Below, one piece after another: positions 1-64,000 of a stretch of DNA of 64,000 nt. Source of the stretch: Ancylomarina sp. DW003 (lineage in GTDB: Bacteria; Bacteroidota; Bacteroidia; Bacteroidales; Marinifilaceae); assembly GCF_029029505.1 (NCBI RefSeq), contig NZ_JAKJSD010000007.1, positions 1 to 64,000 of the forward strand. Reading direction: 5' to 3'. Under the pieces are notes generated by a model that was not told where the DNA came from, did no database searches, and saw nothing but the letters and a program-made list of their open reading frames with translations. Each line of letters starts with the position of its first letter. Within the stretch, counting starts at the first letter, position 1. The translations under genes were made by a program, and so were the position numbers.

Positions 1-13
1 TGATTTCAAATGA

Positions 14-122
14 GTTAAGGAACATTATAACCGAGTGGTGAAATATTATAACGAAGTAGCGGAATGTATTAACGTGATGGCAGAGAATGTAATAAGAGTC
101 TGCTCATTCAGATGTGTCAAGT
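14..122 (+). repeat. Degenerate 21-nt (heptad-coding) repeats, possible gene remnant
   Basis: Three consecutive 21-nt units (from about position 20 to 82) share the core TATAACG or ATTAACG. Read on the plus strand they give seven-residue units such as EHYNRVV, KYYNEVA and ECINVMA. The frame is open only from an in-frame TGA at 11-13 to a TGA at 120-122 and has no convincing start. It looks like the 3' remnant of a coiled-coil-like coding sequence cut off by the window edge or broken by the TGA. I do not assign a function. Confidence 0.35.
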
Positions 123-186
123 GAAAATTAAATAAACATTTAATAACTTGAGGATTATGGATAGAAAAGATTTTAAATAAAGAAAA

Positions 187-208
187 CACTATTCAATTAA
201 GAATAGTG
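187..208 (-). terminator. Hairpin downstream of the HTH/membrane-protein operon
   Basis: CACTATTC and GAATAGTG form a perfect 8-bp stem with a 6-nt loop. On the minus strand it lies about 25 nt past the stop of the HTH gene and is followed by a T-rich stretch, so it probably ends that operon. Confidence 0.5.
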
Positions 209-231
209 CTTGTAATTTAATTTTGTAAATA

Positions 232-432
232 TTAATCAGCTTCCTCCAGTTCGAATATCTGATCAACAGGTGTTTCGAAAAAGCGAGCCATTTTTAAAGC
301 CAATAGAGTAGAGGGAATGAATTTGCCTTTTTCTATAGCATTAATTGTTTGGCGAGAGACACCTATCTTCTCAGCAAGTGTTGCTTGAGTAATATCCTTT
401 TTTGCACGCTCAACCTTTAAGTAGTTTTTCAT
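232..432 (-). CDS. Small XRE-family HTH transcriptional regulator
   Basis: A 66-residue protein that is almost only a Cro/CI-type helix-turn-helix. The segment around residues 14-40 reads as helix 2-turn-recognition helix (ATLAEKIGVSRQTINAIEKG), and the tail is the usual short acidic end of the YozG-like mini-regulators. It lies 4 nt downstream of a membrane-protein gene and is the last gene of a three-gene leftward operon. In many bacteria such mini-HTH genes are paired with small multi-spanning membrane proteins, and that pairing is seen here. The DNA target, and whether the membrane partners control its activity, cannot be read from the sequence. Confidence 0.85.
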   Translation of the reverse strand: MKNYLKVERAKKDITQATLAEKIGVSRQTINAIEKGKFIPSTLLALKMARFFETPVDQIFELEEAD

Positions 433-436
433 ATGA

Positions 437-937
437 TTAATCTTCTAAATCAAGTTCGGTTGAAAATTCATTGCTTTTATTGTGATTAAATAAAATTGCA
501 TAAACAATAAGCTGAAGTTGGAGAATGTAAATACCATCAAACTGAGTTCGGCTAAATAAGAGTTTCACGACAGCATAAATTAACCATGATACCAACAGCG
601 ACTGAAAGATACTTTTTAATCTGATTTGTTGAATGTATTCATCATCTATTTTCTCTTTTGAAAACAAATACATAACAAATCCACTTATAGAAAAGAACAA
701 GCTGATCATGATGTACATGTCATATACCTCTTTCGTCAGATTTGGGTTGATATTAGAATTAGGATGCGTAATTTCTGGTTGCCCGCTTAATCCTCTTGCA
801 AAATTACTACCTTCTGTAAAACCTTTAATGAAAGATTCGCTGTGCACATCAATCTCTCCAATAAATGAGAAAATAATGGCAATTAAGACGAATATGATTC
901 CAATTCGTTTAAAATAATAAGGTAAGTATGTTTTCAT
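437..937 (-). CDS. Small multi-spanning membrane protein, paralogue of the next gene
   Basis: A 166-residue protein with about four hydrophobic segments: residues 12-25, 75-93, 110-125 and 133-147. It is clearly paralogous to the 162-residue product of the upstream gene; both start MKTYLP and share KEKIDDE and a GIYILQ-LQLIVY motif. The two coding regions are 21 nt apart, which suggests tandem duplication. The HTH gene follows after 4 nt. I do not recognise a named family. Position beside a mini-HTH suggests a membrane-anchored modulator, but that is inference. Confidence 0.7.
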   Translation of the reverse strand: MKTYLPYYFKRIGIIFVLIAIIFSFIGEIDVHSESFIKGFTEGSNFARGLSGQPEITHPNSNINPNLTKEVYDMYIMISLFFSISGFVMYLFSKEKIDDEYIQQIRLKSIFQSLLVSWLIYAVVKLLFSRTQFDGIYILQLQLIVYAILFNHNKSNEFSTELDLED

Positions 938-958
938 ATTAGTTAGAATTTTATCGTG

Positions 959-1447
959 TTAAATTTCAGTATCTAAATCAAGTTCTTTATTCTTATTGCG
1001 TCGGAAAAGGATCACATAAACAATAAGTTGCATTTGTAAAATGTAAATACCATCTATTGAAATAATATTTGAAAAGACTTTAGTCGCGCCATAAATAATC
1101 CATGAGACAATAAATGCCTGAAGCATTGATTTTAATCTCAAGTGTTGCATAAATTCATCGTCAATTTTTTCCTTAGCAAACAGGTACAATAAAAAGCCTG
1201 TGATAGAGAAGAAAAGACTGATCATTAAAAATCTGTCAGATTCTTCCTCTGTCAAATAGTGGCTGAGAGTTGGCGCTATTGTAGCGGATTCTCCATATAA
1301 GCCCTGTGATTCATTGCCTCCTTCGGTCCACCCATCAACAAAAGCTTGCCTGTGTGCATCTATTTCTCCTGTGAATGATAAAACGATGGCTATTAATACA
1401 AATAGAATTCCAATTCTTTTAAAGTAGTGGGGTAGGTATGTTTTCAT
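959..1447 (-). CDS. Small multi-spanning membrane protein, first gene of the HTH operon
   Basis: A 162-residue protein with about four predicted transmembrane helices and a highly charged loop (KEKIDDEFMQHLRLKS) before the third helix. It is roughly half identical by eye to the following gene product. The main differences lie in the extracytoplasmic loop between helices 1 and 2 (about residues 30-70), the part most likely exposed to a ligand. It is the promoter-proximal gene of the leftward trio. Function unknown. Confidence 0.7.
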   Translation of the reverse strand: MKTYLPHYFKRIGILFVLIAIVLSFTGEIDAHRQAFVDGWTEGGNESQGLYGESATIAPTLSHYLTEEESDRFLMISLFFSITGFLLYLFAKEKIDDEFMQHLRLKSMLQAFIVSWIIYGATKVFSNIISIDGIYILQMQLIVYVILFRRNKNKELDLDTEI

Positions 1448-1502
1448 TTAATTCTAATTAATTGTGATTAAAAATGAGTTGTCTTGGATTGAAATTTCAA
1501 TT

Positions 1503-1534
1503 CAAATGTAACGTAAACTTTACAAATAGACAAT
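1503..1534 (-). promoter_or_regulatory. Bacteroidota-type promoter for the membrane-protein/HTH operon
   Basis: On the minus strand ATTG (-33 element), 20 nt, then TACATTTG, which fits the -7 consensus TAnnTTTG exactly. The predicted transcript would start near 1497, about 50 nt before the first start codon of the operon. Confidence 0.55.
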
Positions 1535-1650
1535 GAGAGGTGTCATAAAGTTTAATTTACGCGACTAATATTATTGTTTACTCCCTTGAATGATTCTATC
1601 TGAACCTATGATTATGAGATGTTAAGAAGTTCTTAAAGAGTGGCGAGAAC

Positions 1651-1681
1651 TTTGAAATTTGCCGCGCTTGTTTTATTTTAG
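1651..1681 (+). promoter_or_regulatory. Bacteroidota-type promoter for msrB
   Basis: TTTG, exactly 19 nt, then TATTTTAG, one mismatch from TAnnTTTG. It lies 20 nt before the msrB start codon. Confidence 0.5.
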
Positions 1682-1701
1682 ATCAATTAAAGATAAAGCG
1701 T

Positions 1702-2151
1702 ATGAGACGATTAATAATAGTATCTTTATTATTGATGATATCAGTAATAACAAATGGTCAAAAGGTAATGGAAAAAGGGAACTACAATAAATTAAACGAT
1801 CTTGAGAAACGTGTGATTCTAAATAAAGGAACCGAGTACCCACATACAGGGAAATATGTGAATCATAAAGAAGAAGGTGTTTATGTGTGTAAGCAATGTA
1901 ATTTGCCATTATACCGATCGGGAGACAAGTTCGATTCTCATTGTGGTTGGCCAAGTTTTGATGATGAAATTGAAGGAGCAGTTACTCATTTACCTGATGC
2001 AGATGGGAGACGTACAGAGATTATATGCTCCAACTGTAAAGGTCATCTTGGTCATGTTTTCAAAAATGAGGGTTTTACTGAAAAGAACACGCGTCATTGT
2101 GTGAATTCAATATCCTTAAATTTCATTCCAAAGTCGAAAAAAGAAGATTAG
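1702..2151 (+). CDS. msrB: Peptide-methionine (R)-S-oxide reductase MsrB, exported
   Basis: MsrB reduces methionine-R-sulfoxide in damaged proteins. The 149-residue protein has a hydrophobic N-terminus (residues 1-19, ending before Gln), consistent with a Sec signal, so it probably acts in the periplasm or on a membrane. The SelR domain covers about 28-142. Visible are the four zinc-type cysteines as two CxxC pairs (C63/C66 and C109/C112) and the catalytic cysteine C133 in RHCVNS, which matches the family motif. It is a stand-alone MsrB without an MsrA domain and has its own promoter and terminator. Confidence 0.95.
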
Positions 2152-2309
2152 TGATTCTCACGAGTCAATTACTACTACAATAATATATATTCAGACGCAG
2201 ATTTAAATGATATAATATGACCTATGTACAAGACTGAAATAGATATTTCTAAAATCATATTTAATCAGCGTCTTAACATACTTTAATTTGAGAAAGAATT
2301 GAAATAACT

Positions 2310-2347
2310 AGGGCAGTTGAACTCATTAATTTGAATTCAGCTGCCCT
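2310..2347. terminator. Bidirectional terminator between msrB and the aminopeptidase gene
   Basis: AGGGCAG and CTGCCCT form the base of a long hairpin whose stem continues inward with imperfect pairing. It sits between two convergent genes and is followed by T-rich sequence on either side. Confidence 0.6.
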
Positions 2348-2377
2348 TTGAGTATTTTATACAATAAAAGTAAACTT

Positions 2378-4150
2378 TTAAATTGCTTGTGTTTTATTCT
2401 TTAACCAAGCTTTGTGCTTGTTATCCAGTTGAGGGGATAAGCTATCGTATACCTTTTGGTGGTAATGATTTAACCAGCTTATTTCAAGCTCACTTAATAA
2501 ATTTATATTCAAAGCTTTTGTGTCAAAAGGGAACAGAGTTAAAGTATCAAAGTCTAAGAACTCGCCATATTCAGTATCCAACTTCTTTTTACAAAGAATT
2601 AGATTCTCGTGTCGAATACCATAGGCACCTTCTTTGTAAAAGCCAGGTTCGTTAGAACTGATCATACCCGGAAGAATAGCTTGTTCTTTTAATTCCTGAC
2701 GAATACTTTGAGGTCCTTCATGAACGTTAAGGAAACACCCAACGCCATGTCCTGTTCCATGTCCGTAGTTTTTACCGTATTGCCAAAGTGCCTGACGAGC
2801 TAAAATATCGATGTTGCAGCCTCTGGTTCCCTTTGGGAAAACAGCAAGGCTCATTTGAATCATGCCTTTAAGCACTAGTGTAAAGTCTGTTTTTTCCTCT
2901 TCTCTTAATTCACCTAAAGCAGTCGTACGTGTAATGTCTGTTGTTCCATTCATGTACTGACCACCCGAATCGATAAGAAGAATACCTTCTGCTTTTATTT
3001 CACAATCCGTTTCGGCTGTTGTTGAGTAATGTGGCGATGCACCATGAGCTTTATAACCTACAATGCTACCAAAACTTTCACCCATAAAGTGTTTTTGCTG
3101 AGATCTAAACTCTCGAAGTTTATCCATCAGCGTAAATTCAGTGATAACAGTCTTTCCAAGATTTTCTTCGAGCCAGCAGAAAAAGTGGGTCAAAGCCAAG
3201 CCATCCTGAACCATAGCTGCTTTCATTCCCTTAATTTCAACTTCATTCTTTTGGCTTTTTAAAAGTTGAGAAGGGTTTTCTCTTTCGATAATGTTGGCAG
3301 TAATTGAGCGATATATCCTCAAATTACTTCTATTGGGATCTAATAAAACATTCTCTGAACTGGGAAGTTCTTCTAAATCGAAACATATTCTTTTGTAATC
3401 AGCTGTGGAAATACCATCTTTCTTAAGCTCCTGAGCAAATTCAGCATCCAGTTTCGATTGATCCAGATATAATGTGCTGGAATCTTCGTTGATCAAAGCA
3501 TAGGAAATTGCAACGGGGTTAAAATCAACATCTTTACCTCTGATGTTAAAAATCCATGCAATATCGTCCAAACTTCCCACGAAGTGGTGTTTGGCATCAA
3601 ATTTTTGCATCTCTTCTCTAATGATAGAAATTTTTTCTTTACGGGACTTGCCCGCAAACTCGGTAGGATGTTCAAATATTTTATGTTTGGGTAGGGAAGG
3701 TCTGTCTGTCCAAATTTCGTTAATTAGATCTTCTTCCTCACTGATATGAATTGAGATATCAGCCAGAGAATTTTTTAATTCGTTGGTTTGAGCAACAGAA
3801 AAACAAGTTCCATCAAAACCAATATTTGACTCAATATCTAACTCGGAAAGTAACCATTGATATTGGTCAGGCACACCAGGCACTCCCATTTTGAAAAGTT
3901 CTATGCCACTTCCTTCAAGTTGTTTTTCAGCTTGTAGAAAATAGCGTGAATCTGTCCATAAACCAGCTTTATCTTTTGTAATAACTACCGTTCCTGCTGA
4001 TCCTGTAAAACCAGATATCCACTGTCGTGATGTCCAATATTCCGGTACATATTCACTCATGTGAGGATCCGAACTTGTGATAATGTAAGCTTGGATTTCT
4101 TTTTCTTCCATCAGTGAACGCAATGCATTCACTCTTTCAAAAATGGTCAT
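2378..4150 (-). CDS. Xaa-Pro aminopeptidase (M24B family)
   Basis: A cytoplasmic-type metalloaminopeptidase that removes N-terminal residues preceding proline. At 590 residues it has the full long form: two creatinase-like N-terminal domains (about 1-155 and 160-310), the pita-bread M24 catalytic domain (about 315-530) and the C-terminal M24 extension. The dinuclear metal ligands are visible in order: Asp in LIDSGGQY, Asp in TTDITR, His in GHGTGHGVG, Glu in SSNEPGFY and Glu in IRHENL. No signal peptide is seen. It stands alone, facing msrB across a shared terminator. Confidence 0.93.
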   Translation of the reverse strand: MTIFERVNALRSLMEEKEIQAYIITSSDPHMSEYVPEYWTSRQWISGFTGSAGTVVITKDKAGLWTDSRYFLQAEKQLEGSGIELFKMGVPGVPDQYQWLLSELDIESNIGFDGTCFSVAQTNELKNSLADISIHISEEEDLINEIWTDRPSLPKHKIFEHPTEFAGKSRKEKISIIREEMQKFDAKHHFVGSLDDIAWIFNIRGKDVDFNPVAISYALINEDSSTLYLDQSKLDAEFAQELKKDGISTADYKRICFDLEELPSSENVLLDPNRSNLRIYRSITANIIERENPSQLLKSQKNEVEIKGMKAAMVQDGLALTHFFCWLEENLGKTVITEFTLMDKLREFRSQQKHFMGESFGSIVGYKAHGASPHYSTTAETDCEIKAEGILLIDSGGQYMNGTTDITRTTALGELREEEKTDFTLVLKGMIQMSLAVFPKGTRGCNIDILARQALWQYGKNYGHGTGHGVGCFLNVHEGPQSIRQELKEQAILPGMISSNEPGFYKEGAYGIRHENLILCKKKLDTEYGEFLDFDTLTLFPFDTKALNINLLSELEISWLNHYHQKVYDSLSPQLDNKHKAWLKNKTQAI

Positions 4151-4315
4151 AATTAGGTTTAGTTATTGTTTATTCGATAAAAATACGATTAAAGCTATGT
4201 TTGACATCAAAAATTCAAAGAATATTTTAAACAGAAAGCATTTTTTATCTTCAATCAAAGTCGTAGGGCTTGTTTATAAAAGTATGAAATGGAATAAATC
4301 TGTAACTTTTTTAAT

Positions 4316-4480
4316 ACACCCTTTCGTCTGTCGACACTTTGTTCACAGACTCTATAAAAATGTGTTCACGAGCTTCGCTACGCTATGGTTCCTTTTCAGG
4401 GAAAAATTTAAGAATAAAACTTGGAACATTAATTTAAAGCTTTGTTTTTTAGGAGAGATATCTGAAGGACAGAGGGGTGT
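4316..4480. repeat. Interspersed MITE-like repeat, copy A
   Basis: This 165-bp intergenic block shares its left end (ACACCCTTTCGTCTG), a central AGGGAAA-containing segment and its right end (GAAGGACAGAGGGGTGT) with a second block at 58936-59063. The ends are imperfect inverted repeats starting ACACCC. There is no transposase. An open frame of 141 codons crosses it but is explained by the repeat. The rest of the gap at 4151-4596 holds only the terminator of the next gene. Confidence 0.6.
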
Positions 4481-4540
4481 ACTGCTTTTTCTTTTTTTTA
4501 TGAACAAAATCTTGATCATATTAGGTGCACTTTTTAAAAC

Positions 4541-4575
4541 AAAAAAAATCCCTCTTTCAATAATTTGAGAGAGGG
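4541..4575 (-). terminator. Rho-independent terminator of the sigma/DUF4097-like operon
   Basis: TCCCTCT with TCAA pairs with TTGA and AGAGGGA; on the minus strand an uninterrupted run of eight T follows. It lies about 20 nt after the stop of the 353-residue protein gene. Confidence 0.85.
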
Positions 4576-4596
4576 ATGAAATTTATTTGATAGAAT

Positions 4597-5658
4597 CTAC
4601 TTTAAACTCACATTGCCATATTTACTAACAACATTCACTTTAGCTTCAGGAGAAGACATATTTCCCACAAGAACTTTTATACGAGATTCAGAGTGATTTT
4701 TTTCTTTTTCTAAAACCTGAGCATTTTCAGGATAGCTGATTCCACAATATTTGGTTTCTGCATTAAGCATGTATGAGGCACCTTCAGCAATACTAATTCG
4801 ACTTGCTACATACTGGTTGTTGATAGTAATGCTTTCAAAATCAGATTCAACATTATCAATCTTACAGTTTCCGTAGCGTAAGTTTAGGTTAAGACTTTTT
4901 GATACATTATCAATTTTGATATCAGAGTATTGACCTCGACTGACCAATAAAGACTCTGTATTCAGGATATTAATTGCATCGTATTTTGAGTCAGCAATAA
5001 GAGAAACATTATTGTCTAAATGAAGTTTCGAAAAACGACTTACAACAACAAGCGTTTCGCTGGTTCCAATATTCATTTTAGAATATTTAAGCGTAAGTTT
5101 CGTGCGATTGCATTCGTTAATCGTTGCTTTTGCATACGAAAGGTTGATGCTGCTAAGCGGTTTTTCGTTAGGATAAAGAAATTTCTCTGCAAGCAAATTA
5201 CCATAACTCAAATTGATATTTGTTTTTGCACGAACAGTATTGATATAGATATCACCAAACTTATTATTCAAACTGATTTGAATATATTCAGGCATAAACA
5301 CTTCGTAATCGATACTAAACTTATTACCTGTTTTAAAGTTTTTCTCCATCTCGGTAAAAGCCATAATGGTTTCACCAATTTGATCCATATTAATTTCTAT
5401 ACCTTTAAAAAGAGATTCAGCTTTGGTTTCACTTGAAGCGTGGGCTGTGATTGTTGCTTTAATTACAACAGAATCAACCTCCCAGTTTTTAATTTCGATA
5501 TCACCATATTTATTTTCTATGGTTAGTTGCGCACCCTCAGTTACAGCATATTTACCGTCAAATGTCTTAATGTAGTCATCCGAAGCAAATACTTGCGTAC
5601 TCAACGCTATACTAAGTAATAGTACGAGTGCAGTAAGTTTAAATCTAGTTGTCTTCAT
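4597..5658 (-). CDS. Exported DUF4097-like (putative adhesin) beta-helical protein
   Basis: A 353-residue protein with a Sec signal (residues 1-25, ending QVFA). The mature part is a succession of short beta-rich units with recurring K/R-Y-G/S-x-I or L patterns (ENKYGDIEI, NNKFGDIYI, LSYGNLL, LRYGNCKI, SKYGNVSL), the hallmark of the right-handed beta-helical DUF4097/DUF2807 group. It is the last gene of a sigma factor-membrane protein-effector operon, so it is likely made under control of that sigma factor. It may be periplasmic or surface attached. The binding partner is unknown. Confidence 0.7.
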   Translation of the reverse strand: MKTTRFKLTALVLLLSIALSTQVFASDDYIKTFDGKYAVTEGAQLTIENKYGDIEIKNWEVDSVVIKATITAHASSETKAESLFKGIEINMDQIGETIMAFTEMEKNFKTGNKFSIDYEVFMPEYIQISLNNKFGDIYINTVRAKTNINLSYGNLLAEKFLYPNEKPLSSINLSYAKATINECNRTKLTLKYSKMNIGTSETLVVVSRFSKLHLDNNVSLIADSKYDAINILNTESLLVSRGQYSDIKIDNVSKSLNLNLRYGNCKIDNVESDFESITINNQYVASRISIAEGASYMLNAETKYCGISYPENAQVLEKEKNHSESRIKVLVGNMSSPEAKVNVVSKYGNVSLK

Positions 5659-5687
5659 GCTAATAGATCTTTATGTGTTGATTTATT

Positions 5688-6236
5688 TTAAATTCTTAGG
5701 ATATCTGCGAGTGGTATATTTTGTTCGCTTACCAAATACAGTTGTTCTACAATTCTGTTTAGAATATTATTCTTAGCCTGAAAATGTTCGATCATGGCTT
5801 GAATAACGCGTTCATCTTTAGGATTGGCCTGGAGTTCTTTTTCCAATTGCTTGTATAATTGATCCATACCAGCCAATTCTTCTTTTATTGTGTTTTGTTC
5901 CTGAACATTTGACGATTTGGTAAGTTGCTTGACAATTTCTAACTGCTTGTTGATACTCGTTGTGAAATAATCTTCTACTTCCTGATGTTCGGGCGATAAT
6001 TGTCCGAAGCTGTAATATGGCGATTTTAGTTCACGTAATTGATAGCTTGTAAGACCTGCAATTACAACAAAGACAACAATTGCAGCAATTTTCATTAGAT
6101 TTTTCCATTGCCATCTGGTTTTTTTTTGATGATGCAATTGGAGTTTCTTATTAAATCGATCAAAATGATCGTCGAGAGGTTCTTCTGTGTCAAAGTCACC
6201 TCGCTTTTGTTTTATTATATTTTCAATGTTGTTCAT
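5688..6236 (-). CDS. Single-pass membrane protein, probable anti-sigma factor
   Basis: A 182-residue protein with a charged cytoplasmic N-terminus (about 1-45), one transmembrane helix at about 47-66 and a helical extracytoplasmic part rich in Gln and Glu. Its start overlaps the stop of the ECF sigma gene by 4 nt (ATGA), so the two are translationally coupled. No zinc-binding HxxxCxxC anti-sigma motif is visible. Anti-sigma function is inferred from topology and gene order. The downstream gene begins after 29 nt. Confidence 0.6.
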   Translation of the reverse strand: MNNIENIIKQKRGDFDTEEPLDDHFDRFNKKLQLHHQKKTRWQWKNLMKIAAIVVFVVIAGLTSYQLRELKSPYYSFGQLSPEHQEVEDYFTTSINKQLEIVKQLTKSSNVQEQNTIKEELAGMDQLYKQLEKELQANPKDERVIQAMIEHFQAKNNILNRIVEQLYLVSEQNIPLADILRI

Positions 6237-6811
6237 TTGATTCTTCTTTTTAATGGCTTGTTTGTGCTCTCTTTTAATATCTGAATCAATTTCTTTTTTG
6301 CTCTGTTGTATTGTGATCGCGATGTAGAAGCCGAAATGTTTAATATTTCAGCAATTTCCTCATGATCGTATGCTTCTATTAGATATAAACTTAATACGAT
6401 GCGATAGCCCGATGGCAACTGTTCAATGGCATTTTTAATTTCATTAACATCGTTTTCAATATTTACACTTTCACTTTGTTCTTCTACTTCTTTTAATTGA
6501 TGTGTTTTTTCATCAATTGGCAGACTATCAATTTTATTTTTCTTTAAATAATCTAAGGCTTTGTTAACGACAATTCTTTTGAGCCAGGCTCCAAAACTAA
6601 CTTCACCTTTATAGGAGTTGATTTTATCAAATGCTGATAAAAAAGCTTCCTGCATTATGTCCTCGGCCTCCTGCGTATTGTTTAATATACGCAAACAGGA
6701 ATTATACATCGCTTTATAGTATAACTTGTAAATCTTAAATTGTGCCTGAGTATCGCCACGGCTACAATCATCGATTAATTCCTGATGTATGTTCTGGTAA
6801 GTGGATCCCAT
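6233..6811 (-). CDS. ECF RNA polymerase sigma factor
   Basis: A 192-residue sigma-70 family factor with region 2 (about 25-95, including EAEDIMQEAFLSAF) and region 4 (about 130-180, including the HTH IAEILNISASTSRSQYNRAKKK). It directs core polymerase to an extracytoplasmic-stress-type regulon and is probably autoregulatory, being the first gene of its operon. The start is ATG; the product ends in a basic tail (LKRRIK). It is followed with overlap by the putative anti-sigma membrane protein and then by the DUF4097-like exported protein. Confidence 0.93.
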   Translation of the reverse strand: MGSTYQNIHQELIDDCSRGDTQAQFKIYKLYYKAMYNSCLRILNNTQEAEDIMQEAFLSAFDKINSYKGEVSFGAWLKRIVVNKALDYLKKNKIDSLPIDEKTHQLKEVEEQSESVNIENDVNEIKNAIEQLPSGYRIVLSLYLIEAYDHEEIAEILNISASTSRSQYNRAKKKLIQILKESTNKPLKRRIK

Positions 6812-6931
6812 TAATTATTTTCTATTCTAATGACGAGTCGATAATAGAAGTGTTGCATGTTTTATATAAAATATTCTAAGAATTTTTAATTTGATAGATA
6901 AAGATCGGTAAATAATCTTTGATTCTTACAT

Positions 6932-6967
6932 AAAAAATCCTGATCCATTATATAAATGATCAGGATT
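6932..6967 (-). terminator. Rho-independent terminator of the 406-residue protein gene
   Basis: AATCCTGATC and GATCAGGATT form a perfect 10-bp stem; on the minus strand the stem is followed by six T. It sits 27 nt after the stop codon. Confidence 0.85.
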
Positions 6968-6993
6968 AGTGGTTTTGATATACCTAATTTTGT

Positions 6994-8214
6994 TTATTCA
7001 GCTCCATCAAAAATGATATTGTAATTGTTCCAAAAATTCTCATCAAACTCCATATCTTCGTAATAGGCTCTGTTTTCAATTACTTCTGGATTTGTAGTGA
7101 TGATTTTTGTGATCAACATTTCAGCATTTGTGTCAATTTTTTTCTTCTCACCACTAGTTTTATTTTCAAGTTCGTGATGACGTTTATAGTCGACGTAACT
7201 TAGATAATAATAACCAAAGTGTTCTTTGTATGTTGAACTAAAATCATATTCAATTTTCAAAGGTTTCCAATCTTGTCTTTCAGGATTCACATAAAAGCTG
7301 CGTCCTTGTGGGGAGTAATTACTTGTAACGACGTGTGTCTCATTCTTTATCACAGAAAAATCCTTCAATTTAATATAGATTTTCCCGGAGTAAGAGGTTG
7401 CATAGTAATCGCTGGTATTGCTCAATAGAGGCTTTTTGCTTTTATAGGCAATTACCCATATGGAATCATTTTCGTACTCTGTAACTCTATCAAGTTTAAG
7501 ATCGTAAAAATTCAGATGATTCTTATTTAGTATATTACCACGACTGCGCACAATATCCATTTCTAAGAGCTCATCTAAATAAGTTGAACCATCAGCCAAG
7601 GAATTGTTTTCGAAGTTTTTTCTTACCTGAAGAAAGCGATAAGAACGTTCTTTAAAAACCTGATAAGCATTTTCACGCACATATCCTTTGTCATCGTAAA
7701 TACGAATAGCAGCTTCACGTTTACGCTCTACTTTATTATTCTCCGATTTTTCGGCACGATAATAAATATCGTAATTGAAAGGTGTCTGAAGGTAATTATC
7801 CGGAATTCGGTCGATGGCATTTTTCAACATTTTGATTAAAACCAAAGACTGAGCTGTAACTTCGACTTCGCCAATTTTATAATTCACAGGTTTTAGTTGA
7901 ATACGCAGTGTATCAACAGCAGTACATTCTTTAATATTTGAGTTGTATGTGGTGAATCCTACAGCAGAAATTTGAATGTCTTTTTCGATGTATTTGCCAG
8001 GAACCTTTAGTTCAAAGTAACCATCGTAATTTGTTGCTGCACCAATATACGTGTCTTTTACGCCAATATTTGCAAAAGGAATGGCTTGTTGGTTGGCAGC
8101 ATTGGTCAATTGACCGATAATTCGAATGGTTTTTTCCTGTTCTTCCTCCTGTGCTTGTATAGAACCAAGTATACAAGTTAAACTGATTAGTGTGAAAATG
8201 AATTTTTTAATCAT
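6994..8214 (-). CDS. Exported protein with carboxypeptidase-regulatory-like domain
   Basis: A 406-residue protein with a Sec signal (residues 1-21). Residues about 27-110 form a CarboxypepD_reg-like beta-sandwich (RIIGQLTNAANQQAIPFANI, then GYFELKVPG and ISAVGFTTY), a module common in Bacteroidota outer membrane receptors and in DUF5686 proteins. The remainder is beta-rich and resembles the non-barrel part of DUF5686-like proteins but lacks an obvious long barrel. It is transcribed alone. It may be periplasmic or attached to the outer membrane; the ligand is unknown. Confidence 0.7.
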   Translation of the reverse strand: MIKKFIFTLISLTCILGSIQAQEEEQEKTIRIIGQLTNAANQQAIPFANIGVKDTYIGAATNYDGYFELKVPGKYIEKDIQISAVGFTTYNSNIKECTAVDTLRIQLKPVNYKIGEVEVTAQSLVLIKMLKNAIDRIPDNYLQTPFNYDIYYRAEKSENNKVERKREAAIRIYDDKGYVRENAYQVFKERSYRFLQVRKNFENNSLADGSTYLDELLEMDIVRSRGNILNKNHLNFYDLKLDRVTEYENDSIWVIAYKSKKPLLSNTSDYYATSYSGKIYIKLKDFSVIKNETHVVTSNYSPQGRSFYVNPERQDWKPLKIEYDFSSTYKEHFGYYYLSYVDYKRHHELENKTSGEKKKIDTNAEMLITKIITTNPEVIENRAYYEDMEFDENFWNNYNIIFDGAE

Positions 8215-8469
8215 ATGATATTAATCTAAAGATGAGTCTTTTTTGTCAATTGCTAAATGTGTATAGGATTATTGACTTACAATTATTCTGCCAATAATCT
8301 TTGAAAAGCTAAAATAGCGTTTTTATGAATTAAGAGAGGGCAAATTATAGAAAGAAATATGAGAGAATGGCTTTATTAAGTTTATTTAACTTGTTATTGT
8401 ACACAGATAAATTGTAAATTGCACAATTCAAATGTTTAAAATCCTTCGATCTGAAAATACAACACTGTT

Positions 8470-9138
8470 ATGAATAAGAAATTACTGATTTTGTCTATTG
8501 TACCACTGATGCTTGCTTCTTGTGTGGTTTCGAAACGTAAATATGAAGAACTTGATTACGCCAAGCGTAAAAGTGATGCTCAAGTGCGAAAGCTAGGGAA
8601 GGATAATAAGGCTCTGGATTCGAAGTTGAAAAAAACTTTGGCAGAGTATAATGATATGAAAAACAGTATGGCTGAAAGTAATGCTCAAAAAAATGTTGAG
8701 ATTGATCAGTTAAGCACGGAGTTGTTTTCTATGGCTTCGGATACAACCAGTTTGAAGGAGAAATTGCATGAAACTTTGGGTAATTATAAGTTTGCTCAAG
8801 AACGTAATGCTGAGAATGAGGCTAAAATCTCGCAGTTGAATACTCAAATTAAGAATCTAAAATCTGAAACCTCACGTTTGACAAAAGATTTAGATGCAAG
8901 TGTGAAAGATAAGGAGTGGGAGAGTAAGAAAGTTGCGGGAGAAAAATTAAAGCTAAAAGAGCAAGTTGCGCAGAGGGACAATCAATTGGCAAAAATTAAG
9001 AAAGAGGTTGAAGTTGTAAATGGAAAAATTGCTTGGTTGCGTAAGGTTAAGAAGCAAAATGATGCTGAAATTGAGAGACTAACCAATCAAATGAATCTTT
9101 ACAAGAAAGAATACGAAAAAGCTATTTCTCAGAAATAA
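8470..9138 (+). CDS. Coiled-coil lipoprotein
   Basis: A 222-residue protein with a lipoprotein signal ending in the lipobox LASC (Cys at 18). From about 25 to the end it is a long, nearly uninterrupted heptad-rich coiled coil high in Lys, Glu, Gln and Asn. It resembles the N-terminal part of Bacteroidota OmpA-family lipoproteins but has no OmpA peptidoglycan-binding domain. It is likely a periplasmic spacer or tether. It is transcribed alone and ends at a strong terminator. Confidence 0.75.
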   Translation: MNKKLLILSIVPLMLASCVVSKRKYEELDYAKRKSDAQVRKLGKDNKALDSKLKKTLAEYNDMKNSMAESNAQKNVEIDQLSTELFSMASDTTSLKEKLHETLGNYKFAQERNAENEAKISQLNTQIKNLKSETSRLTKDLDASVKDKEWESKKVAGEKLKLKEQVAQRDNQLAKIKKEVEVVNGKIAWLRKVKKQNDAEIERLTNQMNLYKKEYEKAISQK

Positions 9139-9160
9139 GCTCAGTTATAAAAAAATAGGA

Positions 9161-9187
9161 AAGCTCCCGGTTAGGGAGCTTTTTTTT
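9161..9187. terminator. Bidirectional terminator between lipoprotein gene and thrC
   Basis: AAGCTCCC and GGGAGCTT enclose a 5-nt loop and are followed by a T run on the plus strand. It lies between convergent genes, with A-rich sequence upstream that gives a T-rich tail on the minus strand. Confidence 0.85.
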
Positions 9188-9193
9188 ATGCTT

Positions 9194-10486
9194 CTAATTT
9201 TTTAAGTAGTTCTTGAAATCGTGATAAGAGTTAGCCATTTTAATACTCGACTTTTCTTTAATCAAGCAAGATTTAAGATATTCAGGAATTTCAACTTTAG
9301 TGTCAATAACTTCTTCAACGACATCTAGAAATTTTGCAGGGTGGGCTGTTTCTATGAATACACCCAGTTCATTTTTTGTAGCCAGTTCTTTTTTCAAGCC
9401 CAGATAAGCAACTGCACCATGGGGGTCCAGAATATAGTCCGATTCTTTATAGACTTTCTTCATAACCTCTTTGGTTTGCTCATCGTTAAATGAAGCACCT
9501 TTTAAATCTTCACAAATTCGAGGGTGATTTTCTTGATAAAGTGTCATCATTCTATCAAAATTACTTGGAGCACCTACATCCATTGCATTCGATATGCTTT
9601 GGATTGAAGCTTTGCTTTTGTATTCTCCGGTAGATAAATAGTCAGGAACAACTTTGTTTATATTAGTAGAGGCTACAAATCTCTTTATTGGTAAGCCCAT
9701 TTGCTTTGCAATTAGCCCGGCAGTAAGGTTACCATAGTTCCCACTTGGAACAGAAACAACAAGATCTTTATTCTGCTTTTTTAGCTGACCATATGCGTAG
9801 AAATAATAAAAACTTTGAGGAATCAAACGTGCAATATTAATCGAATTTGCAGAACTCAATTTCATATGCTTGTTCAAGTCATCGTCTTGAAATGCTTTTT
9901 TTACAAGAGCTTGACAATCATCAAAACTTCCGTCAATTTCTAGTGCTGTAATGTTGTTGCCAAGTGTGGTTAATTGCTGTTCTTGAATTTGGCTGACTTT
10001 ACCCGATGGGTATAAAATAACAACTTCAATATTCTTAATACCAAGGAAGCCATGTGCAACGGCACTACCTGTGTCACCGGAAGTAGCAGCAAGAATCGTG
10101 ACTTTTTCCTCACTTTCCTGAGCAAAATAACTTAGGCATCTCGACATAAAACGTGCGCCTACATCTTTAAAGGCGCAGCTAGGCCCATGGAAGAGCTCCA
10201 TAGAATAAACATTAGGCTCGAAAGAAACGAGTGGAGTAGGGAAGTTAAGCGCCTCGTCGCAGATTTCCTTTAGTTTATCAGAAGGAATATCATCACCTAA
10301 AAAGTATTTTGAAACTTCGAATCCAATTTCAGCCAGAGACATATTTGGAAGCTTGTTTATAAATGACTTGTCGAGTTGTGGTATGCTTTCGGGATAAAAT
10401 AAGCCTCCGTCAGGAGCCAGTCCTTTTATCACAGCGTCTTTAAAGCTTACAGAGAGTTCTTTATTATTTGTACTATAGAATTTCAT
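9194..10486 (-). CDS. thrC: Threonine synthase
   Basis: Converts O-phosphohomoserine to threonine with PLP, the last step of threonine synthesis. The 430-residue protein has the Thr_synth_N region (about 1-80) and the fold-type II PLP domain. The PLP lysine is K107 in SCAFKDVGARF; the phosphate-binding glycine loop is at SGNYGNLTAG. It is the third gene of the leftward thr operon, 37 nt after thrB. Confidence 0.97.
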   Translation of the reverse strand: MKFYSTNNKELSVSFKDAVIKGLAPDGGLFYPESIPQLDKSFINKLPNMSLAEIGFEVSKYFLGDDIPSDKLKEICDEALNFPTPLVSFEPNVYSMELFHGPSCAFKDVGARFMSRCLSYFAQESEEKVTILAATSGDTGSAVAHGFLGIKNIEVVILYPSGKVSQIQEQQLTTLGNNITALEIDGSFDDCQALVKKAFQDDDLNKHMKLSSANSINIARLIPQSFYYFYAYGQLKKQNKDLVVSVPSGNYGNLTAGLIAKQMGLPIKRFVASTNINKVVPDYLSTGEYKSKASIQSISNAMDVGAPSNFDRMMTLYQENHPRICEDLKGASFNDEQTKEVMKKVYKESDYILDPHGAVAYLGLKKELATKNELGVFIETAHPAKFLDVVEEVIDTKVEIPEYLKSCLIKEKSSIKMANSYHDFKNYLKN

Positions 10487-10523
10487 ATTTACTAAAGGCT
10501 TGTTTCGGTTAATAGTTGACTTA

Positions 10524-11453
10524 TTATTCTAATATTCTAACACCATTGTTGCTTACCTGAGAAGCATAAATGAAATAAGGAATTGTGGTTTTAGAAAATA
10601 CCTTATTCATTGCTGAACTCACAGCTTTCGCTTTATTTTCACCTTCGCATAGGGCGAAAACAGATGGACCTGATCCTGAAATGCTACAGCCTAAGGCTCC
10701 TGCTTCAAGTACAGCTTGTTTTAAGTTATCAAACTCCGGAATTAAAATTTTACGTTGTTTTTCTACAATATGGTCTTCTAGCGAACGACCAATCAAATTA
10801 TAGTCTGATTGATGCAAACCGGATATTAAGCCTGCAACATTTCCCCATTGACGAATTGCTTTTTTCAGATCAACTTGAGCAGATAATAATTCTCTGGCCT
10901 CTTTGGTCTTAATTTCAATTTGAGGATGAATAACAACGCACCATAAATCCTTTGGCGATTCAATTTGAATTACATCCAGAGGATCGTAGGCACGAACAAT
11001 ACAAAATCCACCTAATACTGTTGGTGCAGCATTGTCAGCATGTGCATCGCCCGAAGCTGCAACTTCGCCCTGCATGGCAAAATCAACCAATTGTTCTCTA
11101 CTGTATGGTTTCCCAAGTAACTCGTTGGCCGCAACCACTGCACCTGCTGCACTTGCAGAGCTTGAACCAATTCCACTACCTGGTTTAATGTTTTTATGTA
11201 TCTCAATATCGAAACCTTGATTGCTACCCAGATCATCAAGCATAGCCTGAATAGCAACACCGGCAACATTTTTCGATGCTTCTGTAGGTAGATTTTCATA
11301 TCCCTCAATAGGTTTGATACTTATCTTGTTTAAATCATTCTCACTGAGAATCATCTCATCACCAATTCCATCGATGGCAAACCCCAGAATATCGAATCCA
11401 CATCCGACATTTGAAACACTACCTGGTGCAAATACTTTTATACGCTTATTCAT
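10524..11453 (-). CDS. thrB: Homoserine kinase
   Basis: Phosphorylates homoserine with ATP. The 309-residue GHMP-family kinase carries the ATP-binding motif PGSGIGSSSASAAG at about 91-104 and the C-terminal GHMP motif around GCSISGSGPSVFAL. It lies between thrA (45 nt upstream) and thrC, the order of the pathway enzymes' classical operon. It ends with a short NNGVRILE tail typical of Bacteroidota ThrB. Confidence 0.97.
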   Translation of the reverse strand: MNKRIKVFAPGSVSNVGCGFDILGFAIDGIGDEMILSENDLNKISIKPIEGYENLPTEASKNVAGVAIQAMLDDLGSNQGFDIEIHKNIKPGSGIGSSSASAAGAVVAANELLGKPYSREQLVDFAMQGEVAASGDAHADNAAPTVLGGFCIVRAYDPLDVIQIESPKDLWCVVIHPQIEIKTKEARELLSAQVDLKKAIRQWGNVAGLISGLHQSDYNLIGRSLEDHIVEKQRKILIPEFDNLKQAVLEAGALGCSISGSGPSVFALCEGENKAKAVSSAMNKVFSKTTIPYFIYASQVSNNGVRILE

Positions 11454-11498
11454 TTTTTTATCTATAAAGAGACTTTTAAAGGCCTCATATTTGGGTTT

Positions 11499-13931
11499 TT
11501 ATTTAGAAGAAATGCTTATGATATCACCGAATATTCCGGAGGCTGTCACTTCAGCACCAGCACCCGCGCCTTTTATAATCATTGGCTGATCTTTATACCA
11601 AAGTGTACTTAAAGAAACAACACTGTCTTTTCCGTCGATATTGTACAGTGGATGGTCAGCACCAACAGCTTTCATACCAACACTTGCTTTTCCATCTTTA
11701 AAGCTAGCAACATATCTAAAGCGAATGTTTTGTTCCTTCATTTGATTTCGCCAATCTTCAAAAAAATCTTTCTTCTCAATTATTCGTTCTATTAACTCTT
11801 CTTTAGTTTTAGATTCAAGACAATAATCTGGCACCATCGGTATGAGTTCAACATCCTCAGCTTCTAGCTTATAGCCTGATTCACGAGCCAGAATTAATAG
11901 CTTACGAAGTACATCAACACCATTTAAATCAAGCTTTGGATCTGGTTCAGTAAAACCTTCATTCATTGCAAATTTCAAAGCGTCTTCAAAACTATATCCC
12001 TCAATAAATTTATTCATAATGTAGTTTAGACTACCCGAAACAACAGCCTCTATGCTTGTAATCTGATCGCCAGTACTTGTAAGGTAATTAATCGTGCTAA
12101 TGACCGGTAAACCTGCTCCAACATTACTTTCATATCTAAAGTCAACATTATTCTTCTTAGCTGTAGCTTTTAATTGCTTATAGCTTTCAAAGTCAGATGA
12201 AGCTGCGATCTTATTACATGCGACTATCGAAGTTGTTGTCTTTAAAATTTGCTCGTAAACATCACTTACATTTTGGCTTGCTGTAATATCTACGAAAATT
12301 GAATTTCTTAGATTTGAATCTTTGATATTTTTAATAAACTTATCTATATCTGCTACTTCACCTTCAGTGTCAAGTTTGTTTTTCCAATCATTTATTAATT
12401 TTTCATCCTTTGCAAAGATCATTTTACGGCTGTTACTAACAGCTCTAATGATGAGGTCAATACCATTTTCTTCAATCAAATGTTCATGTTGATTCTTAAT
12501 GTGTTCTAAAAGTTTACCACCTACATTCCCTACACCGGCAATATGCAGGTTGATTTTTTTGTAAGTCGACAAGAAAAATTTCTCATGTATAACATTTAAG
12601 GCTTTCTTCACATCCGTAGTACGCACCATGAAAGTGATGTTTAGCTCATTTCCACCTTGCGCCGTTGCACGAATATTTAAACCATTTTTACCTAGTATAC
12701 CAAAGAGTTTTCCTGCAATGCCAGGTGTGTAGCCCATATCTTCACCAACAACGGCAATTATTGACAAATCAGGCTCTACTTTTGGCTTGTTTACATGCTG
12801 TATTGCTATTTCAGCGGTAAACTCTTCTTCTATTATATCACAGGCACTGCTGCAGTCGTCTTCGTGAACCGCAACACTCATACTGTGTTCCGAAGATGAT
12901 TGCGTAATAAGGCTGACATTAATTTTCTGGTTAGCTAAGCAAGCAAATAGTCGTGCAGCAAAACCACTTATTCCAACCATACCACTACCCGAAAGAGTGA
13001 TTAAATTAATATTATTTATGGATGAAAGACCTCTCACAGTCGTTCTTTCGGCTTTGGGTTCAGAACTTATTAGAGTTCCCTTGGCTTCCGGTTCAAAAGT
13101 GTTTTTAATGAGAATATCAATTTTCTTTTGTAGAACCGGAGTTAATGAAGGCGGGTACATGACTTTGGCTCCAAAGTGAGATAATTCCATGGCTTCCTGA
13201 AACGACATCTGTTCAATTGGAATCGCTTGCGAAACCAGTCGTGGATCGGCAGTGTACATACCACTTACATCTGTCCATATTTCCAATTGTTTGGCATTTA
13301 GTGCAGCGGCTAATATCGAGGCAGTATAATCAGACCCACCACGCCCTAATAAAGTGGGGTCGCCTTTTTCATTTGATGCAACGAAACCTGGAAATATTGC
13401 AAGCCTAATTTCGTTTTTAATGGCATTTATTCTTCTGTAGCTTTCATCTCTATTAATGAGAATACCCTTATTTTCATGAGTTTTGATGTATTCTTTTGAA
13501 TCGTAATATTTTGCATCTAAATTAGATTGTTGAAAATATGAAGTTATAAGCTGAGATGCAAGTTCCTCTCCTAAACCAAGAACGCGACATTTAATTTTTT
13601 CAGGAACATCCTGAAGGATAAATACACCTTCTAACAGATTTGACAGGTCTTCAAATTTATCTTTTAACCAGTTTTGGATGGTTTCATTTAGTTTTAATTC
13701 TTTCGATAGTTCCAAATGTCGATTATATAAACTTTCAACAGTTAGTTTGTAAACTTGGTCTTTAGATGAAGCCTGATCTAAGCTATTGGCTAATTGATCT
13801 GTAACACCACCAAGAGCAGAGACTACTATAATTGCAGCTTCCTTTTTGTCGATTCGACTTACTATTTGTTTTACTTTCTTGAGGTTTTCAGCTTGGGCTA
13901 CCGAACTACCTCCAAATTTTAGGATTCTCAT
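11499..13931 (-). CDS. thrA: Bifunctional aspartokinase / homoserine dehydrogenase
   Basis: Catalyses the first and third steps from aspartate to homoserine. The 810-residue protein has the aspartokinase domain (1 to about 290, starting MRILKFGGSSVA), two ACT-type regulatory domains (about 310-455, for feedback by threonine or related amino acids) and a homoserine dehydrogenase domain (about 460-808) with the nucleotide-binding GVGNVGG and a lysine/aspartate catalytic region around DPKLDLNGVD. It is the first structural gene of the thr operon, with an attenuator and leader peptide directly upstream. Confidence 0.97.
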   Translation of the reverse strand: MRILKFGGSSVAQAENLKKVKQIVSRIDKKEAAIIVVSALGGVTDQLANSLDQASSKDQVYKLTVESLYNRHLELSKELKLNETIQNWLKDKFEDLSNLLEGVFILQDVPEKIKCRVLGLGEELASQLITSYFQQSNLDAKYYDSKEYIKTHENKGILINRDESYRRINAIKNEIRLAIFPGFVASNEKGDPTLLGRGGSDYTASILAAALNAKQLEIWTDVSGMYTADPRLVSQAIPIEQMSFQEAMELSHFGAKVMYPPSLTPVLQKKIDILIKNTFEPEAKGTLISSEPKAERTTVRGLSSINNINLITLSGSGMVGISGFAARLFACLANQKINVSLITQSSSEHSMSVAVHEDDCSSACDIIEEEFTAEIAIQHVNKPKVEPDLSIIAVVGEDMGYTPGIAGKLFGILGKNGLNIRATAQGGNELNITFMVRTTDVKKALNVIHEKFFLSTYKKINLHIAGVGNVGGKLLEHIKNQHEHLIEENGIDLIIRAVSNSRKMIFAKDEKLINDWKNKLDTEGEVADIDKFIKNIKDSNLRNSIFVDITASQNVSDVYEQILKTTTSIVACNKIAASSDFESYKQLKATAKKNNVDFRYESNVGAGLPVISTINYLTSTGDQITSIEAVVSGSLNYIMNKFIEGYSFEDALKFAMNEGFTEPDPKLDLNGVDVLRKLLILARESGYKLEAEDVELIPMVPDYCLESKTKEELIERIIEKKDFFEDWRNQMKEQNIRFRYVASFKDGKASVGMKAVGADHPLYNIDGKDSVVSLSTLWYKDQPMIIKGAGAGAEVTASGIFGDIISISSK

Positions 13932-13960
13932 TTTGAATATTTATTGAGTGGGTTTATGGC

Positions 13961-13995
13961 AAAAAAAAAGCCTGCAGAATAACTGCAGGCTTTTT
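13961..13995 (-). terminator. Threonine-operon attenuator (intrinsic terminator in the leader)
   Basis: Between the leader peptide stop and thrA, AAGCCTGCAG and CTGCAGGCTT form a perfect 10-bp stem with loop TTATT, followed on the minus strand by nine T. The left arm and loop (13974-13983) can instead pair over 10 nt, including two G-U pairs, with the end of the leader coding region at 14025-14034 (GTGGAATAAC). That gives an antiterminator that would compete with this hairpin. The terminator is 30 nt upstream of the thrA start. Confidence 0.85.
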
Positions 13996-14020
13996 ATAAA
14001 ATATTTTGTATTTATAAGCT

Positions 14021-14113
14021 TCACGTTATTCCACACGAGGATTTAGGCATCGTAATAATCGAGCCCATGGTAATCATCGTTGTTGTGGTCAATGTAAAGT
14101 TCATTCTCTTCAT
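14021..14113 (-). CDS. thrL: thr operon leader peptide
   Basis: A 30-residue open frame (ATG at 14113, TGA at 14021) that starts MKRMNF and contains eight Thr, including four in a row at residues 9-12, five Met and four Ile. All three amino acids are products of the aspartate pathway. E. coli ThrL has the same design (starts MKR, Thr- and Ile-rich). Ribosomes stalling at these codons would expose 14025-14034 for antiterminator pairing, while ribosomes reaching the stop codon, one codon after that segment, would cover it and let the attenuator form. The start lies 12 nt after a promoter-like -7 box, so the mRNA leader is very short. The mechanism is inference from sequence. Confidence 0.85.
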   Translation of the reverse strand: MKRMNFTLTTTTMITMGSIITMPKSSCGIT

Positions 14114-14125
14114 TTTTGTTGTTGA

Positions 14126-14156
14126 CAAATATGAGGATAAAAATGAGAATAGCAAG
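14126..14156 (-). promoter_or_regulatory. Probable thr operon promoter
   Basis: On the minus strand CTTG, 19 nt, then CATATTTG, one mismatch from TAnnTTTG. Transcription would start only a few nt before the leader-peptide ATG at 14113. Confidence 0.5.
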
Positions 14157-14317
14157 AATTGCTTGTTGTTTTTTTGTGAATATTGCAATTCTAACTGGCA
14201 ATGAACCTTATGAATAACATGTCTTTACTGACCATTCGGGATGTAAAAAAAAATAAAAAGAGGCGTAAAGTATAAAAGAACTCATCTGGATATCTTGATT
14301 TATTAATATCTAATATC

Positions 14318-14325
14318 TAGTTTTG
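14318..14325 (+). promoter_or_regulatory. -7 promoter element giving a near-leaderless mRNA
   Basis: TAGTTTTG fits TAnnTTTG exactly, with CTTG 20 nt upstream (14294-14297). The following gene's ATG begins 5 nt after this box, so the transcript would start at or next to the start codon. Confidence 0.5.
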
Positions 14326-14329
14326 CAGC

Positions 14330-14719
14330 ATGAAAGTATTATTATTAGTTCTATTGGCTGGTGCTGTTTTAACCTTGCTTCTTACATATCTTGGAAAATT
14401 GCTTTTTCCAAAAAAGAATGAAGAGGAGGAACCTGCTAGTGAACCATTGGAAGAATGTTGTGGGGCTCACGAAGTATGTGAAACGGACTTGTTGAATAAG
14501 ATGTCTGAAGAAATCATTTATTATGAAGATGAAGAATTGGATGTTTATAGAAATTTTGAAGAAAATGATTACAATGATGATCAAATCGATGAATTTCGTG
14601 AAGTGCTGTATAGCCTGAAGGAAAAAGAGATTGAACCTTGGCTAAAAAGCCTTGAACTAAGACATATTAATTTACCATCAACGATTAAATCAGAAGTGGT
14701 TTTCATGCTAGTGAAATAG
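14330..14719 (+). CDS. Small membrane-anchored acidic protein
   Basis: A 129-residue protein with one N-terminal hydrophobic helix (residues 2-24) followed by a very acidic region (about 32-85, many Glu and Asp) that includes two cysteines in ECCGAHEVC. The C-terminal part, from about 85 on, looks like a compact helical domain (QIDEFREVLYSLKEKEIEPW). Bacteroidota genomes carry similar short proteins of unknown role; I do not assign a function. It lies divergently from the thr operon and has its own promoter. Confidence 0.65.
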   Translation: MKVLLLVLLAGAVLTLLLTYLGKLLFPKKNEEEEPASEPLEECCGAHEVCETDLLNKMSEEIIYYEDEELDVYRNFEENDYNDDQIDEFREVLYSLKEKEIEPWLKSLELRHINLPSTIKSEVVFMLVK

Positions 14720-14896
14720 AATTTTTGAAGAAATATTAGACCTGTTATTCTATTACAAACGTTTGCTCTTCTTTTTTATTAAGAGGGTTGCGTAATTTAG
14801 ATTTAGATATTCCATTAAAAAAGAGTACTTTAGTGCGTGCTGCAGACCTTTGTCGAAGTAAAAATCAAAAATATGATGATTTACGTTATTAATGGT

Positions 14897-14904
14897 TACC
14901 TTTG
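14897..14904 (+). promoter_or_regulatory. -7 promoter element for the DEAD-box helicase gene
   Basis: TACCTTTG fits TAnnTTTG; no clear -33 partner. It implies a 5' untranslated region of about 105 nt. That region contains a stem TGTGACA/TGTCACA at 14975-15003 just before the start, which could influence translation, as is known for cold-regulated helicase mRNAs. Confidence 0.4.
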
Positions 14905-15017
14905 CGGCTTCATAAATTATTTGGTAGACGTTCTTTTGTCAGGGGTTTCATTCGTTTTGAATTGAAAATTTTAGTGTGACAGGGGGATTCATGCCATGTC
15001 ACAATTAAATTATTCGA

Positions 15018-16835
15018 ATGAGTTCATTTGATAACTTAGGTCTATCTAGACCAATTTTGGAAGCCATTACAGAATTAGGCTTCACAACTCCAACAGCTAT
15101 TCAAGAAAAAGCAATTCCTGTTCTTTTAGAAGGAAGAAGTGACTTTGTTGGTTTAGCACAGACGGGAACGGGTAAAACGGCAGCATTTGGCCTGCCATTG
15201 TTACAATTAATTGAGCCGGATGAGAAGATTCCACAGGCTCTTATTTTATCTCCAACACGTGAATTAGGTATTCAGATTGCTGATGATCTTAAAATATTCT
15301 CAAAAAACATTTTGAACTTAAATGTTGTGAATGTTTACGGTGGAGCAAGTATCGACGATCAGATTAGAAAGATTAGAAGAGGTGCACACGTTGTTGTTGC
15401 AACTCCAGGTCGTTTGTTAGATCTTATACGACGTAAAGCTATCAACTTATCAAAAGTAGAATATGTTATTCTTGATGAGGCTGATGAGATGTTGAATATG
15501 GGATTTAAGGAAGATATTGATTCAATCCTTTCTTCTACATCTGATGATAAATTAACATGGTTGTTTTCAGCAACCATGCCCAATGAGGTTCGTCGTATTT
15601 CTAAAAACTACATGACTGATCCGGTAGAAGTTACTGTTGGAACAGCAAACACAACGAATAAGAATATTGAGCATCAATATTATTTGATGAACAATAGAGA
15701 TCGTTATAATGTGTTGAAGCGTGTTGTTGACTTTTATCCTGATATCTATGGTATCATTTTTTGTCGTACTCGTAAGGAAACTCAAGAAGTTGCAGAGTTG
15801 CTGATGAAAGACGGATATAATGCTGATGCTTTACATGGAGATTTGTCTCAGGTTCAGCGTGACAGAGTCATGCGTAGTTTTAAAAGCAAATCATTGCAGT
15901 TACTTGTAGCTACTGATGTTGCTGCTCGTGGTATCGATGTTGATGATTTATCTCACGTGCTTCATTACAATTTACCAGATGAGTTAGAGTTTTACACACA
16001 CCGTTCTGGTCGTACAGCTCGTGCAGGTAAAAAAGGTATTTCAATTGCTCTTGTTACGCCTCGTGACGAAAGAAGAGTAAGAGATTTATCTCGCAGATTG
16101 AAGATGGATTTCGAACAAGTTAAAATCCCTAATGGAGAAGAAGTTTGTCAGCGTCAGGTATTAAGTTTCATGAATAGAGTAATCGATGTAAATGTTGAAG
16201 AAGAGGCAATTGAGCAATTTTTACCTGCTATTCACGAACAGTTGAAAGAACTTGACCGTGATGAGTTAGTAAAGCGTATGGTTTCTCTTGAGTTTAATCG
16301 ATTCTGGGATTACTATAAGAATGCTCAGGACTTAAATATGAGATCTTCTACTCAGAAACGTGTTCGTCAGAATGACGGAGCAGAAAGTACTGAAGATCGT
16401 TTATTCATTAATATTGGTCGTAAAGATGGTATTGATGTTCCTAGTCTGCTGAATTTGATTCATAAGCAATGTGGAGTTCGCGGGAAAAATGTAGGAAGAG
16501 TTGACCTTAAGGGTGTTTTCTCATTCTTCGATGTATCCAAAGAATTCACAGAAGAAATTATCAAAGGTTTTGCTGGTGCTGAAGTAGGTGGCAGAGATGT
16601 TAGAATTGAAATTTCAGGTGATCGACCTGCTTCATCAGAAAGACCAAGAAGCGGTGGTAGATCTCGTGGTTACTCTGGTGGTGGCGACAGATCTCGTGGC
16701 TATTCAGGTGGTGGCAGATCACGTGGAGGTTCCGGAGACAGATCTCGTTCCAGAGGTGGTGATGATTCTAGAGATAGAAGAAGAAAACCAGAAGGAGGCG
16801 GAAGATCTTTCGATCGTAGAAGAAGAGATAATTAA
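15018..16835 (+). CDS. deaD: DEAD-box ATP-dependent RNA helicase
   Basis: Unwinds RNA duplexes, probably in ribosome assembly and mRNA decay. The 605-residue protein has a Q motif (PTAIQEKAIPV), Walker A AQTGTGKT (47-54), PTREL, DEAD in VILDEADEML (about 150), SAT in FSATMP, and motif VI HRSGRTARAGKKG. A DbpA-type RNA-binding domain follows at about 460-540 (RLFINIGRKDGID to GVFSFFDVSKEF). The last 60 residues are a low-complexity Arg/Gly/Ser tail with RSRGYSGGG repeats. A long leader and a strong terminator frame the gene, so it is monocistronic. Confidence 0.95.
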   Translation: MSSFDNLGLSRPILEAITELGFTTPTAIQEKAIPVLLEGRSDFVGLAQTGTGKTAAFGLPLLQLIEPDEKIPQALILSPTRELGIQIADDLKIFSKNILNLNVVNVYGGASIDDQIRKIRRGAHVVVATPGRLLDLIRRKAINLSKVEYVILDEADEMLNMGFKEDIDSILSSTSDDKLTWLFSATMPNEVRRISKNYMTDPVEVTVGTANTTNKNIEHQYYLMNNRDRYNVLKRVVDFYPDIYGIIFCRTRKETQEVAELLMKDGYNADALHGDLSQVQRDRVMRSFKSKSLQLLVATDVAARGIDVDDLSHVLHYNLPDELEFYTHRSGRTARAGKKGISIALVTPRDERRVRDLSRRLKMDFEQVKIPNGEEVCQRQVLSFMNRVIDVNVEEEAIEQFLPAIHEQLKELDRDELVKRMVSLEFNRFWDYYKNAQDLNMRSSTQKRVRQNDGAESTEDRLFINIGRKDGIDVPSLLNLIHKQCGVRGKNVGRVDLKGVFSFFDVSKEFTEEIIKGFAGAEVGGRDVRIEISGDRPASSERPRSGGRSRGYSGGGDRSRGYSGGGRSRGGSGDRSRSRGGDDSRDRRRKPEGGGRSFDRRRRDN

Positions 16836-16856
16836 ATCTCAATTATATAAGATTCA

Positions 16857-16887
16857 AAAAGGGAAGCATATGCTTTCCTTTTTTTGT
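16857..16887 (+). terminator. Terminator of the helicase gene
   Basis: AAAGGGAAGCA and TGCTTTCCTTT form a nearly perfect palindromic stem followed by a T run. Confidence 0.8.
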
Positions 16888-16904
16888 AATATACTTCACA
16901 AAAC

Positions 16905-16948
16905 AAAAAGAGCATCAAGAAATTCAATTTGAATTCTTAATGCTCTTC
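16905..16948 (-). terminator. Hairpin terminator of the minus-strand lipoprotein gene
   Basis: AAGAGCAT and ATGCTCTT bound a long hairpin with an inner AAGAA..TTCTT stem. On the minus strand the outer arm runs into a T-rich stretch. It faces the helicase terminator. Confidence 0.6.
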
Positions 16949-17016
16949 CTCAAAATTAATTAGTTAGTCGGTAATTAAATTGAGTTTTGTGATTCCCCTA
17001 TAATATCATGAATTGA

Positions 17017-17724
17017 CTACCATTCAATCTCGCGATACTCTACACTTTCCTGGTTGATATGATAACCGTTTTGTGTATTTGAACTTTCAAATTTATAAGC
17101 ACTCACAGAAACAGTATATGTCGTGCCAGATTTCATCGTATAATTTCGATCCCATCCTTGCGCTTCTTGGTCTATAGTTAAAGCATTATTATTCAAACGG
17201 TTTGAACTGTAGACAATGCGCCCGTCTATGGCTGTTGCGATTTTAACATGGTAGGTATCTCTGTTTTCAACCGTTCCCCATTCGATTTCAATACTGTGTT
17301 GATCTTTATTATATTCAAATTTGCTAATTTCTATTGCTGCAATTCTAACCTCCAGCAATTTATCTGTTAAGTTTAAAACTTCATTATCAGTAGATGTGAA
17401 CTCAAAATTGTAAGTTCCGTTCTTAACGTCAGTTTCGGAATAATCTATTGTTTTTGGTAAAGAGGCAAAATTTGTTGCATTCTCTCCAACTTTTGTAAGG
17501 GTTATTTCAGGACTATGAGCATCCGAATGAGACATTTTTGCACTTGACAGATACATATTGCTGTAAGCATATATTACAGGTGCATATTTAACGACATCGT
17601 CAATTTTCTGACAACGGACATAAATATCCCCAACACCGTCGAATTCAGGAGTGTGAGTGTCTGAATCACAGGCCGAAAGCATACCTGAGGAAATGGCTAA
17701 AGCTAGAATTAATTTACTTTTCAT
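17017..17724 (-). CDS. Lipoprotein of unknown function
   Basis: A 235-residue protein with a lipoprotein signal and lipobox LSAC (Cys at 19). The mature part is beta-rich; residues about 125-230 resemble a fibronectin type III-like sandwich (IEWGTVENRDTYHVKIA, then SGTTYTVSVSAYKFE). It is probably anchored in the outer membrane or facing the periplasm. It is transcribed alone, divergently from the second ECF sigma factor. No family name is assigned. Confidence 0.7.
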   Translation of the reverse strand: MKSKLILALAISSGMLSACDSDTHTPEFDGVGDIYVRCQKIDDVVKYAPVIYAYSNMYLSSAKMSHSDAHSPEITLTKVGENATNFASLPKTIDYSETDVKNGTYNFEFTSTDNEVLNLTDKLLEVRIAAIEISKFEYNKDQHSIEIEWGTVENRDTYHVKIATAIDGRIVYSSNRLNNNALTIDQEAQGWDRNYTMKSGTTYTVSVSAYKFESSNTQNGYHINQESVEYREIEW

Positions 17725-18084
17725 GATCTTAAAATTTGTTGAGAATGATGTATTCTCCTTATTTTCTAATATAATTTTCTGTTTTATAGAAAGGAATTTA
17801 TGGCCATATTCACTTTCATAAGCTTAGAACTAAGTGTCGAGATTTTCTGTTGTATCTCACAATAGAGATGAGCAATATTGAAATGGTTGCGTTTAGTTTC
17901 AAAAAAAAATAAAAATCATTCTTTTCCCAATAAAAAAGGAATATTGATTGCCTTAAATACTTGCTAATCTTATGAGTTTGTCTGCTTTATTTCCTGATGA
18001 ATAAAAAAGAGTTAATTTTGACGCAACCAATTTCTGTTCTGAACAACTTGTTATTGAAACCAGCTATTTAAGACAAGACTTAAC
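17725..18084. other. Divergent intergenic region upstream of the second ECF sigma gene
   Basis: Apart from a promoter-like pair (TTTC at 17990-17993, 19 nt, TAATTTTG at 18013-18020) for the rightward sigma gene I see nothing in this 360-nt AT-rich gap. No promoter for the leftward lipoprotein gene was recognisable. Confidence 0.45.
17990..18020 (+). promoter_or_regulatory. Promoter for the ECF sigma/anti-sigma-barrel pair
   Basis: TTTC, 19 nt, TAATTTTG (the latter an exact TAnnTTTG match), 64 nt before the proposed TTG start. Confidence 0.5.
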
Positions 18085-18648
18085 TTGAAGGATAAAAAAC
18101 TTGAGCTAATAATTAAAGATTCAATTAAAGGCAAGGCCAAAGCGCAAGAATGTCTGTATGTTGAATATTCACCCAAAATGATGGGTGTGTGTTTGCGGTA
18201 CGCTAAATCCTATGACGAAGCAGAGGATATTCTTCATGATGGTTTTATTAAGATTTTTCACAGTTTAAAATCTTTTCGATTCGAAGGATCATTTGAAGGT
18301 TGGATGAGACGAGTAGTCGTGAATACAGCACTTGAGCGATTTAGAAGCAAAACACAGCTTCATCCGGTTGAAGAATTCGATGATATAGAAGAAGATGAAG
18401 AGTTAGATGTGAAAGAAGCTCCTTTGGAAGTGATGTTGAAAATGATTCAAGATTTACCAGAACGGTATCGCATGGTATTTAGTATGTATGTTTTAGATGG
18501 TTATCCTCATAATGAAATTGCAGAAATCATGCAGATTACTGTAGGAACATCTAAATCGAATTTGGCAAGAGCTAGGAGTATATTAAAAGGAAAACTAATA
18601 GCCTATTGGGATGATAAGGACCATAAAAGCAATTTAAGAATATGCTAA
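18085..18648 (+). CDS. ECF RNA polymerase sigma factor
   Basis: A 187-residue sigma-70 family factor with region 2 (about 22-90, YDEAEDILHDGFIKIF) and region 4 (about 120-172, HNEIAEIMQITVGTSKSNLARA). The start is TTG at 18085: no ATG lies upstream in frame, and the next in-frame ATG would cut into region 2. Its 3' end overlaps the following gene by 7 nt, indicating translational coupling with a membrane partner that probably controls it. Confidence 0.92.
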   Translation: MKDKKLELIIKDSIKGKAKAQECLYVEYSPKMMGVCLRYAKSYDEAEDILHDGFIKIFHSLKSFRFEGSFEGWMRRVVVNTALERFRSKTQLHPVEEFDDIEEDEELDVKEAPLEVMLKMIQDLPERYRMVFSMYVLDGYPHNEIAEIMQITVGTSKSNLARARSILKGKLIAYWDDKDHKSNLRIC

Positions 18649-19949
18649 AGAATGATGGACATATAGATAAGTTATTCTCCGAAGGATTAAAAGATCTGTC
18701 GGTGCAACCTCGTGCGGAGCTTTGGGATAAAATTCAAGCTGATGTTGTTAAAGGAAAACGAAGAAAACGTGCAGTAGTCTTATTTATTTCATTGGGAATA
18801 GCAGCATCTCTTGCTCTCTTATTTACTCTTTCTAATAATAATTTGTTTCAGCAAAATATAGAATTTAAAGGTTCAGAATTGCTATCAAATTTGGAAATGA
18901 ATTCAAGTCAAACTGTTCAGAAATTAACAATTGAGAAGCCGGTTATACAGGAAGAAAAGCTAGCAGATGTTATTTTAAAGAAAAATATAAATCATATACC
19001 AAAGGAAGAGAATCGCAAAGTTATAATTGATTCTAAAAGTAAGTGGAAGAGGGAAATTAATGTGCAAATGGTGCTTCCAAAATCGAAAAATAAGATTTTG
19101 GAAAATGTGCCATTATCAATGAAGTTATTGGAAGAAAAAAATAAAGAACAGGAAAAATATCTGTCAGTTCTTGAACAAGATTCTTTAATTATTGCTCATA
19201 ATTTAAAGATGATCGATCAATTCAATAATAAACACAATAAGAAAAATGAATGGTCAATACTGGGACAGGTTTCTTCAGCTTATTCTTCATATACTGGTGA
19301 AAAATCAGGAGGTAATTCGGAGAATGGGTTGATAAGTATTGGCGGTGGTGTTAAAGTGAATTGGCAGACTGGTAAAAAGCTCGCTATTCAAACGGGTATA
19401 ATTTATAATAAGTTTGGACAGAAATTGAATAATCAGGCTAGGGGATATGAATCCGCATCTTTAAGTAGTGATCTTGTTGCAAAAAATAGAATAGTGACTG
19501 GTATGGAGACTTCTGCGGGACCAATTAGACTTAAAGCAAGTTCTGTATCTGATGCATCTAATCAATTTTATGCAGTGGAAGATAACTCAAGTTCTTCAGA
19601 TATGATCCAATCTTTTGAAGCTATTGAAATACCTTTTATTTTGAGGTATAACCTTATTGATAAAAAATTTGGTTTACATCTTAGTGGTGGTTTGAGCACT
19701 AATCTGATGATTGGTAACAGAATATACGATAAAAGTTCTAAACGCACCTTAGGAGAGACAGCTGGTATTCGCACAACCAATTTTAGCACTAGTTTTAGTC
19801 TGGGGATGGAATATCGCTTAAACTCTAAGTTTAGTCTTTCTATGGAACCGTCAGTTAAGTACTACTTGAATTCAATTAACAAAGCTTCCAATTTTAACTA
19901 TAAGCCATATTCGATAGGTTTAAACTCGGGGATACGCTACAAATTTTAA
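18642..19949 (+). CDS. Anti-sigma-like N-terminus fused to an outer-membrane-type beta barrel
   Basis: A 435-residue protein. Residues 1-45 are a short charged cytoplasmic segment like that of anti-sigma factors, 46-64 a transmembrane helix, 65-200 a Lys/Glu-rich extracytoplasmic linker. From about 205 to the end it has amphipathic beta strands typical of PorT/OMP_b-brl domains (IGGGVKVNWQTG, LGMEYRLNSKFSLSMEPSVKY), finishing with a terminal Phe as in barrel signals. The gene overlaps the ECF sigma gene. If the barrel inserts, the protein would reach from inner to outer membrane. The anti-sigma role is inferred from order and topology. Confidence 0.7.
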   Translation: MLKNDGHIDKLFSEGLKDLSVQPRAELWDKIQADVVKGKRRKRAVVLFISLGIAASLALLFTLSNNNLFQQNIEFKGSELLSNLEMNSSQTVQKLTIEKPVIQEEKLADVILKKNINHIPKEENRKVIIDSKSKWKREINVQMVLPKSKNKILENVPLSMKLLEEKNKEQEKYLSVLEQDSLIIAHNLKMIDQFNNKHNKKNEWSILGQVSSAYSSYTGEKSGGNSENGLISIGGGVKVNWQTGKKLAIQTGIIYNKFGQKLNNQARGYESASLSSDLVAKNRIVTGMETSAGPIRLKASSVSDASNQFYAVEDNSSSSDMIQSFEAIEIPFILRYNLIDKKFGLHLSGGLSTNLMIGNRIYDKSSKRTLGETAGIRTTNFSTSFSLGMEYRLNSKFSLSMEPSVKYYLNSINKASNFNYKPYSIGLNSGIRYKF

Positions 19950-19970
19950 TATAAAATATCTGATACAAGA

Positions 19971-19996
19971 AAGGAGAGCCAATTAGCTCTCCTTTT
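19971..19996. terminator. Bidirectional terminator between barrel-protein gene and M23 peptidase gene
   Basis: AAGGAGAGC and GCTCTCCTT form a perfect 9-bp stem with a 6-nt loop, followed by TTTT; A-rich sequence precedes it. Convergent genes flank it. Confidence 0.8.
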
Positions 19997-20019
19997 CATT
20001 GCTCTGTATTTTTATTAGA

Positions 20020-21765
20020 CTACCAGGTAAAGTCACAAGAATAAGTTCCAATATTTCCAACTGCATCTTCCACAGTTAATTTTAGCTTGTGTTTTTTATT
20101 TCTTTTTAGCCTTTGGGAATCGAAAGTGTAGAATAGACGATCTTTCTTTCTGTCATATTCAAATAAAACCCATTTACCATCTATTTCACCACGATAATAT
20201 TTTATACCTGCTAAGTTATCTTTAATGGTGAAATCTATAAACTTCAGATTCTTTATTGTTTTGTTTTTGTAATCTGTTTTTGTTGTTATAGTTGGTGAAA
20301 TTGTGTCAAGTAAAACAGAGTAATTACCTAACCCCTTTGTTTTCGTTTTAATATAGCCGTTGATATATACACCTCCTGCTGAAGATGTATTTCCATTTTT
20401 ATCAATTTTACACACAACAAGTTTATCGCTTATAGTGTCGTTAACTTTATCCAGTTTTATAGAAAGACTATAGTGTCTGTTCAAAGCAACTGATGATTTA
20501 TGTATGTGGTGAATTGGAGCTAAATAATTGCTGTCAATACTTGTGGAATAATTAAATTTCAGATCAGAATAAAGGCAATTTTTTGGAAACTTTAATTCAA
20601 TACCATCTTGAGAAAAATGATTCACATCCTGATATTTAAAGAGTTTTGAAAATACTTTTTCAGGGAAATTGACAGAGGTGGTATCTCCTTTGACTGCGAA
20701 TTTTAACTTAGCTTTGTTTTTATAAGAATCAAATGCTGAAATATCTATACTGTAATTTTTATTTTCGTTGAAATAATATGAGCCATCACCCTTCATCTTC
20801 GAATAAAAATTCAGTTTATTATTGGGTTCAATAAATGCTTTATGAATTCTTTTTTTACTTTCCTGGCTCAATTCATAGTCAATATGAGAATTGATATAAC
20901 TGCTCTCGTCAAACGAAAATTTATTAAGCGTATAATTTGTCACCAAAGAATCATTAATTCTTAGTTGAAGCTTATTAATGCCACATTTACCCCATGTGTT
21001 GTCTAAGAAATCTTGCGTGTGAATGGCAAAGCCAATTTTTCCATGCAATTTTAATTTTGCATTGTTAAGAACAAAGTTAGTTTTATTCTTAGCGACAACT
21101 TTGAAGGCCTGACGTGTGTTTTTACCGTTAACACTGCTATTTCTATTCAAAGGATAGACGTATAGCCTGTAAATTTTAGGTGGCGTTGTATCTAAGATTT
21201 TAAAACCAAGTAACATTGGGTTAATTGGCTTTTCACTCTTCGTTTCTCTCACTTCAAAATGCAAATGGGGTCCCATTGATGAACCTGTATTTCCCGAATA
21301 TGCAATTATATTTCCCTTTTTTAATTTAAACTGTTCTCTCTTATGAGAATCAAGACTATTTATATTGATATCGACTTCAAAACTCTTTTTTTTATATTGC
21401 TGAGATTTAATAAAAACTTCGATCTTTGGTGAAAATTTGCTTAGGTGGGCATAAACAGAAGTGTAACCATTAGGGTGATCAATATAAAGAGCTTTTCCAT
21501 ATCCTCCGGCAGAAATCTTAATACGACTAACTGTGCCATCAGCAATGGCATATATTTTTTTTCCCGTTGTAAAAGTTCTAATGTCTATTCCGGAATGAAA
21601 ATGATTGTTTCGAAGCTCGGCAAAGGTTCCGGATAGTGTTATTTTAAAATCAACCGGAGATCTAAAATAGTTTTTAGGATAATCATGCGCATGAGATGAA
21701 AAAGAAAGAAAAAGTACAATAAGTAATAAAAAATACTGATTTATGTTTAGATGCTTTATTTTCAT
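20020..21765 (-). CDS. M23-family metallopeptidase, exported
   Basis: A LytM-type peptidase predicted to cut or bind peptidoglycan cross-bridges. The 581-residue protein has a Sec signal (1-26) and an M23 domain at about 35-185 with the zinc ligands in HFHSGIDIRT (HxxxD) and GPHLHFEVRE (HxH). So the catalytic set is complete. The remaining 390 residues are beta-rich and without recognisable family. The long C-terminal extension is usual in the Bacteroidota members. It is divergent from zapA and convergent with the sigma/barrel pair. Confidence 0.88.
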   Translation of the reverse strand: MKIKHLNINQYFLLLIVLFLSFSSHAHDYPKNYFRSPVDFKITLSGTFAELRNNHFHSGIDIRTFTTGKKIYAIADGTVSRIKISAGGYGKALYIDHPNGYTSVYAHLSKFSPKIEVFIKSQQYKKKSFEVDININSLDSHKREQFKLKKGNIIAYSGNTGSSMGPHLHFEVRETKSEKPINPMLLGFKILDTTPPKIYRLYVYPLNRNSSVNGKNTRQAFKVVAKNKTNFVLNNAKLKLHGKIGFAIHTQDFLDNTWGKCGINKLQLRINDSLVTNYTLNKFSFDESSYINSHIDYELSQESKKRIHKAFIEPNNKLNFYSKMKGDGSYYFNENKNYSIDISAFDSYKNKAKLKFAVKGDTTSVNFPEKVFSKLFKYQDVNHFSQDGIELKFPKNCLYSDLKFNYSTSIDSNYLAPIHHIHKSSVALNRHYSLSIKLDKVNDTISDKLVVCKIDKNGNTSSAGGVYINGYIKTKTKGLGNYSVLLDTISPTITTKTDYKNKTIKNLKFIDFTIKDNLAGIKYYRGEIDGKWVLFEYDRKKDRLFYTFDSQRLKRNKKHKLKLTVEDAVGNIGTYSCDFTW

Positions 21766-21858
21766 GGTATTCCAAATTGAAGTGTCATTTTATGAGAATG
21801 TAAAACTAATAAAAATGTGATTTTTTAAGATGCTCAACCGAAAATAGAAAGCAATATT

Positions 21859-21889
21859 TTTGATTATCTTAACAGCAATGTTAATTTTG
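21859..21889 (+). promoter_or_regulatory. Near-perfect Bacteroidota promoter for the zapB-like/zapA operon
   Basis: TTTG, exactly 19 nt, then TAATTTTG, an exact TAnnTTTG. It places the transcript start near 21895, which favours the ATG at 21907 over the TTG at 21901. Confidence 0.7.
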
Positions 21890-21906
21890 TAGAAGAAAGT
21901 TTGATA

Positions 21907-22200
21907 ATGGAGGTAAAGCCAATTGAAATAGTATCTGAATTGCGAGGGCAAATCTCTCGTCTTATTTCTTTATATCAGGATTTAAAGCTTGAAAAGGAAA
22001 AGTTGGTTCACGAAAAAATGGAACTACTTGAAAAAGTTGAAGCTTTAAGCAAAGAAAATGAGGAATATAAACATCAGTACGATACTTTAAAATTGGCAAA
22101 AACTTTTGCTGGGGAAACAGGTGATTCTCAGCAGGCTAAAAGTAAAATTAGCCAAATTGTGCGGGAGATTGACAAGTGTATTGCGCTTTTAAACAAATAA
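21907..22200 (+). CDS. ZapB-like coiled-coil protein
   Basis: A 97-residue protein, mostly a parallel coiled coil (about residues 8-60, rich in Leu, Glu and Lys), followed by a short helical tail (KSKISQIVREIDKCIALLN). Similar small coiled-coil proteins precede zapA in Bacteroidota, where a role in Z-ring organisation is assumed by analogy with ZapB. The start is taken at the ATG at 21907 because of the promoter position. The zapA gene follows after 9 nt. Confidence 0.7.
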   Translation: MEVKPIEIVSELRGQISRLISLYQDLKLEKEKLVHEKMELLEKVEALSKENEEYKHQYDTLKLAKTFAGETGDSQQAKSKISQIVREIDKCIALLNK

Positions 22201-22209
22201 GAATTGTTT

Positions 22210-22503
22210 ATGTCTGACGAGTTTTTAATAAAAGTTAATGTAGCAGGGCGACTTTATCCTTTGAATATAAAAAGGAGTAGGGAAGAGATTATTCGCAAAG
22301 CAGCAAAAACAATAAACGAGAAGATACTGCAATACCAACAGAAATATAAAGATAAAGACATTCAAGATTTTTTAGCGATGGCTTCACTACAGTTTGTAGT
22401 CAAGGTGTTGGAATCAGAAGCAAAAACAGATGTTTCACCAGTTTTAAAAGAGTTGGAAGCTATGGAACAAGAATTGAATGAATTTATTAAAGAAGAACAG
22501 TAG
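22210..22503 (+). CDS. zapA: Cell division protein ZapA
   Basis: ZapA bundles FtsZ filaments at the division site. The 97-residue protein has the ZapA N-terminal strand (IKVNVAGRLYPLNIKRSREE), the short helical linker with KAAKTINEKILQYQ, and the long dimerising coiled coil to the end. The start is the ATG at 22210 (a TTG six nt earlier is less likely). Its downstream flank holds a 6S-like RNA, as it does in Gammaproteobacteria, where ssrS follows zapA. Confidence 0.88.
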   Translation: MSDEFLIKVNVAGRLYPLNIKRSREEIIRKAAKTINEKILQYQQKYKDKDIQDFLAMASLQFVVKVLESEAKTDVSPVLKELEAMEQELNEFIKEEQ

Positions 22504-22521
22504 TAAAATATATAAAAGAAC

Positions 22522-22636
22522 AATAGCCCGCATTATTTCTTAGAAGAAATTACCATTACAATTCATTTAAAATCAGTATTTTTAGTCTGGTTTAATGTAT
22601 AGTGGTTGCATTTTCTGAGTGATGGTGCGGGTTATT
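22522..22636 (+). ncRNA. ssrS: 6S-like RNA (candidate, 6S-Flavo type)
   Basis: About 115 nt between zapA and rny. The ends pair as AATAGCCCGCA with TGCGGGTTATT (11 bp with one G-U). Inside lie a TTTC/GAAA hairpin on the 5' side of a large bubble, an upper stem ACCATTA/TAGTGGT (one G-U), and an apical hairpin AAAAT/ATTTT. A long interrupted rod with a central bubble that mimics an open promoter is the 6S hallmark, and a roughly 110-nt Bacteroidota form is known. It would bind sigma-A holoenzyme. Family assignment is from structure by eye and position next to zapA. Confidence 0.6.
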
Positions 22637-22679
22637 TATTGAATAAAGAAAATCGAGTATTGACTAAATATAATAAACA

Positions 22680-24212
22680 ATGACAGAAATAATTATAGGA
22701 GCCATTGCTTTAGTAGGGGGCGGATTTATATCCTATTTCGTCTTACAGCGCGCTTTGAAGCGTAAGAGCGAAAGCATAATTAAGGATGCCCAATCCGAAG
22801 CAGAGGTTCTCAAAAAAGATAAAATCTTACAAGCAAAGGAAAAATTCTTACAACTTAGAACCGAGCATGAAAAGCAGATTAATGCAAAGAATGCAAAGCT
22901 TTTAGTTGTTGAAAATAAAGTAAAACAGAAAGAAAATGCAGTAAATCAGCGTGTAGAAGATTTTCAGCGTAAGAAGAAAGAAGTTGATACCATACGTGAG
23001 AACTTAAATGTTCAAATGGAGTTGGTTGAAAGAAAAGAGTTGGAATTAGAAAAATCTAAGCGTCAACAAATTGAGCAGTTGGAGAAAATTTCCGGCTTAT
23101 CAGCAGAAGAGGCAAAAAATCAGATTGTAGAATCTTTGAAAGAAGAGGCTAAAACTGAAGCTATGTCATATGTAAACGATATCATGGAGGATGCTAAGAT
23201 GTCGGCTAATATGGAAGCTAAGAAAGTTGTTATTAAAACAATTCAGAGAGTAGCTACTGAAACTGCGATTGAAAATTCAGTGACTATTTTTCATATAGAA
23301 TCAGATGAAATTAAGGGACGTATTATTGGTCGCGAAGGACGTAATATTCGTGCACTGGAAGCAGCTACAGGAATTGAAATTATTGTAGATGATACACCGG
23401 AAGCAATTGTACTTTCAGGTTTTGATCCGGTTCGCCGTGAAATTGCTCGTTTAGCCCTTCACCAATTGGTTACTGATGGTCGTATTCACCCGGCTCGTAT
23501 CGAGGAAGTTGTGAATAAAACGCGTAAGCAAATTGAAGAGGAAATGGCTGAAACAGGTAAGCGCACAGCTATTGACTTAGGAATTCACGGTTTGCATCCT
23601 GAGTTAATTCGTATGATTGGTAAGATGAAATACCGTTCGTCATATGGACAAAACTTACTGCAGCACGCTCGTGAAACGGCTAACCTTTGTGCTATTATGG
23701 CGACAGAACTTGGTCTGAATGCTAAAAAAGCAAAACGTGCAGGATTGTTACATGATATAGGTAAGGTGCCAGATGATGAGCCAGAGTTGCCACACGCAAT
23801 TTTAGGTATGAAATTGGCCGAGAAATACAAAGAGAAACCAGATATTTGTAATGCAATTGGAGCTCACCATGATGAAATTGAAATGACAACTTTGCTTGCT
23901 CCGATTATTCAAGCTTGTGATGCTATTTCAGGCGCTCGTCCAGGTGCACGTCGCGAGATTGTTGAATCTTATATCAAGCGTTTGAAGGACCTTGAAAACC
24001 TTGCTCTTTCGCATCCAGGTGTGTTGAAAACATATGCAATTCAGGCTGGTAGAGAATTAAGAGTAATTGTAGGTAGCGATAAAATTTCTGATAAAGAAGC
24101 AGAAACTTTATCCTTAGATATTGCTCAGAAAATTCAGGATGAGATGACTTATCCTGGACAGGTAAAGATCACGGTTATTCGTGAAACTAGAGCCATTAAC
24201 TACGCTAAGTAG
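22680..24212 (+). CDS. rny: Ribonuclease Y
   Basis: Endoribonuclease that starts mRNA decay at the inner membrane. The 510-residue protein has an N-terminal transmembrane helix (about 3-22), a long coiled coil (25-190), a KH domain (about 205-265, with [15 protein letters not shown]) and an HD domain (about 330-420) with the metal-binding HD in LLHDIGKV. Length and order are those of the family. It follows the 6S-like RNA by 43 nt and ends at a strong bidirectional terminator. Confidence 0.96.
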
Positions 24213-24226
24213 TAATTGCCAGATAT

Positions 24227-24265
24227 AAAAAAATCTCCAACTCATTTGAGTTGGAGATTTTTTTG
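24227..24265. terminator. Bidirectional terminator between rny and the SirB1-like gene
   Basis: AAATCTCCAACTCA and TGAGTTGGAGATTT form a perfect 14-bp stem with a 2-nt to 4-nt loop, flanked by A and T runs. Confidence 0.9.
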
Positions 24266-24280
24266 CCTTATATTTTCTTA

Positions 24281-25153
24281 TCAAACTCTCTTTTTGAGTA
24301 GTACATTCAAAAGACTCTTTAAGATCTCAACATATTTGTAGTTACTTAGGCGACCATAACAGAATATCTGGTTTTGAATTAAAAGTTTAATTAAATCCAA
24401 ATTATTACTGGGTTTGTAATATTGTGGCAGATTTTTGAGTTTTTTAAATTTAATGACATGTTCGAGTTGTGTAGCTGATAGTACAGCGCCGTTATCTATT
24501 GGATTAATATAGAAATAGCTTCGTTTAGATTTTTTTGATGGCGGATCAATAGAATAACTCTCACAAGTTAAAAGAATACTATTGGGAAGCTGAATACCAC
24601 TGACAGGAAGTTTTAGAGCTTGAGCAATTCCGGCATAAATGATACTTGTTATAATATAATTTCCTTTCTTTTGTGCTAATACGGTACTAATATTACCTCC
24701 CCAATTGGTTTCTTCCTTCGGAGATAATACCATAAAATTATGAATAAAGTATAGAAAGTGATTTAGAATTTTGATTTTATCAAGATAACTTTTTTGTTCT
24801 TTCAATTCAGGTTTAACCTCATTTATAATCTTATTAATAGTAGATTTTACATTATCAATTGATAAATGATAGTTTACACTTCGGTTGATTAGTATAGCAC
24901 CATCAATTAAATTTTGCTTTGGAGAATTTTTCCAATTGATTAATTCCTTCTTAATAGAATTGTGATGGATCTCATCGATAATTGCTTCTAATCTTTCTTG
25001 AAAAACAAGACTGTCAGATTCTAACCAAATATCTTCCAATTTAGGAATATTTGATGCAGGTAAAGTTGACAATTCTTTGACGATATTAGTGTAAATATCT
25101 GGATCAGAATCATCTAATAGTGAGATTAGAGCTTTGAGTTTCTCTTCCTTCAT
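24281..25153 (-). CDS. SirB1/transglutaminase-core-2-like protein
   Basis: A 290-residue cytoplasmic-type protein. The central part (about 140-205) carries the pattern KGNYIITSIIYAGIAQALKL followed by a VSGIQLPNS strand, close to the Transglut_core2 domain of SirB1-like proteins; an N-terminal helical repeat region precedes it. The catalytic cysteine of true transglutaminases is not at the expected place, so enzyme activity is doubtful. It is transcribed alone. The assignment rests on the domain pattern only. Confidence 0.65.
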   Translation of the reverse strand: MKEEKLKALISLLDDSDPDIYTNIVKELSTLPASNIPKLEDIWLESDSLVFQERLEAIIDEIHHNSIKKELINWKNSPKQNLIDGAILINRSVNYHLSIDNVKSTINKIINEVKPELKEQKSYLDKIKILNHFLYFIHNFMVLSPKEETNWGGNISTVLAQKKGNYIITSIIYAGIAQALKLPVSGIQLPNSILLTCESYSIDPPSKKSKRSYFYINPIDNGAVLSATQLEHVIKFKKLKNLPQYYKPSNNLDLIKLLIQNQIFCYGRLSNYKYVEILKSLLNVLLKKRV

Positions 25154-25188
25154 ATCTGTTTTAAGATTCGTTCTATCTTAAATATAAT

Positions 25189-25222
25189 AAAACCCACTAA
25201 GAAGAACAATTCTTGTGGGTTT
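25189..25222 (-). terminator. Terminator of the nucleoside phosphorylase gene
   Basis: AAACCCAC and GTGGGTTT form a perfect stem around a 17-nt inner region that itself pairs (AAGAA/TTCTT); minus-strand T-rich tail follows. Confidence 0.7.
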
Positions 25223-25284
25223 CAGAGCTTTTTACATATAAAAGCAATTATTTAATGAACGATTCTCAGAAGAGAAAATAGCTC

Positions 25285-26160
25285 TTATTTACTCAAACGA
25301 TCAAGTACCGTTTGAATTAATTTTTTGACTACAGGCTTGTAATCTTTACTGGCATCTTTGTTTACACGGTTTGCAATAATGGCGCAAACAGTTGCCGCTT
25401 CATGCCCCAATAAAGCTGCTAAACCTGCGATTGCCGAGCTTTCCATCTCATAATTTGTAATTTTTTGCCCCTTGTATTCAAATGCTTCAATTTTATCATT
25501 CAAATCCATGTCAAGAGTTTTCAAACGGAGAACTCTTCCTTGTGGACCATAAAAGCCATTTGCTGAAATGGTTATACCTTGAATCATATCTTCACCGTCA
25601 AGTTGATCAAGCACTTTAGCAGATGATGCAACGAAGTATGGAGAAGCTAATTTAGCGTCCCAATTCATAGCATCTTTAAATGCTTGCTCGAATTCAAGAT
25701 CGGAAACTTCATCTCTTCCTGCATAAAAATTAAGCATTCCATCAAAACCAATTGACTTTTTTGATAATAAGAACGAATCTACCGGAATGTTTCCTTGAAG
25801 CGATCCTGAGGTTCCAATACGCACAAGCGTTAGAGTTTTGTGTTCTTTCTTAGGAATTCGAGTTTCCAAATCGATATTCACCAAAGCATCTAATTCGTTT
25901 ACTACAATATCGATATTGTCTGTTCCAATTCCAGTTGATAAAACTGAGAAACGCTTACCTTTATAAGTACCGGTTTTAGTTACAAATTCGCGATTCGAAA
26001 TAGTTAACTCAACTTCGTCGAAATAACTGGCAACTAATTCCACTCTGCCAGGATCACCAACAAGAATAACTGTGTCAGCCAGGTCTTCTGGTCTTAAGTG
26101 CAAGTGAAAAACGCTTCCGTCAGGATTAATAATTAGTTCTGATGATTTAATTGGTTCCAT
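25285..26160 (-). CDS. Nucleoside phosphorylase (uridine phosphorylase family)
   Basis: Cleaves a nucleoside with phosphate to base and ribose-1-phosphate in pyrimidine or purine salvage. The 291-residue protein has the PNP_UDP fold: VILVGDPGRVELVASYF near the N-terminus, GTGIGTDNIDIV, the GTSGSLQ phosphate loop, and the C-terminal NYEMESSAIAGLAA with the ribose-contact Met-Glu pair. The start is the ATG at 26160; a TTG 24 nt upstream extends it but adds no conserved sequence. It is longer than the E. coli enzyme, as usual in Bacteroidota. The substrate base is not certain. Confidence 0.88.
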   Translation of the reverse strand: MEPIKSSELIINPDGSVFHLHLRPEDLADTVILVGDPGRVELVASYFDEVELTISNREFVTKTGTYKGKRFSVLSTGIGTDNIDIVVNELDALVNIDLETRIPKKEHKTLTLVRIGTSGSLQGNIPVDSFLLSKKSIGFDGMLNFYAGRDEVSDLEFEQAFKDAMNWDAKLASPYFVASSAKVLDQLDGEDMIQGITISANGFYGPQGRVLRLKTLDMDLNDKIEAFEYKGQKITNYEMESSAIAGLAALLGHEAATVCAIIANRVNKDASKDYKPVVKKLIQTVLDRLSK

Positions 26161-26610
26161 ATGTTTTAAAATTTTGAATTGCAAAATTTATTTTGCTTGA
26201 TCTTACTTTTGGATATCTTGCAAATGTTATTTGTTAAATATACACAGAAAAGTAGGCAAACTAAGGTTTTGCAGATTAACAATACTTTATTTTATGGTTG
26301 TTTGGAGTAATTTATAGAAGCGATTGGGAAAATAGGATAGAGAAGTAATATATACTTAGGCCTACTTGCTCCAATCAAGTTCCAAATATACAAATAAATC
26401 ATTCATTCAAAAACGAGTTAGTAAATATGTTTTCAATATAATTCATTGATTTATTTCCGCTATTTCTTGTTTTCTCAATGGATATATTATGCTATATTTA
26501 CCTTTCTATTAGTGAAAATTATAATGACTCTTAAGCTCATAGTTGATGGCTGAAATCTAATTGCTTTCTAATTAGAAAGATATCTATTATAGAGCATTAA
26601 ACTAAAAAAA
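26161..26610. other. Divergent intergenic region, 450 nt
   Basis: AT-rich gap between the nucleoside phosphorylase gene (leftward) and the prohibitin gene (rightward). I find no open frame, no strong hairpin with a T run and no exact promoter match. Only scattered CAAA and TTTG words are present. Confidence 0.4.
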
Positions 26611-27423
26611 ATGAAACAAAAACCGTATTTCTTAATCGTTGTTGCAGCTTTTGCATTGATTCTTGTTATGTCAGGATCGAGTATGTTTAAAACGCTTCAG
26701 CCTGGTGAGCGTGGAATTATTTTCCGTAAATTCTCAGACGGATTAGATAAAGAAAATGTCTTTATGCCAGGTTTCCATGTGATTGCTCCTTGGAATGACT
26801 TACATGTATATGATGTAAAGGAACAAAAAAGTGAAGAGACTATGGATGTTTTGGATAAAAGTGGATTATCTGTGAATATTGATGTGTCTGTTCGTTTTAA
26901 TCCAACTTATAATAAAATTGGATATTTACATGAAATCTTTGGTAAGAATTATATCAACCAATTAGTTGTTCCTGAAGTACGTTCTTCGGTTCGACAAGTC
27001 GCTGGTCGTTATACTGCTGAAGAAATTTATTCTACTCGTAGAAAAGAAGTTGAGGATGCTATCATTACAGAGACTTCTTTAATTCTTAAGAAGAACAATA
27101 TTGAAATGAAAGCTCTTTTAATTCGTTCAATTAATCTACCTGCAAAAATTAAGCAAGCTATTGAAAGTAAACTTAAACAGGAGCAAGAAGCTCTAGCTTA
27201 TAAATTTAAGCTTGATCGAGAGAAGAGTGAGGCTGAAAGAAAGCGTATTGCAGCGGAAGGTGAGGCAAAAGCAAATAAGATTATTAATAGTAGTTTGACT
27301 ACTGCTCTACTGAAGATGCGTGGAATTGAAGCAACTATTGAATTGTCGAAATCACCTAATTCAAAAGTTGTTGTTATTGGAAGTGGGAAAGAAGGTATGC
27401 CTCTAATTTTGGGGAACAATTAA
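26611..27423 (+). CDS. Prohibitin/SPFH-family membrane protein
   Basis: A 270-residue protein with an N-terminal transmembrane helix (about 6-24) and an SPFH/prohibitin domain (about 28-205; LQPGERGIIFRKF at the start), followed by a coiled coil (KLDREKSEAERKRIAAEGEA). Prohibitins form ring assemblies that act as membrane scaffolds and regulate AAA proteases. It is transcribed alone with its own terminator. The precise partner, often FtsH, is not encoded here. Confidence 0.9.
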   Translation: MKQKPYFLIVVAAFALILVMSGSSMFKTLQPGERGIIFRKFSDGLDKENVFMPGFHVIAPWNDLHVYDVKEQKSEETMDVLDKSGLSVNIDVSVRFNPTYNKIGYLHEIFGKNYINQLVVPEVRSSVRQVAGRYTAEEIYSTRRKEVEDAIITETSLILKKNNIEMKALLIRSINLPAKIKQAIESKLKQEQEALAYKFKLDREKSEAERKRIAAEGEAKANKIINSSLTTALLKMRGIEATIELSKSPNSKVVVIGSGKEGMPLILGNN

Positions 27424-27448
27424 ATTCTTTACAATAAAATATTTATTA

Positions 27449-27475
27449 GGCTGTTTCGAAGGAAACAGCCTTTTT
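27449..27475 (+). terminator. Terminator of the prohibitin gene
   Basis: GGCTGTTTC and GAAACAGCC form a perfect 9-bp stem with loop GAAG, followed by five T. Confidence 0.9.
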
Positions 27476-27657
27476 CTATTTAATAGTTAGGTGGTTAACA
27501 AGTTTGTTCGGAAGCGAACAATGATTGTTCTATAAGCGTTCACTTTAGATTTTTTAATAAATATGATCTGGTCTGAATATCAGAATAATATTGGCTTTGG
27601 TATAATAAATGTACAAAAATGGTAACCTAAAATCAACCAAAGAAACCATAACCGACC

Positions 27658-30084
27658 ATGTTTAAATTAACTCTGCTAGTAATAGCTCTGTTTTTAAGTT
27701 TTTGCCAGCCTGCACAAGCTTTTCACAAAAAGGAAATATTTGCCAAACGCGTACAAAGTAGTCCCAAAATAGATGGGCTTTTAAACGATGCTATTTGGAA
27801 AGAAATACCTTCAGCAGGTAATTTTGTTCAAATGGACCCTAATAATGGTACGCCATCTAATTTTAAGACTGAGGCAAAATTTATCTACACAGACAATTCT
27901 CTTATTGTTGGAGTAATGATGTATGATGATAAGCCTGATGAGATTTTGAAGCAATTGAGTAAGCGTGATGATCTTGATAATACGGATTTTATACTTCTTC
28001 TGATAGATCCATTCAATAATGGTTTGGATGCCTTTGAATTTATTGTGACCCCTGTAGGCGTGCAAGTAGATGCAAAAGTTGTTAAGAATAGAGAAGATAA
28101 CAACTGGGATGGCGTTTGGCACAGTGCCGTTAATATTGGGGACAAGGGGTGGAGTGCAGAATTCGAGATTCCATATTCAGCATTGCGATTCCCCAAAAAA
28201 GATATTCAGGAGTGGGGTATCAACATTATTCGCAATATCCAGAGGGAAAAGGAAAAAGTTAGTTGGAATTTTATCGATAAAGAAGAATCGGGTTGGGTTA
28301 ATCAATCAGGTGTTTTGAAAGGGATAGAAAATATAAAACCTCCGACTCGTTTGTCATTCTCTCCTTATTTTTCGGTTTACGCTGATAAGTCTTCAGATAA
28401 ATCTTCATTTGAAACGAATTATAGGGGTGGCTTAGATTTAAAATATGGTATCAACGAAAGTTTTACACTTGATATGATGTTAATTCCGGATTTTGGTCAA
28501 GTTCAGTCAGATGACCAGGTTTTGAATTTATCGCCTTTTGAGACAAAATTTGATGAGAAAAGACAATATTTTACAGAGGCAACAGAGCTTTTTAATCGTG
28601 GTGATATATTTTATTCCAAGCGTATTGGATCATCCCCTAAATACAGATACGATGTTGAAGACAATCTTGAAGATAATGAGATTGTAGTAGAGAATCCAGT
28701 TGAAGCCAAGATAATTAATTCAACTAAAATATCAGGTAGAACAAGTAAAGGCTTGGGTATTGGTTTTTTAAACTCGATGGTGCGTAATACCTATGCAGAA
28801 ATAAAAGATACTCTATCTGGGAATAAACGAAAATTCAAAACACAAAACTTTGCGAACTATAACATGTTGGTTTTCGATCAGAGTTTGAAGAATGAATCGT
28901 ATATCTCATTAATTAACACAAATGTAACGGTTCCTAAAGAGGATTTTTTGGCAAATGTGACAGGAACCGAATTTCTGTTTAAAGATAAATCACGTACTTA
29001 TCAACTTAAGGGAAAGGCACTATTATCTCAACGATATGAAGAAGATGAAAAAGATGAGATAGGGCATCATCATCAACTTTCTTTAGGAAAGATAAATGGT
29101 CAATTTAATTGGAGTTTTTTCAATGAGATTATTTCAGATGATTATAACCCAAATGATTTTGGTTTTTTGAATCGTAATAATAGAATTAAAAATAATTTTA
29201 GACTGAGTTATCACATTTATAAACCACAAGGAATATTACTGGCTCAGCATAATAATTTGACTATTAGTCATGAAACGCAATATGCACCATCACGTTTTTC
29301 ACGCTTTACAATTTATTATAATTCCAGGTTTAAGTTGAAATCTTACAACTCAATAGGAGTTTATGGTAATGTTCGCCCAATGCACCAGTATGATTTTAAC
29401 GAACCTCGAGAAGAGGGGATGAAATTGAGAAAGGGTTCTTCTGCTTTTATGGGAATATGGTTCTCTTCTGATTACAGAAAGGAATTTGCTTTTGATGTTG
29501 AAACTGAATATGGTGCACGATTTTCTACTGATAACTTGAGGACGTTTAAAGTGTCTGTTAAACCGCGTTACCGTTTTAATGATAAGTTTTCGATGGAGTA
29601 CAGAGTAAAGTGGAACAGGCAGTTGAATGGCATGGGGTATGTGGATAGCGAAGAGGTAGATGGAAACACCAATGTATATATTGGTGTTAGAAATACAGCT
29701 TATCTGGAAAATAAATTGAGTAGCAATTATATTTTTAATAATAAGATGTCTCTAAGTTTTAGAGCCCGCCATTATTGGGCAAAAGCTGAATATAAAGAGT
29801 TTGGACTTTTATTGGATAATGGACGATTAGCAAAGACGGATTATTCCGATAATAACGATATTAATTTTAACACATTTAATATTGATATGGTTTACTCATG
29901 GAGATTTGCTCCTGGTAGTGAGTTTGCTTTAGTTTGGAAAAATTCAATTTCCAATTCTGATAGTCAGGTTGCACATCGATTTATTAATAATTTAAAAGAT
30001 ACATTCGATTCAACTCGTTTTAATTCATTATCGGTGAAACTGTTGTACTATATCGACTATATGTCTTTAAAAAAGAGGAGTTGA
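27658..30084 (+). CDS. Outer membrane protein with CBM9-like and DUF5916 regions
   Basis: An 808-residue protein with a Sec signal (1-21). Residues about 30-220 form a carbohydrate-binding family 9-like sandwich (PKIDGLLNDAIWKEIP; FNNGLDAFEFIVTPVG), and the remaining 580 residues are alternating beta strands ending with a long barrel-like region, as in the DUF5916 family. It is thought to act at the outer membrane, with an unknown, possibly glycan or peptide, ligand. It is transcribed alone and has a terminator 45 nt after its stop. Confidence 0.82.
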   Translation: MFKLTLLVIALFLSFCQPAQAFHKKEIFAKRVQSSPKIDGLLNDAIWKEIPSAGNFVQMDPNNGTPSNFKTEAKFIYTDNSLIVGVMMYDDKPDEILKQLSKRDDLDNTDFILLLIDPFNNGLDAFEFIVTPVGVQVDAKVVKNREDNNWDGVWHSAVNIGDKGWSAEFEIPYSALRFPKKDIQEWGINIIRNIQREKEKVSWNFIDKEESGWVNQSGVLKGIENIKPPTRLSFSPYFSVYADKSSDKSSFETNYRGGLDLKYGINESFTLDMMLIPDFGQVQSDDQVLNLSPFETKFDEKRQYFTEATELFNRGDIFYSKRIGSSPKYRYDVEDNLEDNEIVVENPVEAKIINSTKISGRTSKGLGIGFLNSMVRNTYAEIKDTLSGNKRKFKTQNFANYNMLVFDQSLKNESYISLINTNVTVPKEDFLANVTGTEFLFKDKSRTYQLKGKALLSQRYEEDEKDEIGHHHQLSLGKINGQFNWSFFNEIISDDYNPNDFGFLNRNNRIKNNFRLSYHIYKPQGILLAQHNNLTISHETQYAPSRFSRFTIYYNSRFKLKSYNSIGVYGNVRPMHQYDFNEPREEGMKLRKGSSAFMGIWFSSDYRKEFAFDVETEYGARFSTDNLRTFKVSVKPRYRFNDKFSMEYRVKWNRQLNGMGYVDSEEVDGNTNVYIGVRNTAYLENKLSSNYIFNNKMSLSFRARHYWAKAEYKEFGLLLDNGRLAKTDYSDNNDINFNTFNIDMVYSWRFAPGSEFALVWKNSISNSDSQVAHRFINNLKDTFDSTRFNSLSVKLLYYIDYMSLKKRS

Positions 30085-30126
30085 TAGAATCAAAAATATA
30101 ATTTTATAGTTTGTAAGTTGAAAAAT

Positions 30127-30162
30127 AAGAGTAGCAGGCGAAAGTTTGCTGCTCTTATTTTT
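30127..30162 (+). terminator. Terminator of the CBM9-like protein gene
   Basis: AAGAGTAGCA and TGCTGCTCTT pair (one mismatch region inside) and a T-rich tail ATTTTT follows. Confidence 0.75.
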
Positions 30163-30241
30163 AAGTTTAAATTTGTGCTTGGAAAAGCTAAAAATAAAGA
30201 GAAGTTGATTCCAAAATATTAATATTCAATTTTAACAAACT

Positions 30242-30703
30242 ATGATTCAAAGAATTCAAACTTTATTCCTTTTAGGTGTTTTAATCCTAATCACATTGAT
30301 GTTCTTTTTCCCTTTAGCGGAGCTAATCGATTCAGCAAATAATTCATATTCATTTATATATAGAGGAATCCCTTCACTGACAGATGGTGAACCGATGCTT
30401 TTTAAAGCTTATCCTATTGCAATATTGTTAGTTATAATTGTACTAAATGTACTTGTGACCATCTTTTCTTACAAAAAGCGTATTCGTCAAATTCGATTAA
30501 CTGTATTTAATATCCTCTGTATGTTGGGTATTATGGGGCTTGTGTACTATAATGTAAATTCACAAGTTGAGGTTTTACAGGCAATCGTGAAATACAGTTT
30601 AATTAATGCATTTCCTCTTGTAGGAATTGTATTGTCATATTTAGCAATTCGTAATATTGGAAAAGATGAAGCGATGATTCGCTCTATGGATAGAATACGA
30701 TAA
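30242..30703 (+). CDS. DUF4293 family membrane protein
   Basis: A 153-residue protein with four transmembrane helices (about 5-25, 55-75, 83-103, 115-137). The start MIQRIQTLFLLGV and the following LILITLMFFFPLAEL match the DUF4293 family, which is limited to Bacteroidota and has no known function. It is a single-gene unit with a strong terminator 47 nt after its stop. Confidence 0.82.
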   Translation: MIQRIQTLFLLGVLILITLMFFFPLAELIDSANNSYSFIYRGIPSLTDGEPMLFKAYPIAILLVIIVLNVLVTIFSYKKRIRQIRLTVFNILCMLGIMGLVYYNVNSQVEVLQAIVKYSLINAFPLVGIVLSYLAIRNIGKDEAMIRSMDRIR

Positions 30704-30749
30704 TTCTATAAAGAAGGGAGAAATATAAATATCGATATTTGATAAAGAA

Positions 30750-30775
30750 AAGCCTGCTTCGTGTAGGCTTTTTTT
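30750..30775 (+). terminator. Terminator of the DUF4293 gene
   Basis: AAGCCTGC and GTGTAGGCTT pair over 8 bp with loop TTCGT, followed by a seven-T run. Confidence 0.88.
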
Positions 30776-30945
30776 GTACCCAAGATTATATGTTAGTTAC
30801 TAAAATTAGACTGACAAGTCATAACGGAATTGATTGAATGTTAAATCTTGTTGAATTGATATTCATTTGTAGTAAAAAAGATTATTTATTTGTAAATTCT
30901 ACTTTATCTTATGAAGATTAACTAATACCAGAAAATTTATTCCGC

Positions 30946-33276
30946 ATGCGCTATATTTTTTTATGTCTGTTTATTACGATTAGCTGTACAATCTCAGCTT
31001 TTTCGATGCAAACTTCCAATAAGAACAAAAAACACATTTTGGTGATACATTCATATCATCAAAGCTTTGTGTGGACTGATAGTATTTCTAATGGTATTAA
31101 ATCAGTGTTAACACCTCTTGAGGGTGAAATCGAAACATTTTATGAATATCTTGATTCCAAGCGCTTTGTGGATCCAATTTTTATTGAATCCTTTGAGGAG
31201 AAGTACGAGTTGTTGTGTTCAAAAATAACTTGTGATGCAATTATCGTATCAGATAACAATGCTTTAAACTTTGCAATCCGAAATAGAGAACGTTTTTTTA
31301 AAAATATCCCCATCGTTTTTTGTGGCGTTAATAATTATAGCCCTGAACTGTTAAAAGGTGAAAGCTTAGTTACCGGAATAGCTGAATATGCAGCTATAGA
31401 TTCAACCTTAATGTTGATGAATCGTTTACATCCCAAGAGAAAGGTCTTAATTATAAATGATAGAACTGTAACTGGCTTGGCTAATAAGGCGATAATAATG
31501 AAAGCCTTGCCTGAATTGGAAAAAAAGATGCTTATCGAATATTCCGATAGTAGTAGTATGAACGCTATTTTGGAGAAAGTAAAAGGCTTATCGAATGATT
31601 GGATGATTTACTTAGCGCCTTTTACAATGGATGCAGAAGGAAATTATTATTCGTTTAACGATGTTGTTCGACTTGTTAGCAATGCCAGTTCTGTACCCAT
31701 ATACGGATCTTGGGATTTTTATTTGGGAAAAGGTATTGTGGGAGGCTATATAACGAGTGGTTTTATGCAAGGAGAGTTGGCAGGAAAACTAGCTCTCTCA
31801 ATAGTTAAAGGAGCTAATACCAATCTTATACCAGTTCATGATAAATCTGCAGTAAGTATTAAAGTTGATCATTCACAACTAATTAAGTACGATATAAAGG
31901 AGCATCGTTTACCTGTTGGAACCATTATTTTTAATCGAGAGAAAACGTTTTTTGAAAAAAATATTAGATTTTTTAAGAATGTTCTCCGAATTGGTCTGAT
32001 TGTAATTTTATTACTGATTATTTATTCTGTATTAAAATATAGACAAAAGAAATTACTGGAGAGACGAAATTTAGAACTAGACCAAGAGGTAGAAGAAAGA
32101 TCCAGAGAACTTCTTGAAGCGAATGAAACGTTGAACAGGAAAAATGTTGAAATTACGAAGCAGGAAGAGTTGACAAAATTGGCTTATTTGAGATTGAAAG
32201 CAATTTTGAATAATTCTTTGGTTGGAATTGTGGTTACTGATAAAGAAGGAAAAATTATTGACCAAAATAATCGAATTTCCGAAATTCTTGGAAGTGAGAA
32301 GGGAGAGCTTCTCGATAAAAATATCATGTCAACTTTCTTAAGTAAAAGTAATTTTGATATTCTGATGAATGAGTATAAGCAACTTGAAGGAAGCAAGGCT
32401 TTTATTCGCAACGAAATACCATTGAAACGAGCAGATGGAAGTGTGCTTTGGACAAAAATATACATTAGTGAAATGCTATATTCTCAGATTGAAGATGCAA
32501 ATATTTGGGTGATTGATGATGTAAGTGAAATCGTTGAGAACAGAGCAAATTTAGAAAAGAAAACAGTGGAATTAAAGGAGTCTAATGAAACAAAAGATCA
32601 ATTTTTCTCAATAATTTCTCATGACTTAAAAGGACCTTTATCTTCGGTCTTAGGACTCCTGGAAATTATAAGTAAGAATTCTGAAATTTTCTCAGATGAA
32701 GAAAAGAAAGCCTATATAGAGAATTGTTACGAATCAGCTCAAGATATGAATGATCTACTGGATAATTTATTGAGATGGGGACGGATTCAAATTGGTGGTG
32801 TATCGTGGAATCCTGAAATTATTGACCTAAAAAATATTACAGATTCTGTATTACAGACCCTTATAAATATTGCGAAGGCTAAGGGTATTGAATTAAAAAA
32901 TAACATTCCTCAAGAAATTAAAGCTTTTGGTGATGAAAATATGATAAAAACTGTAGTTTTGAACCTCGTTAACAACGCTATTAAATTTACTCGCAAGGAG
33001 GGGTTTGTTGAAATTTCTGCTTCTATAAAAAACAGTAGGGTTGAGGTTCTTGTTAGAGACAATGGCACTGGTATTAAAAGTGATGATATTCAATATCTAT
33101 TCAATATTGATAAAAAAATCCAACAAGAAGGAACGAATAAAGAATCAGGCACAGGTTTAGGACTTATAATTGTTAAAGATATAATTGAGAAAAATAAGGG
33201 AACAATTCGTGTCGAGAGTGAATTGAATGTTGGAACGAGTGTCTATTTTGACTTGCCCCTAATAGCTTTAAACTAA
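30946..33276 (+). CDS. Sensor histidine kinase with periplasmic ABC-substrate-binding-like domain
   Basis: A 776-residue transmembrane kinase. In order: Sec signal (1-22), a periplasmic ABC_sub_bind-type sensor (about 28-325), a transmembrane helix (about 345-365), a coiled coil, a PAS domain (about 415-530), HisKA with the phosphorylated His near residue 559 (SHDLKGP), and HATPase_c (about 660-775, NNAIKF, DNGTGI, GTGLGL). The next gene, a second kinase, starts 1 nt after this stop. No response regulator is adjacent, so its partner lies elsewhere or the two kinases share one. Confidence 0.92.
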   Translation: MRYIFLCLFITISCTISAFSMQTSNKNKKHILVIHSYHQSFVWTDSISNGIKSVLTPLEGEIETFYEYLDSKRFVDPIFIESFEEKYELLCSKITCDAIIVSDNNALNFAIRNRERFFKNIPIVFCGVNNYSPELLKGESLVTGIAEYAAIDSTLMLMNRLHPKRKVLIINDRTVTGLANKAIIMKALPELEKKMLIEYSDSSSMNAILEKVKGLSNDWMIYLAPFTMDAEGNYYSFNDVVRLVSNASSVPIYGSWDFYLGKGIVGGYITSGFMQGELAGKLALSIVKGANTNLIPVHDKSAVSIKVDHSQLIKYDIKEHRLPVGTIIFNREKTFFEKNIRFFKNVLRIGLIVILLLIIYSVLKYRQKKLLERRNLELDQEVEERSRELLEANETLNRKNVEITKQEELTKLAYLRLKAILNNSLVGIVVTDKEGKIIDQNNRISEILGSEKGELLDKNIMSTFLSKSNFDILMNEYKQLEGSKAFIRNEIPLKRADGSVLWTKIYISEMLYSQIEDANIWVIDDVSEIVENRANLEKKTVELKESNETKDQFFSIISHDLKGPLSSVLGLLEIISKNSEIFSDEEKKAYIENCYESAQDMNDLLDNLLRWGRIQIGGVSWNPEIIDLKNITDSVLQTLINIAKAKGIELKNNIPQEIKAFGDENMIKTVVLNLVNNAIKFTRKEGFVEISASIKNSRVEVLVRDNGTGIKSDDIQYLFNIDKKIQQEGTNKESGTGLGLIIVKDIIEKNKGTIRVESELNVGTSVYFDLPLIALN

Positions 33277-33277
33277 A

Positions 33278-34297
33278 ATGAATCAGTTTTTTAAGAAAGT
33301 TAATCTTCAAGATTTAAAAGTTGAAAATAGAATAGCAGCCATCTACATATTTTTTGGAGCCTTATGGATAATTGCATCAGATAAATTTCTTCTTTTATTT
33401 CGTTTTGAAACTGATTTTCTGACTCAAATTCAAACCTATAAGGGCTGGTTTTTTGTTTTTATTACGGGTTGTCTTATTCATGTTTTAATAAAGGCCGAAA
33501 GGAAAAAACAAGAACGGTTAAAGAAGGATTTAAAAGATGCTGTTATTAAATCGCAAGAATCGGATAGGTTAAAATCCGCTTTTCTTTCTAATATATCTCA
33601 TGAGTTACGTACACCTTTAAATTCTATTTTGGGATTTTCAGAACTTTTAAAAAGCCCAAGGATAGAAGCCCAAGAACGAGATGAGTATATTGATTTTATT
33701 AATGAAGGAAGTAATCAGCTGTTAGCTATTCTTAACGATTTAATTGAAATCTCAAAATTGGAATCCAATTTAACCCAAGTAGAAAATAAAGAGTTTTGCG
33801 TAATTAGCCTATTACACGAGCTTTATCCGATTTATAAATTCGAGCTTGAAATGAATAGTGTGAAGCGTTTGAGTTTTGATTTGCATTTGCCTAATGATAA
33901 GTCGTGCATTGTAAAATCGGACCGTTTTAGAGTCAAACAGATTGTGACACATTTTCTTTCCAATGCGATTAAATTTACTCACGAGGGATCAATACAGTTG
34001 GGTTTCGAAGAAAGAGAAGATTCCGTATCAATTTATGTGAGAGATACTGGAATTGGCATTGCTGAAGACAAGATTATTAGTGTAATGAAGCCATTTATTC
34101 AGTCGGATATGACAAGCTCGAAATGTTATGCTGGCGTCGGTATAGGCTTAACACTTTGTAATGAATTGTCTATGCTTTTGGGAGGAAAAGTAGAGATAAA
34201 ATCCCAAAAAGGAATTGGAACCTGTATATCCCTTAATTTGCCCCTTTCGATAAATCAACAACATCGAGTTGTGTCACAAGACTTAACGACTTGCTAA
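33278..34297 (+). CDS. Membrane sensor histidine kinase
   Basis: A 339-residue kinase with two transmembrane helices near the N-terminus (about 22-40 and 50-68), no periplasmic sensor of note, HisKA with His near residue 108 (SHELRTP), and HATPase_c (about 210-325, SNAIKF, DTGIGI, GVGIGLTL). The gene starts 1 nt after the preceding kinase, so the two are co-transcribed. Neither has a receiver domain. A kinase/kinase pair suggests hetero-oligomerisation or a phosphorelay with an unlinked regulator. Confidence 0.9.
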   Translation: MNQFFKKVNLQDLKVENRIAAIYIFFGALWIIASDKFLLLFRFETDFLTQIQTYKGWFFVFITGCLIHVLIKAERKKQERLKKDLKDAVIKSQESDRLKSAFLSNISHELRTPLNSILGFSELLKSPRIEAQERDEYIDFINEGSNQLLAILNDLIEISKLESNLTQVENKEFCVISLLHELYPIYKFELEMNSVKRLSFDLHLPNDKSCIVKSDRFRVKQIVTHFLSNAIKFTHEGSIQLGFEEREDSVSIYVRDTGIGIAEDKIISVMKPFIQSDMTSSKCYAGVGIGLTLCNELSMLLGGKVEIKSQKGIGTCISLNLPLSINQQHRVVSQDLTTC

Positions 34298-34321
34298 ATC
34301 TTGTAACACAACATACTGAGT

Positions 34322-34927
34322 TTATTTCTTATTTGCTTTTTTTGCTAGTTTTTTTTTTGTCTTTTTCTTCATTACCGAATGTCCAAAACGACCAATAAGT
34401 TTGCCTAACTCGTAGTAATGTCCGTGAGAATAAGCAATTGGCTGAGCCTTATCCAATCTGAATTGCCCACTTTCAGGATCGATATACTTTTCATCGGCTT
34501 GTACGTTTACAACTTCTGCAATAAACATATCGTGAGAACCTAATTCCACAATCTGTTTTAGTTTGCATTCGATAGATAGGGGAGACTCCTCAATAATGGG
34601 TGCTTTTATTTCTTTTGAAGGTGCAGGCGTTAGCTTCATCTCTTCAAACTTATTAAAATCTTTGCCAGACTTTACACCGCACCAGTCCGTTGCAAAAGCC
34701 AGTTCTTTTGTAGTAAGATTGATAACAAACTCACCATGTTTCTTGATGATATCATAAGAATGACGGTTTGGGCGAACCGAGATATAGCACATAGCAGGAT
34801 CAGTACAAATGGTACCCGTCCATGCAATTGTAATAATATTATAATCTTCTTTACTTGCGCCACAACTAACCATTACAGCAGGCAATGGATAGACCATAGT
34901 TCCAGGTTTCCAGTTTTGTTTTCCCAT
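34322..34927 (-). CDS. Flavin reductase family protein
   Basis: A 201-residue protein of the DIM6/NTAB flavin reductase-like group that reduces or binds FMN. Residues about 10-165 form the split beta-barrel flavin domain (PAVMVSCG, NIITIAWTGTICTDPAMCYISVRP, GEFVINLT). The C-terminal tail is strongly basic (KKKTKKKLAKKANKK), which is not needed for flavin binding. It lies 24 nt upstream of nothing in the same direction apart from the cobyrinate synthase, which precedes it; the two may share an operon. Confidence 0.85.
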   Translation of the reverse strand: MGKQNWKPGTMVYPLPAVMVSCGASKEDYNIITIAWTGTICTDPAMCYISVRPNRHSYDIIKKHGEFVINLTTKELAFATDWCGVKSGKDFNKFEEMKLTPAPSKEIKAPIIEESPLSIECKLKQIVELGSHDMFIAEVVNVQADEKYIDPESGQFRLDKAQPIAYSHGHYYELGKLIGRFGHSVMKKKTKKKLAKKANKK

Positions 34928-34951
34928 GATATATGAATTGTTTATGAGTTG

Positions 34952-36250
34952 TTATTTCTTCCAAAATGAATTGTAAATATTTTTCTCACCCCAATAGAAA
35001 TGTATATAAGAGGCTAGTACATTGTTTTTTCTAATGACTTTAGTGTCTAGCTGTTTTTCTCGTGCAGAAAACACCTCAATATCTTTAGTTTCTTCTTTTG
35101 AATCAACTAAGTTTGAATAGTGAAACTCATGTCCGAAAAGTGTTTCGGAGGGAAGTTTAATCTTTCTGTAACCAAGTTTCAATTTCATATTTTCCATGCT
35201 TGCATCCTGATCCAGAAAACCTGCCATCGGATATACTTGACCATCCTTATCTATAATATTTTTGGAAAGGTACATCATGCCGCCACATTCAGCCAATACC
35301 TTACCACCAGACAAAGCAAATTCTTTTATGGCATTTCTCATGCTGGTATTCTGTGATAATTGCTCAAGATAAAGTTCAGGGTAGCCACCGGCTAAGTAGA
35401 TGAAATCAACATCTGGTAATTCCGTATCTTTAATAGGAGAGAAGTAAGTTAATTCACCAAGTTCTGAAAGTGCCCTCAGGTTTTCATGATAGGTAAAATT
35501 GAAAGCTTCATCCTTGGCAACTCCAATTTTCAGTTTGGGTTTGCATGAGGTAGATTTCTCTACCGCAGCAGGACGCTTAGATGTACATATTTGGATGAGT
35601 TTATCTACATCAACAGTTTTTTCAATATGAGTCGCCATTGCGTTGATGGTATCCTCATAGTTATTTTTAGCAGAAATTTGTAAGCCTAAATGTCTTTCAG
35701 GTAAGCTTATGTTTTCATTTCTTGGTACATATCCTAAGGCTTCAATACCAACATCTTCGCAAGCGTCTTTCATGAATTGATAATGTGACTCGCTATTCAC
35801 AAAATTGAAGATGGCACCGGCAATTTTAATCTTAGGATAAAAGTTTTTGAATCCGTAAAGCAAAGGAGCTACTGAGTAAGCAGTGGCTTTAGCATTAATA
35901 ACCAGTATAATTGGAATATCGAGCAATTCAGCAATTTGAGCAGAACTCCCTTCCATTCTGTTAGCCCCATCGAATAACCCCATTACGCCTTCTACAACTG
36001 TTGCATCTGCTTTCGAACTGTATCTGCCATATATATCTTTCACATGTGCCTTACTACTCATAAATGTATCCAGGTTGATTGATACATTGTCTGAGGCCCA
36101 TTCGTGATGTTTGGTATCGATATAATCCGGACCGCACTTAAAAGCTTGAACAGATAAGCCTTTGTTGCGTATACTGCGAAGCAAACCTTGCGTAATTGTT
36201 GTTTTACCAGAACCGCTTGAGGGTGCTGCAATTAAAAATTGGGGAAGCAT
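34952..36250 (-). CDS. cobB: Cobyrinate a,c-diamide synthase
   Basis: Amidates carboxyl groups of cobyrinic acid with glutamine and ATP. The 432-residue protein has a P-loop APSSGSGKTT at residues 9-18, the dethiobiotin-synthetase-like N-terminal domain and a class I glutaminase domain (about 245-425) with the nucleophile Cys in LAECGGMMYL. Family length is normal. No other cobalamin gene is near. A flavin reductase lies 24 nt downstream. Flavin reductases supply reduced flavin for cobalt reduction, so the pairing is of interest. Confidence 0.93.
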   Translation of the reverse strand: MLPQFLIAAPSSGSGKTTITQGLLRSIRNKGLSVQAFKCGPDYIDTKHHEWASDNVSINLDTFMSSKAHVKDIYGRYSSKADATVVEGVMGLFDGANRMEGSSAQIAELLDIPIILVINAKATAYSVAPLLYGFKNFYPKIKIAGAIFNFVNSESHYQFMKDACEDVGIEALGYVPRNENISLPERHLGLQISAKNNYEDTINAMATHIEKTVDVDKLIQICTSKRPAAVEKSTSCKPKLKIGVAKDEAFNFTYHENLRALSELGELTYFSPIKDTELPDVDFIYLAGGYPELYLEQLSQNTSMRNAIKEFALSGGKVLAECGGMMYLSKNIIDKDGQVYPMAGFLDQDASMENMKLKLGYRKIKLPSETLFGHEFHYSNLVDSKEETKDIEVFSAREKQLDTKVIRKNNVLASYIHFYWGEKNIYNSFWKK

Positions 36251-36373
36251 ATATTAAACTTGAAATAATGTGTAAGAGTATAATGTGAACTTCTTTTGAA
36301 TTCACTCTTACAAAAATACGAGCTAGAATTCTTTCTACAAGTTCTTTTATCAAGAATAATGATGTAGGACTAT

Positions 36374-36406
36374 AAAAAAAGCCCGGAGAAAAATCTCCAG
36401 GCTTAA
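36374..36406 (-). terminator. Terminator of the MscS gene
   Basis: AAGCC.GGAGA and TCTCC.GGCTT pair with one mismatch around AAAA, followed on the minus strand by seven T. It lies 26 nt past the stop. Confidence 0.85.
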
Positions 36407-36431
36407 AATTTATTCAATTAAACAGACTTGA

Positions 36432-37247
36432 TTAGTCATTCTTATGAACATGAACATCCATTTGAGGGAAAGGAATATTAAGACCTTCCTGACCAAATGT
36501 CTTATATATTTTTTCATTTAAATCGAAGAAGACACCCCAATAATCAGCAGATTTAACCCAAGCTCTAACTGCAAAGTTTACAGAGCTGTCTGCCAGTTCA
36601 GAAACCTGAATAAACACTTCAGGATTTTTTAGAATTCTTGCATCTTCCTCGCATAGTCTTTTAATAACTTCTCTTGCCTTATCAACATCATCGCCATATG
36701 CAATTCCAACTGTCCAATCAACTCTTCTTTCTTCTTCAGTAGAATAATTAATTAGTGAAGAAGTAGACAGCCCCCCGTTAGGAATAATAACCGTTTTATT
36801 ATCCGGAGTTGTTACAATTGTGGTAAAAATCTGAATTTCTTTTACAACACCTAAATAGCCTTGTGCTTCGATAAAATCACCAACTTTAAAAGGCTTAAAG
36901 ATTAGGATAACTACACCACCGGCAAAATTCTGCAAAGTACCTGATAAGGCCATACCTACTGCTAAACCTGCGGCACCCAGAATGGCAATAAAGGATGTCA
37001 TTTCGATGCCAAGCATACCCAGTGCACTAATAATTAAAAGTACCTTTAACAGCATGCCTACAAGGCTTTTTAAGAATGGCTTTAGGGAGTCATCTATTTT
37101 GCTCTTATTCATCATTTTGCCAAATGCACGTGTAATGGCTTTGATAATCCAGCCCCCAACAATTAATACGACAATTGCACCAAGTAATTTTGGTCCATAT
37201 TCAACTGCAATTTCAGTTAATTGTTCAATAATCTTTTCTGTATCCAT
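36432..37247 (-). CDS. Small-conductance mechanosensitive channel (MscS family)
   Basis: A 271-residue channel protein that opens on membrane tension under hypo-osmotic shock. It has transmembrane helices at about 15-40, 60-80 and the pore-lining helix about 85-110 (GAAGLAVGMALSGTLQNFAGG, Gly/Ala-rich as in MscS TM3), then the beta domain (GDFIEAQGYLGVVKEI; NKTVIIPNG) and the alpha/beta cytoplasmic domain. The start is the ATG at 37247; an upstream TTG would add 13 residues. It is monocistronic. Confidence 0.92.
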   Translation of the reverse strand: MDTEKIIEQLTEIAVEYGPKLLGAIVVLIVGGWIIKAITRAFGKMMNKSKIDDSLKPFLKSLVGMLLKVLLIISALGMLGIEMTSFIAILGAAGLAVGMALSGTLQNFAGGVVILIFKPFKVGDFIEAQGYLGVVKEIQIFTTIVTTPDNKTVIIPNGGLSTSSLINYSTEEERRVDWTVGIAYGDDVDKAREVIKRLCEEDARILKNPEVFIQVSELADSSVNFAVRAWVKSADYWGVFFDLNEKIYKTFGQEGLNIPFPQMDVHVHKND

Positions 37248-37423
37248 AATTAAAATAGTATAAATGGTGTAATTAAAATATATCAAATGATAAATTGACT
37301 ACTAAAATTACATTGTTTTGATCTGATTAACAAATTTTTTGTTTCAGGTTAAATAATCTTTGACTATTGCTTATTTTAAAGACTTTAAGGGCTATATTTT
37401 CTGGTTTATCAAACGATTTATGC

Positions 37424-38344
37424 TTAGGATAATTCGAGCATGCGCACGAGTGGAGCTTTTGCTTTGTCCATAATTTCGTCAGGAAGATTTATTTCAGGCT
37501 TTTCGTTTTTAAGGGCCAGATAGATTTTTTCCATGGTATTCAATTTCATATAAGCACAATCGTTACACGAGCAAGATTCATCAGCAGGAACAATTAAAAA
37601 TTCTTTTTCAGGGGAGTCCTTTTGCATCTGATGCAGAATACCGGTTTCAGTTGCTACGATAAATTTTTTCGAATCAGAATTCTTTGTATAATTAAGCATG
37701 GCTGTGGTTGAACCGACAAAATCAGCTAGTATTAATACCGGGTGTGGACATTCAGGATGAGCAATAAGCGTCGCATCCGGGTTTTCTATCTTCATTTGCA
37801 TAATTTTCTCAGCAGATAAAATATCGTGTACCTCGCAAGATCCATCCCAAAGAATCATTTCCCGACCTGTAACTTCGTTAATATAGCGTCCCAGGTTTTT
37901 GTCCGGTGCAAATATAATTTTTTGATCTTTAGGAAAAGATTCAACAATCTGTACCGCATTACCCGAGGTGCAGATGACATCTGAAAGTGTTTTAATTTCA
38001 GCAGAACAATTGATATAGGAGATCACAATATGATCGGGATATTTTGCTTTAAATTTGGCAAAATCATCTCCGGGACAGGACTCTGCAAGCGAACAACCTG
38101 CTTCTAAATCAGGAATCAGAACTTTTCTTGTGGGGTTTAAAATTTTAGCCGTTTCGCCCATAAAATGAACACCGGCAAATAAAATAATATCCGCATCAGC
38201 TTTAGCAGCATGTTGTGCCAGTGCTAAACTGTCACCTTTAAAGTCGGCTATTTCTTGTATATCTGGAGTTTGATAATAGTGCGCTAATATAATAGCATTC
38301 TTTTCTTTTGCTAATTTTAAGACCTTATCTCTCATTGCATCCAT
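37424..38344 (-). CDS. nadA: Quinolinate synthase NadA
   Basis: Condenses iminoaspartate with dihydroxyacetone phosphate to quinolinate in NAD synthesis. The 306-residue protein has the NadA pattern LAHYYQTPDIQEIADF, the conserved cysteines in EAGCSLAESCPG and CTSGNA, and the [4Fe-4S]-site CSCNDC near the C-terminus. The start is the ATG at 38344 (MDAMRDK), since a 12-residue extension from 38380 is not conserved. No nadB or nadC is adjacent. Confidence 0.94.
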   Translation of the reverse strand: MDAMRDKVLKLAKEKNAIILAHYYQTPDIQEIADFKGDSLALAQHAAKADADIILFAGVHFMGETAKILNPTRKVLIPDLEAGCSLAESCPGDDFAKFKAKYPDHIVISYINCSAEIKTLSDVICTSGNAVQIVESFPKDQKIIFAPDKNLGRYINEVTGREMILWDGSCEVHDILSAEKIMQMKIENPDATLIAHPECPHPVLILADFVGSTTAMLNYTKNSDSKKFIVATETGILHQMQKDSPEKEFLIVPADESCSCNDCAYMKLNTMEKIYLALKNEKPEINLPDEIMDKAKAPLVRMLELS

Positions 38345-38443
38345 TGTCTTTACGCTTAAAGTGTAGAAATTAAGATGCAAATATCTTTAAATTGTTGGGT
38401 AAATCAAAATGGATTCAAAAAAAAGGAGATGTCTTTATTTTAG

Positions 38444-38451
38444 TACCTTTG
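38444..38451 (+). promoter_or_regulatory. -7 promoter element upstream of the acyltransferase gene
   Basis: TACCTTTG, an exact TAnnTTTG, 53 nt before the start codon. No matching -33 element. Confidence 0.35.
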
Positions 38452-38504
38452 GGGATTAATCTTTGGAAGAAAAGATTGTTGATTGAAGTCATTAAAAAGA
38501 TCGA

Positions 38505-39053
38505 ATGAAAGTAAGATTAAGTCGATTCATCCTTAAATTGAGCGGATGGAAATATGTAGGAGAGATTCCTACAGTAAAAAAAGCGGTTGTTGTTGCCGCA
38601 CCACATACATCCAATTGGGATTTTGTTTGGGGGAAAATGGCTTTTGTAGCGCATAGGATTAATACAACAGTGCTTATGAAAAAGGAATTTTTCTTTTTTC
38701 CTTTAGGAGCCGTTTTTCGTTCTATGGGCGTGATGCCTATTGATAGAAGCAAGAAGAATAACTTGACAGATCAATTAGCAGAGGAATTTGCCAAACGTGA
38801 TGAATTATACCTTTCTCTATCGCCTGAAGGGACACGAAGCAGACGCCCTGTATGGAAAAGAGGTTTTTATTTTATAGCCTTAAAAGCAAAGGTGCCTATT
38901 CTGTTAGGCGATTTGAACTATGAGAACAAAACTTTAAGTTTTCATGAAACTTTTTATCCTACAGGAGATGTTGAAGCCGATATGCTTTATATAAAAAGCT
39001 TGTACAAAAATTCTAAACCAAAATACCCTGAATTGTTTTCGACAGGAGAATAA
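38505..39053 (+). CDS. 1-acyl-sn-glycerol-3-phosphate acyltransferase family protein
   Basis: A 182-residue PlsC-family enzyme that transfers an acyl group to a glycerolipid or related acceptor. The catalytic HTSNWD (HxxxxD) is at about 36-41, the phosphate-binding SPEGTRSR near 110. It lacks a clear transmembrane helix, but a hydrophobic stretch at 24-32 may be peripheral. An amidase gene follows after 33 nt, probably in the same operon. Confidence 0.85.
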   Translation: MKVRLSRFILKLSGWKYVGEIPTVKKAVVVAAPHTSNWDFVWGKMAFVAHRINTTVLMKKEFFFFPLGAVFRSMGVMPIDRSKKNNLTDQLAEEFAKRDELYLSLSPEGTRSRRPVWKRGFYFIALKAKVPILLGDLNYENKTLSFHETFYPTGDVEADMLYIKSLYKNSKPKYPELFSTGE

Positions 39054-39086
39054 TACTATTTTTAAGAACCCCTAAAAAAATGAAGT

Positions 39087-39869
39087 ATGCCTGATATTCT
39101 ACGTTTAAGTTTAGTGCAGTCCAATTTAGTTTGGGGAGATGTAGAAGCTAATTTGAAAGCATTTTCGGAAAAACTGTCTCACTTAAAAGGGAAAAGTGAT
39201 CTGATTGTTTTACCCGAAATGTTTAGTTCAGGATTTATGATGGCCGGTAAGGAAAAAATAGCAAGCTATACCGATTCTGTTTTGGTATGGATGCGCGAGC
39301 AAGCCGAATATCTGAATGCCACCATAATGGGAAGTTTGATTGTAAAAGAAGCTGATTCCTTTTATAATAGAATGCATACTGTTACCCCCTGTGGTGATGT
39401 TTCGGTCTATGACAAGCGGCATTTATTTCGAATGGGAAACGAGCATAAGCATTTTAAGGGCGGTAAAGAAAAAGGGATTGTAAAAATAGGAGAGTGGCGC
39501 ATTCGCCCTATTGTTTGTTACGATTTACGTTTCCCGGTTTGGAACCGTAACCAGCAAGACTACGATTTATTGATTTGTGTGGCCAACTGGCCCGATGCGC
39601 GCAGAGATGTTTGGAATACGCTTCTGAAAGCTCGTGCTATTGATAATCAGGCCTACGTTGCTGGTATTAATAGAGTAGGAGTAGACGGAATGGATTTAAC
39701 TTATGCAGGAGATACTTCGGTGATTGATGCACGTGGAAGGGTTTTGGCAAAATGTGAGGACTATAAAGATGATATTCGAACCGTCAATATTTCTTTATCC
39801 GATTTGCAATCCTTTAGAAAGAAGTTTCCTGTTTATTTAGATGCTGATGAGTTTGAGATAAAGCTATAA
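39087..39869 (+). CDS. Carbon-nitrogen hydrolase (omega-amidase/YafV type)
   Basis: Nitrilase-superfamily amidase of 260 residues. The catalytic triad is visible: Glu in VLPEMFSSGF (about 44), Lys in DKRHLFRMGNEH (about 110) and Cys in VCYDLRFPVWNR (about 145). The RHLFRMGNEH and FRFPVW surroundings are those of the omega-amidase/YafV group, which deamidates 2-oxoglutaramate in the methionine salvage or glutamine transaminase pathway. It probably shares a transcript with the acyltransferase upstream. Confidence 0.9.
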   Translation: MPDILRLSLVQSNLVWGDVEANLKAFSEKLSHLKGKSDLIVLPEMFSSGFMMAGKEKIASYTDSVLVWMREQAEYLNATIMGSLIVKEADSFYNRMHTVTPCGDVSVYDKRHLFRMGNEHKHFKGGKEKGIVKIGEWRIRPIVCYDLRFPVWNRNQQDYDLLICVANWPDARRDVWNTLLKARAIDNQAYVAGINRVGVDGMDLTYAGDTSVIDARGRVLAKCEDYKDDIRTVNISLSDLQSFRKKFPVYLDADEFEIKL

Positions 39870-39936
39870 GGACGAAATATTTTAAATGCTCTGATTCTAT
39901 ATTGAAGATGAAGCGTTTTTTTTATCTTTTTTACTT

Positions 39937-40071
39937 GTTCTTTTGTCTTGAAACAAAAGAACCAAAAATTCAAGAGCCGCGATTTTCTCAATCTTAAAAC
40001 TGCCTGAATGATAAGTGCAGCCGGGTGATTTCCTCGGCAAGCTCGGAACTTCCCGGTTTTACTAATCATTC
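39937..40071. repeat. Compound palindromic intergenic repeat
   Basis: Two palindromes: GTTCTTTTGT/ACAAAAGAAC (39937-39962, 10-bp stem, 6-nt loop) and a second hairpin at 40006-40071 closed by GAATGAT/ATCATTC with an inner CCGGG/CCCGG. Such REP-like units are frequent in Bacteroidota intergenic DNA. They lie between two genes that point toward each other. The remaining bases of the 374-nt gap show nothing else. Confidence 0.5.
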
Positions 40072-40243
40072 ACTTTGTTTGTAAGACTTCTTAAATCGAT
40101 GTCAGGAATTACAGCTATAGAAATGTATAAGACAGGAACTATGCATTTTAAATACTATATACCACAAGGTTGATGTTTGAGTTGTTTATTGGGATTGTGG
40201 TGTAAGATGGCATTTTTTTTATATTTTCCATTTCACGAAAGTT

Positions 40244-40906
40244 TTAGATAATGCATGTTCTAATATTAGTAGCACTTGCAAAATCAACTAATAATTCACG
40301 TGCAAAATTCATACTCTCATGCAGTTCTGCTTCGCCCTGATAGGAGAAAAATACCATGAGTAGATTCTGACAAGCAGAATCGATTTGAGTCCGAACAGAA
40401 TCAGAGGTTGCACTTCCAAACGCACCCATATCGTCCCGAAACAAAGGCAGGTTTTCAATATTTAGCAGACCTCTTCCAATCCCCTGATATGCTTCATCGG
40501 TTTTGCCTAAGCCCATTTTAATGGAACCGACTATTTTATCGGCATTATAGCCACCAATTGAAAAACCCGATTTTATCGAAGCTAAATTCAGAAGATCGAC
40601 GACATTATTTATTTTGTAAAGACCTTTACCATTTACAATTCGCCTCAATAAAGATTCTGCAGAAAGGCGATACCTGTTGGGATCTTTTCCAACTTTTCGG
40701 TAAGCATCTTTAGAAGAGGAGATCGTTGGTTTATTTCGAATAGCTTCTACAGTTGTGCTTTCTTCAATCTGTTTGATATGTTGGTTGATGACTTCCCAAA
40801 GCTTATCGCTGTCTGTAGTGACTTTTACCTGACATTGAATGACGCCCAACTTAAGCGAAGGACATAATTCTGATAGTTGAGGTTCAATTAGAATGGTTGG
40901 GTTCAT
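40244..40906 (-). CDS. B3/4 (tRNA-synthetase editing-like) domain protein
   Basis: A 220-residue protein matching the B3/B4 domain found in the beta subunit of phenylalanyl-tRNA synthetase, here standing alone. Characteristic are KDAYRKVGKDPNRYRLSAES with LLRRI at about 68-90 and NVVDLLNLASIKSGFSIGGYNADKI further on. Stand-alone B3/4 proteins may edit or bind tRNA, but their role is not established. No operon partner is evident. A TAAATTTG box (40926-40933) precedes it. Confidence 0.85.
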   Translation of the reverse strand: MNPTILIEPQLSELCPSLKLGVIQCQVKVTTDSDKLWEVINQHIKQIEESTTVEAIRNKPTISSSKDAYRKVGKDPNRYRLSAESLLRRIVNGKGLYKINNVVDLLNLASIKSGFSIGGYNADKIVGSIKMGLGKTDEAYQGIGRGLLNIENLPLFRDDMGAFGSATSDSVRTQIDSACQNLLMVFFSYQGEAELHESMNFARELLVDFASATNIRTCII

Positions 40907-41047
40907 ATTGGATTTTATTTGAAGTCAAATTTAAGCATTTCATTGAATTAATATTTAAAATAAAGCGTGCCCTAAACCTTTCTATTCATATTTTTTGAGT
41001 TTTCCTTATTGTTTAGCTACACAAAAACTAATTTTAAAAATCATTTT

Positions 41048-41077
41048 TTTGTTCAGTCTAAAAAAATACTAATTTTG
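41048..41077 (+). promoter_or_regulatory. Consensus Bacteroidota promoter inside an intergenic gap
   Basis: TTTG, 18 nt, TAATTTTG: both boxes exact. Transcription would start near 41083. No open frame longer than seven codons follows before a strong hairpin at 41252-41292. Confidence 0.65.
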
Positions 41078-41082
41078 TTAAA

Positions 41083-41292
41083 TTCCTTATGAAAATTGGT
41101 GGTAAGTAATTTGCTTTAAGTTAGATATTGTTGATGAATATTGATGTTTTGATCAATACTTATAATGAATTAAGCTTGAGAATTGTTTTTTGATCAATTT
41201 ATAAAGTACAAAGCAAAAAATGAGCTAGGCACCGAAGGAGTTTAAGCTAATCAAAACAAAGGGTTTCACAGGATGTGAGGCTTTTTGTTTTG
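41083..41292 (+). ncRNA. Candidate small RNA or mRNA leader
   Basis: About 210 nt running from the consensus promoter to a hairpin with an 18-bp stem. The region contains two copies of TTTTGATCAAT (near 41146 and 41190) and a segment GGCACCGAAGGAG that recalls a glycine-riboswitch loop but without the rest of that aptamer. It could be an sRNA, or a regulatory leader of the 195-residue protein gene 85 nt further on. Confidence 0.4.
41252..41292 (+). terminator. 18-bp hairpin terminating the candidate small RNA
   Basis: CAAAACAAAGGGTTTCAC pairs with GTGAGGCTTTTTGTTTTG (with G-U pairs) around loop AGGAT. T-rich 3' arm. Confidence 0.6.
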
Positions 41293-41377
41293 GATAATAC
41301 GCAACATTAGGGATAAAAATAAATAAGTGGATAACATGCCGCTGTAATCGAATAAGTAGAATAAAAGTAATTTAAGA

Positions 41378-41965
41378 ATGAAATTAACAGGATTAGTACC
41401 GTTATACAGAGATTTAAAGAACAAGAAAGAAATGTATTCGAGCTTCGATTATAAAACAGGAGGTATCTGCTTTGAAGTATTTTTTGATATTTATGAGACG
41501 CCGTTCAAACTTATATTTGTTGTACGAGAACAGAATTATAGATTAAGTATTGACGTTCTTCAAGGATTTATTATTAACCCTATTTTAAGTAAGGATGAGC
41601 TTAGAGCTTTAGCTAAAGTTCTAGGGCTGACCTATGACCCCAATAACCCTTTTTCTCCTCCAAAGTTTTTCAGTCATTTCAACCAATCAATCCCTGAATT
41701 TTCTCCTTATAAAGTGCCTAAAGAACAGGTTTACAGATTCCATCAGTCAGACATAGAAAAAGCGGACAGAATATACTATAAGACTAAAATTGAATGGAAT
41801 AAATTGCCCAATTCAAAAGGAAATGCTACTCCTGAAAACCTTTTCAAAACAAGGGTACTTTACCCAGAATTATATCAAGTATGTAAAAGAAACAATATTA
41901 GCATAGTCTATACAGCAGAATTGAAGGAACGTAAGGACTATAAAAAGGATTTTAAGAATATTTAA
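41378..41965 (+). CDS. Unknown accessory protein, possibly DUF6037-like
   Basis: A 195-residue protein without signal or membrane segment. The N-terminal 75 residues (LVPLYRDLKNKKEMYSSFDY, then FEVFFDIYETPFKLIFVVRE) resemble the DUF6037 start. The C-terminal half is charged. It is the first of three separate rightward genes between core genes, each with its own spacing and signals, which is typical of accessory cargo. Function unknown. Base composition is low in GC. Confidence 0.55.
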   Translation: MKLTGLVPLYRDLKNKKEMYSSFDYKTGGICFEVFFDIYETPFKLIFVVREQNYRLSIDVLQGFIINPILSKDELRALAKVLGLTYDPNNPFSPPKFFSHFNQSIPEFSPYKVPKEQVYRFHQSDIEKADRIYYKTKIEWNKLPNSKGNATPENLFKTRVLYPELYQVCKRNNISIVYTAELKERKDYKKDFKNI

Positions 41966-41974
41966 ACATGAACT

Positions 41975-42005
41975 CTGGCTACCGCACGATTTTATCGTGT
42001 GCCAG
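41975..42005. repeat. Bulged hairpin in the intergenic gap
   Basis: CTGGC/GCCAG encloses CACGAT/ATCGTG with a one-sided bulge and a TTT loop, just after the stop of the preceding gene. It may be a terminator or the edge of an intergenic repeat. No T run follows. Confidence 0.35.
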
Positions 42006-42133
42006 CAAAGGGTCAGAAACAAACAAATTGGCTCGTAATGGTTATGAAACTGAAGTGTTTGTAGCTCCTATATCCCACTTAGTCAGGCTGTTATGATGTG
42101 TTTTTTAATATTGTAAACTAAAATTTAATAAAG

Positions 42134-42475
42134 ATGAAAGTAGATTGGATTAAATGTCAAAATGATAATTGGTGTGATTTTTTAACAGTTAATTTGAGCA
42201 ATGAACATTTTGATAATTTGCATGGTGTTTATATAATTTGGTCAGGGAAAACTGTCGTAAGGTTAGGTAGTGGAGAAATAAAAGATAGAATAGCAGATCA
42301 TCGTGACAATACCGAAATTACTGCTTACACAAATTTAAAAGTTACTTGGGCAAGGGTTAATGCGAATCAAATGCAGGGAGTTGAGAAATATTTGGCAGAT
42401 ACTTATAAACCAGCTGTGGGCGAGCGATTTCCTAATAGAACACCTATTGAAGTTAATTCACCATGGGCTAAATAG
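42134..42475 (+). CDS. GIY-YIG-like nuclease domain protein
   Basis: A 113-residue protein, essentially one domain. GVYIIW (about 32-37) and VVRLGSGEIKDRIADHR (41-57) match the GIY-YIG core strand and the region that carries the catalytic Arg; Glu in GVEKYLADTYKP at about 85 is the usual metal-binding residue. GIY-YIG nucleases cut DNA in repair, mobility or restriction. Here it has no partner domain and probably its own transcript, which ends in a strong terminator. Confidence 0.65.
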   Translation: MKVDWIKCQNDNWCDFLTVNLSNEHFDNLHGVYIIWSGKTVVRLGSGEIKDRIADHRDNTEITAYTNLKVTWARVNANQMQGVEKYLADTYKPAVGERFPNRTPIEVNSPWAK

Positions 42476-42548
42476 TATTATAGAGTTTCCTGTATACCTC
42501 CTGCTTCCACATGAATCCTTTTGTGATAAGAATAATAAGTTTCTTAAT

Positions 42549-42583
42549 AGAGAATGCAGGTTTATCTACATTCTCTATTTTTG
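42549..42583 (+). terminator. Terminator after the GIY-YIG-like gene
   Basis: AGAGAATG and CATTCTCT form a perfect 8-bp stem around a 12-nt loop, followed by ATTTTTG. Confidence 0.75.
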
Positions 42584-42588
42584 TTAAT

Positions 42589-42618
42589 TTTGACAAACAA
42601 TAAGATAAAATACATTTG
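42589..42618 (+). promoter_or_regulatory. Consensus promoter for the 213-residue protein gene
   Basis: TTTG, 18 nt, TACATTTG; exact -33 and -7 boxes, immediately after the preceding terminator. Confidence 0.65.
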
Positions 42619-42709
42619 GGTTGGCAGCATTGTATTAACCGTTGTGCGATGAATATATATTGAACACAAAAAGAATAATAAATTTAAGACTATTACTAAT
42701 AATTAAATA

Positions 42710-43351
42710 ATGGATTTCAACCAATATATTTTGTTTTTTAATAATAAAGCAAACAAACTTTTGAATTTAAATTTTTCAAAAAAGCTTGAAGAGACCGAGT
42801 TACATCACTTTTTCGGTAAAAAGGTTTTGAAAATAAAACTAAACCAGCAAATTAAAAACATAAAAGAAACGATCACAGACACAGAAGGTGAAGGGCATCG
42901 AATTTTAGAAATTGGTCCAACTGGTGAGGAGTTTGATTCTTATATACTTAATCTAAGACTGTTCATCCAAAATAATGATTCATTATCGATTAACAATTTA
43001 TCTAAACAATATTCAGAAAATTGTACTAATCCGATTTTAGTTGATAAAATAAAACTGTTAAGAGAAGGTCTCAATGAAGTACTGGACTCCAATGTCTATG
43101 TATACAAAGAGAACAATAGTGACGAAGGATTTATATCACTAACGAGCAGAGGCATTTTAGACATATACATTTATGGTGAATATGGACATACTAACTTTAA
43201 AAAAAAGAATCAATACGATAGATTGAAATTTGGAAATAATAATAATTGGTCTTTTTTTTTAAGTGTTAAAAAAATCAATGACACACTCAAGGAAATTGTT
43301 AAATTAAATGAAGAAGTATCAATTATTGCTAATCGAGTAATATGTCGCTAG
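42710..43351 (+). CDS. Unknown accessory protein
   Basis: A 213-residue soluble-type protein, Lys/Asn-rich, no signal or membrane segment. The N-terminal third (about 20-45) and a C-terminal helical region frame a middle part with EGHRILEIGPTGEEFDSYILNLRLF at its start. I do not recognise the family. It has its own promoter and a long leader of about 85 nt. It is the third of the accessory genes located before the SDR gene. Confidence 0.55.
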   Translation: MDFNQYILFFNNKANKLLNLNFSKKLEETELHHFFGKKVLKIKLNQQIKNIKETITDTEGEGHRILEIGPTGEEFDSYILNLRLFIQNNDSLSINNLSKQYSENCTNPILVDKIKLLREGLNEVLDSNVYVYKENNSDEGFISLTSRGILDIYIYGEYGHTNFKKKNQYDRLKFGNNNNWSFFLSVKKINDTLKEIVKLNEEVSIIANRVICR

Positions 43352-43460
43352 TCGTTAGGTCATTAGCCCATCGAAGAATATTTCTACAGCATAAACTAAG
43401 CAAACTAAAATATGCGATTCTCAGTTCTGATAATTTTAGAGTAAAAACGTTAAGGACAGG

Positions 43461-43492
43461 ATTGTTCAAAATTTATAATTGATGTATTTTTG
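43461..43492 (+). promoter_or_regulatory. Promoter for the SDR gene
   Basis: ATTG, 20 nt, TATTTTTG (exact TAnnTTTG), 26 nt before the start codon. Confidence 0.55.
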
Positions 43493-43518
43493 TAGGGAGC
43501 TTATTTTAAGAAAGAGAT

Positions 43519-44235
43519 ATGGAAAGCAGAACAGTATTAATTACAGGGGCGGCAAAACGAATAGGAAACGAGTTAGCTCTTCATTTGGCAAAACAGAATT
43601 GGAACTTAGCCATCCATTATAATAGTTCTAAAGCTGAGGCAATGGCTTTGAGAGATTACCTTAAAGCCATTTACCCCAAACAAGTATTTAAAGTGTTTTG
43701 CTGTGACTTGTCTGATAAGCCCGAATCTTTAATATCTGAGGTGCAGAAGGAATTTGGTCAGATTGATCTCTTGATTAATAATGCCTCGGTTTATAACCCC
43801 GGTTCGATAAAGGAAACCCCTATCGAATTACTTGACGAACAAATGAGCGTTAACTTTAAAGCCCCATTTATTTTAATGCGCGATTACGCTAATCTTTGCA
43901 AAAAAGGGGGAATCATAAATTTTCTGGATACCAGAGTTACAAAGTTTGCTTCCAACTATGCTGCCTATAGTCTATCTAAGGTTGCCTTATCTCACCTAAC
44001 GCAAATGGGTGCCCTGGAATTTGGACCAAACATTCGGGTTAATGGCATTGCTCCCGGGTCAACAATTGCGCCATTGGGAGTAGATAGTGATTATCTGGAA
44101 TCGAGAGCATCTCGTACGCCCATGAAAGAGCCTGGTGGTATACAACCTATTTTAAAAACGGTAGATTATATTTTGGATAATACGTATCTGACAGGACAGA
44201 TTTTGTATTGCGACGGGGGAGAGCAGCTGACTTAG
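43519..44235 (+). CDS. SDR oxidoreductase, FolM/pteridine-reductase-like
   Basis: A 238-residue short-chain dehydrogenase using NADPH. The cofactor motif TGAAKRIG (residues 8-15) has the TGxxxRIG form of pteridine reductase/FolM members. The NNAS motif is near residue 90 and the catalytic YAAYSLSK is around 155-162; the PG motif follows as in classical SDRs. The 3' 140 nt (44087-44226) recur at 58689-58828 with five differences. A hairpin terminator follows its stop. It sits at the left end of the accessory block. Confidence 0.85.
   Translation: MESRTVLITGAAKRIGNELALHLAKQNWNLAIHYNSSKAEAMALRDYLKAIYPKQVFKVFCCDLSDKPESLISEVQKEFGQIDLLINNASVYNPGSIKETPIELLDEQMSVNFKAPFILMRDYANLCKKGGIINFLDTRVTKFASNYAAYSLSKVALSHLTQMGALEFGPNIRVNGIAPGSTIAPLGVDSDYLESRASRTPMKEPGGIQPILKTVDYILDNTYLTGQILYCDGGEQLT
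44087..44226 (+). repeat. Left copy of a 140-bp direct repeat (SDR gene 3' end)
   Basis: Copy of the repeat whose partner is at 58689-58828. Five of 140 positions differ, all at third codon positions in the SDR frame; four are silent and one changes Ile to Met. Confidence 0.9.
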
Positions 44236-44254
44236 GTACGAGTTCGCTACCTTT
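44234..44254 (+). terminator. Terminator of the SDR gene
   Basis: AGGTA-CGA and TCG-TACCT pair around a 2-nt loop with one bulge, followed by TTTT. Confidence 0.6.
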
Positions 44255-44613
44255 TACAAGAAGATAATATACGTATCAGATTAAATAATGCTTCACTTTT
44301 AGCAAAACTAAAAGTTTCGAATAAGTTGCTGACATTAAATTTTTAAGATGGTTATTCTCGGTAGTTCAAATTCGTCATCTTTGAAATTAGGAAGTAAAGG
44401 TGGTGTCGAAACATTTTGTTAATGTTACCGGTAAAATACATTGTTATTTATCTATGGACAACTTCTTATTGTTATTACTAAATTCATATTAAAAATAATA
44501 AGTGTATGTAAGATAAAATCTAGTCCTGTTAAATATTATATATAACTTTGTTTCTGATATTAAGAATTATGGAAGATTTGTGAGGGAGATTGAATTAATT
44601 TAATCAACAGTAA
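44255..44613. other. Intergenic region before the sensor kinase
   Basis: AT-rich, without open frames. The only recognisable signal is TAACTTTG at 44543-44550, an exact -7 box without a clear -33 partner, 63 nt before the kinase start. Confidence 0.35.
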
Positions 44614-46683
44614 ATGCGAAAGAAAACAATAAACTACTACGATTTTCTGATTTCAGTATTTCTGGCAACTCTCATCACAGCCTTGTTTGTATTTTGGAAT
44701 CCAATTCAAGGAAAATATAAACTGGATATCCTCAGCAAACAGAAGGTTGGTCCTAATGAAATCAATATTTACAATGATTTAAACTTTGATGGTACAAGTG
44801 AAAAAATTCGCTTTATAAAAGATTTTATTGGCAGACCGGCAGTTTTGGTCGAAGATAAGGGGCAAATACTCTGGCAATGGAACCTAAATGGAAAATTTGT
44901 TAGTGGTGAGTTTTATCATTTTGCCGATTACAACGGTAATGGCAGAAAAGAGATGTTTTTATTAACCCATCAGAACGATTCCATATTTCTGGATGCTATG
45001 GACATCGAAACAGAGGAAAAAATAGTTCAGCACCGATACATTACCAACTATAAAAAAACAAAGGGGAGAATTGATTTTTCAGCTTATGAGCCAATGACAA
45101 TTGACTTAAACGCTGATGGGAAAAAAGAATTGGTAGTTTCTTTCGCGTGTGCATTTTCGCATATTACCCGTAAACTTTGTCGGTATGATATCGAGAATGA
45201 CATACTTAAACTGTCAGAAAAAGCAGGTTGTTCTGTACATCGTGAAATAATTCCATTTGATTTAGATGAAGATGGGCATTGGGATTTTGTTGGTAATATT
45301 CACTCTCCGGGTAACAGTAACATCGAATATCCTTATACCGACCAACATGCTTGGTTAATGGTTTGTGATGCCCAAATGAATTACAAATTTCTTCCTAAAA
45401 GGATAGGTAAATATCCCGCATATACATATATAAAACCATTTAGAGAGAATGGACGAAACTGCCTGGCTACATTTTATCATCATTCCGGTAAAGTTGATAC
45501 ATCAAATATTGCTTTGTATGATTCTTTAGGTAAGCTAATAAGATTAAAAAAGATACTTTACAATAAAAATCTACAGGGAGCCAATTTTAATAGCTTTGTA
45601 AAAGAGGGGCAGTACAAAATGGCACTATATAGAAAGGATGGCCTTATTGAGGTTTATAATGACCAGTTGGTAGTAGAAGATAGTTTTGAAGCTGTACCTT
45701 GCCATGGAAAGTGTGGAAGTTGGGATGTGGATGGTGATGGTGCAGATGAGTATCTGTTTACAGGAGAGAATTTTGGTCAATTGATTGTTATGCGTAACGA
45801 TTATTCCAATCCGGCAACAATATTTTTTGAGGAAGATATAAAAACTATCTACTTTTCCAATGAATGGATCGATGGGCAATTGACTTCCTTTGTTTGCCAA
45901 AGCGGGCCGTATGTTTATAAACTGCAATACAAAAAAGATCCCCTTTATGCATTCCGGTTTTTAGTATGGATAGTTGTGTTTCTGTTTTCATTTGCATTTG
46001 TCTGGTTCATTGGTCGCTTGTATCAGTATTATTTAAAGCGCCAGTACGAAGGTGAAAAAAGAATTACATCCTTGCAAGTAAGAGCCATAGAACAGCAAAT
46101 GAGCCCACATTTTACATTGAACATTCTAAATTCAATTGGTAATCTGTATGAGAGTCACGATACCCAAAAAGCACAGTACTATTTTGGAAAATACTCTAAG
46201 CTTTTACGAATTACCCTAATCTCATCCGGAGAAATAGCGGTTCCACTCGAAGACGAATTACAATTCACACAAAATTACCTCGAATTGGAACGACTTCGCT
46301 TAAATGAAGGCTTTAACTTTCATTTTATAGATAACCAGAATATACCGGATATAAAAGTACCCAAATTCCTAATTCATACTTTTGTTGAGAATGCAGTTAA
46401 ACATGGTTTATTTCCTCTTCATGGCATACGAGAGGGGAACATTTGTCTGAATATGATAAAAGAAAATGATCACTTAAAAATCACGATTGAAGACGATGGC
46501 GTTGGACGAATTAAAGCCAAGAATAGTCATGTCTTGTCGACAGGGAAAGGCTTATCAATTTTAGATGAGATTCTTGAATTGTATAAGCGTTTCGAGAGTA
46601 AAACCATAAAATATAAAATTGAGGATAAATATACAGACAGGGAAGAGACAGGAACACGCGTAAGTATTGAAATAAGTATTTAG
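44614..46683 (+). CDS. LytS-type sensor kinase with FG-GAP/VCBS-like periplasmic sensor
   Basis: A 689-residue transmembrane kinase. A signal-anchor helix (about 10-28) is followed by a large periplasmic part (about 35-445) with five Asp-rich calcium-type motifs (DLNFDG, DYNGNG, DLNADG, DLDEDG, DVDGDG), each with a following Glu/Asp, as in FG-GAP/VCBS propeller repeats. A second helix (about 449-472) leads to a His_kinase (PF06580) domain with PHFTLN and His near 498, then a HATPase_c. Such kinases normally drive LytTR regulators. Here the adjacent regulator has a LuxR-type HTH. Confidence 0.88.
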   Translation: MRKKTINYYDFLISVFLATLITALFVFWNPIQGKYKLDILSKQKVGPNEINIYNDLNFDGTSEKIRFIKDFIGRPAVLVEDKGQILWQWNLNGKFVSGEFYHFADYNGNGRKEMFLLTHQNDSIFLDAMDIETEEKIVQHRYITNYKKTKGRIDFSAYEPMTIDLNADGKKELVVSFACAFSHITRKLCRYDIENDILKLSEKAGCSVHREIIPFDLDEDGHWDFVGNIHSPGNSNIEYPYTDQHAWLMVCDAQMNYKFLPKRIGKYPAYTYIKPFRENGRNCLATFYHHSGKVDTSNIALYDSLGKLIRLKKILYNKNLQGANFNSFVKEGQYKMALYRKDGLIEVYNDQLVVEDSFEAVPCHGKCGSWDVDGDGADEYLFTGENFGQLIVMRNDYSNPATIFFEEDIKTIYFSNEWIDGQLTSFVCQSGPYVYKLQYKKDPLYAFRFLVWIVVFLFSFAFVWFIGRLYQYYLKRQYEGEKRITSLQVRAIEQQMSPHFTLNILNSIGNLYESHDTQKAQYYFGKYSKLLRITLISSGEIAVPLEDELQFTQNYLELERLRLNEGFNFHFIDNQNIPDIKVPKFLIHTFVENAVKHGLFPLHGIREGNICLNMIKENDHLKITIEDDGVGRIKAKNSHVLSTGKGLSILDEILELYKRFESKTIKYKIEDKYTDREETGTRVSIEISI

Positions 46684-46775
46684 TTTATAAGTGTTCTGAG
46701 TACTTGAAGTTGGAAGTTAAAAGTTTCCAAAACCAAGCTGCTTTTTTGATTTAGAGATAACTCGTAATTGACTAT

Positions 46776-47345
46776 ATGGAAAAGATTAAATGTTTTTTAT
46801 TGGATGACCAGATTAATTCTGTAGAACGATTAAAATCACTCTTGAACCAAACCAACCAGGTTGAGATTATAGGAGAGCTCTGCGATCCCGAAAAAGCCAT
46901 TGACTTGATACTAAAGTTGAAACCAGAACTGATTTTTATCGATGTAGAGATGCCTCGCATGTCTGGCTTTGAAGTGGTACAGGAAATTCGTAATAAGCTC
47001 TTCTTTCCCAAATTCATTTTCGTTACGGGCTACGACCAATATGCCATCAAAGCCATCCGGGCAGGTGCTTTCGATTATATTATTAAACCTATCGATATCG
47101 ACGAACTGAAAGAGGCTCTTAAGCGATTTCAGGAAACAAAAAAGAAATTCCACCTACCCAAAGGTTGCTGCTTAACTGATAGAGAGAAGCAAGTGGTTGA
47201 GTTGGTAACTGAAGGCAAAACCAGTAAGGAAATTGGAAAAGAATTACACCTAAGCAAACACACCATTGATACCCACCGCAGAAGAATTATTGAGAAGCTG
47301 AACATCAATTCAATTTTGGATCTTTCAACAAAAGAGAACCAATAA
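46776..47345 (+). CDS. Response regulator with LuxR-type HTH
   Basis: A 189-residue regulator with a receiver domain (1-118; phosphorylation Asp56 in LIFIDVEMP, conserved Asp10-Asp11, Lys in IIKPID) and a C-terminal LuxR-type HTH (about 130-187; LTDREKQVVELVTEGKTSKEIG, then SKHTIDTHRRRI). It lies 92 nt after the kinase gene and is surely its partner. NarL/FixJ-type output rather than LytTR is unusual for a LytS-class kinase. The regulon might be the exported cluster that follows, though nothing in the sequence proves it. Confidence 0.9.
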   Translation: MEKIKCFLLDDQINSVERLKSLLNQTNQVEIIGELCDPEKAIDLILKLKPELIFIDVEMPRMSGFEVVQEIRNKLFFPKFIFVTGYDQYAIKAIRAGAFDYIIKPIDIDELKEALKRFQETKKKFHLPKGCCLTDREKQVVELVTEGKTSKEIGKELHLSKHTIDTHRRRIIEKLNINSILDLSTKENQ

Positions 47346-47402
47346 TACAAACCTGAGTTCGATTATGAATTCAATAAAGAAAATTCTTACAGTTAACTAT
47401 CC

Positions 47403-47420
47403 CCGTGGCAAGCCACGAGG
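47403..47420. repeat. GC-rich palindrome
   Basis: CGTGGC and GCCACG pair tightly around AA within a 20-nt palindrome. It is conspicuously GC-rich in an AT-rich gap, like the short palindromes scattered in Bacteroidota genomes. The remaining part of the 490-nt gap up to 47835 shows no open frame or clear promoter. Confidence 0.4.
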
Positions 47421-47835
47421 AATTAGTTGATTAAAACAATTTCAAATCTTTCTTTCCTAAAATCATTAACTCTTAAAATGTTCGAAGTTATTTATAATTA
47501 GTCTTGTTAACTAATGATATGTCATAAGTTAAAAGCTTGAATTTTTATTTTAGATTTAACGCATTAACAAACACACTATTATTCCACCTTGTTTGTTAAT
47601 TTACCAATAATCCCTCCTTTTTTATTCAATACGAATCTGTATTGCGATTGTTTGTGCCCCAATTTTCTTAAATACTTACGTGTGAGTATGTGAAATCACT
47701 AGCGATGAGTATATATAACAGATGAGATTAACATAGATTTAGGGCTCTAAGAATTATATAGAGATAGTTGTATTCAAGTGTCCCTAATGTCAAGTTTATT
47801 CAAGAATATATTAATTAACCTTTAAAATAGATATT

Positions 47836-47958
47836 ATGGAAATTATGGTAGCAGTTACAGTAGGAATAATAGTTATTATTCTACTCGCATTTAAAACAGG
47901 TAAATCAAGAGGTAAAACTATAAAGAAGAATGAACTAAAGGAAAAAATGAATCTTTAA
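47836..47958 (+). CDS. Tiny single-pass membrane protein
   Basis: A 40-codon frame (MEIMVAV..). Residues 3-20 form one hydrophobic helix (VAVTVGIIVIILLAF); the rest is a Lys-rich tail. It ends 9 nt before a near-perfect terminator hairpin, so it is probably its own transcript. Small membrane proteins of this kind can act as adaptors; function unknown. It lies just upstream of the exported cluster. Confidence 0.55.
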   Translation: MEIMVAVTVGIIVIILLAFKTGKSRGKTIKKNELKEKMNL

Positions 47959-47966
47959 AACATCTG

Positions 47967-47992
47967 CCTGTCTGATAATTTTATCGGACAGG
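47967..47992 (+). terminator. Terminator of the tiny membrane protein gene
   Basis: CCTGTCTGATAA and TTATCGGACAGG form a stem of 12 bp with one G-U pair and a 2-nt loop, followed by a T-rich stretch. Confidence 0.75.
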
Positions 47993-48024
47993 TATTTACT
48001 TGATTAATTTTACTATAAATTACC

Positions 48025-49836
48025 ATGAAGTACGTTATCTCATCACTGCTTATTGCATTTATTTTTCAATCAAATTTGGCATCTCAGTCCATTAAGAGTA
48101 TTAAAGTTTCGGGAGAGTATTTGTATGGTTATGGAGAATCAGAAATTCACGAAAAAGCAGATAAAATCGCTTTAAGTGATCTAATATCTCAAATATCTGT
48201 TACTGTTTCATCTACCACTGGATTTGGTAGAGAACAGAACTCTAAAGGATACAAAGAATACGCAAACTCTATAATAAAAACATATTCCTCGGTAAGTTTA
48301 AATACAAGCTTAAGAATTGAAGAAGAGAAAAAAGGTGTATATAAAGTGTTGCGTTATATTCCTAAAGGCGAATTAACAAAAATATTTGAAGAACGTAGAA
48401 ATACAATTTTAGCATATACAAAAGCGGGGCTTGAAGCTGAGAAAAAAATACAGATTGATGATGCACTTAGGAATTTCTACTGGGCAAATATTTTATTAAG
48501 AAGTCATCCTGAGCATGATGTAATGAGATATACTACCAAGAGTGGTGAAAATGAACTATTGAAAGTTTTTATTCCAAATAAGATTAATGACGTTTTAACC
48601 AATTTAAATATTGAGATAATAGATCGTTTTTATAATCCATATGAGAAACATTCTAAATATACCCTTAGTATAAAGTATAAAGACAAAGCGATACAAAGTT
48701 TAGATTATACTTATAAGAAAGAGAAAGCATGGTCTGGTAAAATTTCTGCGAATAACGGCTTAGCTTGTATTGATTTTTATGGGAATGATGCCAAACCTAA
48801 AGATAATCTTAAAATTAGAGTACAGTATATGTATAAGGACAAAGCTATGTTCGACAAAGATGTTCAAAGAGTTTTCTCCTCAAATATTGATATTCCTTAT
48901 TTTAATAGAAATGAAATTAATGCAAGCTTAAAGAAGATTAGAGTAGCTAAGGGTAAAGGAGATCTGAAGGTTGAAAGTATTAATTTCGTAACACCCAAAA
49001 GTACTAAGGCGAGACTACAAGAACTAATTTACTGTATTAAAGATCCAAGTAAGAAAGTTGATCCCACTTTTTTTACTATAGATGGACTTGAAGTTTACAA
49101 TAAACTTATCAAATATGGTAAAGCTGATATCCTAAAGCATAATAATGAACTTGAATTAGTACAAGTGGATGATGAGACTCTTGTTCGCTCTATTCCCATG
49201 TGTTTTAGTTTTTCTAAGAATAGAAAATTCATTGAAGATGTTGTGTTTGTTTTAAATGAGGATGGAAAGATAAAAGATATCAATTTTTCGTTAGGAAAAA
49301 GTGCAATTGATGATTTACTGTCGAAAAGTGAACGTTTTGCCACTATCAAAGAGAAGTATTTTCTCCTTCGGTTTCTAGAGAATTATAAAACAGCTTATTG
49401 CCTTAAAAGACTTGATTTTTTAGAGCAGATTTTCGATGAGGATGCTTTAATAATTGTGGGAAGTGTCTTAAAAAAAATGAAATCTACCGATGTGTCGGCT
49501 TTTGCGAGTTTGACTAGAGATAAAGTAGTTTACCAGCAACTAACAAAAAGTGAATATATGTCGAGACTAGAAAGAGTTTTTGCCAAAAATGAATTTGTTA
49601 ATGTGCATTTCGAACATAACACAATTAAAAAAGCTCGAGCAGATATGAGTATTTATGGCATTCAGATAGCTCAATCCTACAACTCTGAAAGTTATGCTGA
49701 TAGAGGTTATCTCTTCCTGATGGTTGATCTTAGAGATACCCTTAAACCAATTGTTCATGTTAGAACATGGCAGCCTCACAAAAATGAAGATGGTTCAGTA
49801 TATGGTTTGAAGGATTTTAAATTTAGAAAAATATAA
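48025..49836 (+). CDS. Exported protein with LPP20-like N-terminus and NTF2-like C-terminus
   Basis: A 603-residue protein with a Sec signal (about 1-21). Residues about 30-135 show the LPP20/FlgO-like pattern: a repeated helix-strand module with ALSDLISQISVTVSS, then a YKVLRYIPK strand. A beta-rich region of unknown family follows. The last 150 residues, including AFASLTRDKVVYQQLTKSEY and IYGIQIAQSYNSESYADRGY, fit a SnoaL/NTF2-like fold seen in Bacteroidota periplasmic proteins. It is the first gene of a run of exported genes (gap 14 nt to the next). Function unknown. Confidence 0.7.
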   Translation: MKYVISSLLIAFIFQSNLASQSIKSIKVSGEYLYGYGESEIHEKADKIALSDLISQISVTVSSTTGFGREQNSKGYKEYANSIIKTYSSVSLNTSLRIEEEKKGVYKVLRYIPKGELTKIFEERRNTILAYTKAGLEAEKKIQIDDALRNFYWANILLRSHPEHDVMRYTTKSGENELLKVFIPNKINDVLTNLNIEIIDRFYNPYEKHSKYTLSIKYKDKAIQSLDYTYKKEKAWSGKISANNGLACIDFYGNDAKPKDNLKIRVQYMYKDKAMFDKDVQRVFSSNIDIPYFNRNEINASLKKIRVAKGKGDLKVESINFVTPKSTKARLQELIYCIKDPSKKVDPTFFTIDGLEVYNKLIKYGKADILKHNNELELVQVDDETLVRSIPMCFSFSKNRKFIEDVVFVLNEDGKIKDINFSLGKSAIDDLLSKSERFATIKEKYFLLRFLENYKTAYCLKRLDFLEQIFDEDALIIVGSVLKKMKSTDVSAFASLTRDKVVYQQLTKSEYMSRLERVFAKNEFVNVHFEHNTIKKARADMSIYGIQIAQSYNSESYADRGYLFLMVDLRDTLKPIVHVRTWQPHKNEDGSVYGLKDFKFRKI

Positions 49837-49850
49837 TCATAATTTAGAAA

Positions 49851-50993
49851 ATGAAACAAATCTACACTCTATTACTAATCGTATTAATCGCATCCTTTAA
49901 TTCGGTGGATATCAATGCACAGGAGCTTGTCGAGCTTGTATCTAGTAGTATGCAAGAATTAGAGGGGAACACAACAGCAAGAGTTAATATGCCAAGAGAC
50001 AATGCTGGTGAACCTCTTAAGGATATTAACGGTAATAACCTGGCTCTTTTAATAATAAAACATAATTTCAAAAATTTTATTATTGAGACGGCAATAACTA
50101 ATGAAGGAATTATACGAAAACCTGGAGAAACATGGGTCTGGTTATCTCCAGAGGAATATGAGGTTGTAATAACTAAAGAAGGTTATATCCCTTTTACGTG
50201 TCCAATGTGCAAATTGGAAGCTCTTAAAACCTATGAAATATCGGTGTCCGATGGTTATGCTTCTCTTGAAGTGGTTGCTCCCAATGCAAAAATTTGGCTA
50301 AATGAAAGGTTCGTTTCCGATTCAAAATATATTTTCCGATTGAAAGAAGGACAGTACACCGTTAAAGCCACTCGAGATAAGTATCATACAAAAGAAGAAT
50401 TTGTGTCATTAAAGGCTAGCGAAAGCAGGGTTCTAAGTATTAATATGAAACCTAAGCTGGGATCGTTAAAGTTAGATCTGAAACAATTGAATGTAGATGT
50501 TTACATCGATAATAAACGGCAAAATAACTTAGTTAACAAGTCATTGCCTCTTATTATTGGTGACCATCATTTGAAGCTAAAGAAAGAAGATTATTTACCT
50601 TATAGTAAAGATTTCAGTGTGAATGAAAGCCAATTGACTACTCTCAATATAGATTTAGTAAAAGATCCTACAATATTAATGAAGAAGTATAAAAAGAAGA
50701 GGAATTTTTGGTTGATTTCGACACTAGTTACAGCTGGAGTTGGACTGTATGCTCATACAAAAGGAAATAGTTTGTATGATGATTACGACAATGCAACAAC
50801 TGATGCTGCCGATATTCGGTCTCAAATTGATACTTACGACACATTAAAGCCTATTGCTTTTGGTGCAGCAGGAGTTTGTTTTCTTGCATATATTATTAAT
50901 GGCTCTAAATATAAAAAAGCTAAAAGGAAATTAAAATTAAACCCATTATACACGCACAATGGTGGTGGAATGTCCTTATGTTATACTTTTTAA
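49851..50993 (+). CDS. PEGA-domain protein with C-terminal membrane segments
   Basis: A 380-residue protein with a Sec signal (1-24), an N-terminal Bacteroidota-specific region, and two PEGA-type sandwich domains (about 140-205 and 205-275; LEVVAPNAKIWLNERFV, then SVKATRDKYHTKEEFVSLK). PEGA domains are surface or S-layer-like modules. Two hydrophobic helices (about 287-303 and 325-342) near the C-terminus are not usual for a surface lipoprotein, so it may be inner-membrane bound or wrongly predicted. Only 14 nt separate it from the upstream gene. Confidence 0.7.
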   Translation: MKQIYTLLLIVLIASFNSVDINAQELVELVSSSMQELEGNTTARVNMPRDNAGEPLKDINGNNLALLIIKHNFKNFIIETAITNEGIIRKPGETWVWLSPEEYEVVITKEGYIPFTCPMCKLEALKTYEISVSDGYASLEVVAPNAKIWLNERFVSDSKYIFRLKEGQYTVKATRDKYHTKEEFVSLKASESRVLSINMKPKLGSLKLDLKQLNVDVYIDNKRQNNLVNKSLPLIIGDHHLKLKKEDYLPYSKDFSVNESQLTTLNIDLVKDPTILMKKYKKKRNFWLISTLVTAGVGLYAHTKGNSLYDDYDNATTDAADIRSQIDTYDTLKPIAFGAAGVCFLAYIINGSKYKKAKRKLKLNPLYTHNGGGMSLCYTF

Positions 50994-50995
50994 AA

Positions 50996-51784
50996 ATGAA
51001 AAACATGAAAAAAATTACACTGCTTTTAATTGCTATTTTGACAGTTTTATTTTTTAGTACTTGTGATGAAAGAGTATGGGAAAACCCTTATGACCCTGAA
51101 TGTAATTCATCTGAGTTCTCTTCCTCAATATGGGGTAAAAAATGGGGTAATGATTGGGAACCTTATATAGTGGTAGAATGGGATTTCAAAGATGAAAGAA
51201 TAGATGGTGTAATTATCAAAAGAATGAGTAAAATAGGGTATGAAAGAGGCGATTTTTCATTTCAAGATTATGAACAGGGCGATTGGGTAAATATTTTAAA
51301 TGCTTCCAATATTGATATAAAAGAGTTTAAAGATATTACTATTCTACCGGGTAGAAAGTATATATACAGTATACAGTCATATGCAGAATCTAATTATAGT
51401 TCGATAAGATATTCATCAACAATTGAAACACGACAAATTGATCCGGTTATTAATACAATTAATGTGAATAGCGTAAGTTCAACAGAAATACTTATTGAAT
51501 GCAAAATAGAACTAGACGGAGGAATGTTAATAAAGAATCGGGGTGTTTTCTGGAGAGAACAACACTCTTGGGAGACTCCCAATGATGATAATCATTCCGT
51601 GGATTCAAGAAATAGCAAGTTCCTAGTTGAATCTGAAGTTGATAATTTTGTGGCAAGAATAGATGGATTAAAACCCAATACAACATACTATGTTAGGTCA
51701 TTTGTTGAGCATTCTTTAGGCTCTGGTTATATTTCACATATTGAATATGGAGATGTTTTGGGGATAACTACAAATTCTCAATGA
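50996..51784 (+). CDS. Lipoprotein with fibronectin type III-like domain
   Basis: A 262-residue protein with a lipoprotein signal and lipobox ending STC at about residue 21. Residues about 155-255 form an FN3-like domain (SVSSTEILIECKIELDGG, then KPNTTYYVRSFVEHSLGSGY). The start is taken at the ATG at 50996; the ATG at 50978 would overlap the upstream gene, and another at 51005 is possible. It probably sits in the outer membrane. The next gene starts 61 nt downstream. Confidence 0.68.
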   Translation: MKNMKKITLLLIAILTVLFFSTCDERVWENPYDPECNSSEFSSSIWGKKWGNDWEPYIVVEWDFKDERIDGVIIKRMSKIGYERGDFSFQDYEQGDWVNILNASNIDIKEFKDITILPGRKYIYSIQSYAESNYSSIRYSSTIETRQIDPVINTINVNSVSSTEILIECKIELDGGMLIKNRGVFWREQHSWETPNDDNHSVDSRNSKFLVESEVDNFVARIDGLKPNTTYYVRSFVEHSLGSGYISHIEYGDVLGITTNSQ

Positions 51785-51845
51785 GTTTGGTTATAATTTT
51801 AATATGTTACAATTCTATGAACCAATAATAAATTAAGCAATCTTT

Positions 51846-52442
51846 ATGAAAAAATTAATGTATTGTGCAGTAATCGCACTAATCGCAACAGCTTGTGGTA
51901 CTTCAAGTCAAGTGGCAAACAAGTCAAGTAATAATGCTCCTAAAAGAGTGAAAATTGAAAAAGAAGAATGCCAAAAAGAAGCAGAAGCTAGTTCTGATTT
52001 CTTAAGAGGTTATGGTATTGGAACATCGGCAGACCAGATGATGGCACGTGATTTAGCCGCTTTAGCTGCACGCAACGAAATTGTTAATTCTGTGCAAGTT
52101 GTAGCTGCAAACATGATTGAAAAATACAATCAGCAGCATAGCTCAGCGACAAGTGGAGAAATGACAAGAGAAGACAAAGGAAAGGCAGAGCAGATGATAG
52201 CCAGTATTGCAGAGGAGACTTTGCAGGGGGCTAGAGTAATTTGCTCGAATACTTACAAAGTAGGAAATGAATATGAGCACCATGTTTGTGTTGAGCTTAC
52301 TAATGTTGATTTTACTCAAAAAGCTCATAATAAATTAACAAGTGATGAAAAGTTGATGATTGATTACGAGGCAGAAAAATTCAAGAAAGATTTTAAAGAG
52401 GAATTAGAGGCTTATCGTAAAAGAAAAGAGCAAGGATTATAA
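51846..52442 (+). CDS. LPP20-family lipoprotein
   Basis: A 198-residue lipoprotein with lipobox ATAC (Cys at 17). Residues about 45-160 match the LPP20 pattern (DFLRGYGIGTSADQMMARDL, AALAARNEIVNSVQV, QGARVICSNTY), a family of small outer-membrane lipoproteins. A charged helical C-terminal tail follows. It belongs to the run of exported proteins starting at 48025 and is the clearest family member of the three LPP20-like proteins in it. Confidence 0.8.
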   Translation: MKKLMYCAVIALIATACGTSSQVANKSSNNAPKRVKIEKEECQKEAEASSDFLRGYGIGTSADQMMARDLAALAARNEIVNSVQVVAANMIEKYNQQHSSATSGEMTREDKGKAEQMIASIAEETLQGARVICSNTYKVGNEYEHHVCVELTNVDFTQKAHNKLTSDEKLMIDYEAEKFKKDFKEELEAYRKRKEQGL

Positions 52443-52460
52443 ACTTTTGTATTAGAATTT

Positions 52461-53375
52461 ATGAATCATCTTAGAATCCTATTTCTATTATCTGGAATGT
52501 GCTTTTTAGTACATTTCAGTTCTTTATTGGCTCAGACTCCTGAGTTGCACAGTTCAGCATTGCCTAGCTGGGTTTTTAATAAGCATAAAAAAGATGGTAA
52601 TATGCATTATGCTGTAGGAGTATCTGATCCTCATTTAAATGAGAAACAATCTTATAAACAGGCTGTTTTGCGAGGAGCTGCTATACTTTCAATGGTTGAA
52701 GGGTTTACGTATAGTAAAACTGTTCAGAGCTTTAGAGAGGAGAGAAATGGAAAAATACGTTCTGTTAATAAGCGTTTAGTAAATTTGCATACTGAGTTTG
52801 ATACTCTGGGAATAAAGGTAGAAAGGATTTATCGTTCGAAATTTAATGAATGTTTTGTGTTATTGAGCAAAGCAAAGTGTCAATATAGCAGATATAACAA
52901 GGAATTTGAGATGCAAGCTGATTGTTATTTCTCCGATGGAGAGGGGACAAATTCTTCTGATAGAGCTGTGATGAGTTTTGTAGTAGTCAGTAAAAATAAT
53001 TTAGAGAAAATACTTTATACGCAATACTCTATTGATAAACGCTATGAGATGGTATCCAATATGGGTGATTCCATTAATTTAATTTCAGACAATAAATATA
53101 TCTACAAGGATGAGAATAAGGTATCTGAAATTCAGGTTGAATATTCTTCAGGCTTAAGCCAATCATTTTGGGTGGCATATATTTCTTGTATTATAGATTC
53201 ATTAAATTTTCATATCAATGATAGAGCTCAGAATACATCGCTTAAAGGATCGGGTTTGGCTCATGCGTTCAGCGATACTTATATAGCAGATGAAGATTAT
53301 TGTCTTTCAATAGGTCGAATGATGATCTGTAATAACAAACTTTACGTAAACTCACAAATTGACACAAAGAAATAA
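52461..53375 (+). CDS. Exported protein with LPP20-like domain
   Basis: A 304-residue protein with a Sec signal (1-25). The early part (SWVFNKHKKDGNMHYAVGVS, then QSYKQAVLRGAAILSMVEG) has the LPP20-like organisation in degenerate form, followed by about 150 residues without a recognisable family. It follows the 198-residue LPP20 lipoprotein by 18 nt, so the two are co-transcribed and perhaps interact. Function unknown. Confidence 0.65.
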   Translation: MNHLRILFLLSGMCFLVHFSSLLAQTPELHSSALPSWVFNKHKKDGNMHYAVGVSDPHLNEKQSYKQAVLRGAAILSMVEGFTYSKTVQSFREERNGKIRSVNKRLVNLHTEFDTLGIKVERIYRSKFNECFVLLSKAKCQYSRYNKEFEMQADCYFSDGEGTNSSDRAVMSFVVVSKNNLEKILYTQYSIDKRYEMVSNMGDSINLISDNKYIYKDENKVSEIQVEYSSGLSQSFWVAYISCIIDSLNFHINDRAQNTSLKGSGLAHAFSDTYIADEDYCLSIGRMMICNNKLYVNSQIDTKK

Positions 53376-53419
53376 TTATATCTCACTATAATTCAATTAT
53401 CAAAATAAACTCATGAGTG

Positions 53420-54910
53420 ATGAAAAATAAACTATTTATTGTAGTGTTATGTCTTTCTGCAATGCAGATTCAAGCTCAGAATGTTGATTCTCTTTTAAAA
53501 GAAAAGAATAAAGCTTATAAATCTCTTAGTAAGCAAAGAGATAAGATAATAAAAGATTATAAGATAGATTTTGAAAGATATGTAAGCGAAGAGGATCATA
53601 AATTCGCTATATATTTAAAAAAGAGATGGACTGAATTTCAAGTTTTTTCAGGAAAGGAAATTCCAACGAAACCTAAACCAACAATTCCTCCTGTTTTTGT
53701 GCCTAATTCGAATATTAATAGGCTCGACCCCATAAAACTAATCGTCGATTCTGATATAGAATTAATTGATAATTCTAATTTAATTGAGAAAAGTGAAATA
53801 CCAATTCCTAGAGAACCCAATAAAAATAAAACCAATAGGATAACCGTTCTTGAGTTTGATTTTTTTGGACGTGAGATTATTCTTGGTATGGATCCAGCTC
53901 TTATTTCGAGTTTTGAAAAAGCCCCTAGCGAAATTGAATTTAGTGAGTATTGGACTAAAGCGGCAAGAGCAGATTATCCGTATGTTATTAATCAACTGAT
54001 TAAATATTCAAATGCGATGAAGCTCAACGATTGGGCTTACTATATGTTAGTTGATAAGTTATCTAAACAGATTCATCCTGAGGATAATAATTCCAAGGAG
54101 CTTTTAACTTGGTTTATCTTAGTGAAATCAGGTTATAATGCCAAGATAGGTTATAACGCTAACGATGTTAGTTTGCTGTTAGCTAGCAAACAGCAAATAT
54201 TTAGATATCCTTATGTGAGTTTAAATGGTTGCAACTATTACCTGCCAAAATCTCTAAACTCAACTATTTCTACTTACAAAAAAGATTTTGAAGGCTCCAA
54301 TGAACTTTTTAATGTTAGTCTGTATAAATCTCCAAATTTGGGTGCTGAAACTAAAACAAGAAATCTGTCTTTTAATTATCGGGGAGAGAACCATTCTTTA
54401 GCATTTGATTACCAACCAAGTTTAATAGCTTTCTATAATGAATATCCTGTTGTAGATTTTACTACTTATTTTAACGCATCAGTTTCTGAATTAACACATG
54501 AAAGTATTGTCAATCAGTTGAAGCCAATTCTTGACAATAAGAGTGAACTTGAACAGGTTGAAATTCTCCTAACATTTATCCATCAAGCTTTTCCTTATCA
54601 AACTGACGAGGAGCAATTTGGCAGAGAAAAATATTTTTTTGTTGAAGATATATTCTCCTATCCCTATAGCGATTGTGAAGACCGATCAGTATTGTTTACC
54701 TATTTGGTAAGATCACTAGTTGGGCTAAATACATTAGGACTTAAAACGACTGGGCACGTTTTTACGGCAGTAGAATTAGAAAATGTACGAGGTGACTACG
54801 TGGATTACAAGAGGGGACATTATATAGTTTGTGATCCTACTTATATGGGTGCTTCGGTAGGTGTGGCAATGCCAGATGTGTTAAATCAGAATCTAAAAAT
54901 AATACCATGA
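53420..54910 (+). CDS. Exported transglutaminase-like protein
   Basis: A 496-residue protein with a Sec signal (1-20). The C-terminal part holds a transglutaminase-like core: Cys near 418 in DCEDRSVLFTYL, His near 445 in GHVFTAVEL and Asp near 472 in VCDPTYMG, so the Cys-His-Asp triad is complete. An N-terminal coiled coil and a long middle part precede it. The start is the ATG at 53420; a GTG 3 nt before is an alternative. A 56-residue gene overlaps its stop by 4 nt. Enzymatic cleavage or crosslinking at the envelope is a possibility. Confidence 0.75.
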   Translation: MKNKLFIVVLCLSAMQIQAQNVDSLLKEKNKAYKSLSKQRDKIIKDYKIDFERYVSEEDHKFAIYLKKRWTEFQVFSGKEIPTKPKPTIPPVFVPNSNINRLDPIKLIVDSDIELIDNSNLIEKSEIPIPREPNKNKTNRITVLEFDFFGREIILGMDPALISSFEKAPSEIEFSEYWTKAARADYPYVINQLIKYSNAMKLNDWAYYMLVDKLSKQIHPEDNNSKELLTWFILVKSGYNAKIGYNANDVSLLLASKQQIFRYPYVSLNGCNYYLPKSLNSTISTYKKDFEGSNELFNVSLYKSPNLGAETKTRNLSFNYRGENHSLAFDYQPSLIAFYNEYPVVDFTTYFNASVSELTHESIVNQLKPILDNKSELEQVEILLTFIHQAFPYQTDEEQFGREKYFFVEDIFSYPYSDCEDRSVLFTYLVRSLVGLNTLGLKTTGHVFTAVELENVRGDYVDYKRGHYIVCDPTYMGASVGVAMPDVLNQNLKIIP

Positions 54911-55077
54911 ATTTTAAAGAAAGAGAGCTATTAAATTTTGTTAGGCAAGAACTGAATAGTGGTAAAATACATGTAGAAATACCATCATTCTTATTAGAAA
55001 ATATTGGTGACGAAATGCTGACAGAAATAAGAAGATTGTGTAAGCTGAATGAAGTTACTATTAATATAAATTTCTAA
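54907..55077 (+). CDS. Small protein translationally coupled to the transglutaminase-like gene
   Basis: A 56-codon frame that begins MNFKERELL and overlaps the stop of the preceding gene (ATGA). It is soluble, charged at the start, and has a short beta-prone middle (IHVEIPSFLLENIG). The overlap strongly suggests a real gene and a partner of the transglutaminase-like protein. No family is recognisable. Confidence 0.6.
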   Translation: MNFKERELLNFVRQELNSGKIHVEIPSFLLENIGDEMLTEIRRLCKLNEVTININF

Positions 55078-55113
55078 AGTGAATTAGTACTAACCTTAAA
55101 AAAAAACAGAATT

Positions 55114-55779
55114 ATGGCAACAATGTTAACAGACAGAATGTCGAGCGAATTGCATTTGCATTATGCAAAAAGGCATGTACGTTTAAGTAAGCAAACAAAA
55201 GGAGCCGAAGAACTGGCGCGAGCTATGCTTTCTCCTATCGAGGCTTTAACAGGAACACAAGGGATGAGCACAAACAGTAAAGAAGCGAGAGCTTCGGCTT
55301 ACGACAATGTGGTGTTGCAAGATGGTAGTTTAGACGATGTTGTACGGAACATTTCTGATAGTGCAAAGCAGTATGATCGTAGCAATCCGGGGCGGGCTAT
55401 TTACACTTTATTGTTTCCCGATGGCAAAACAACAAGTATTACGGGAGCTTCAATATTAAAAGAACCGGATATTGCAGAACAGCTTTTGCAACGCCTTAAA
55501 AATTTGGGTGAAGAGCATTCATTATATGTACATGTAGAGCCATTAACAGCAGCCATTACCACTTCACGATCGGCAATTGCTGTTTATCGGGAAGCTATTA
55601 CAAACGAAAAAATGGTAATAGCCGAAGAAGAACTTGCACAGGCAGCATTACGAAAGCAATACGAATTCAATTTTCTGGATGCTGTAAAGCTATTTGGCAA
55701 AAACTATGCAAACAGGTTGTTTCCAAAGCTTGGTAACAACAAGAAAAAAGTGCAGGACGAAGAGGCTCCCACAGAATAG
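55114..55779 (+). CDS. Unknown protein at the head of the GC-richer cassette
   Basis: A 221-residue soluble protein without signal peptide; mostly helical, with a basic N-terminal helix (LHYAKRHVRLSKQTKG), a beta-like middle (PGRAIYTLLFPDGKTTSITG) and a Lys-rich tail. Codon use and GC content are higher than in the preceding cluster. It is followed by the repeat array and then by holin-like and amidase genes, so it may belong to the same transferred unit. Not recognised as a known family. Confidence 0.55.
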   Translation: MATMLTDRMSSELHLHYAKRHVRLSKQTKGAEELARAMLSPIEALTGTQGMSTNSKEARASAYDNVVLQDGSLDDVVRNISDSAKQYDRSNPGRAIYTLLFPDGKTTSITGASILKEPDIAEQLLQRLKNLGEEHSLYVHVEPLTAAITTSRSAIAVYREAITNEKMVIAEEELAQAALRKQYEFNFLDAVKLFGKNYANRLFPKLGNNKKKVQDEEAPTE

Positions 55780-55816
55780 CGTCTGAAAAGCCAAGGTAAG
55801 CTGTAGTTAGGGCATT

Positions 55817-56073
55817 AAAAGTACATTACCGACAAAGGGTAATCGACTACAAAGGCAATAAAAGTCCTTTACACAAGGATGGTAAAGGGCTTTTTGTGAA
55901 GAAAAAGTTGGTTACTGCAAACCTGCAACCCACAGATAAGGCACAAAAGAGCTGTTACCATGCCTGTAATGCCCATACTAAGTCTTAAAAGTATCTTACC
56001 ATGAACCTGTAACCAGCTTTCAAAGCGTGAAAAGTTGATTGCCACCAAACTGTAGCCTGGTTTTTAGACATTG
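55817..56073 (+). repeat. Array of six degenerate 42-43-nt hairpin repeats
   Basis: Units start at 55817, 55860, 55903, 55945, 55987 and 56030, spaced 43, 43, 42, 42 and 43 nt. Each begins AAAAG and carries a hairpin of the form TTAC (8-9 nt) GTAA: perfect with extra pairs in unit 1 (ATTACC/GGTAAT) and unit 2 (CTTTAC/GTAAAG), intact in 4 and 5, degenerate in 3 and 6. The unit length is not a multiple of three, so it is not a protein repeat, and repeats are too diverged for a CRISPR array. A partial unit may begin at 55786. Confidence 0.7.
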
Positions 56074-56214
56074 AGGTACATTTCGTTCCTTTCAGAAGAA
56101 GGAGATCGCAATTGGTCTTCGCAAGAGAACCTGGCAAACGGCCTATCCACACCCTTTGACTCTTTGAGTATCAGGAGTTAAGGGTAAAGTTATAAAGGTT
56201 AAAGTGTCAAGATA

Positions 56215-56340
56215 ATTCATAACTCGTAATTCCTAATTCGTAATTATTTCCTCTTTCACTCTTTCAAAATCAAGTACCAAGTATATACTACAAAGAACTA
56301 CTGACTATCAACCAATGACTATTGACCAGTAACTTTTAAA
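56215..56340. repeat. Low-complexity simple-type repeats before the holin-like gene
   Basis: Tandem degenerate words: TCGTAATTCC/TAATTCGTAATT (56222-56247) and TGACTATCAACCAATG/ACTATTGACCAG (56300-56333, period about 14). Such strings are frequent in Bacteroidota intergenic DNA. No promoter was recognised here. Confidence 0.4.
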
Positions 56341-56349
56341 TGACAGCTT

Positions 56350-56808
56350 ATGAATTTTTTATCTAAAATATTTAGCAAAAGTGCCAAAAATATTCTGGCT
56401 GATGGTGGTCGGATTATAGATCAAATTTCGACCTCGGATGAGGAAAAGATGAAAGCCAAAAATGATTTGTCGAATATCGTTTTTACAGCATTAAACGAGA
56501 TACAATCTGCACAAAAAGACATTATCATGTCCGAAACCCAAGGGGGCAAGCTTCAAAGAAGTTGGAGACCTCTGGTGATGTTGGCATTTGCCTTTATTGT
56601 GGTTTATTCCTACTTTATTCAGCCTGCATTCTTTCCCAAAGCCATCTCTATGGCCGACCAGCTCGAACCTGAATTCTGGCAGCTGTTGAAGCTGGGATTA
56701 GGTGGGTACGTGATAGGTCGATCGGCAGAAAAAATTGCTGGTTCTGTAACAAAAAATATAGATCTTCCTTTCCTGAGAAAAAAAGATAGAAAGAACATTT
56801 ACGGGTAA
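56350..56808 (+). CDS. Phage holin-like membrane protein
   Basis: A 152-residue protein with two or three hydrophobic segments (about 78-95 and 112-132, plus a weaker one). The organisation, an amphipathic start (NFLSKIFSKSAKNILADGGR), the RSWRPLVMLAFAFIVVYSYF helix and a basic end, matches holin-type proteins of phage and tailocin lysis modules. It is followed after 5 nt by an amidase, supporting a lysis role. It would let the amidase reach the cell wall. Naming is by resemblance and context. Confidence 0.6.
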   Translation: MNFLSKIFSKSAKNILADGGRIIDQISTSDEEKMKAKNDLSNIVFTALNEIQSAQKDIIMSETQGGKLQRSWRPLVMLAFAFIVVYSYFIQPAFFPKAISMADQLEPEFWQLLKLGLGGYVIGRSAEKIAGSVTKNIDLPFLRKKDRKNIYG

Positions 56809-56813
56809 CAGTT

Positions 56814-57650
56814 ATGCTAAAAATAAACAAACATTGGTTCGATAAATCGCAGGAAGTAACGCATTTGTCTTGTCCTAAGAATAGCTGTTTGTTCGATAGG
56901 GGACAGCCGGATACCATTATCATTCATTATACCGCGGGGCGCGACGGTGAGCGTTCTGCCAAATACCTTGCCGGGGATAATGTTAAAGCTTCAGCCCACA
57001 TTGTTTTAGATCGATCGGGGCATATCCATCAGTTGGTTCCTTTTAACACAATAGCCTGGCACGCAGGCCGCAGCTCCTATGCAGGCCGTTCAGGCTTTAA
57101 CCAATATGCCATTGGCATTGAGATTGATAATGCCGGTATACTGGAGCCAACGGGCGATAAATTCAAATCCTGGTTTGGCAGAGCTTATAGCAAAGAGGAA
57201 GTGGTTAAAGCGAAACATAGAAACGAAAATACGGAAAGGTACTGGCACACCTATACCGAGCAACAGATTGACTTGGTTGTACAAATTTGTGAGCAACTGA
57301 TGGAAAGCTATCCGACGATAAACACGATATTGGGACATGAAGAAATTTCTCCGGGCAGAAAACAGGACCCCGGTCCGGCCTTTCCCTTAGATAAACTGAG
57401 AAGCCTGCTTTTAGACAGCAGAGAAGAAGATATGCCTTCGGTATCGGAAAAAACCGAAGCTTATGTTGATGTACCCATGTTGAATATTAGAGAAATGCCC
57501 TCTGTACAATCTGAATTGGTTTATGCTCCACTAGAAAAAGGAACTAAGCTAATGATACAATCGAAGCACAAAAATTGGTATAAAGTTAGTGCACAGATTG
57601 AGGGGTGGGTGTTGGGGGAGTACCTTACTTTTGTTAATAAAATTTCTTAA
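56814..57650 (+). CDS. N-acetylmuramoyl-L-alanine amidase with C-terminal SH3 domain
   Basis: Cuts the bond between muramic acid and the peptide stem. The 278-residue protein has an Amidase_2 domain (about 25-185) with zinc ligands in TIIIHYTAG, TIAWHAGRS, and in the LGHEEISPG..DPGP region, and an SH3-like wall-binding domain (about 215-278). It has no obvious Sec signal, which fits a holin-dependent endolysin. It starts 5 nt after the holin-like gene. GC content is higher than in the flanking genes. Confidence 0.87.
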   Translation: MLKINKHWFDKSQEVTHLSCPKNSCLFDRGQPDTIIIHYTAGRDGERSAKYLAGDNVKASAHIVLDRSGHIHQLVPFNTIAWHAGRSSYAGRSGFNQYAIGIEIDNAGILEPTGDKFKSWFGRAYSKEEVVKAKHRNENTERYWHTYTEQQIDLVVQICEQLMESYPTINTILGHEEISPGRKQDPGPAFPLDKLRSLLLDSREEDMPSVSEKTEAYVDVPMLNIREMPSVQSELVYAPLEKGTKLMIQSKHKNWYKVSAQIEGWVLGEYLTFVNKIS

Positions 57651-57676
57651 TTTTATTGGAAATCAAAACGAATCCT

Positions 57677-58630
57677 ATGCCTATTATCACAGACAGCCTT
57701 CCCTCATATATTGCCAATGAGTTAGCCGAATTAAGAAGCGACCTTGATTCCAAAATTTCGAAAAAGGAGGAAGATAATATCCTTATTGCAACATGGAATA
57801 TCAGAGCTTTTGGTAATCTGACAAAAAAGTGGAAAGCTGAAGCTAAAGATAGCCCCAAACGAGATTTGCATTCCTTATTGTGCATTATCGAAATAATCAA
57901 AAGCTTTGATATTATTGCCGTTCAGGAAGTGAAAAACAATATTAAGTGTTTACGCGATACACTTAAAATGCTTGGCGCAGATTGGAGTTTTATAATGACA
58001 GATGTAACGAAAGGAGGCCCTGGTAATGGAGAGAGGTTAGCCTTTATTTTTAATACCCAAAGGGTTAAACTCTCCGGTTTGGCTTGCGAGATAGTGATTC
58101 CTAAAGAACAACTAAAAGACATTAGTGCCAATGCATTGGATAAACAATTTGCCCGAACACCCTATGCTGTAGGTTTTAAAAGAAAAGATAAAACTTTTGT
58201 GCTACTTACACTTCATGTGTTATATGGCGATAATTCTGCCGACCGTGTACCGGAATTAAAAGCAATAGCTGAATGGATGTACGATTGGGCCAAACAACTT
58301 AAAAGATGGAATCAAAGTTTAATAATTCTTGGCGATTTTAATATAGAGCGAGAGGGCGATGAAGCTTATAATGCTTTTGTATCCAAAGGGCTTTTTATTC
58401 CTCCTGATATTCGAACTTTACCGAGTACAATATTTAAAGAAATTAAATTATACGATCAAATTGGTTGGTATAGAAATAGCAGAAGGAAATCTCAAATTTC
58501 ATTGGAATTTCAGAGCGGAGGAATCTATGATTTTCGGGAAAAAGTGCTTACTGACAGGAATTATAGCTTATCAAAACTATCATTTAGAATTTCTGATCAT
58601 TTTCCACTTTGGTGTAAGTTTAAAGTTTAA
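57677..58630 (+). CDS. Endonuclease/exonuclease/phosphatase family protein
   Basis: A 317-residue DNase I-like (EEP) protein. The catalytic motifs are in order: WNIRAFG (about 38), QEV with the metal-binding Glu, GERLAFIF, LHV, GDFN and SDHFPLW near the end. The start is the ATG at 57677 (a TTG 21 nt upstream is possible). It lies 26 nt after the amidase. Whether it degrades DNA or a phosphate ester is open; with a lysis-like pair it may act on released DNA. It is the last complete gene before the SDR fragment. Confidence 0.8.
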   Translation: MPIITDSLPSYIANELAELRSDLDSKISKKEEDNILIATWNIRAFGNLTKKWKAEAKDSPKRDLHSLLCIIEIIKSFDIIAVQEVKNNIKCLRDTLKMLGADWSFIMTDVTKGGPGNGERLAFIFNTQRVKLSGLACEIVIPKEQLKDISANALDKQFARTPYAVGFKRKDKTFVLLTLHVLYGDNSADRVPELKAIAEWMYDWAKQLKRWNQSLIILGDFNIEREGDEAYNAFVSKGLFIPPDIRTLPSTIFKEIKLYDQIGWYRNSRRKSQISLEFQSGGIYDFREKVLTDRNYSLSKLSFRISDHFPLWCKFKV

Positions 58631-58688
58631 AAATTGAACCTCATTACTCAGAGTTGGAATTTTGGAAAATTAATCTTGCTTGCAAATG

Positions 58689-58837
58689 GTGATTATCTGG
58701 AATCGAGAGCATCTCGTACACCCATGAAAGAGCCTGGTGGCATGCAGCCTATTTTAAAAACGGTAGATTATATTTTGGATAACACGTATCTGACAGGACA
58801 GATTTTGTATTGCGACGGGGGAGAGCAGTTGCTGTAG
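58689..58837 (+). pseudogene. 3' fragment of an SDR gene (right copy of the direct repeat)
   Basis: Starts abruptly within sequence matching codon 190 of the SDR gene at 43519-44235 and runs in frame to a TAG at 58835. It lacks the cofactor motif and the catalytic Tyr-Lys, so it is non-functional. Five differences in 140 nt, all in third codon positions. It marks the right end of the inserted region and looks like an integration or recombination scar carrying another strain's allele. Confidence 0.85.
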
Positions 58838-58935
58838 TTGATGGTTCGTGGTTTATTTGTATAGAACCTATAGGGCTTGCTAATAATATTCTCCAATGGA
58901 GTAGATGTGCAAACCTTCTGATTTTTATTTCAAAT

Positions 58936-59063
58936 ACACCCTTTCGTCTGCCAACACTTTCCCTTTTAGGGAAAGATTATAAAAATAAATTTAGATTATT
59001 TAATCAACACGTGGTGATTGTTTCTCCCATTACAGGGGAGATGTCCGAAGGACAGAGGGGTGT
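58936..59063. repeat. Interspersed MITE-like repeat, copy B
   Basis: A 128-bp block sharing the left end, a central AGGGAAA segment and the right end with copy A at 4316-4480, but with a shorter interior. No transposase. It lies directly right of the SDR fragment. Confidence 0.6.
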
Positions 59064-59128
59064 TCAATTCTTATTTGTTTTATGAACATTTTGATTGTAA
59101 GTCGTTTGCGAATTAGTCTTACATCTTG

Positions 59129-59146
59129 TCCCGAAAGCTTTCGGGA
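59129..59146. terminator. Perfect palindrome near the end of the Nudix gene
   Basis: TCCCGAAAGCTTTCGGGA is a perfect palindrome, 10 nt past the stop of the Nudix gene on the minus strand. It could act as a terminator, though no T run follows; similar palindromes recur in Bacteroidota genomes. Confidence 0.4.
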
Positions 59147-59156
59147 TTATATCTCA

Positions 59157-59552
59157 CTATCTATTGATTAGCTTATGCACAATTGGCAGATCAGCTTCAG
59201 CCCAATCAAGTTTGAGCATTGTATCACAAGTTAGCCACTTTATATCCTTGTGAGCCAGAAGCTGGAAATTGCCTTGAGTGGATTCAATAAAGTAGGCTTT
59301 TAGTTTTACTATTTTATCACCGTAGTCGTGCGTATTTTCACACAAGAACTCACCACAACTGGCTTGGATATTGAATTCTTCGTAGAGCTCTCTTTCTAAA
59401 CATATCTCCGGTGTTTCTCCAATCTCGATTTTTCCGCCGGGGAATTCCCACTTACCAGCTTGTTCGCTGGAATCTTTTCTTTGTGCACACAAAAAGCGAT
59501 TACCCTTTCGAATAATCGCTGCTGTAACGTCTATTGTTTTTTTAGTCTTCAT
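59157..59552 (-). CDS. Nudix hydrolase (MutT-like)
   Basis: A 131-residue pyrophosphohydrolase that probably cleanses oxidised nucleoside triphosphates. The Nudix box is at about 37-59: GGKIEIGETPEICLERELYEEF, with Phe in place of the last Gly. It lies 12 nt downstream of the DUF819 gene in the same operon. Normal length for the MutT/NUDT1-like group. Confidence 0.9.
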   Translation of the reverse strand: MKTKKTIDVTAAIIRKGNRFLCAQRKDSSEQAGKWEFPGGKIEIGETPEICLERELYEEFNIQASCGEFLCENTHDYGDKIVKLKAYFIESTQGNFQLLAHKDIKWLTCDTMLKLDWAEADLPIVHKLINR

Positions 59553-59564
59553 TTCTATTTAATA

Positions 59565-60734
59565 CTAGCTTAGAAAAACTGCAATGGAAACACCAATAAA
59601 GGTTCCAATGATATAACCCAGAATCCCTACAAGAATACCAGGTGTTACCAGTTTCTTTTGTCCCATAGAAGCTGCCATAGGTGCAGCAACTGATGGTCCC
59701 ATAATATTTGCCGCAGAAGAAATAACCACTTCATAAACATCGAGCTTGAATAGTTTTGCCAGAGCCAATAGGAAAACGAAGTGGAAAAGCATGATGGTTA
59801 AGTAGAAAGCAAGTATAGCCGGACCAATTTCGAATATTTGGTGAATATTGGTAGCAGCGCCAATAACCGCGAGAAAGATATACATCATCCATAAACCAAT
59901 TGAAAAGGCCGTATTTTCTAATGCTTTTAGTTGCTTAGGGAAAAGGTTAGCAGCCAAAACAGCTAATAAGGTTATGAGAAGAATGCTCAGGTTTAATTCT
60001 GTATGAATCAGGCCTTGTAAATAGGGGGCTAAGAAGTTCCCTGTTCCTGCAATTAGAGCTGCAATAAAGACGGATACAGCTATGCGCTCCAATGTGATGG
60101 GGTAGTCTTCCTTTTTATCCTGATCGGTATTTTCAACTTGATTCTCTTTTTTAGGTTTTACAAAGAATCGAGCTAAAAACATTAAAGATGGCGTTAGGAA
60201 CAAGAAGAGTGTATAAAGGTTCGAAACCAAATTGTCGACAGCAATAGTTGCTGTAAACATAGGGTTGGTACTGAAATTTAAACTCTCTGCTGCAGCAATA
60301 AAGTTGACACTACCACCAATTAGCGTTGCAGCAATAACGCCTGCTGTATTTCCGGCATCTTCGCCTAAATCGATTAACGAAAAAGCAAGAAAACAGCCTA
60401 ATACAATTCCAATTGCTCCTATGGTGTAGGCCAGAAGTAGCTTACCACTTTCCTTTACAATTTTCAGCAGATTGGAGCTAAACAAAAGCATCGGGATTGA
60501 GATAGGAATGAAGTAAGTAAACACCATATCGTAGACCTCAACTTTTACGTTGGGATTAGAAGCTACAGGAAGAACGCCCAACATGGCTAATATAGACATG
60601 GATATCATGGTAACAAGAATACCCGATAGTTTTCCAAACCATTTTTTTTGTTCAGAATAGATACCAAAAGCTGCAGCACCTGCTACAATAAAAAAGAGTA
60701 TAAAATGACTGTCAGGTGAAATGAATGATTCCAT
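59565..60734 (-). CDS. DUF819 family membrane permease
   Basis: A 389-residue polytopic protein with about ten transmembrane helices, matching the DUF819 family (start SPDSHFILFFIVAGAAAFGIYS; repeated GA and SANNIMGPS-like Gly/Ser-rich loops near 345). The family resembles sodium-dependent carriers; the substrate is unknown. It precedes a Nudix gene in one operon. Confidence 0.85.
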   Translation of the reverse strand: MESFISPDSHFILFFIVAGAAAFGIYSEQKKWFGKLSGILVTMISMSILAMLGVLPVASNPNVKVEVYDMVFTYFIPISIPMLLFSSNLLKIVKESGKLLLAYTIGAIGIVLGCFLAFSLIDLGEDAGNTAGVIAATLIGGSVNFIAAAESLNFSTNPMFTATIAVDNLVSNLYTLFLFLTPSLMFLARFFVKPKKENQVENTDQDKKEDYPITLERIAVSVFIAALIAGTGNFLAPYLQGLIHTELNLSILLITLLAVLAANLFPKQLKALENTAFSIGLWMMYIFLAVIGAATNIHQIFEIGPAILAFYLTIMLFHFVFLLALAKLFKLDVYEVVISSAANIMGPSVAAPMAASMGQKKLVTPGILVGILGYIIGTFIGVSIAVFLS

Positions 60735-60864
60735 AGCGTGTATTTAGAAAATTGAGCCGCAATTTAGCTATTTTGTATTTTAAATGGGAAGGAATTATTG
60801 ATTTTGTAAAGTGTTGATTCTATAAGTATGATCAATCGAAAGTTTCTATTCATTTTAAGATTGT

Positions 60865-60969
60865 CCACGAATTACTCAAATTAACGCAAATTATTTTAGT
60901 GTACTTATTCTTTATAATGCACATCCTTTTTAGGTTACTTTAATTTGTGAAAATCAGCGGAATTTGTGG
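60865..60969. repeat. Imperfect inverted repeat of 27-nt arms
   Basis: The arm CCACGAATTACTCAAATT.. (60865-60891) pairs imperfectly with the reverse complement of the arm ending GGAATTTGTGG (60943-60969), sharing CCAC.AATT and CAAAT cores. Each arm also has internal AATT spacing of about 10 nt. It resembles a common intergenic repeat of the phylum. The rest of the gap between the DUF819 and ATP-grasp genes shows nothing. Confidence 0.5.
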
Positions 60970-61016
60970 TTTGAAATTTTTGTATAAGTAATATGGTATT
61001 ACTTAGAACAGTACCA

Positions 61017-62057
61017 CTATTTCTTACCAAACAAGTGATGGAACAAACCTTTGATCAGATCAGAAAAGGGCATCGGTTTAATTCCTAAAGCTATATTTGC
61101 CCGACTAATCTGATACACCAGATTCATGTGTTTAATCACCTCTCTGTAGGCATTAAATAAAGAATAATCAGGATCGTAAATATGTGCAGGTTCTGAATTT
61201 GTGCCATTAATTTCTAATATTTTGATATTCTCGCCTTCATATAAATCTTTAATACTATTAACTTTTATATCAAAACGACCATAAAAGAAACCATCCAGAG
61301 GTTCTGCAATTGTTCTAAAGACTTCAACCAGTTTTTCATTAATAAGGTGGGTACCATCTATAAATTTAGTGCCTCTACTATGATTGCCTATGGGCTCAAC
61401 CTTAAGTGTTATACCATCAGGTATAATCATGTTCCACTTATTGGGATAGCGTCGTTTAAAATATTTTAGTCGTGATTTTGCCCTGAAATTTTTAGATAAT
61501 AGCTTTCCAAAGCTATCACGGCCGTTCCCGGTTATACTCAGGAACTCTTTCAGTACTACTGAGCTAATGCCATCTTGTTTACTATTGGGGAAACGATGGT
61601 AGAAGACGCCCAGTTCTATGGGGTGAGCAACAAACTCTTGAATGATAAGATCTTCTACAATAATGTTTAGGTAATTCTCCAGATCAGTTTTATTATCTAT
61701 TTTTTCGACACCGCGACCTCGTTCACCAACATTAGGCTTTGCAACAATAGGGAAGTCAATCTCATTTTTATTCATGAGATCAATTATTGCTTCACCGGAA
61801 GTTTCTTTTGCGACAAAAAAATCTTTGGTATGGTATTCCGGAGAAAGTAAGTTGAGTAATTTGGTTTTGTCAGTTCCATAGGCACCTCCAAATGCCATTT
61901 CAGGATTTGCTGCGGTAAAATAGGCAAATGACCTGCTTTTTATAGCCAAAACAAAACCATATAAAAACATGGGTGCGTAAAATAACCAGGATGGCCAAAA
62001 TTCAAAATTAATCCATTTGATTATAAACTGTGGGTAGTATCTTTTCTTTCTAGGCAT
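61017..62057 (-). CDS. ATP-grasp (D-Ala-D-Ala ligase-like) protein
   Basis: A 346-residue protein with a hydrophobic N-terminal segment (about 18-38) and an ATP-grasp fold (about 65-325). The lysine-rich lid sits around FPIVAKPNVGERGRGV and the metal-binding Asp/Glu/Asn end is KILEINGTNSEP (about 280). Such proteins join an amino acid or carboxylate to an amine with ATP. Carboxylate and amine partners are unknown; there are no clustered biosynthetic genes. Confidence 0.85.
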   Translation of the reverse strand: MPRKKRYYPQFIIKWINFEFWPSWLFYAPMFLYGFVLAIKSRSFAYFTAANPEMAFGGAYGTDKTKLLNLLSPEYHTKDFFVAKETSGEAIIDLMNKNEIDFPIVAKPNVGERGRGVEKIDNKTDLENYLNIIVEDLIIQEFVAHPIELGVFYHRFPNSKQDGISSVVLKEFLSITGNGRDSFGKLLSKNFRAKSRLKYFKRRYPNKWNMIIPDGITLKVEPIGNHSRGTKFIDGTHLINEKLVEVFRTIAEPLDGFFYGRFDIKVNSIKDLYEGENIKILEINGTNSEPAHIYDPDYSLFNAYREVIKHMNLVYQISRANIALGIKPMPFSDLIKGLFHHLFGKK

Positions 62058-62225
62058 AGATTGGGTTTAGTTATCTAAATATAGAAGAAATATTAATTCA
62101 TAAGTTAAGTCAAATTAAAAAAGATAAGGAAATCTTAAATGGGGAAGAGGATGAAATTCGTGATGGCAGAATTATTTAATACCAGTAGTTTTTAATATCT
62201 TGTTTTTGAAAACAAAACAAACTCT

Positions 62226-62738
62226 ATGCAAATTATTAATGCTTCTAAGGAAATATGCAATCAGCTATTTCAACTGTGTGATAAATTAGAAAATAAAGAA
62301 TATGCCCATTGTTCTTCTCTTTTATTGGGAAGCTCTATAGGTAAACATATGCGCCATATTATAGAATTCTATGATATATTAAGAGAAGGCTTTGAAGTTG
62401 GAGAAATTAACTATGATACGCGTACCAGAAGTAATCAGATTGAAAATGAAACTGAGTTTGCAAGTTTAAGGTTAGCTTCAATTTTGTCGTGGTTAGAAGG
62501 CTTGAAAGAGAATAAAAACCTGAGCTTGTGCTTTAGTTTTAATAAAGAGAAGAATGATGTAAAGAAAGTTGAATCAAATTTAATGCGTGAGCTGGCCTAT
62601 AATATGGAGCATGCCATTCATCATATGGCCTTGATGCGTATTGCTCTCGATCAACAATTCCCTCATATCAATATTGATTCAAATTTTGGCTTGGCTTATT
62701 CCACAATTCGTTATAATAAAGACCAATGTGCACGTTAA
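62226..62738 (+). CDS. DinB-like superfamily protein
   Basis: A 170-residue four-helix-bundle protein. SIGKHMRHIIEFYDIL near residue 38 and HAIHHMALMRIALD near the C-terminus supply the histidines of the DinB-type metal site. Some members are glutathione- or bacillithiol-S-transferases; the substrate is unknown. The gene overlaps the start of the NRDE gene by 13 nt, so they are translationally coupled. Confidence 0.75.
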   Translation: MQIINASKEICNQLFQLCDKLENKEYAHCSSLLLGSSIGKHMRHIIEFYDILREGFEVGEINYDTRTRSNQIENETEFASLRLASILSWLEGLKENKNLSLCFSFNKEKNDVKKVESNLMRELAYNMEHAIHHMALMRIALDQQFPHINIDSNFGLAYSTIRYNKDQCAR

Positions 62739-63442
62739 GTTTTATTCCTGTTTCAGATACTGATTTCATTTTTACAACCAATAGAGATGAAGATCCTAAT
62801 CGTGTTGCTTTAAAACCTCAAAGGTATAATCACCAAGGGCATAATCTTTATTATCCCAAGGACTCTAAAGCAAATGGAAGTTGGATAATTAGTAATTCTG
62901 TAGACACGACACTTTGTTTGTTGAATGGTGCTTTCGAGAAGCATCAACGTCAATCGAGTTACCGACAAAGTAGGGGGGTGATGTTGCTTGAGTTCTTTGA
63001 ATACTCAAACTTTAAGGATTTTATTGACTATTATCAGTTTGAAGGAATTGAAGCATTTACTTTGGTTGTTGTAGAAAGTAAATCTGAAATATTGATATGG
63101 GAGCTTGTTTGGGACGAACAGGAGCTACATGTTAAAGAATTGCCTGGTTCTGAACCTCATATTTGGTCATCAACCACTTTATATACCAAACCCATGAAAT
63201 ATGAAAGGGAGCAATGGTTTTGGGATTGGTTGAGAAATGAAGAGCAGATTAATCCAGCCTCAATACTAAATTTTCATAAAACAGGCGGGGAAGGTAACCT
63301 GGAGTATGGCTTGTATATGAACAGAAGAAATCTGGTAAGAACGGTTAGTATTACTCAGGTATGTGGAAGTAGAAATAAGCATGACATGACATATTACAAT
63401 TTGTTAGAAAATGAAATAACTTCCGGTAATCAAGCTTATTGA
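62726..63442 (+). CDS. NRDE family protein (TANGO2-like)
   Basis: A 238-residue protein with the conserved start MCTLSF and the NRDE motif at about 18-21 (TTNRDEDPNR). These proteins are members of the Ntn-hydrolase fold and have unclear function, with links to haem trafficking or envelope biology proposed for some. It overlaps the DinB-like gene and is followed by a DUF2007 gene after 38 nt. Confidence 0.85.
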   Translation: MCTLSFIPVSDTDFIFTTNRDEDPNRVALKPQRYNHQGHNLYYPKDSKANGSWIISNSVDTTLCLLNGAFEKHQRQSSYRQSRGVMLLEFFEYSNFKDFIDYYQFEGIEAFTLVVVESKSEILIWELVWDEQELHVKELPGSEPHIWSSTTLYTKPMKYEREQWFWDWLRNEEQINPASILNFHKTGGEGNLEYGLYMNRRNLVRTVSITQVCGSRNKHDMTYYNLLENEITSGNQAY

Positions 63443-63480
63443 TTATCATTGTAATCAGATATTAATAAATCTATTTTGAG

Positions 63481-63918
63481 ATGAGTAACTGGCAAATAAT
63501 TTCAACTTTTACATACCCACATGAAGCCCATATGGCAAAAAACTATCTTGAATCTGAAGGTGTTGATGTTGTCATTCAAGATGAATTAACCGCTCAGGTT
63601 AATAATTTTTATTCCAATGCTATTGGAGGTGTTAAATTACTAATAAGAGAGTCCGATTTTAAATCTGCACAGGAATTGCTTCAAAAAGGAGGATATATTC
63701 AGGTAGATTCTAAGAATGAAATTGAGCTTATAGTTATTGATGAGAAAACCGATTATAATACCTGCCCTTTTTGCAAGTCAAAACATATTGGAGTGAAGAA
63801 ACACCCTAATGTTTTGTCAATAATTCTATGTTTTATTTTTGGAGCTTTGTTTCCAATATATAAAAAGACGAATATCTGTTTTGATTGTGATAAACAATGG
63901 AAATACACTAAAGACTGA
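63481..63918 (+). CDS. DUF2007 domain protein with zinc-ribbon-like end
   Basis: A 145-residue protein. The DUF2007 domain (about 4-70, SNWQIISTFTYPHEAHMAKN) is a small ferredoxin-like fold. A CxxC pair (about 97 and 100, CPFCKS) and a later CFDC pair resemble a zinc ribbon, with a hydrophobic stretch (LSIILCFIFGALFPIY) between them. It probably forms an operon with the DinB/NRDE pair and ends at a terminator. Confidence 0.8.
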   Translation: MSNWQIISTFTYPHEAHMAKNYLESEGVDVVIQDELTAQVNNFYSNAIGGVKLLIRESDFKSAQELLQKGGYIQVDSKNEIELIVIDEKTDYNTCPFCKSKHIGVKKHPNVLSIILCFIFGALFPIYKKTNICFDCDKQWKYTKD

Positions 63919-63929
63919 AATAAAAAGGA

Positions 63930-63960
63930 AAGGCTATCGATTTATTTCGATAGCCTTTTT
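63930..63960 (+). terminator. Terminator of the DinB/NRDE/DUF2007 operon
   Basis: AAGGCTATCGA and TCGATAGCCTT form a perfect 11-bp stem, followed by five T. Confidence 0.9.
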
Positions 63961-64000
63961 CCATTCCAAGTCTTAAATTTTCAAATATGTTTTATTTCCC

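Follow-up and report, generated by a model that had tools for sequence, protein, structure and literature searches.

A candidate threonine-codon attenuator of thrABC in Ancylomarina and its lysine-codon relative at lysC-lysA

We analysed a 64,000-nucleotide stretch of the genome of Ancylomarina sp. DW003 (the window) and found, ahead of its threonine operon, what appears to be a ribosome-mediated attenuator of thrABC. On our reading, to which we give a probability of about 0.84, this element responds to charged tRNA-Thr, possibly also to tRNA-Met, and is a paralogue of the attenuator of lysC-lysA that was likely copied within Ancylomarina. The parts of the element, its homology, its codon content, and its distribution among the searched genomes can all be read from sequence.

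Along the minus strand, the locus consists of a TTTG box, a Thr-rich leader frame, a terminator, and then thrA-thrB-thrC. These genes encode a bifunctional aspartate kinase/homoserine dehydrogenase I (thrA, 11499..13931; NF006959, 948.6 bits, cut-off 726), a homoserine kinase (thrB, 10524..11453; TIGR00191, 235.4 bits, cut-off 168.25), and a threonine synthase (thrC, 9194..10486; TIGR00260, 299.3 bits, cut-off 167.1), all on the minus strand. An intrinsic terminator thus positioned between the leader and the first structural gene is what an attenuator calls for, and the distance from its T run to the thrA start is 29 nt. On the opposite strand, a divergent 129-aa frame (14330-14719, +) begins ~200 nt from the promoter-like box of the leader and has no NCBIfam match at E 1e-10.

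A preliminary description of this region, made from the letters alone, had proposed a 30-codon leader with a promoter 12 nt before its start. The frame is as described: MKRMNFTLTTTTMITMGSIITMPKSSCGIT, at 14021..14113 on the minus strand, holds eight Thr codons (four of them consecutive), five Met codons including the start, and four Ile codons. The promoter-like box CATATTTG (14126..14133, minus strand) lies 12 nt ahead of the first ATG and resembles the Bacteroidota -7 consensus, TAnnTTTG. Nevertheless, the true start is probably the second ATG, at 14104, giving a likelier frame of 27 codons plus stop, MNFTLTTTTMITMGSIITMPKSSCGIT (14021..14104, minus strand). We favor this start because box-to-start gaps then agree with those of the 25 other elements in our comparison, which comprises 22 elements before lysC and four before thrA, and because the thrA frame of genome G004 opens only at the MN codon, a start found in all four thrA copies. 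Here the box is defined as whichever TTTG or CTTTA comes last in a stretch of 45 nt. Counted to the first ATG, three thrA copies have a gap of 11-12 nt and the remaining 23 elements one of 19-28 nt; counted to the second ATG, the gap in those three is 20-21 nt. To the probable start it is 19-21 nt over all four thrA copies and 20-28 nt in the 22 lysC copies, so that the box stands 19-28 nt before the probable start in all 26 elements.

The codon content of the leader points to the product of the operon. Thr accounts for 8 of the 29 codons after the start (binomial P 3e-5 against the long frames of the window), and the four thrA leaders contain 8, 8, 5, and 8 Thr codons (P 3e-5, 3e-5, 5e-3, and 3e-5). 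Internal Met codons number 4, 3, 4, and 4 in the same leaders (P 0.002-0.02; 3e-3 for the window leader). Ile codons are not enriched, either in the window leader (P 0.24) or across the four (P 0.1-0.7). Of the three aspartate-pathway products that the leader was suggested to sense, threonine has clearly enriched codons, methionine has enriched codons in all four leaders, and isoleucine has none in excess; sensing of Met and Ile by the thrA leader is a guess. The 22 lysC leaders have 3-5 Lys codons each, which in any single leader is at most a weak enrichment (P 0.012-0.34), and the motif K(R/H)NK occurs in every one of them.

The switch itself can be described as four strands, all read on the minus strand. 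The intrinsic terminator (3:4), GCCTGCAG-TTATT-CTGCAGGC-T9, spans 13961..13990, with its stem at 13990-13970 followed by T9. A terminator with a T run had been reported here with a 10-bp stem; the terminator and its T9 are present, but the stem counts 8 bp in its G+C-rich part and 13 bp as predicted with A-U pairs. Strand 3 (13973..13983), made up of the terminator loop and the start of the 3' arm, pairs with 14035-14025 to give the predicted antiterminator (2:3). The 10-nt alternative pairing noticed earlier, 14034-14025 with 13983-13974, is there with two G.U pairs, and one more pair at 14035/13973 brings it to 11 bp. Strand 2 (14016..14035), with the core TGTGGAATAACGTGAAGCTT, takes in the last part of the leader, stop codon included. 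In the minimum free energy (MFE) folds, strand 1 (14085..14099, leader codons 5-10), the protective arm, forms the 1:2 helix with strand 2, in which the leader start CTTTACATTGACCAC (14099-14085) lies opposite GTGGAATAACGTGAAG. Between them lies a central hairpin within the leader frame (14046..14065); over the four thrA copies it has 19 of its 20 cells paired and shows one two-sided change. Because the antiterminator strand also finds a partner at the leader start, the layout is the classical 1:2, 2:3, 3:4 arrangement and not the reduced, "simple two-state switch" first proposed; nor, given the 1:2 helix and the preserved central hairpin, is the stated lack of a longer multi-stem leader supported. 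The 165-nt fold has an energy of -45.1 kcal/mol, compared with -23.2 +/- 3.2 for 200 dinucleotide shuffles (z -6.8), and the terminator is kept in 26 elements (22 lysC and four thrA) with small variants in the stem.

A DNA search of the DW003 genome with this element returned a second match (G000:C34:153119-153178; E 8e-8, 75% identity), which precedes a monofunctional aspartokinase followed by a diaminopimelate decarboxylase, i.e., lysC-lysA. The aspartokinase passes TIGR00657 and the decarboxylase TIGR01048; the best-scoring model for the former is lysine-sensitive aspartokinase 3, at 388.7 bits and below the cut-off of 455. The leader at this second locus is MRTTFTTMHKQVKRNKHY. The 20-nt core of the two elements differs at one base, TGTGGAATAAYGTGAAGCTT, and the arms GCCTGCAG..CTGCAGGC are common to both. 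In G004, moreover, the thrA leader (L033, MNSALTT..) and the lysC leader (L047, MNLPLTT..) begin alike, in DNA ATGAACTYRSCATTGACCACAT, so the similarity between thrA and lysC elements is not confined to the 3' half but extends to strand 1. By this sequence comparison, we consider the thrA element paralogous to the attenuator with Lys codons that precedes lysC-lysA in its own genome.

The lysC form is much the more widespread of the two. At E <= 2.5e-10, a covariance model of strand 2 plus the terminator (R1), built from 18 sequences, matched 25 places spread over 22 of the 56 family genomes, with the next best match at 3.5e-5; 18 of these strong matches are members of the model and seven are new. 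Twenty-two precede an aspartokinase (lysC) start, in six genera. The other three precede thrA (G000, G003, and G004) and fall in one genus, Ancylomarina (g1), the only genus in which the thrA form was seen; a fourth thrA copy comes from Ancylomarina sp. 16SWW S1-10-2 (L091), and a full-length thrA match was not found in the Ancylomarina genomes G001 and G002. In an order-wide sample of 295 genomes, R1 at E <= 1e-5 matched only the genome of the window itself. A pattern for the core matched 17 places, against one for a reversed control, and 12 of these are elements described here (nine lysC and three thrA); five core-pattern matches in genus g13 (L038-L042) are coding-like and have a different context, and were excluded from the attenuator count. 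R1 matches above E 1e-5 in the family genomes were set aside as well: the eight that were looked at (L122-L129) lack the terminator pattern, and several others above that value are the palindromic terminator read on the opposite strand.

Most likely, the Ancylomarina lineage acquired a copy of the lysC attenuator ahead of thrA, in which Thr/Met codons took the place of the original sensing block. We infer the direction of the copying from the distribution, because the 66-nt tree of the 3' half is too short, with 10 of its 17 inner branches open. With moderate confidence, we favor a fuller account in which the widespread Lys sensor of lysC-lysA was copied before thrABC in Ancylomarina, the Lys block gave way to Thr/Met, strands 2-4 stayed near letter-for-letter the same, and another Thr leader, one still present in related genera, was displaced. 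Alternatively, the core and terminator might be a mobile or common module, with leader peptides of independent origin and no duplication of a sensing attenuator. The dissimilar sensing blocks of the thrA and lysC leaders, and a tree with so many open branches, are consistent with such convergence. However, the common core extends beyond the terminator and takes in strand 2, the leader starts in G004 match, box-to-start spacing is similar in thrA and lysC elements, and all 25 strong copies stand before aspartokinase genes, with none added elsewhere by the order-wide sample. We consider this alternative unlikely.

Both the leader frame and the alternative pairing are kept at the three other thrA loci of Ancylomarina, and a ribosome-sensing attenuator of the thr operon, as originally suggested, is the best reading of the region. 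Taken singly, the helices receive mixed statistical support. Across the four thrA copies, 97.7% of cells are paired in 2:3, compared with 36-50% when the strands are slid, and 91.7% in the named 1:2 and central helices together, compared with 31-46%. As to covariation, which the preliminary description proposed to test, 2:3 and the terminator each show a two-sided change, and the 1:2 helix, with 90.4% of cells paired, shows none, the one such change in the combined 1:2 and central set lying in the central hairpin. The change in 2:3 is from C-G to U-A in one relative, and sliding by +3 likewise yields one. In the terminator, the L091 stem reads CCTACAG/CTGTAGG in place of CCTGCAG/CTGCAGG, a change from G-C to A-U on both sides; 3:4 pairs were left uncounted in the alignment, where MAFFT displaced the G004 thrA sequence by one base. 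Because this alignment has four rows, many shuffles reach the observed pair counts: 57-364 of 500 equal those of the 1:2 and central helices, and 114 or more of 500 equal those of 2:3.

The larger set of elements gives a similar picture. The leader start pairs with strand 2 in all 18 elements folded whole, weakly so in the lysC elements of G001 and G002. Against shuffles, strand 1 reaches the 5% level in 13 of the 18, and strand 2, for the mutually exclusive antiterminator predicted as 2:3, in 11 of the 18. Among the 26 elements folded to strand 2, the partner of strand-2 position -15 forms G-C in 10, A-U in 8, and G-U in 1, with none in 7, and that of position -19 forms U-A in 6, A-U in 6, G-C in 4, and G-U in 4, with none in 6. 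Standard pairs at given 1:2 columns thus differ between clades; these were read off the folds themselves and so are support rather than an independent test. When strand 1 was swapped between clades, the own partner was best in just 3 of 18 cases, leaving covariation unsupported, perhaps owing to the likeness of the strands. For protective 1:2 pairing within the leader frame, 9 of the 26 elements, which are related sequences and not independent trials, reach 0.05 against a synonymous-codon null and 23 are at <=0.15; the lysC elements of G001 and G002 clearly fail (0.75 and 0.99), and G026 stands at 0.25. RNAalifold on a MAFFT alignment of the 18 whole elements, in which strand 1 was misaligned, recovered the terminator only, with 0 of 11 pairs changed on both sides.

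From these parts we infer transcription, stalling, and readthrough as follows. When charged tRNA-Thr is scarce, the ribosome would stall on Thr codons 7-15, on or just beyond strand 1, and break the 1:2 helix. Strand 2, now free, would capture the terminator loop (2:3), and RNA polymerase would continue into thrA. Once at the stop codon, a ribosome would cover strand 2 and let the terminator (3:4) form; with no ribosome, strand 1 would tend to hold strand 2, and the terminator would again form.

A rise in readthrough via leader translation when the amino acid is scarce is predicted only by our mask folding. This model assumes a 29-nt ribosome footprint and energies, follows the terminator along its growing 3' arm, and has no transcription kinetics; it covered 10 of the 26 elements. 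In 9 of these 10, an early stall at Thr or Lys delays the terminator relative to the state with no ribosome, by 1-5 nt, and for the four thrA elements a ribosome at the stop codon causes no delay. The modeled terminator of the window element wins at +5 without a ribosome or with one at codon 30 or the stop, at +8 for stalls at Thr codons 7, 9, 10, 11, 12, and 15, and at +6 for codon 21. For the thrA element of G003, the values are +8 for stalls at codons 9-12, +6 at 7 and 15, and +5 at 21 or with no ribosome. For G004 thrA, stalls at codons 6 and 7 give +8, at 12 +6, at 13 +5, and at 15 +4, and the state with no ribosome (+6) is later than the stalls at 13 and 15; here and in the window element the model has the antiterminator already present at +4 without a ribosome. 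The effect in L091 thrA is 1 nt (+6 vs. +5 for most early stalls), and none is seen at codons 18 and 21. Early Lys stalls move the terminator from +4 or +5 to +6 to +10 in the lysC elements of G032, G012, G010, and G024, and from +4 to +6 or +5 in that of G016. Stalls at late Lys codons (15 or 16) bring no delay, nor do those at the last Lys codon of the first four of these lysC elements, and a ribosome at the stop delays the terminator by 1 in that of G024. The lysC element of the DW003 genome shows no effect in any ribosome state.

It is also conceivable that the terminator is weak and constitutive and that the leader peptide has a translational rather than a transcriptional role. Such a role would suit a terminator and leader that are certain as sequence only, and a thrA start that lies 29 nt beyond the T run. 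Against this, part of the terminator also takes part in the alternative pairing, which four thrA copies preserve, with its C-G to U-A change, and the mask model ties codon position to formation of the terminator. We think this very unlikely. A metabolite- or tRNA-binding riboswitch (T-box-like or lysine-box-like) that works the same 2:3/3:4 switch beneath an incidental leader frame would account for the part of the leader kept at the DNA level between genera, but it is the least credible reading, as the codons track the operon product (Thr before thrABC and Lys before lysC-lysA) and no Rfam family, the Lysine riboswitch and T-box included, reaches its gathering score in the window or in six related loci (L100, L101, L035, L033, L115, and L112). 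Kinship with the Rfam Thr_leader family (RF00506) was likewise set aside, since the score of 34.6 bits falls short of the gathering score, 55.

Regulation of this kind, ribosome-mediated attenuation, is known, and the functional counterpart of the element preferred here is a classic: in E. coli, the Thr-rich leader thrL precedes a bifunctional thrA, with a terminator before thrA and the logic of a stalled ribosome. The Ancylomarina element shares the Thr-rich leader, the thrA type, the terminator, and, on our reading, the stall logic, yet it lies below the RF00506 threshold, its nearest relative found is the lysC-lysA leader, and Met rather than Ile codons are enriched in its leaders. The trp, his, leu, and phe attenuators of Proteobacteria and Actinobacteria have the 1:2, 2:3, 3:4 layout. 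Sensing codons lie in or beside strand 1 in them and in our element alike, which differs in belonging to Bacteroidota and in serving two amino acids from one scaffold with different sensing blocks. The hisS/hisZ leader peptides of Firmicutes (PMC2965389), in the part of that paper available, are alike leaders at paralogous genes tied to gene duplication; unlike in the lysC/thrA pair, the amino acid sensed (His) is unchanged. According to the same portion of that work, Naville and Gautheret (2010), leader-peptide systems had not been shown beyond Proteobacteria and Actinobacteria before their Firmicutes case, an atypical ermC leader aside.

Within Bacteroidota, the available text of a 2021 study of Flavobacterium psychrophilum (PMC9723704) mentions strong clues that leader peptides upstream of amino-acid operons act in attenuation; neither a thr or lys element nor a scaffold is named in that text. 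Excerpts of a Bacteroides map mention frames reminiscent of leader peptides (PMC7366714), and those of a Sinorhizobium study suggest that an aspartate dehydrogenase gene is preceded by a leader peptide rich in Thr/Lys (PMC10117765). In the mostly open-access literature searched, as far as its accessible passages go, leader-peptide attenuation in Bacteroidota receives brief mentions only, and neither a lysine-codon attenuator of lysC nor this thr element was found. It is unusual in its own right for lysC to have a lysine-codon leader; Shewanella lysC has a lysine riboswitch, listed as its control in the passages seen (PMC2659441). Apparently new in the searched literature is a single RNA switch scaffold for two amino acids, with the thr copy seemingly derived from the lys copy. 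If true, an amino-acid attenuator has changed its specificity, and attenuators may be modular, with a fixed switch and an exchangeable codon cassette. The two loci form a natural pair in one genome, a near-identical switch with Lys codons at lysC-lysA and Thr codons at thrABC, and the pair allows a direct test of whether specificity lies in the codons alone and of how a sensor is re-aimed in evolution.

Other Bacteroidales have a different Thr leader upstream of thrA (L006-L010, L012-L015, L017, L021, L023, L024, L093-L099, and L131-L137). In most cases its run of Thr closes with ..TTTPWG or ..TTTTTL and lies over a tight CCCYTTNGGGG hairpin; two of these leaders (L023 and L024) are diverged and without the Thr run. 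Of 25 thrA loci checked outside Ancylomarina, 13 have this hairpin and keep this other Thr-type leader. The pattern ACNACNACCCYTTNGGGG matched seven places in 7 of 198 order genomes (reversed control, four), six of them before thrA and one before thrB. The bare hairpin ACCCCTTGGGGGG had matches in 8 of 119 genomes (control, one), four before thrA and four elsewhere. No intrinsic terminator was noticed by eye at these other Bacteroidales Thr leaders, and, as a guess, they perhaps act Rho-dependently.

Lysine leaders vary as well. In genera g11 and g15, diverged lysC leaders (L058, L059, L060, L069, and L083; for example, MKTRYTNNYKQMMCMQRLFAG and MARFMNSYKQMMRKRRAPAG) have a K(Q/H)MM block and an AG* end, with a different terminator 3' of them; these leaders are reminiscent of the YKQ block found in the lysC leader of Ancylomarina. 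A Lys-rich frame and a terminator occur together in 3 of the 15 aspartokinase upstream regions examined, namely, in L152 (G005) of four from the same family and in L138 (G057) and L141 (G051) of 11 from other families. In L138 and L141, the short Lys-rich frames upstream of lysC are MSNKQFFMQTICMKQMVITMKKQTHKQAVDALIKSA and MKGLKNIVKIKQVKRIKPVYKRM, each followed by a terminator. Attenuation of lysC through lysine codons may thus be wider in Bacteroidales.
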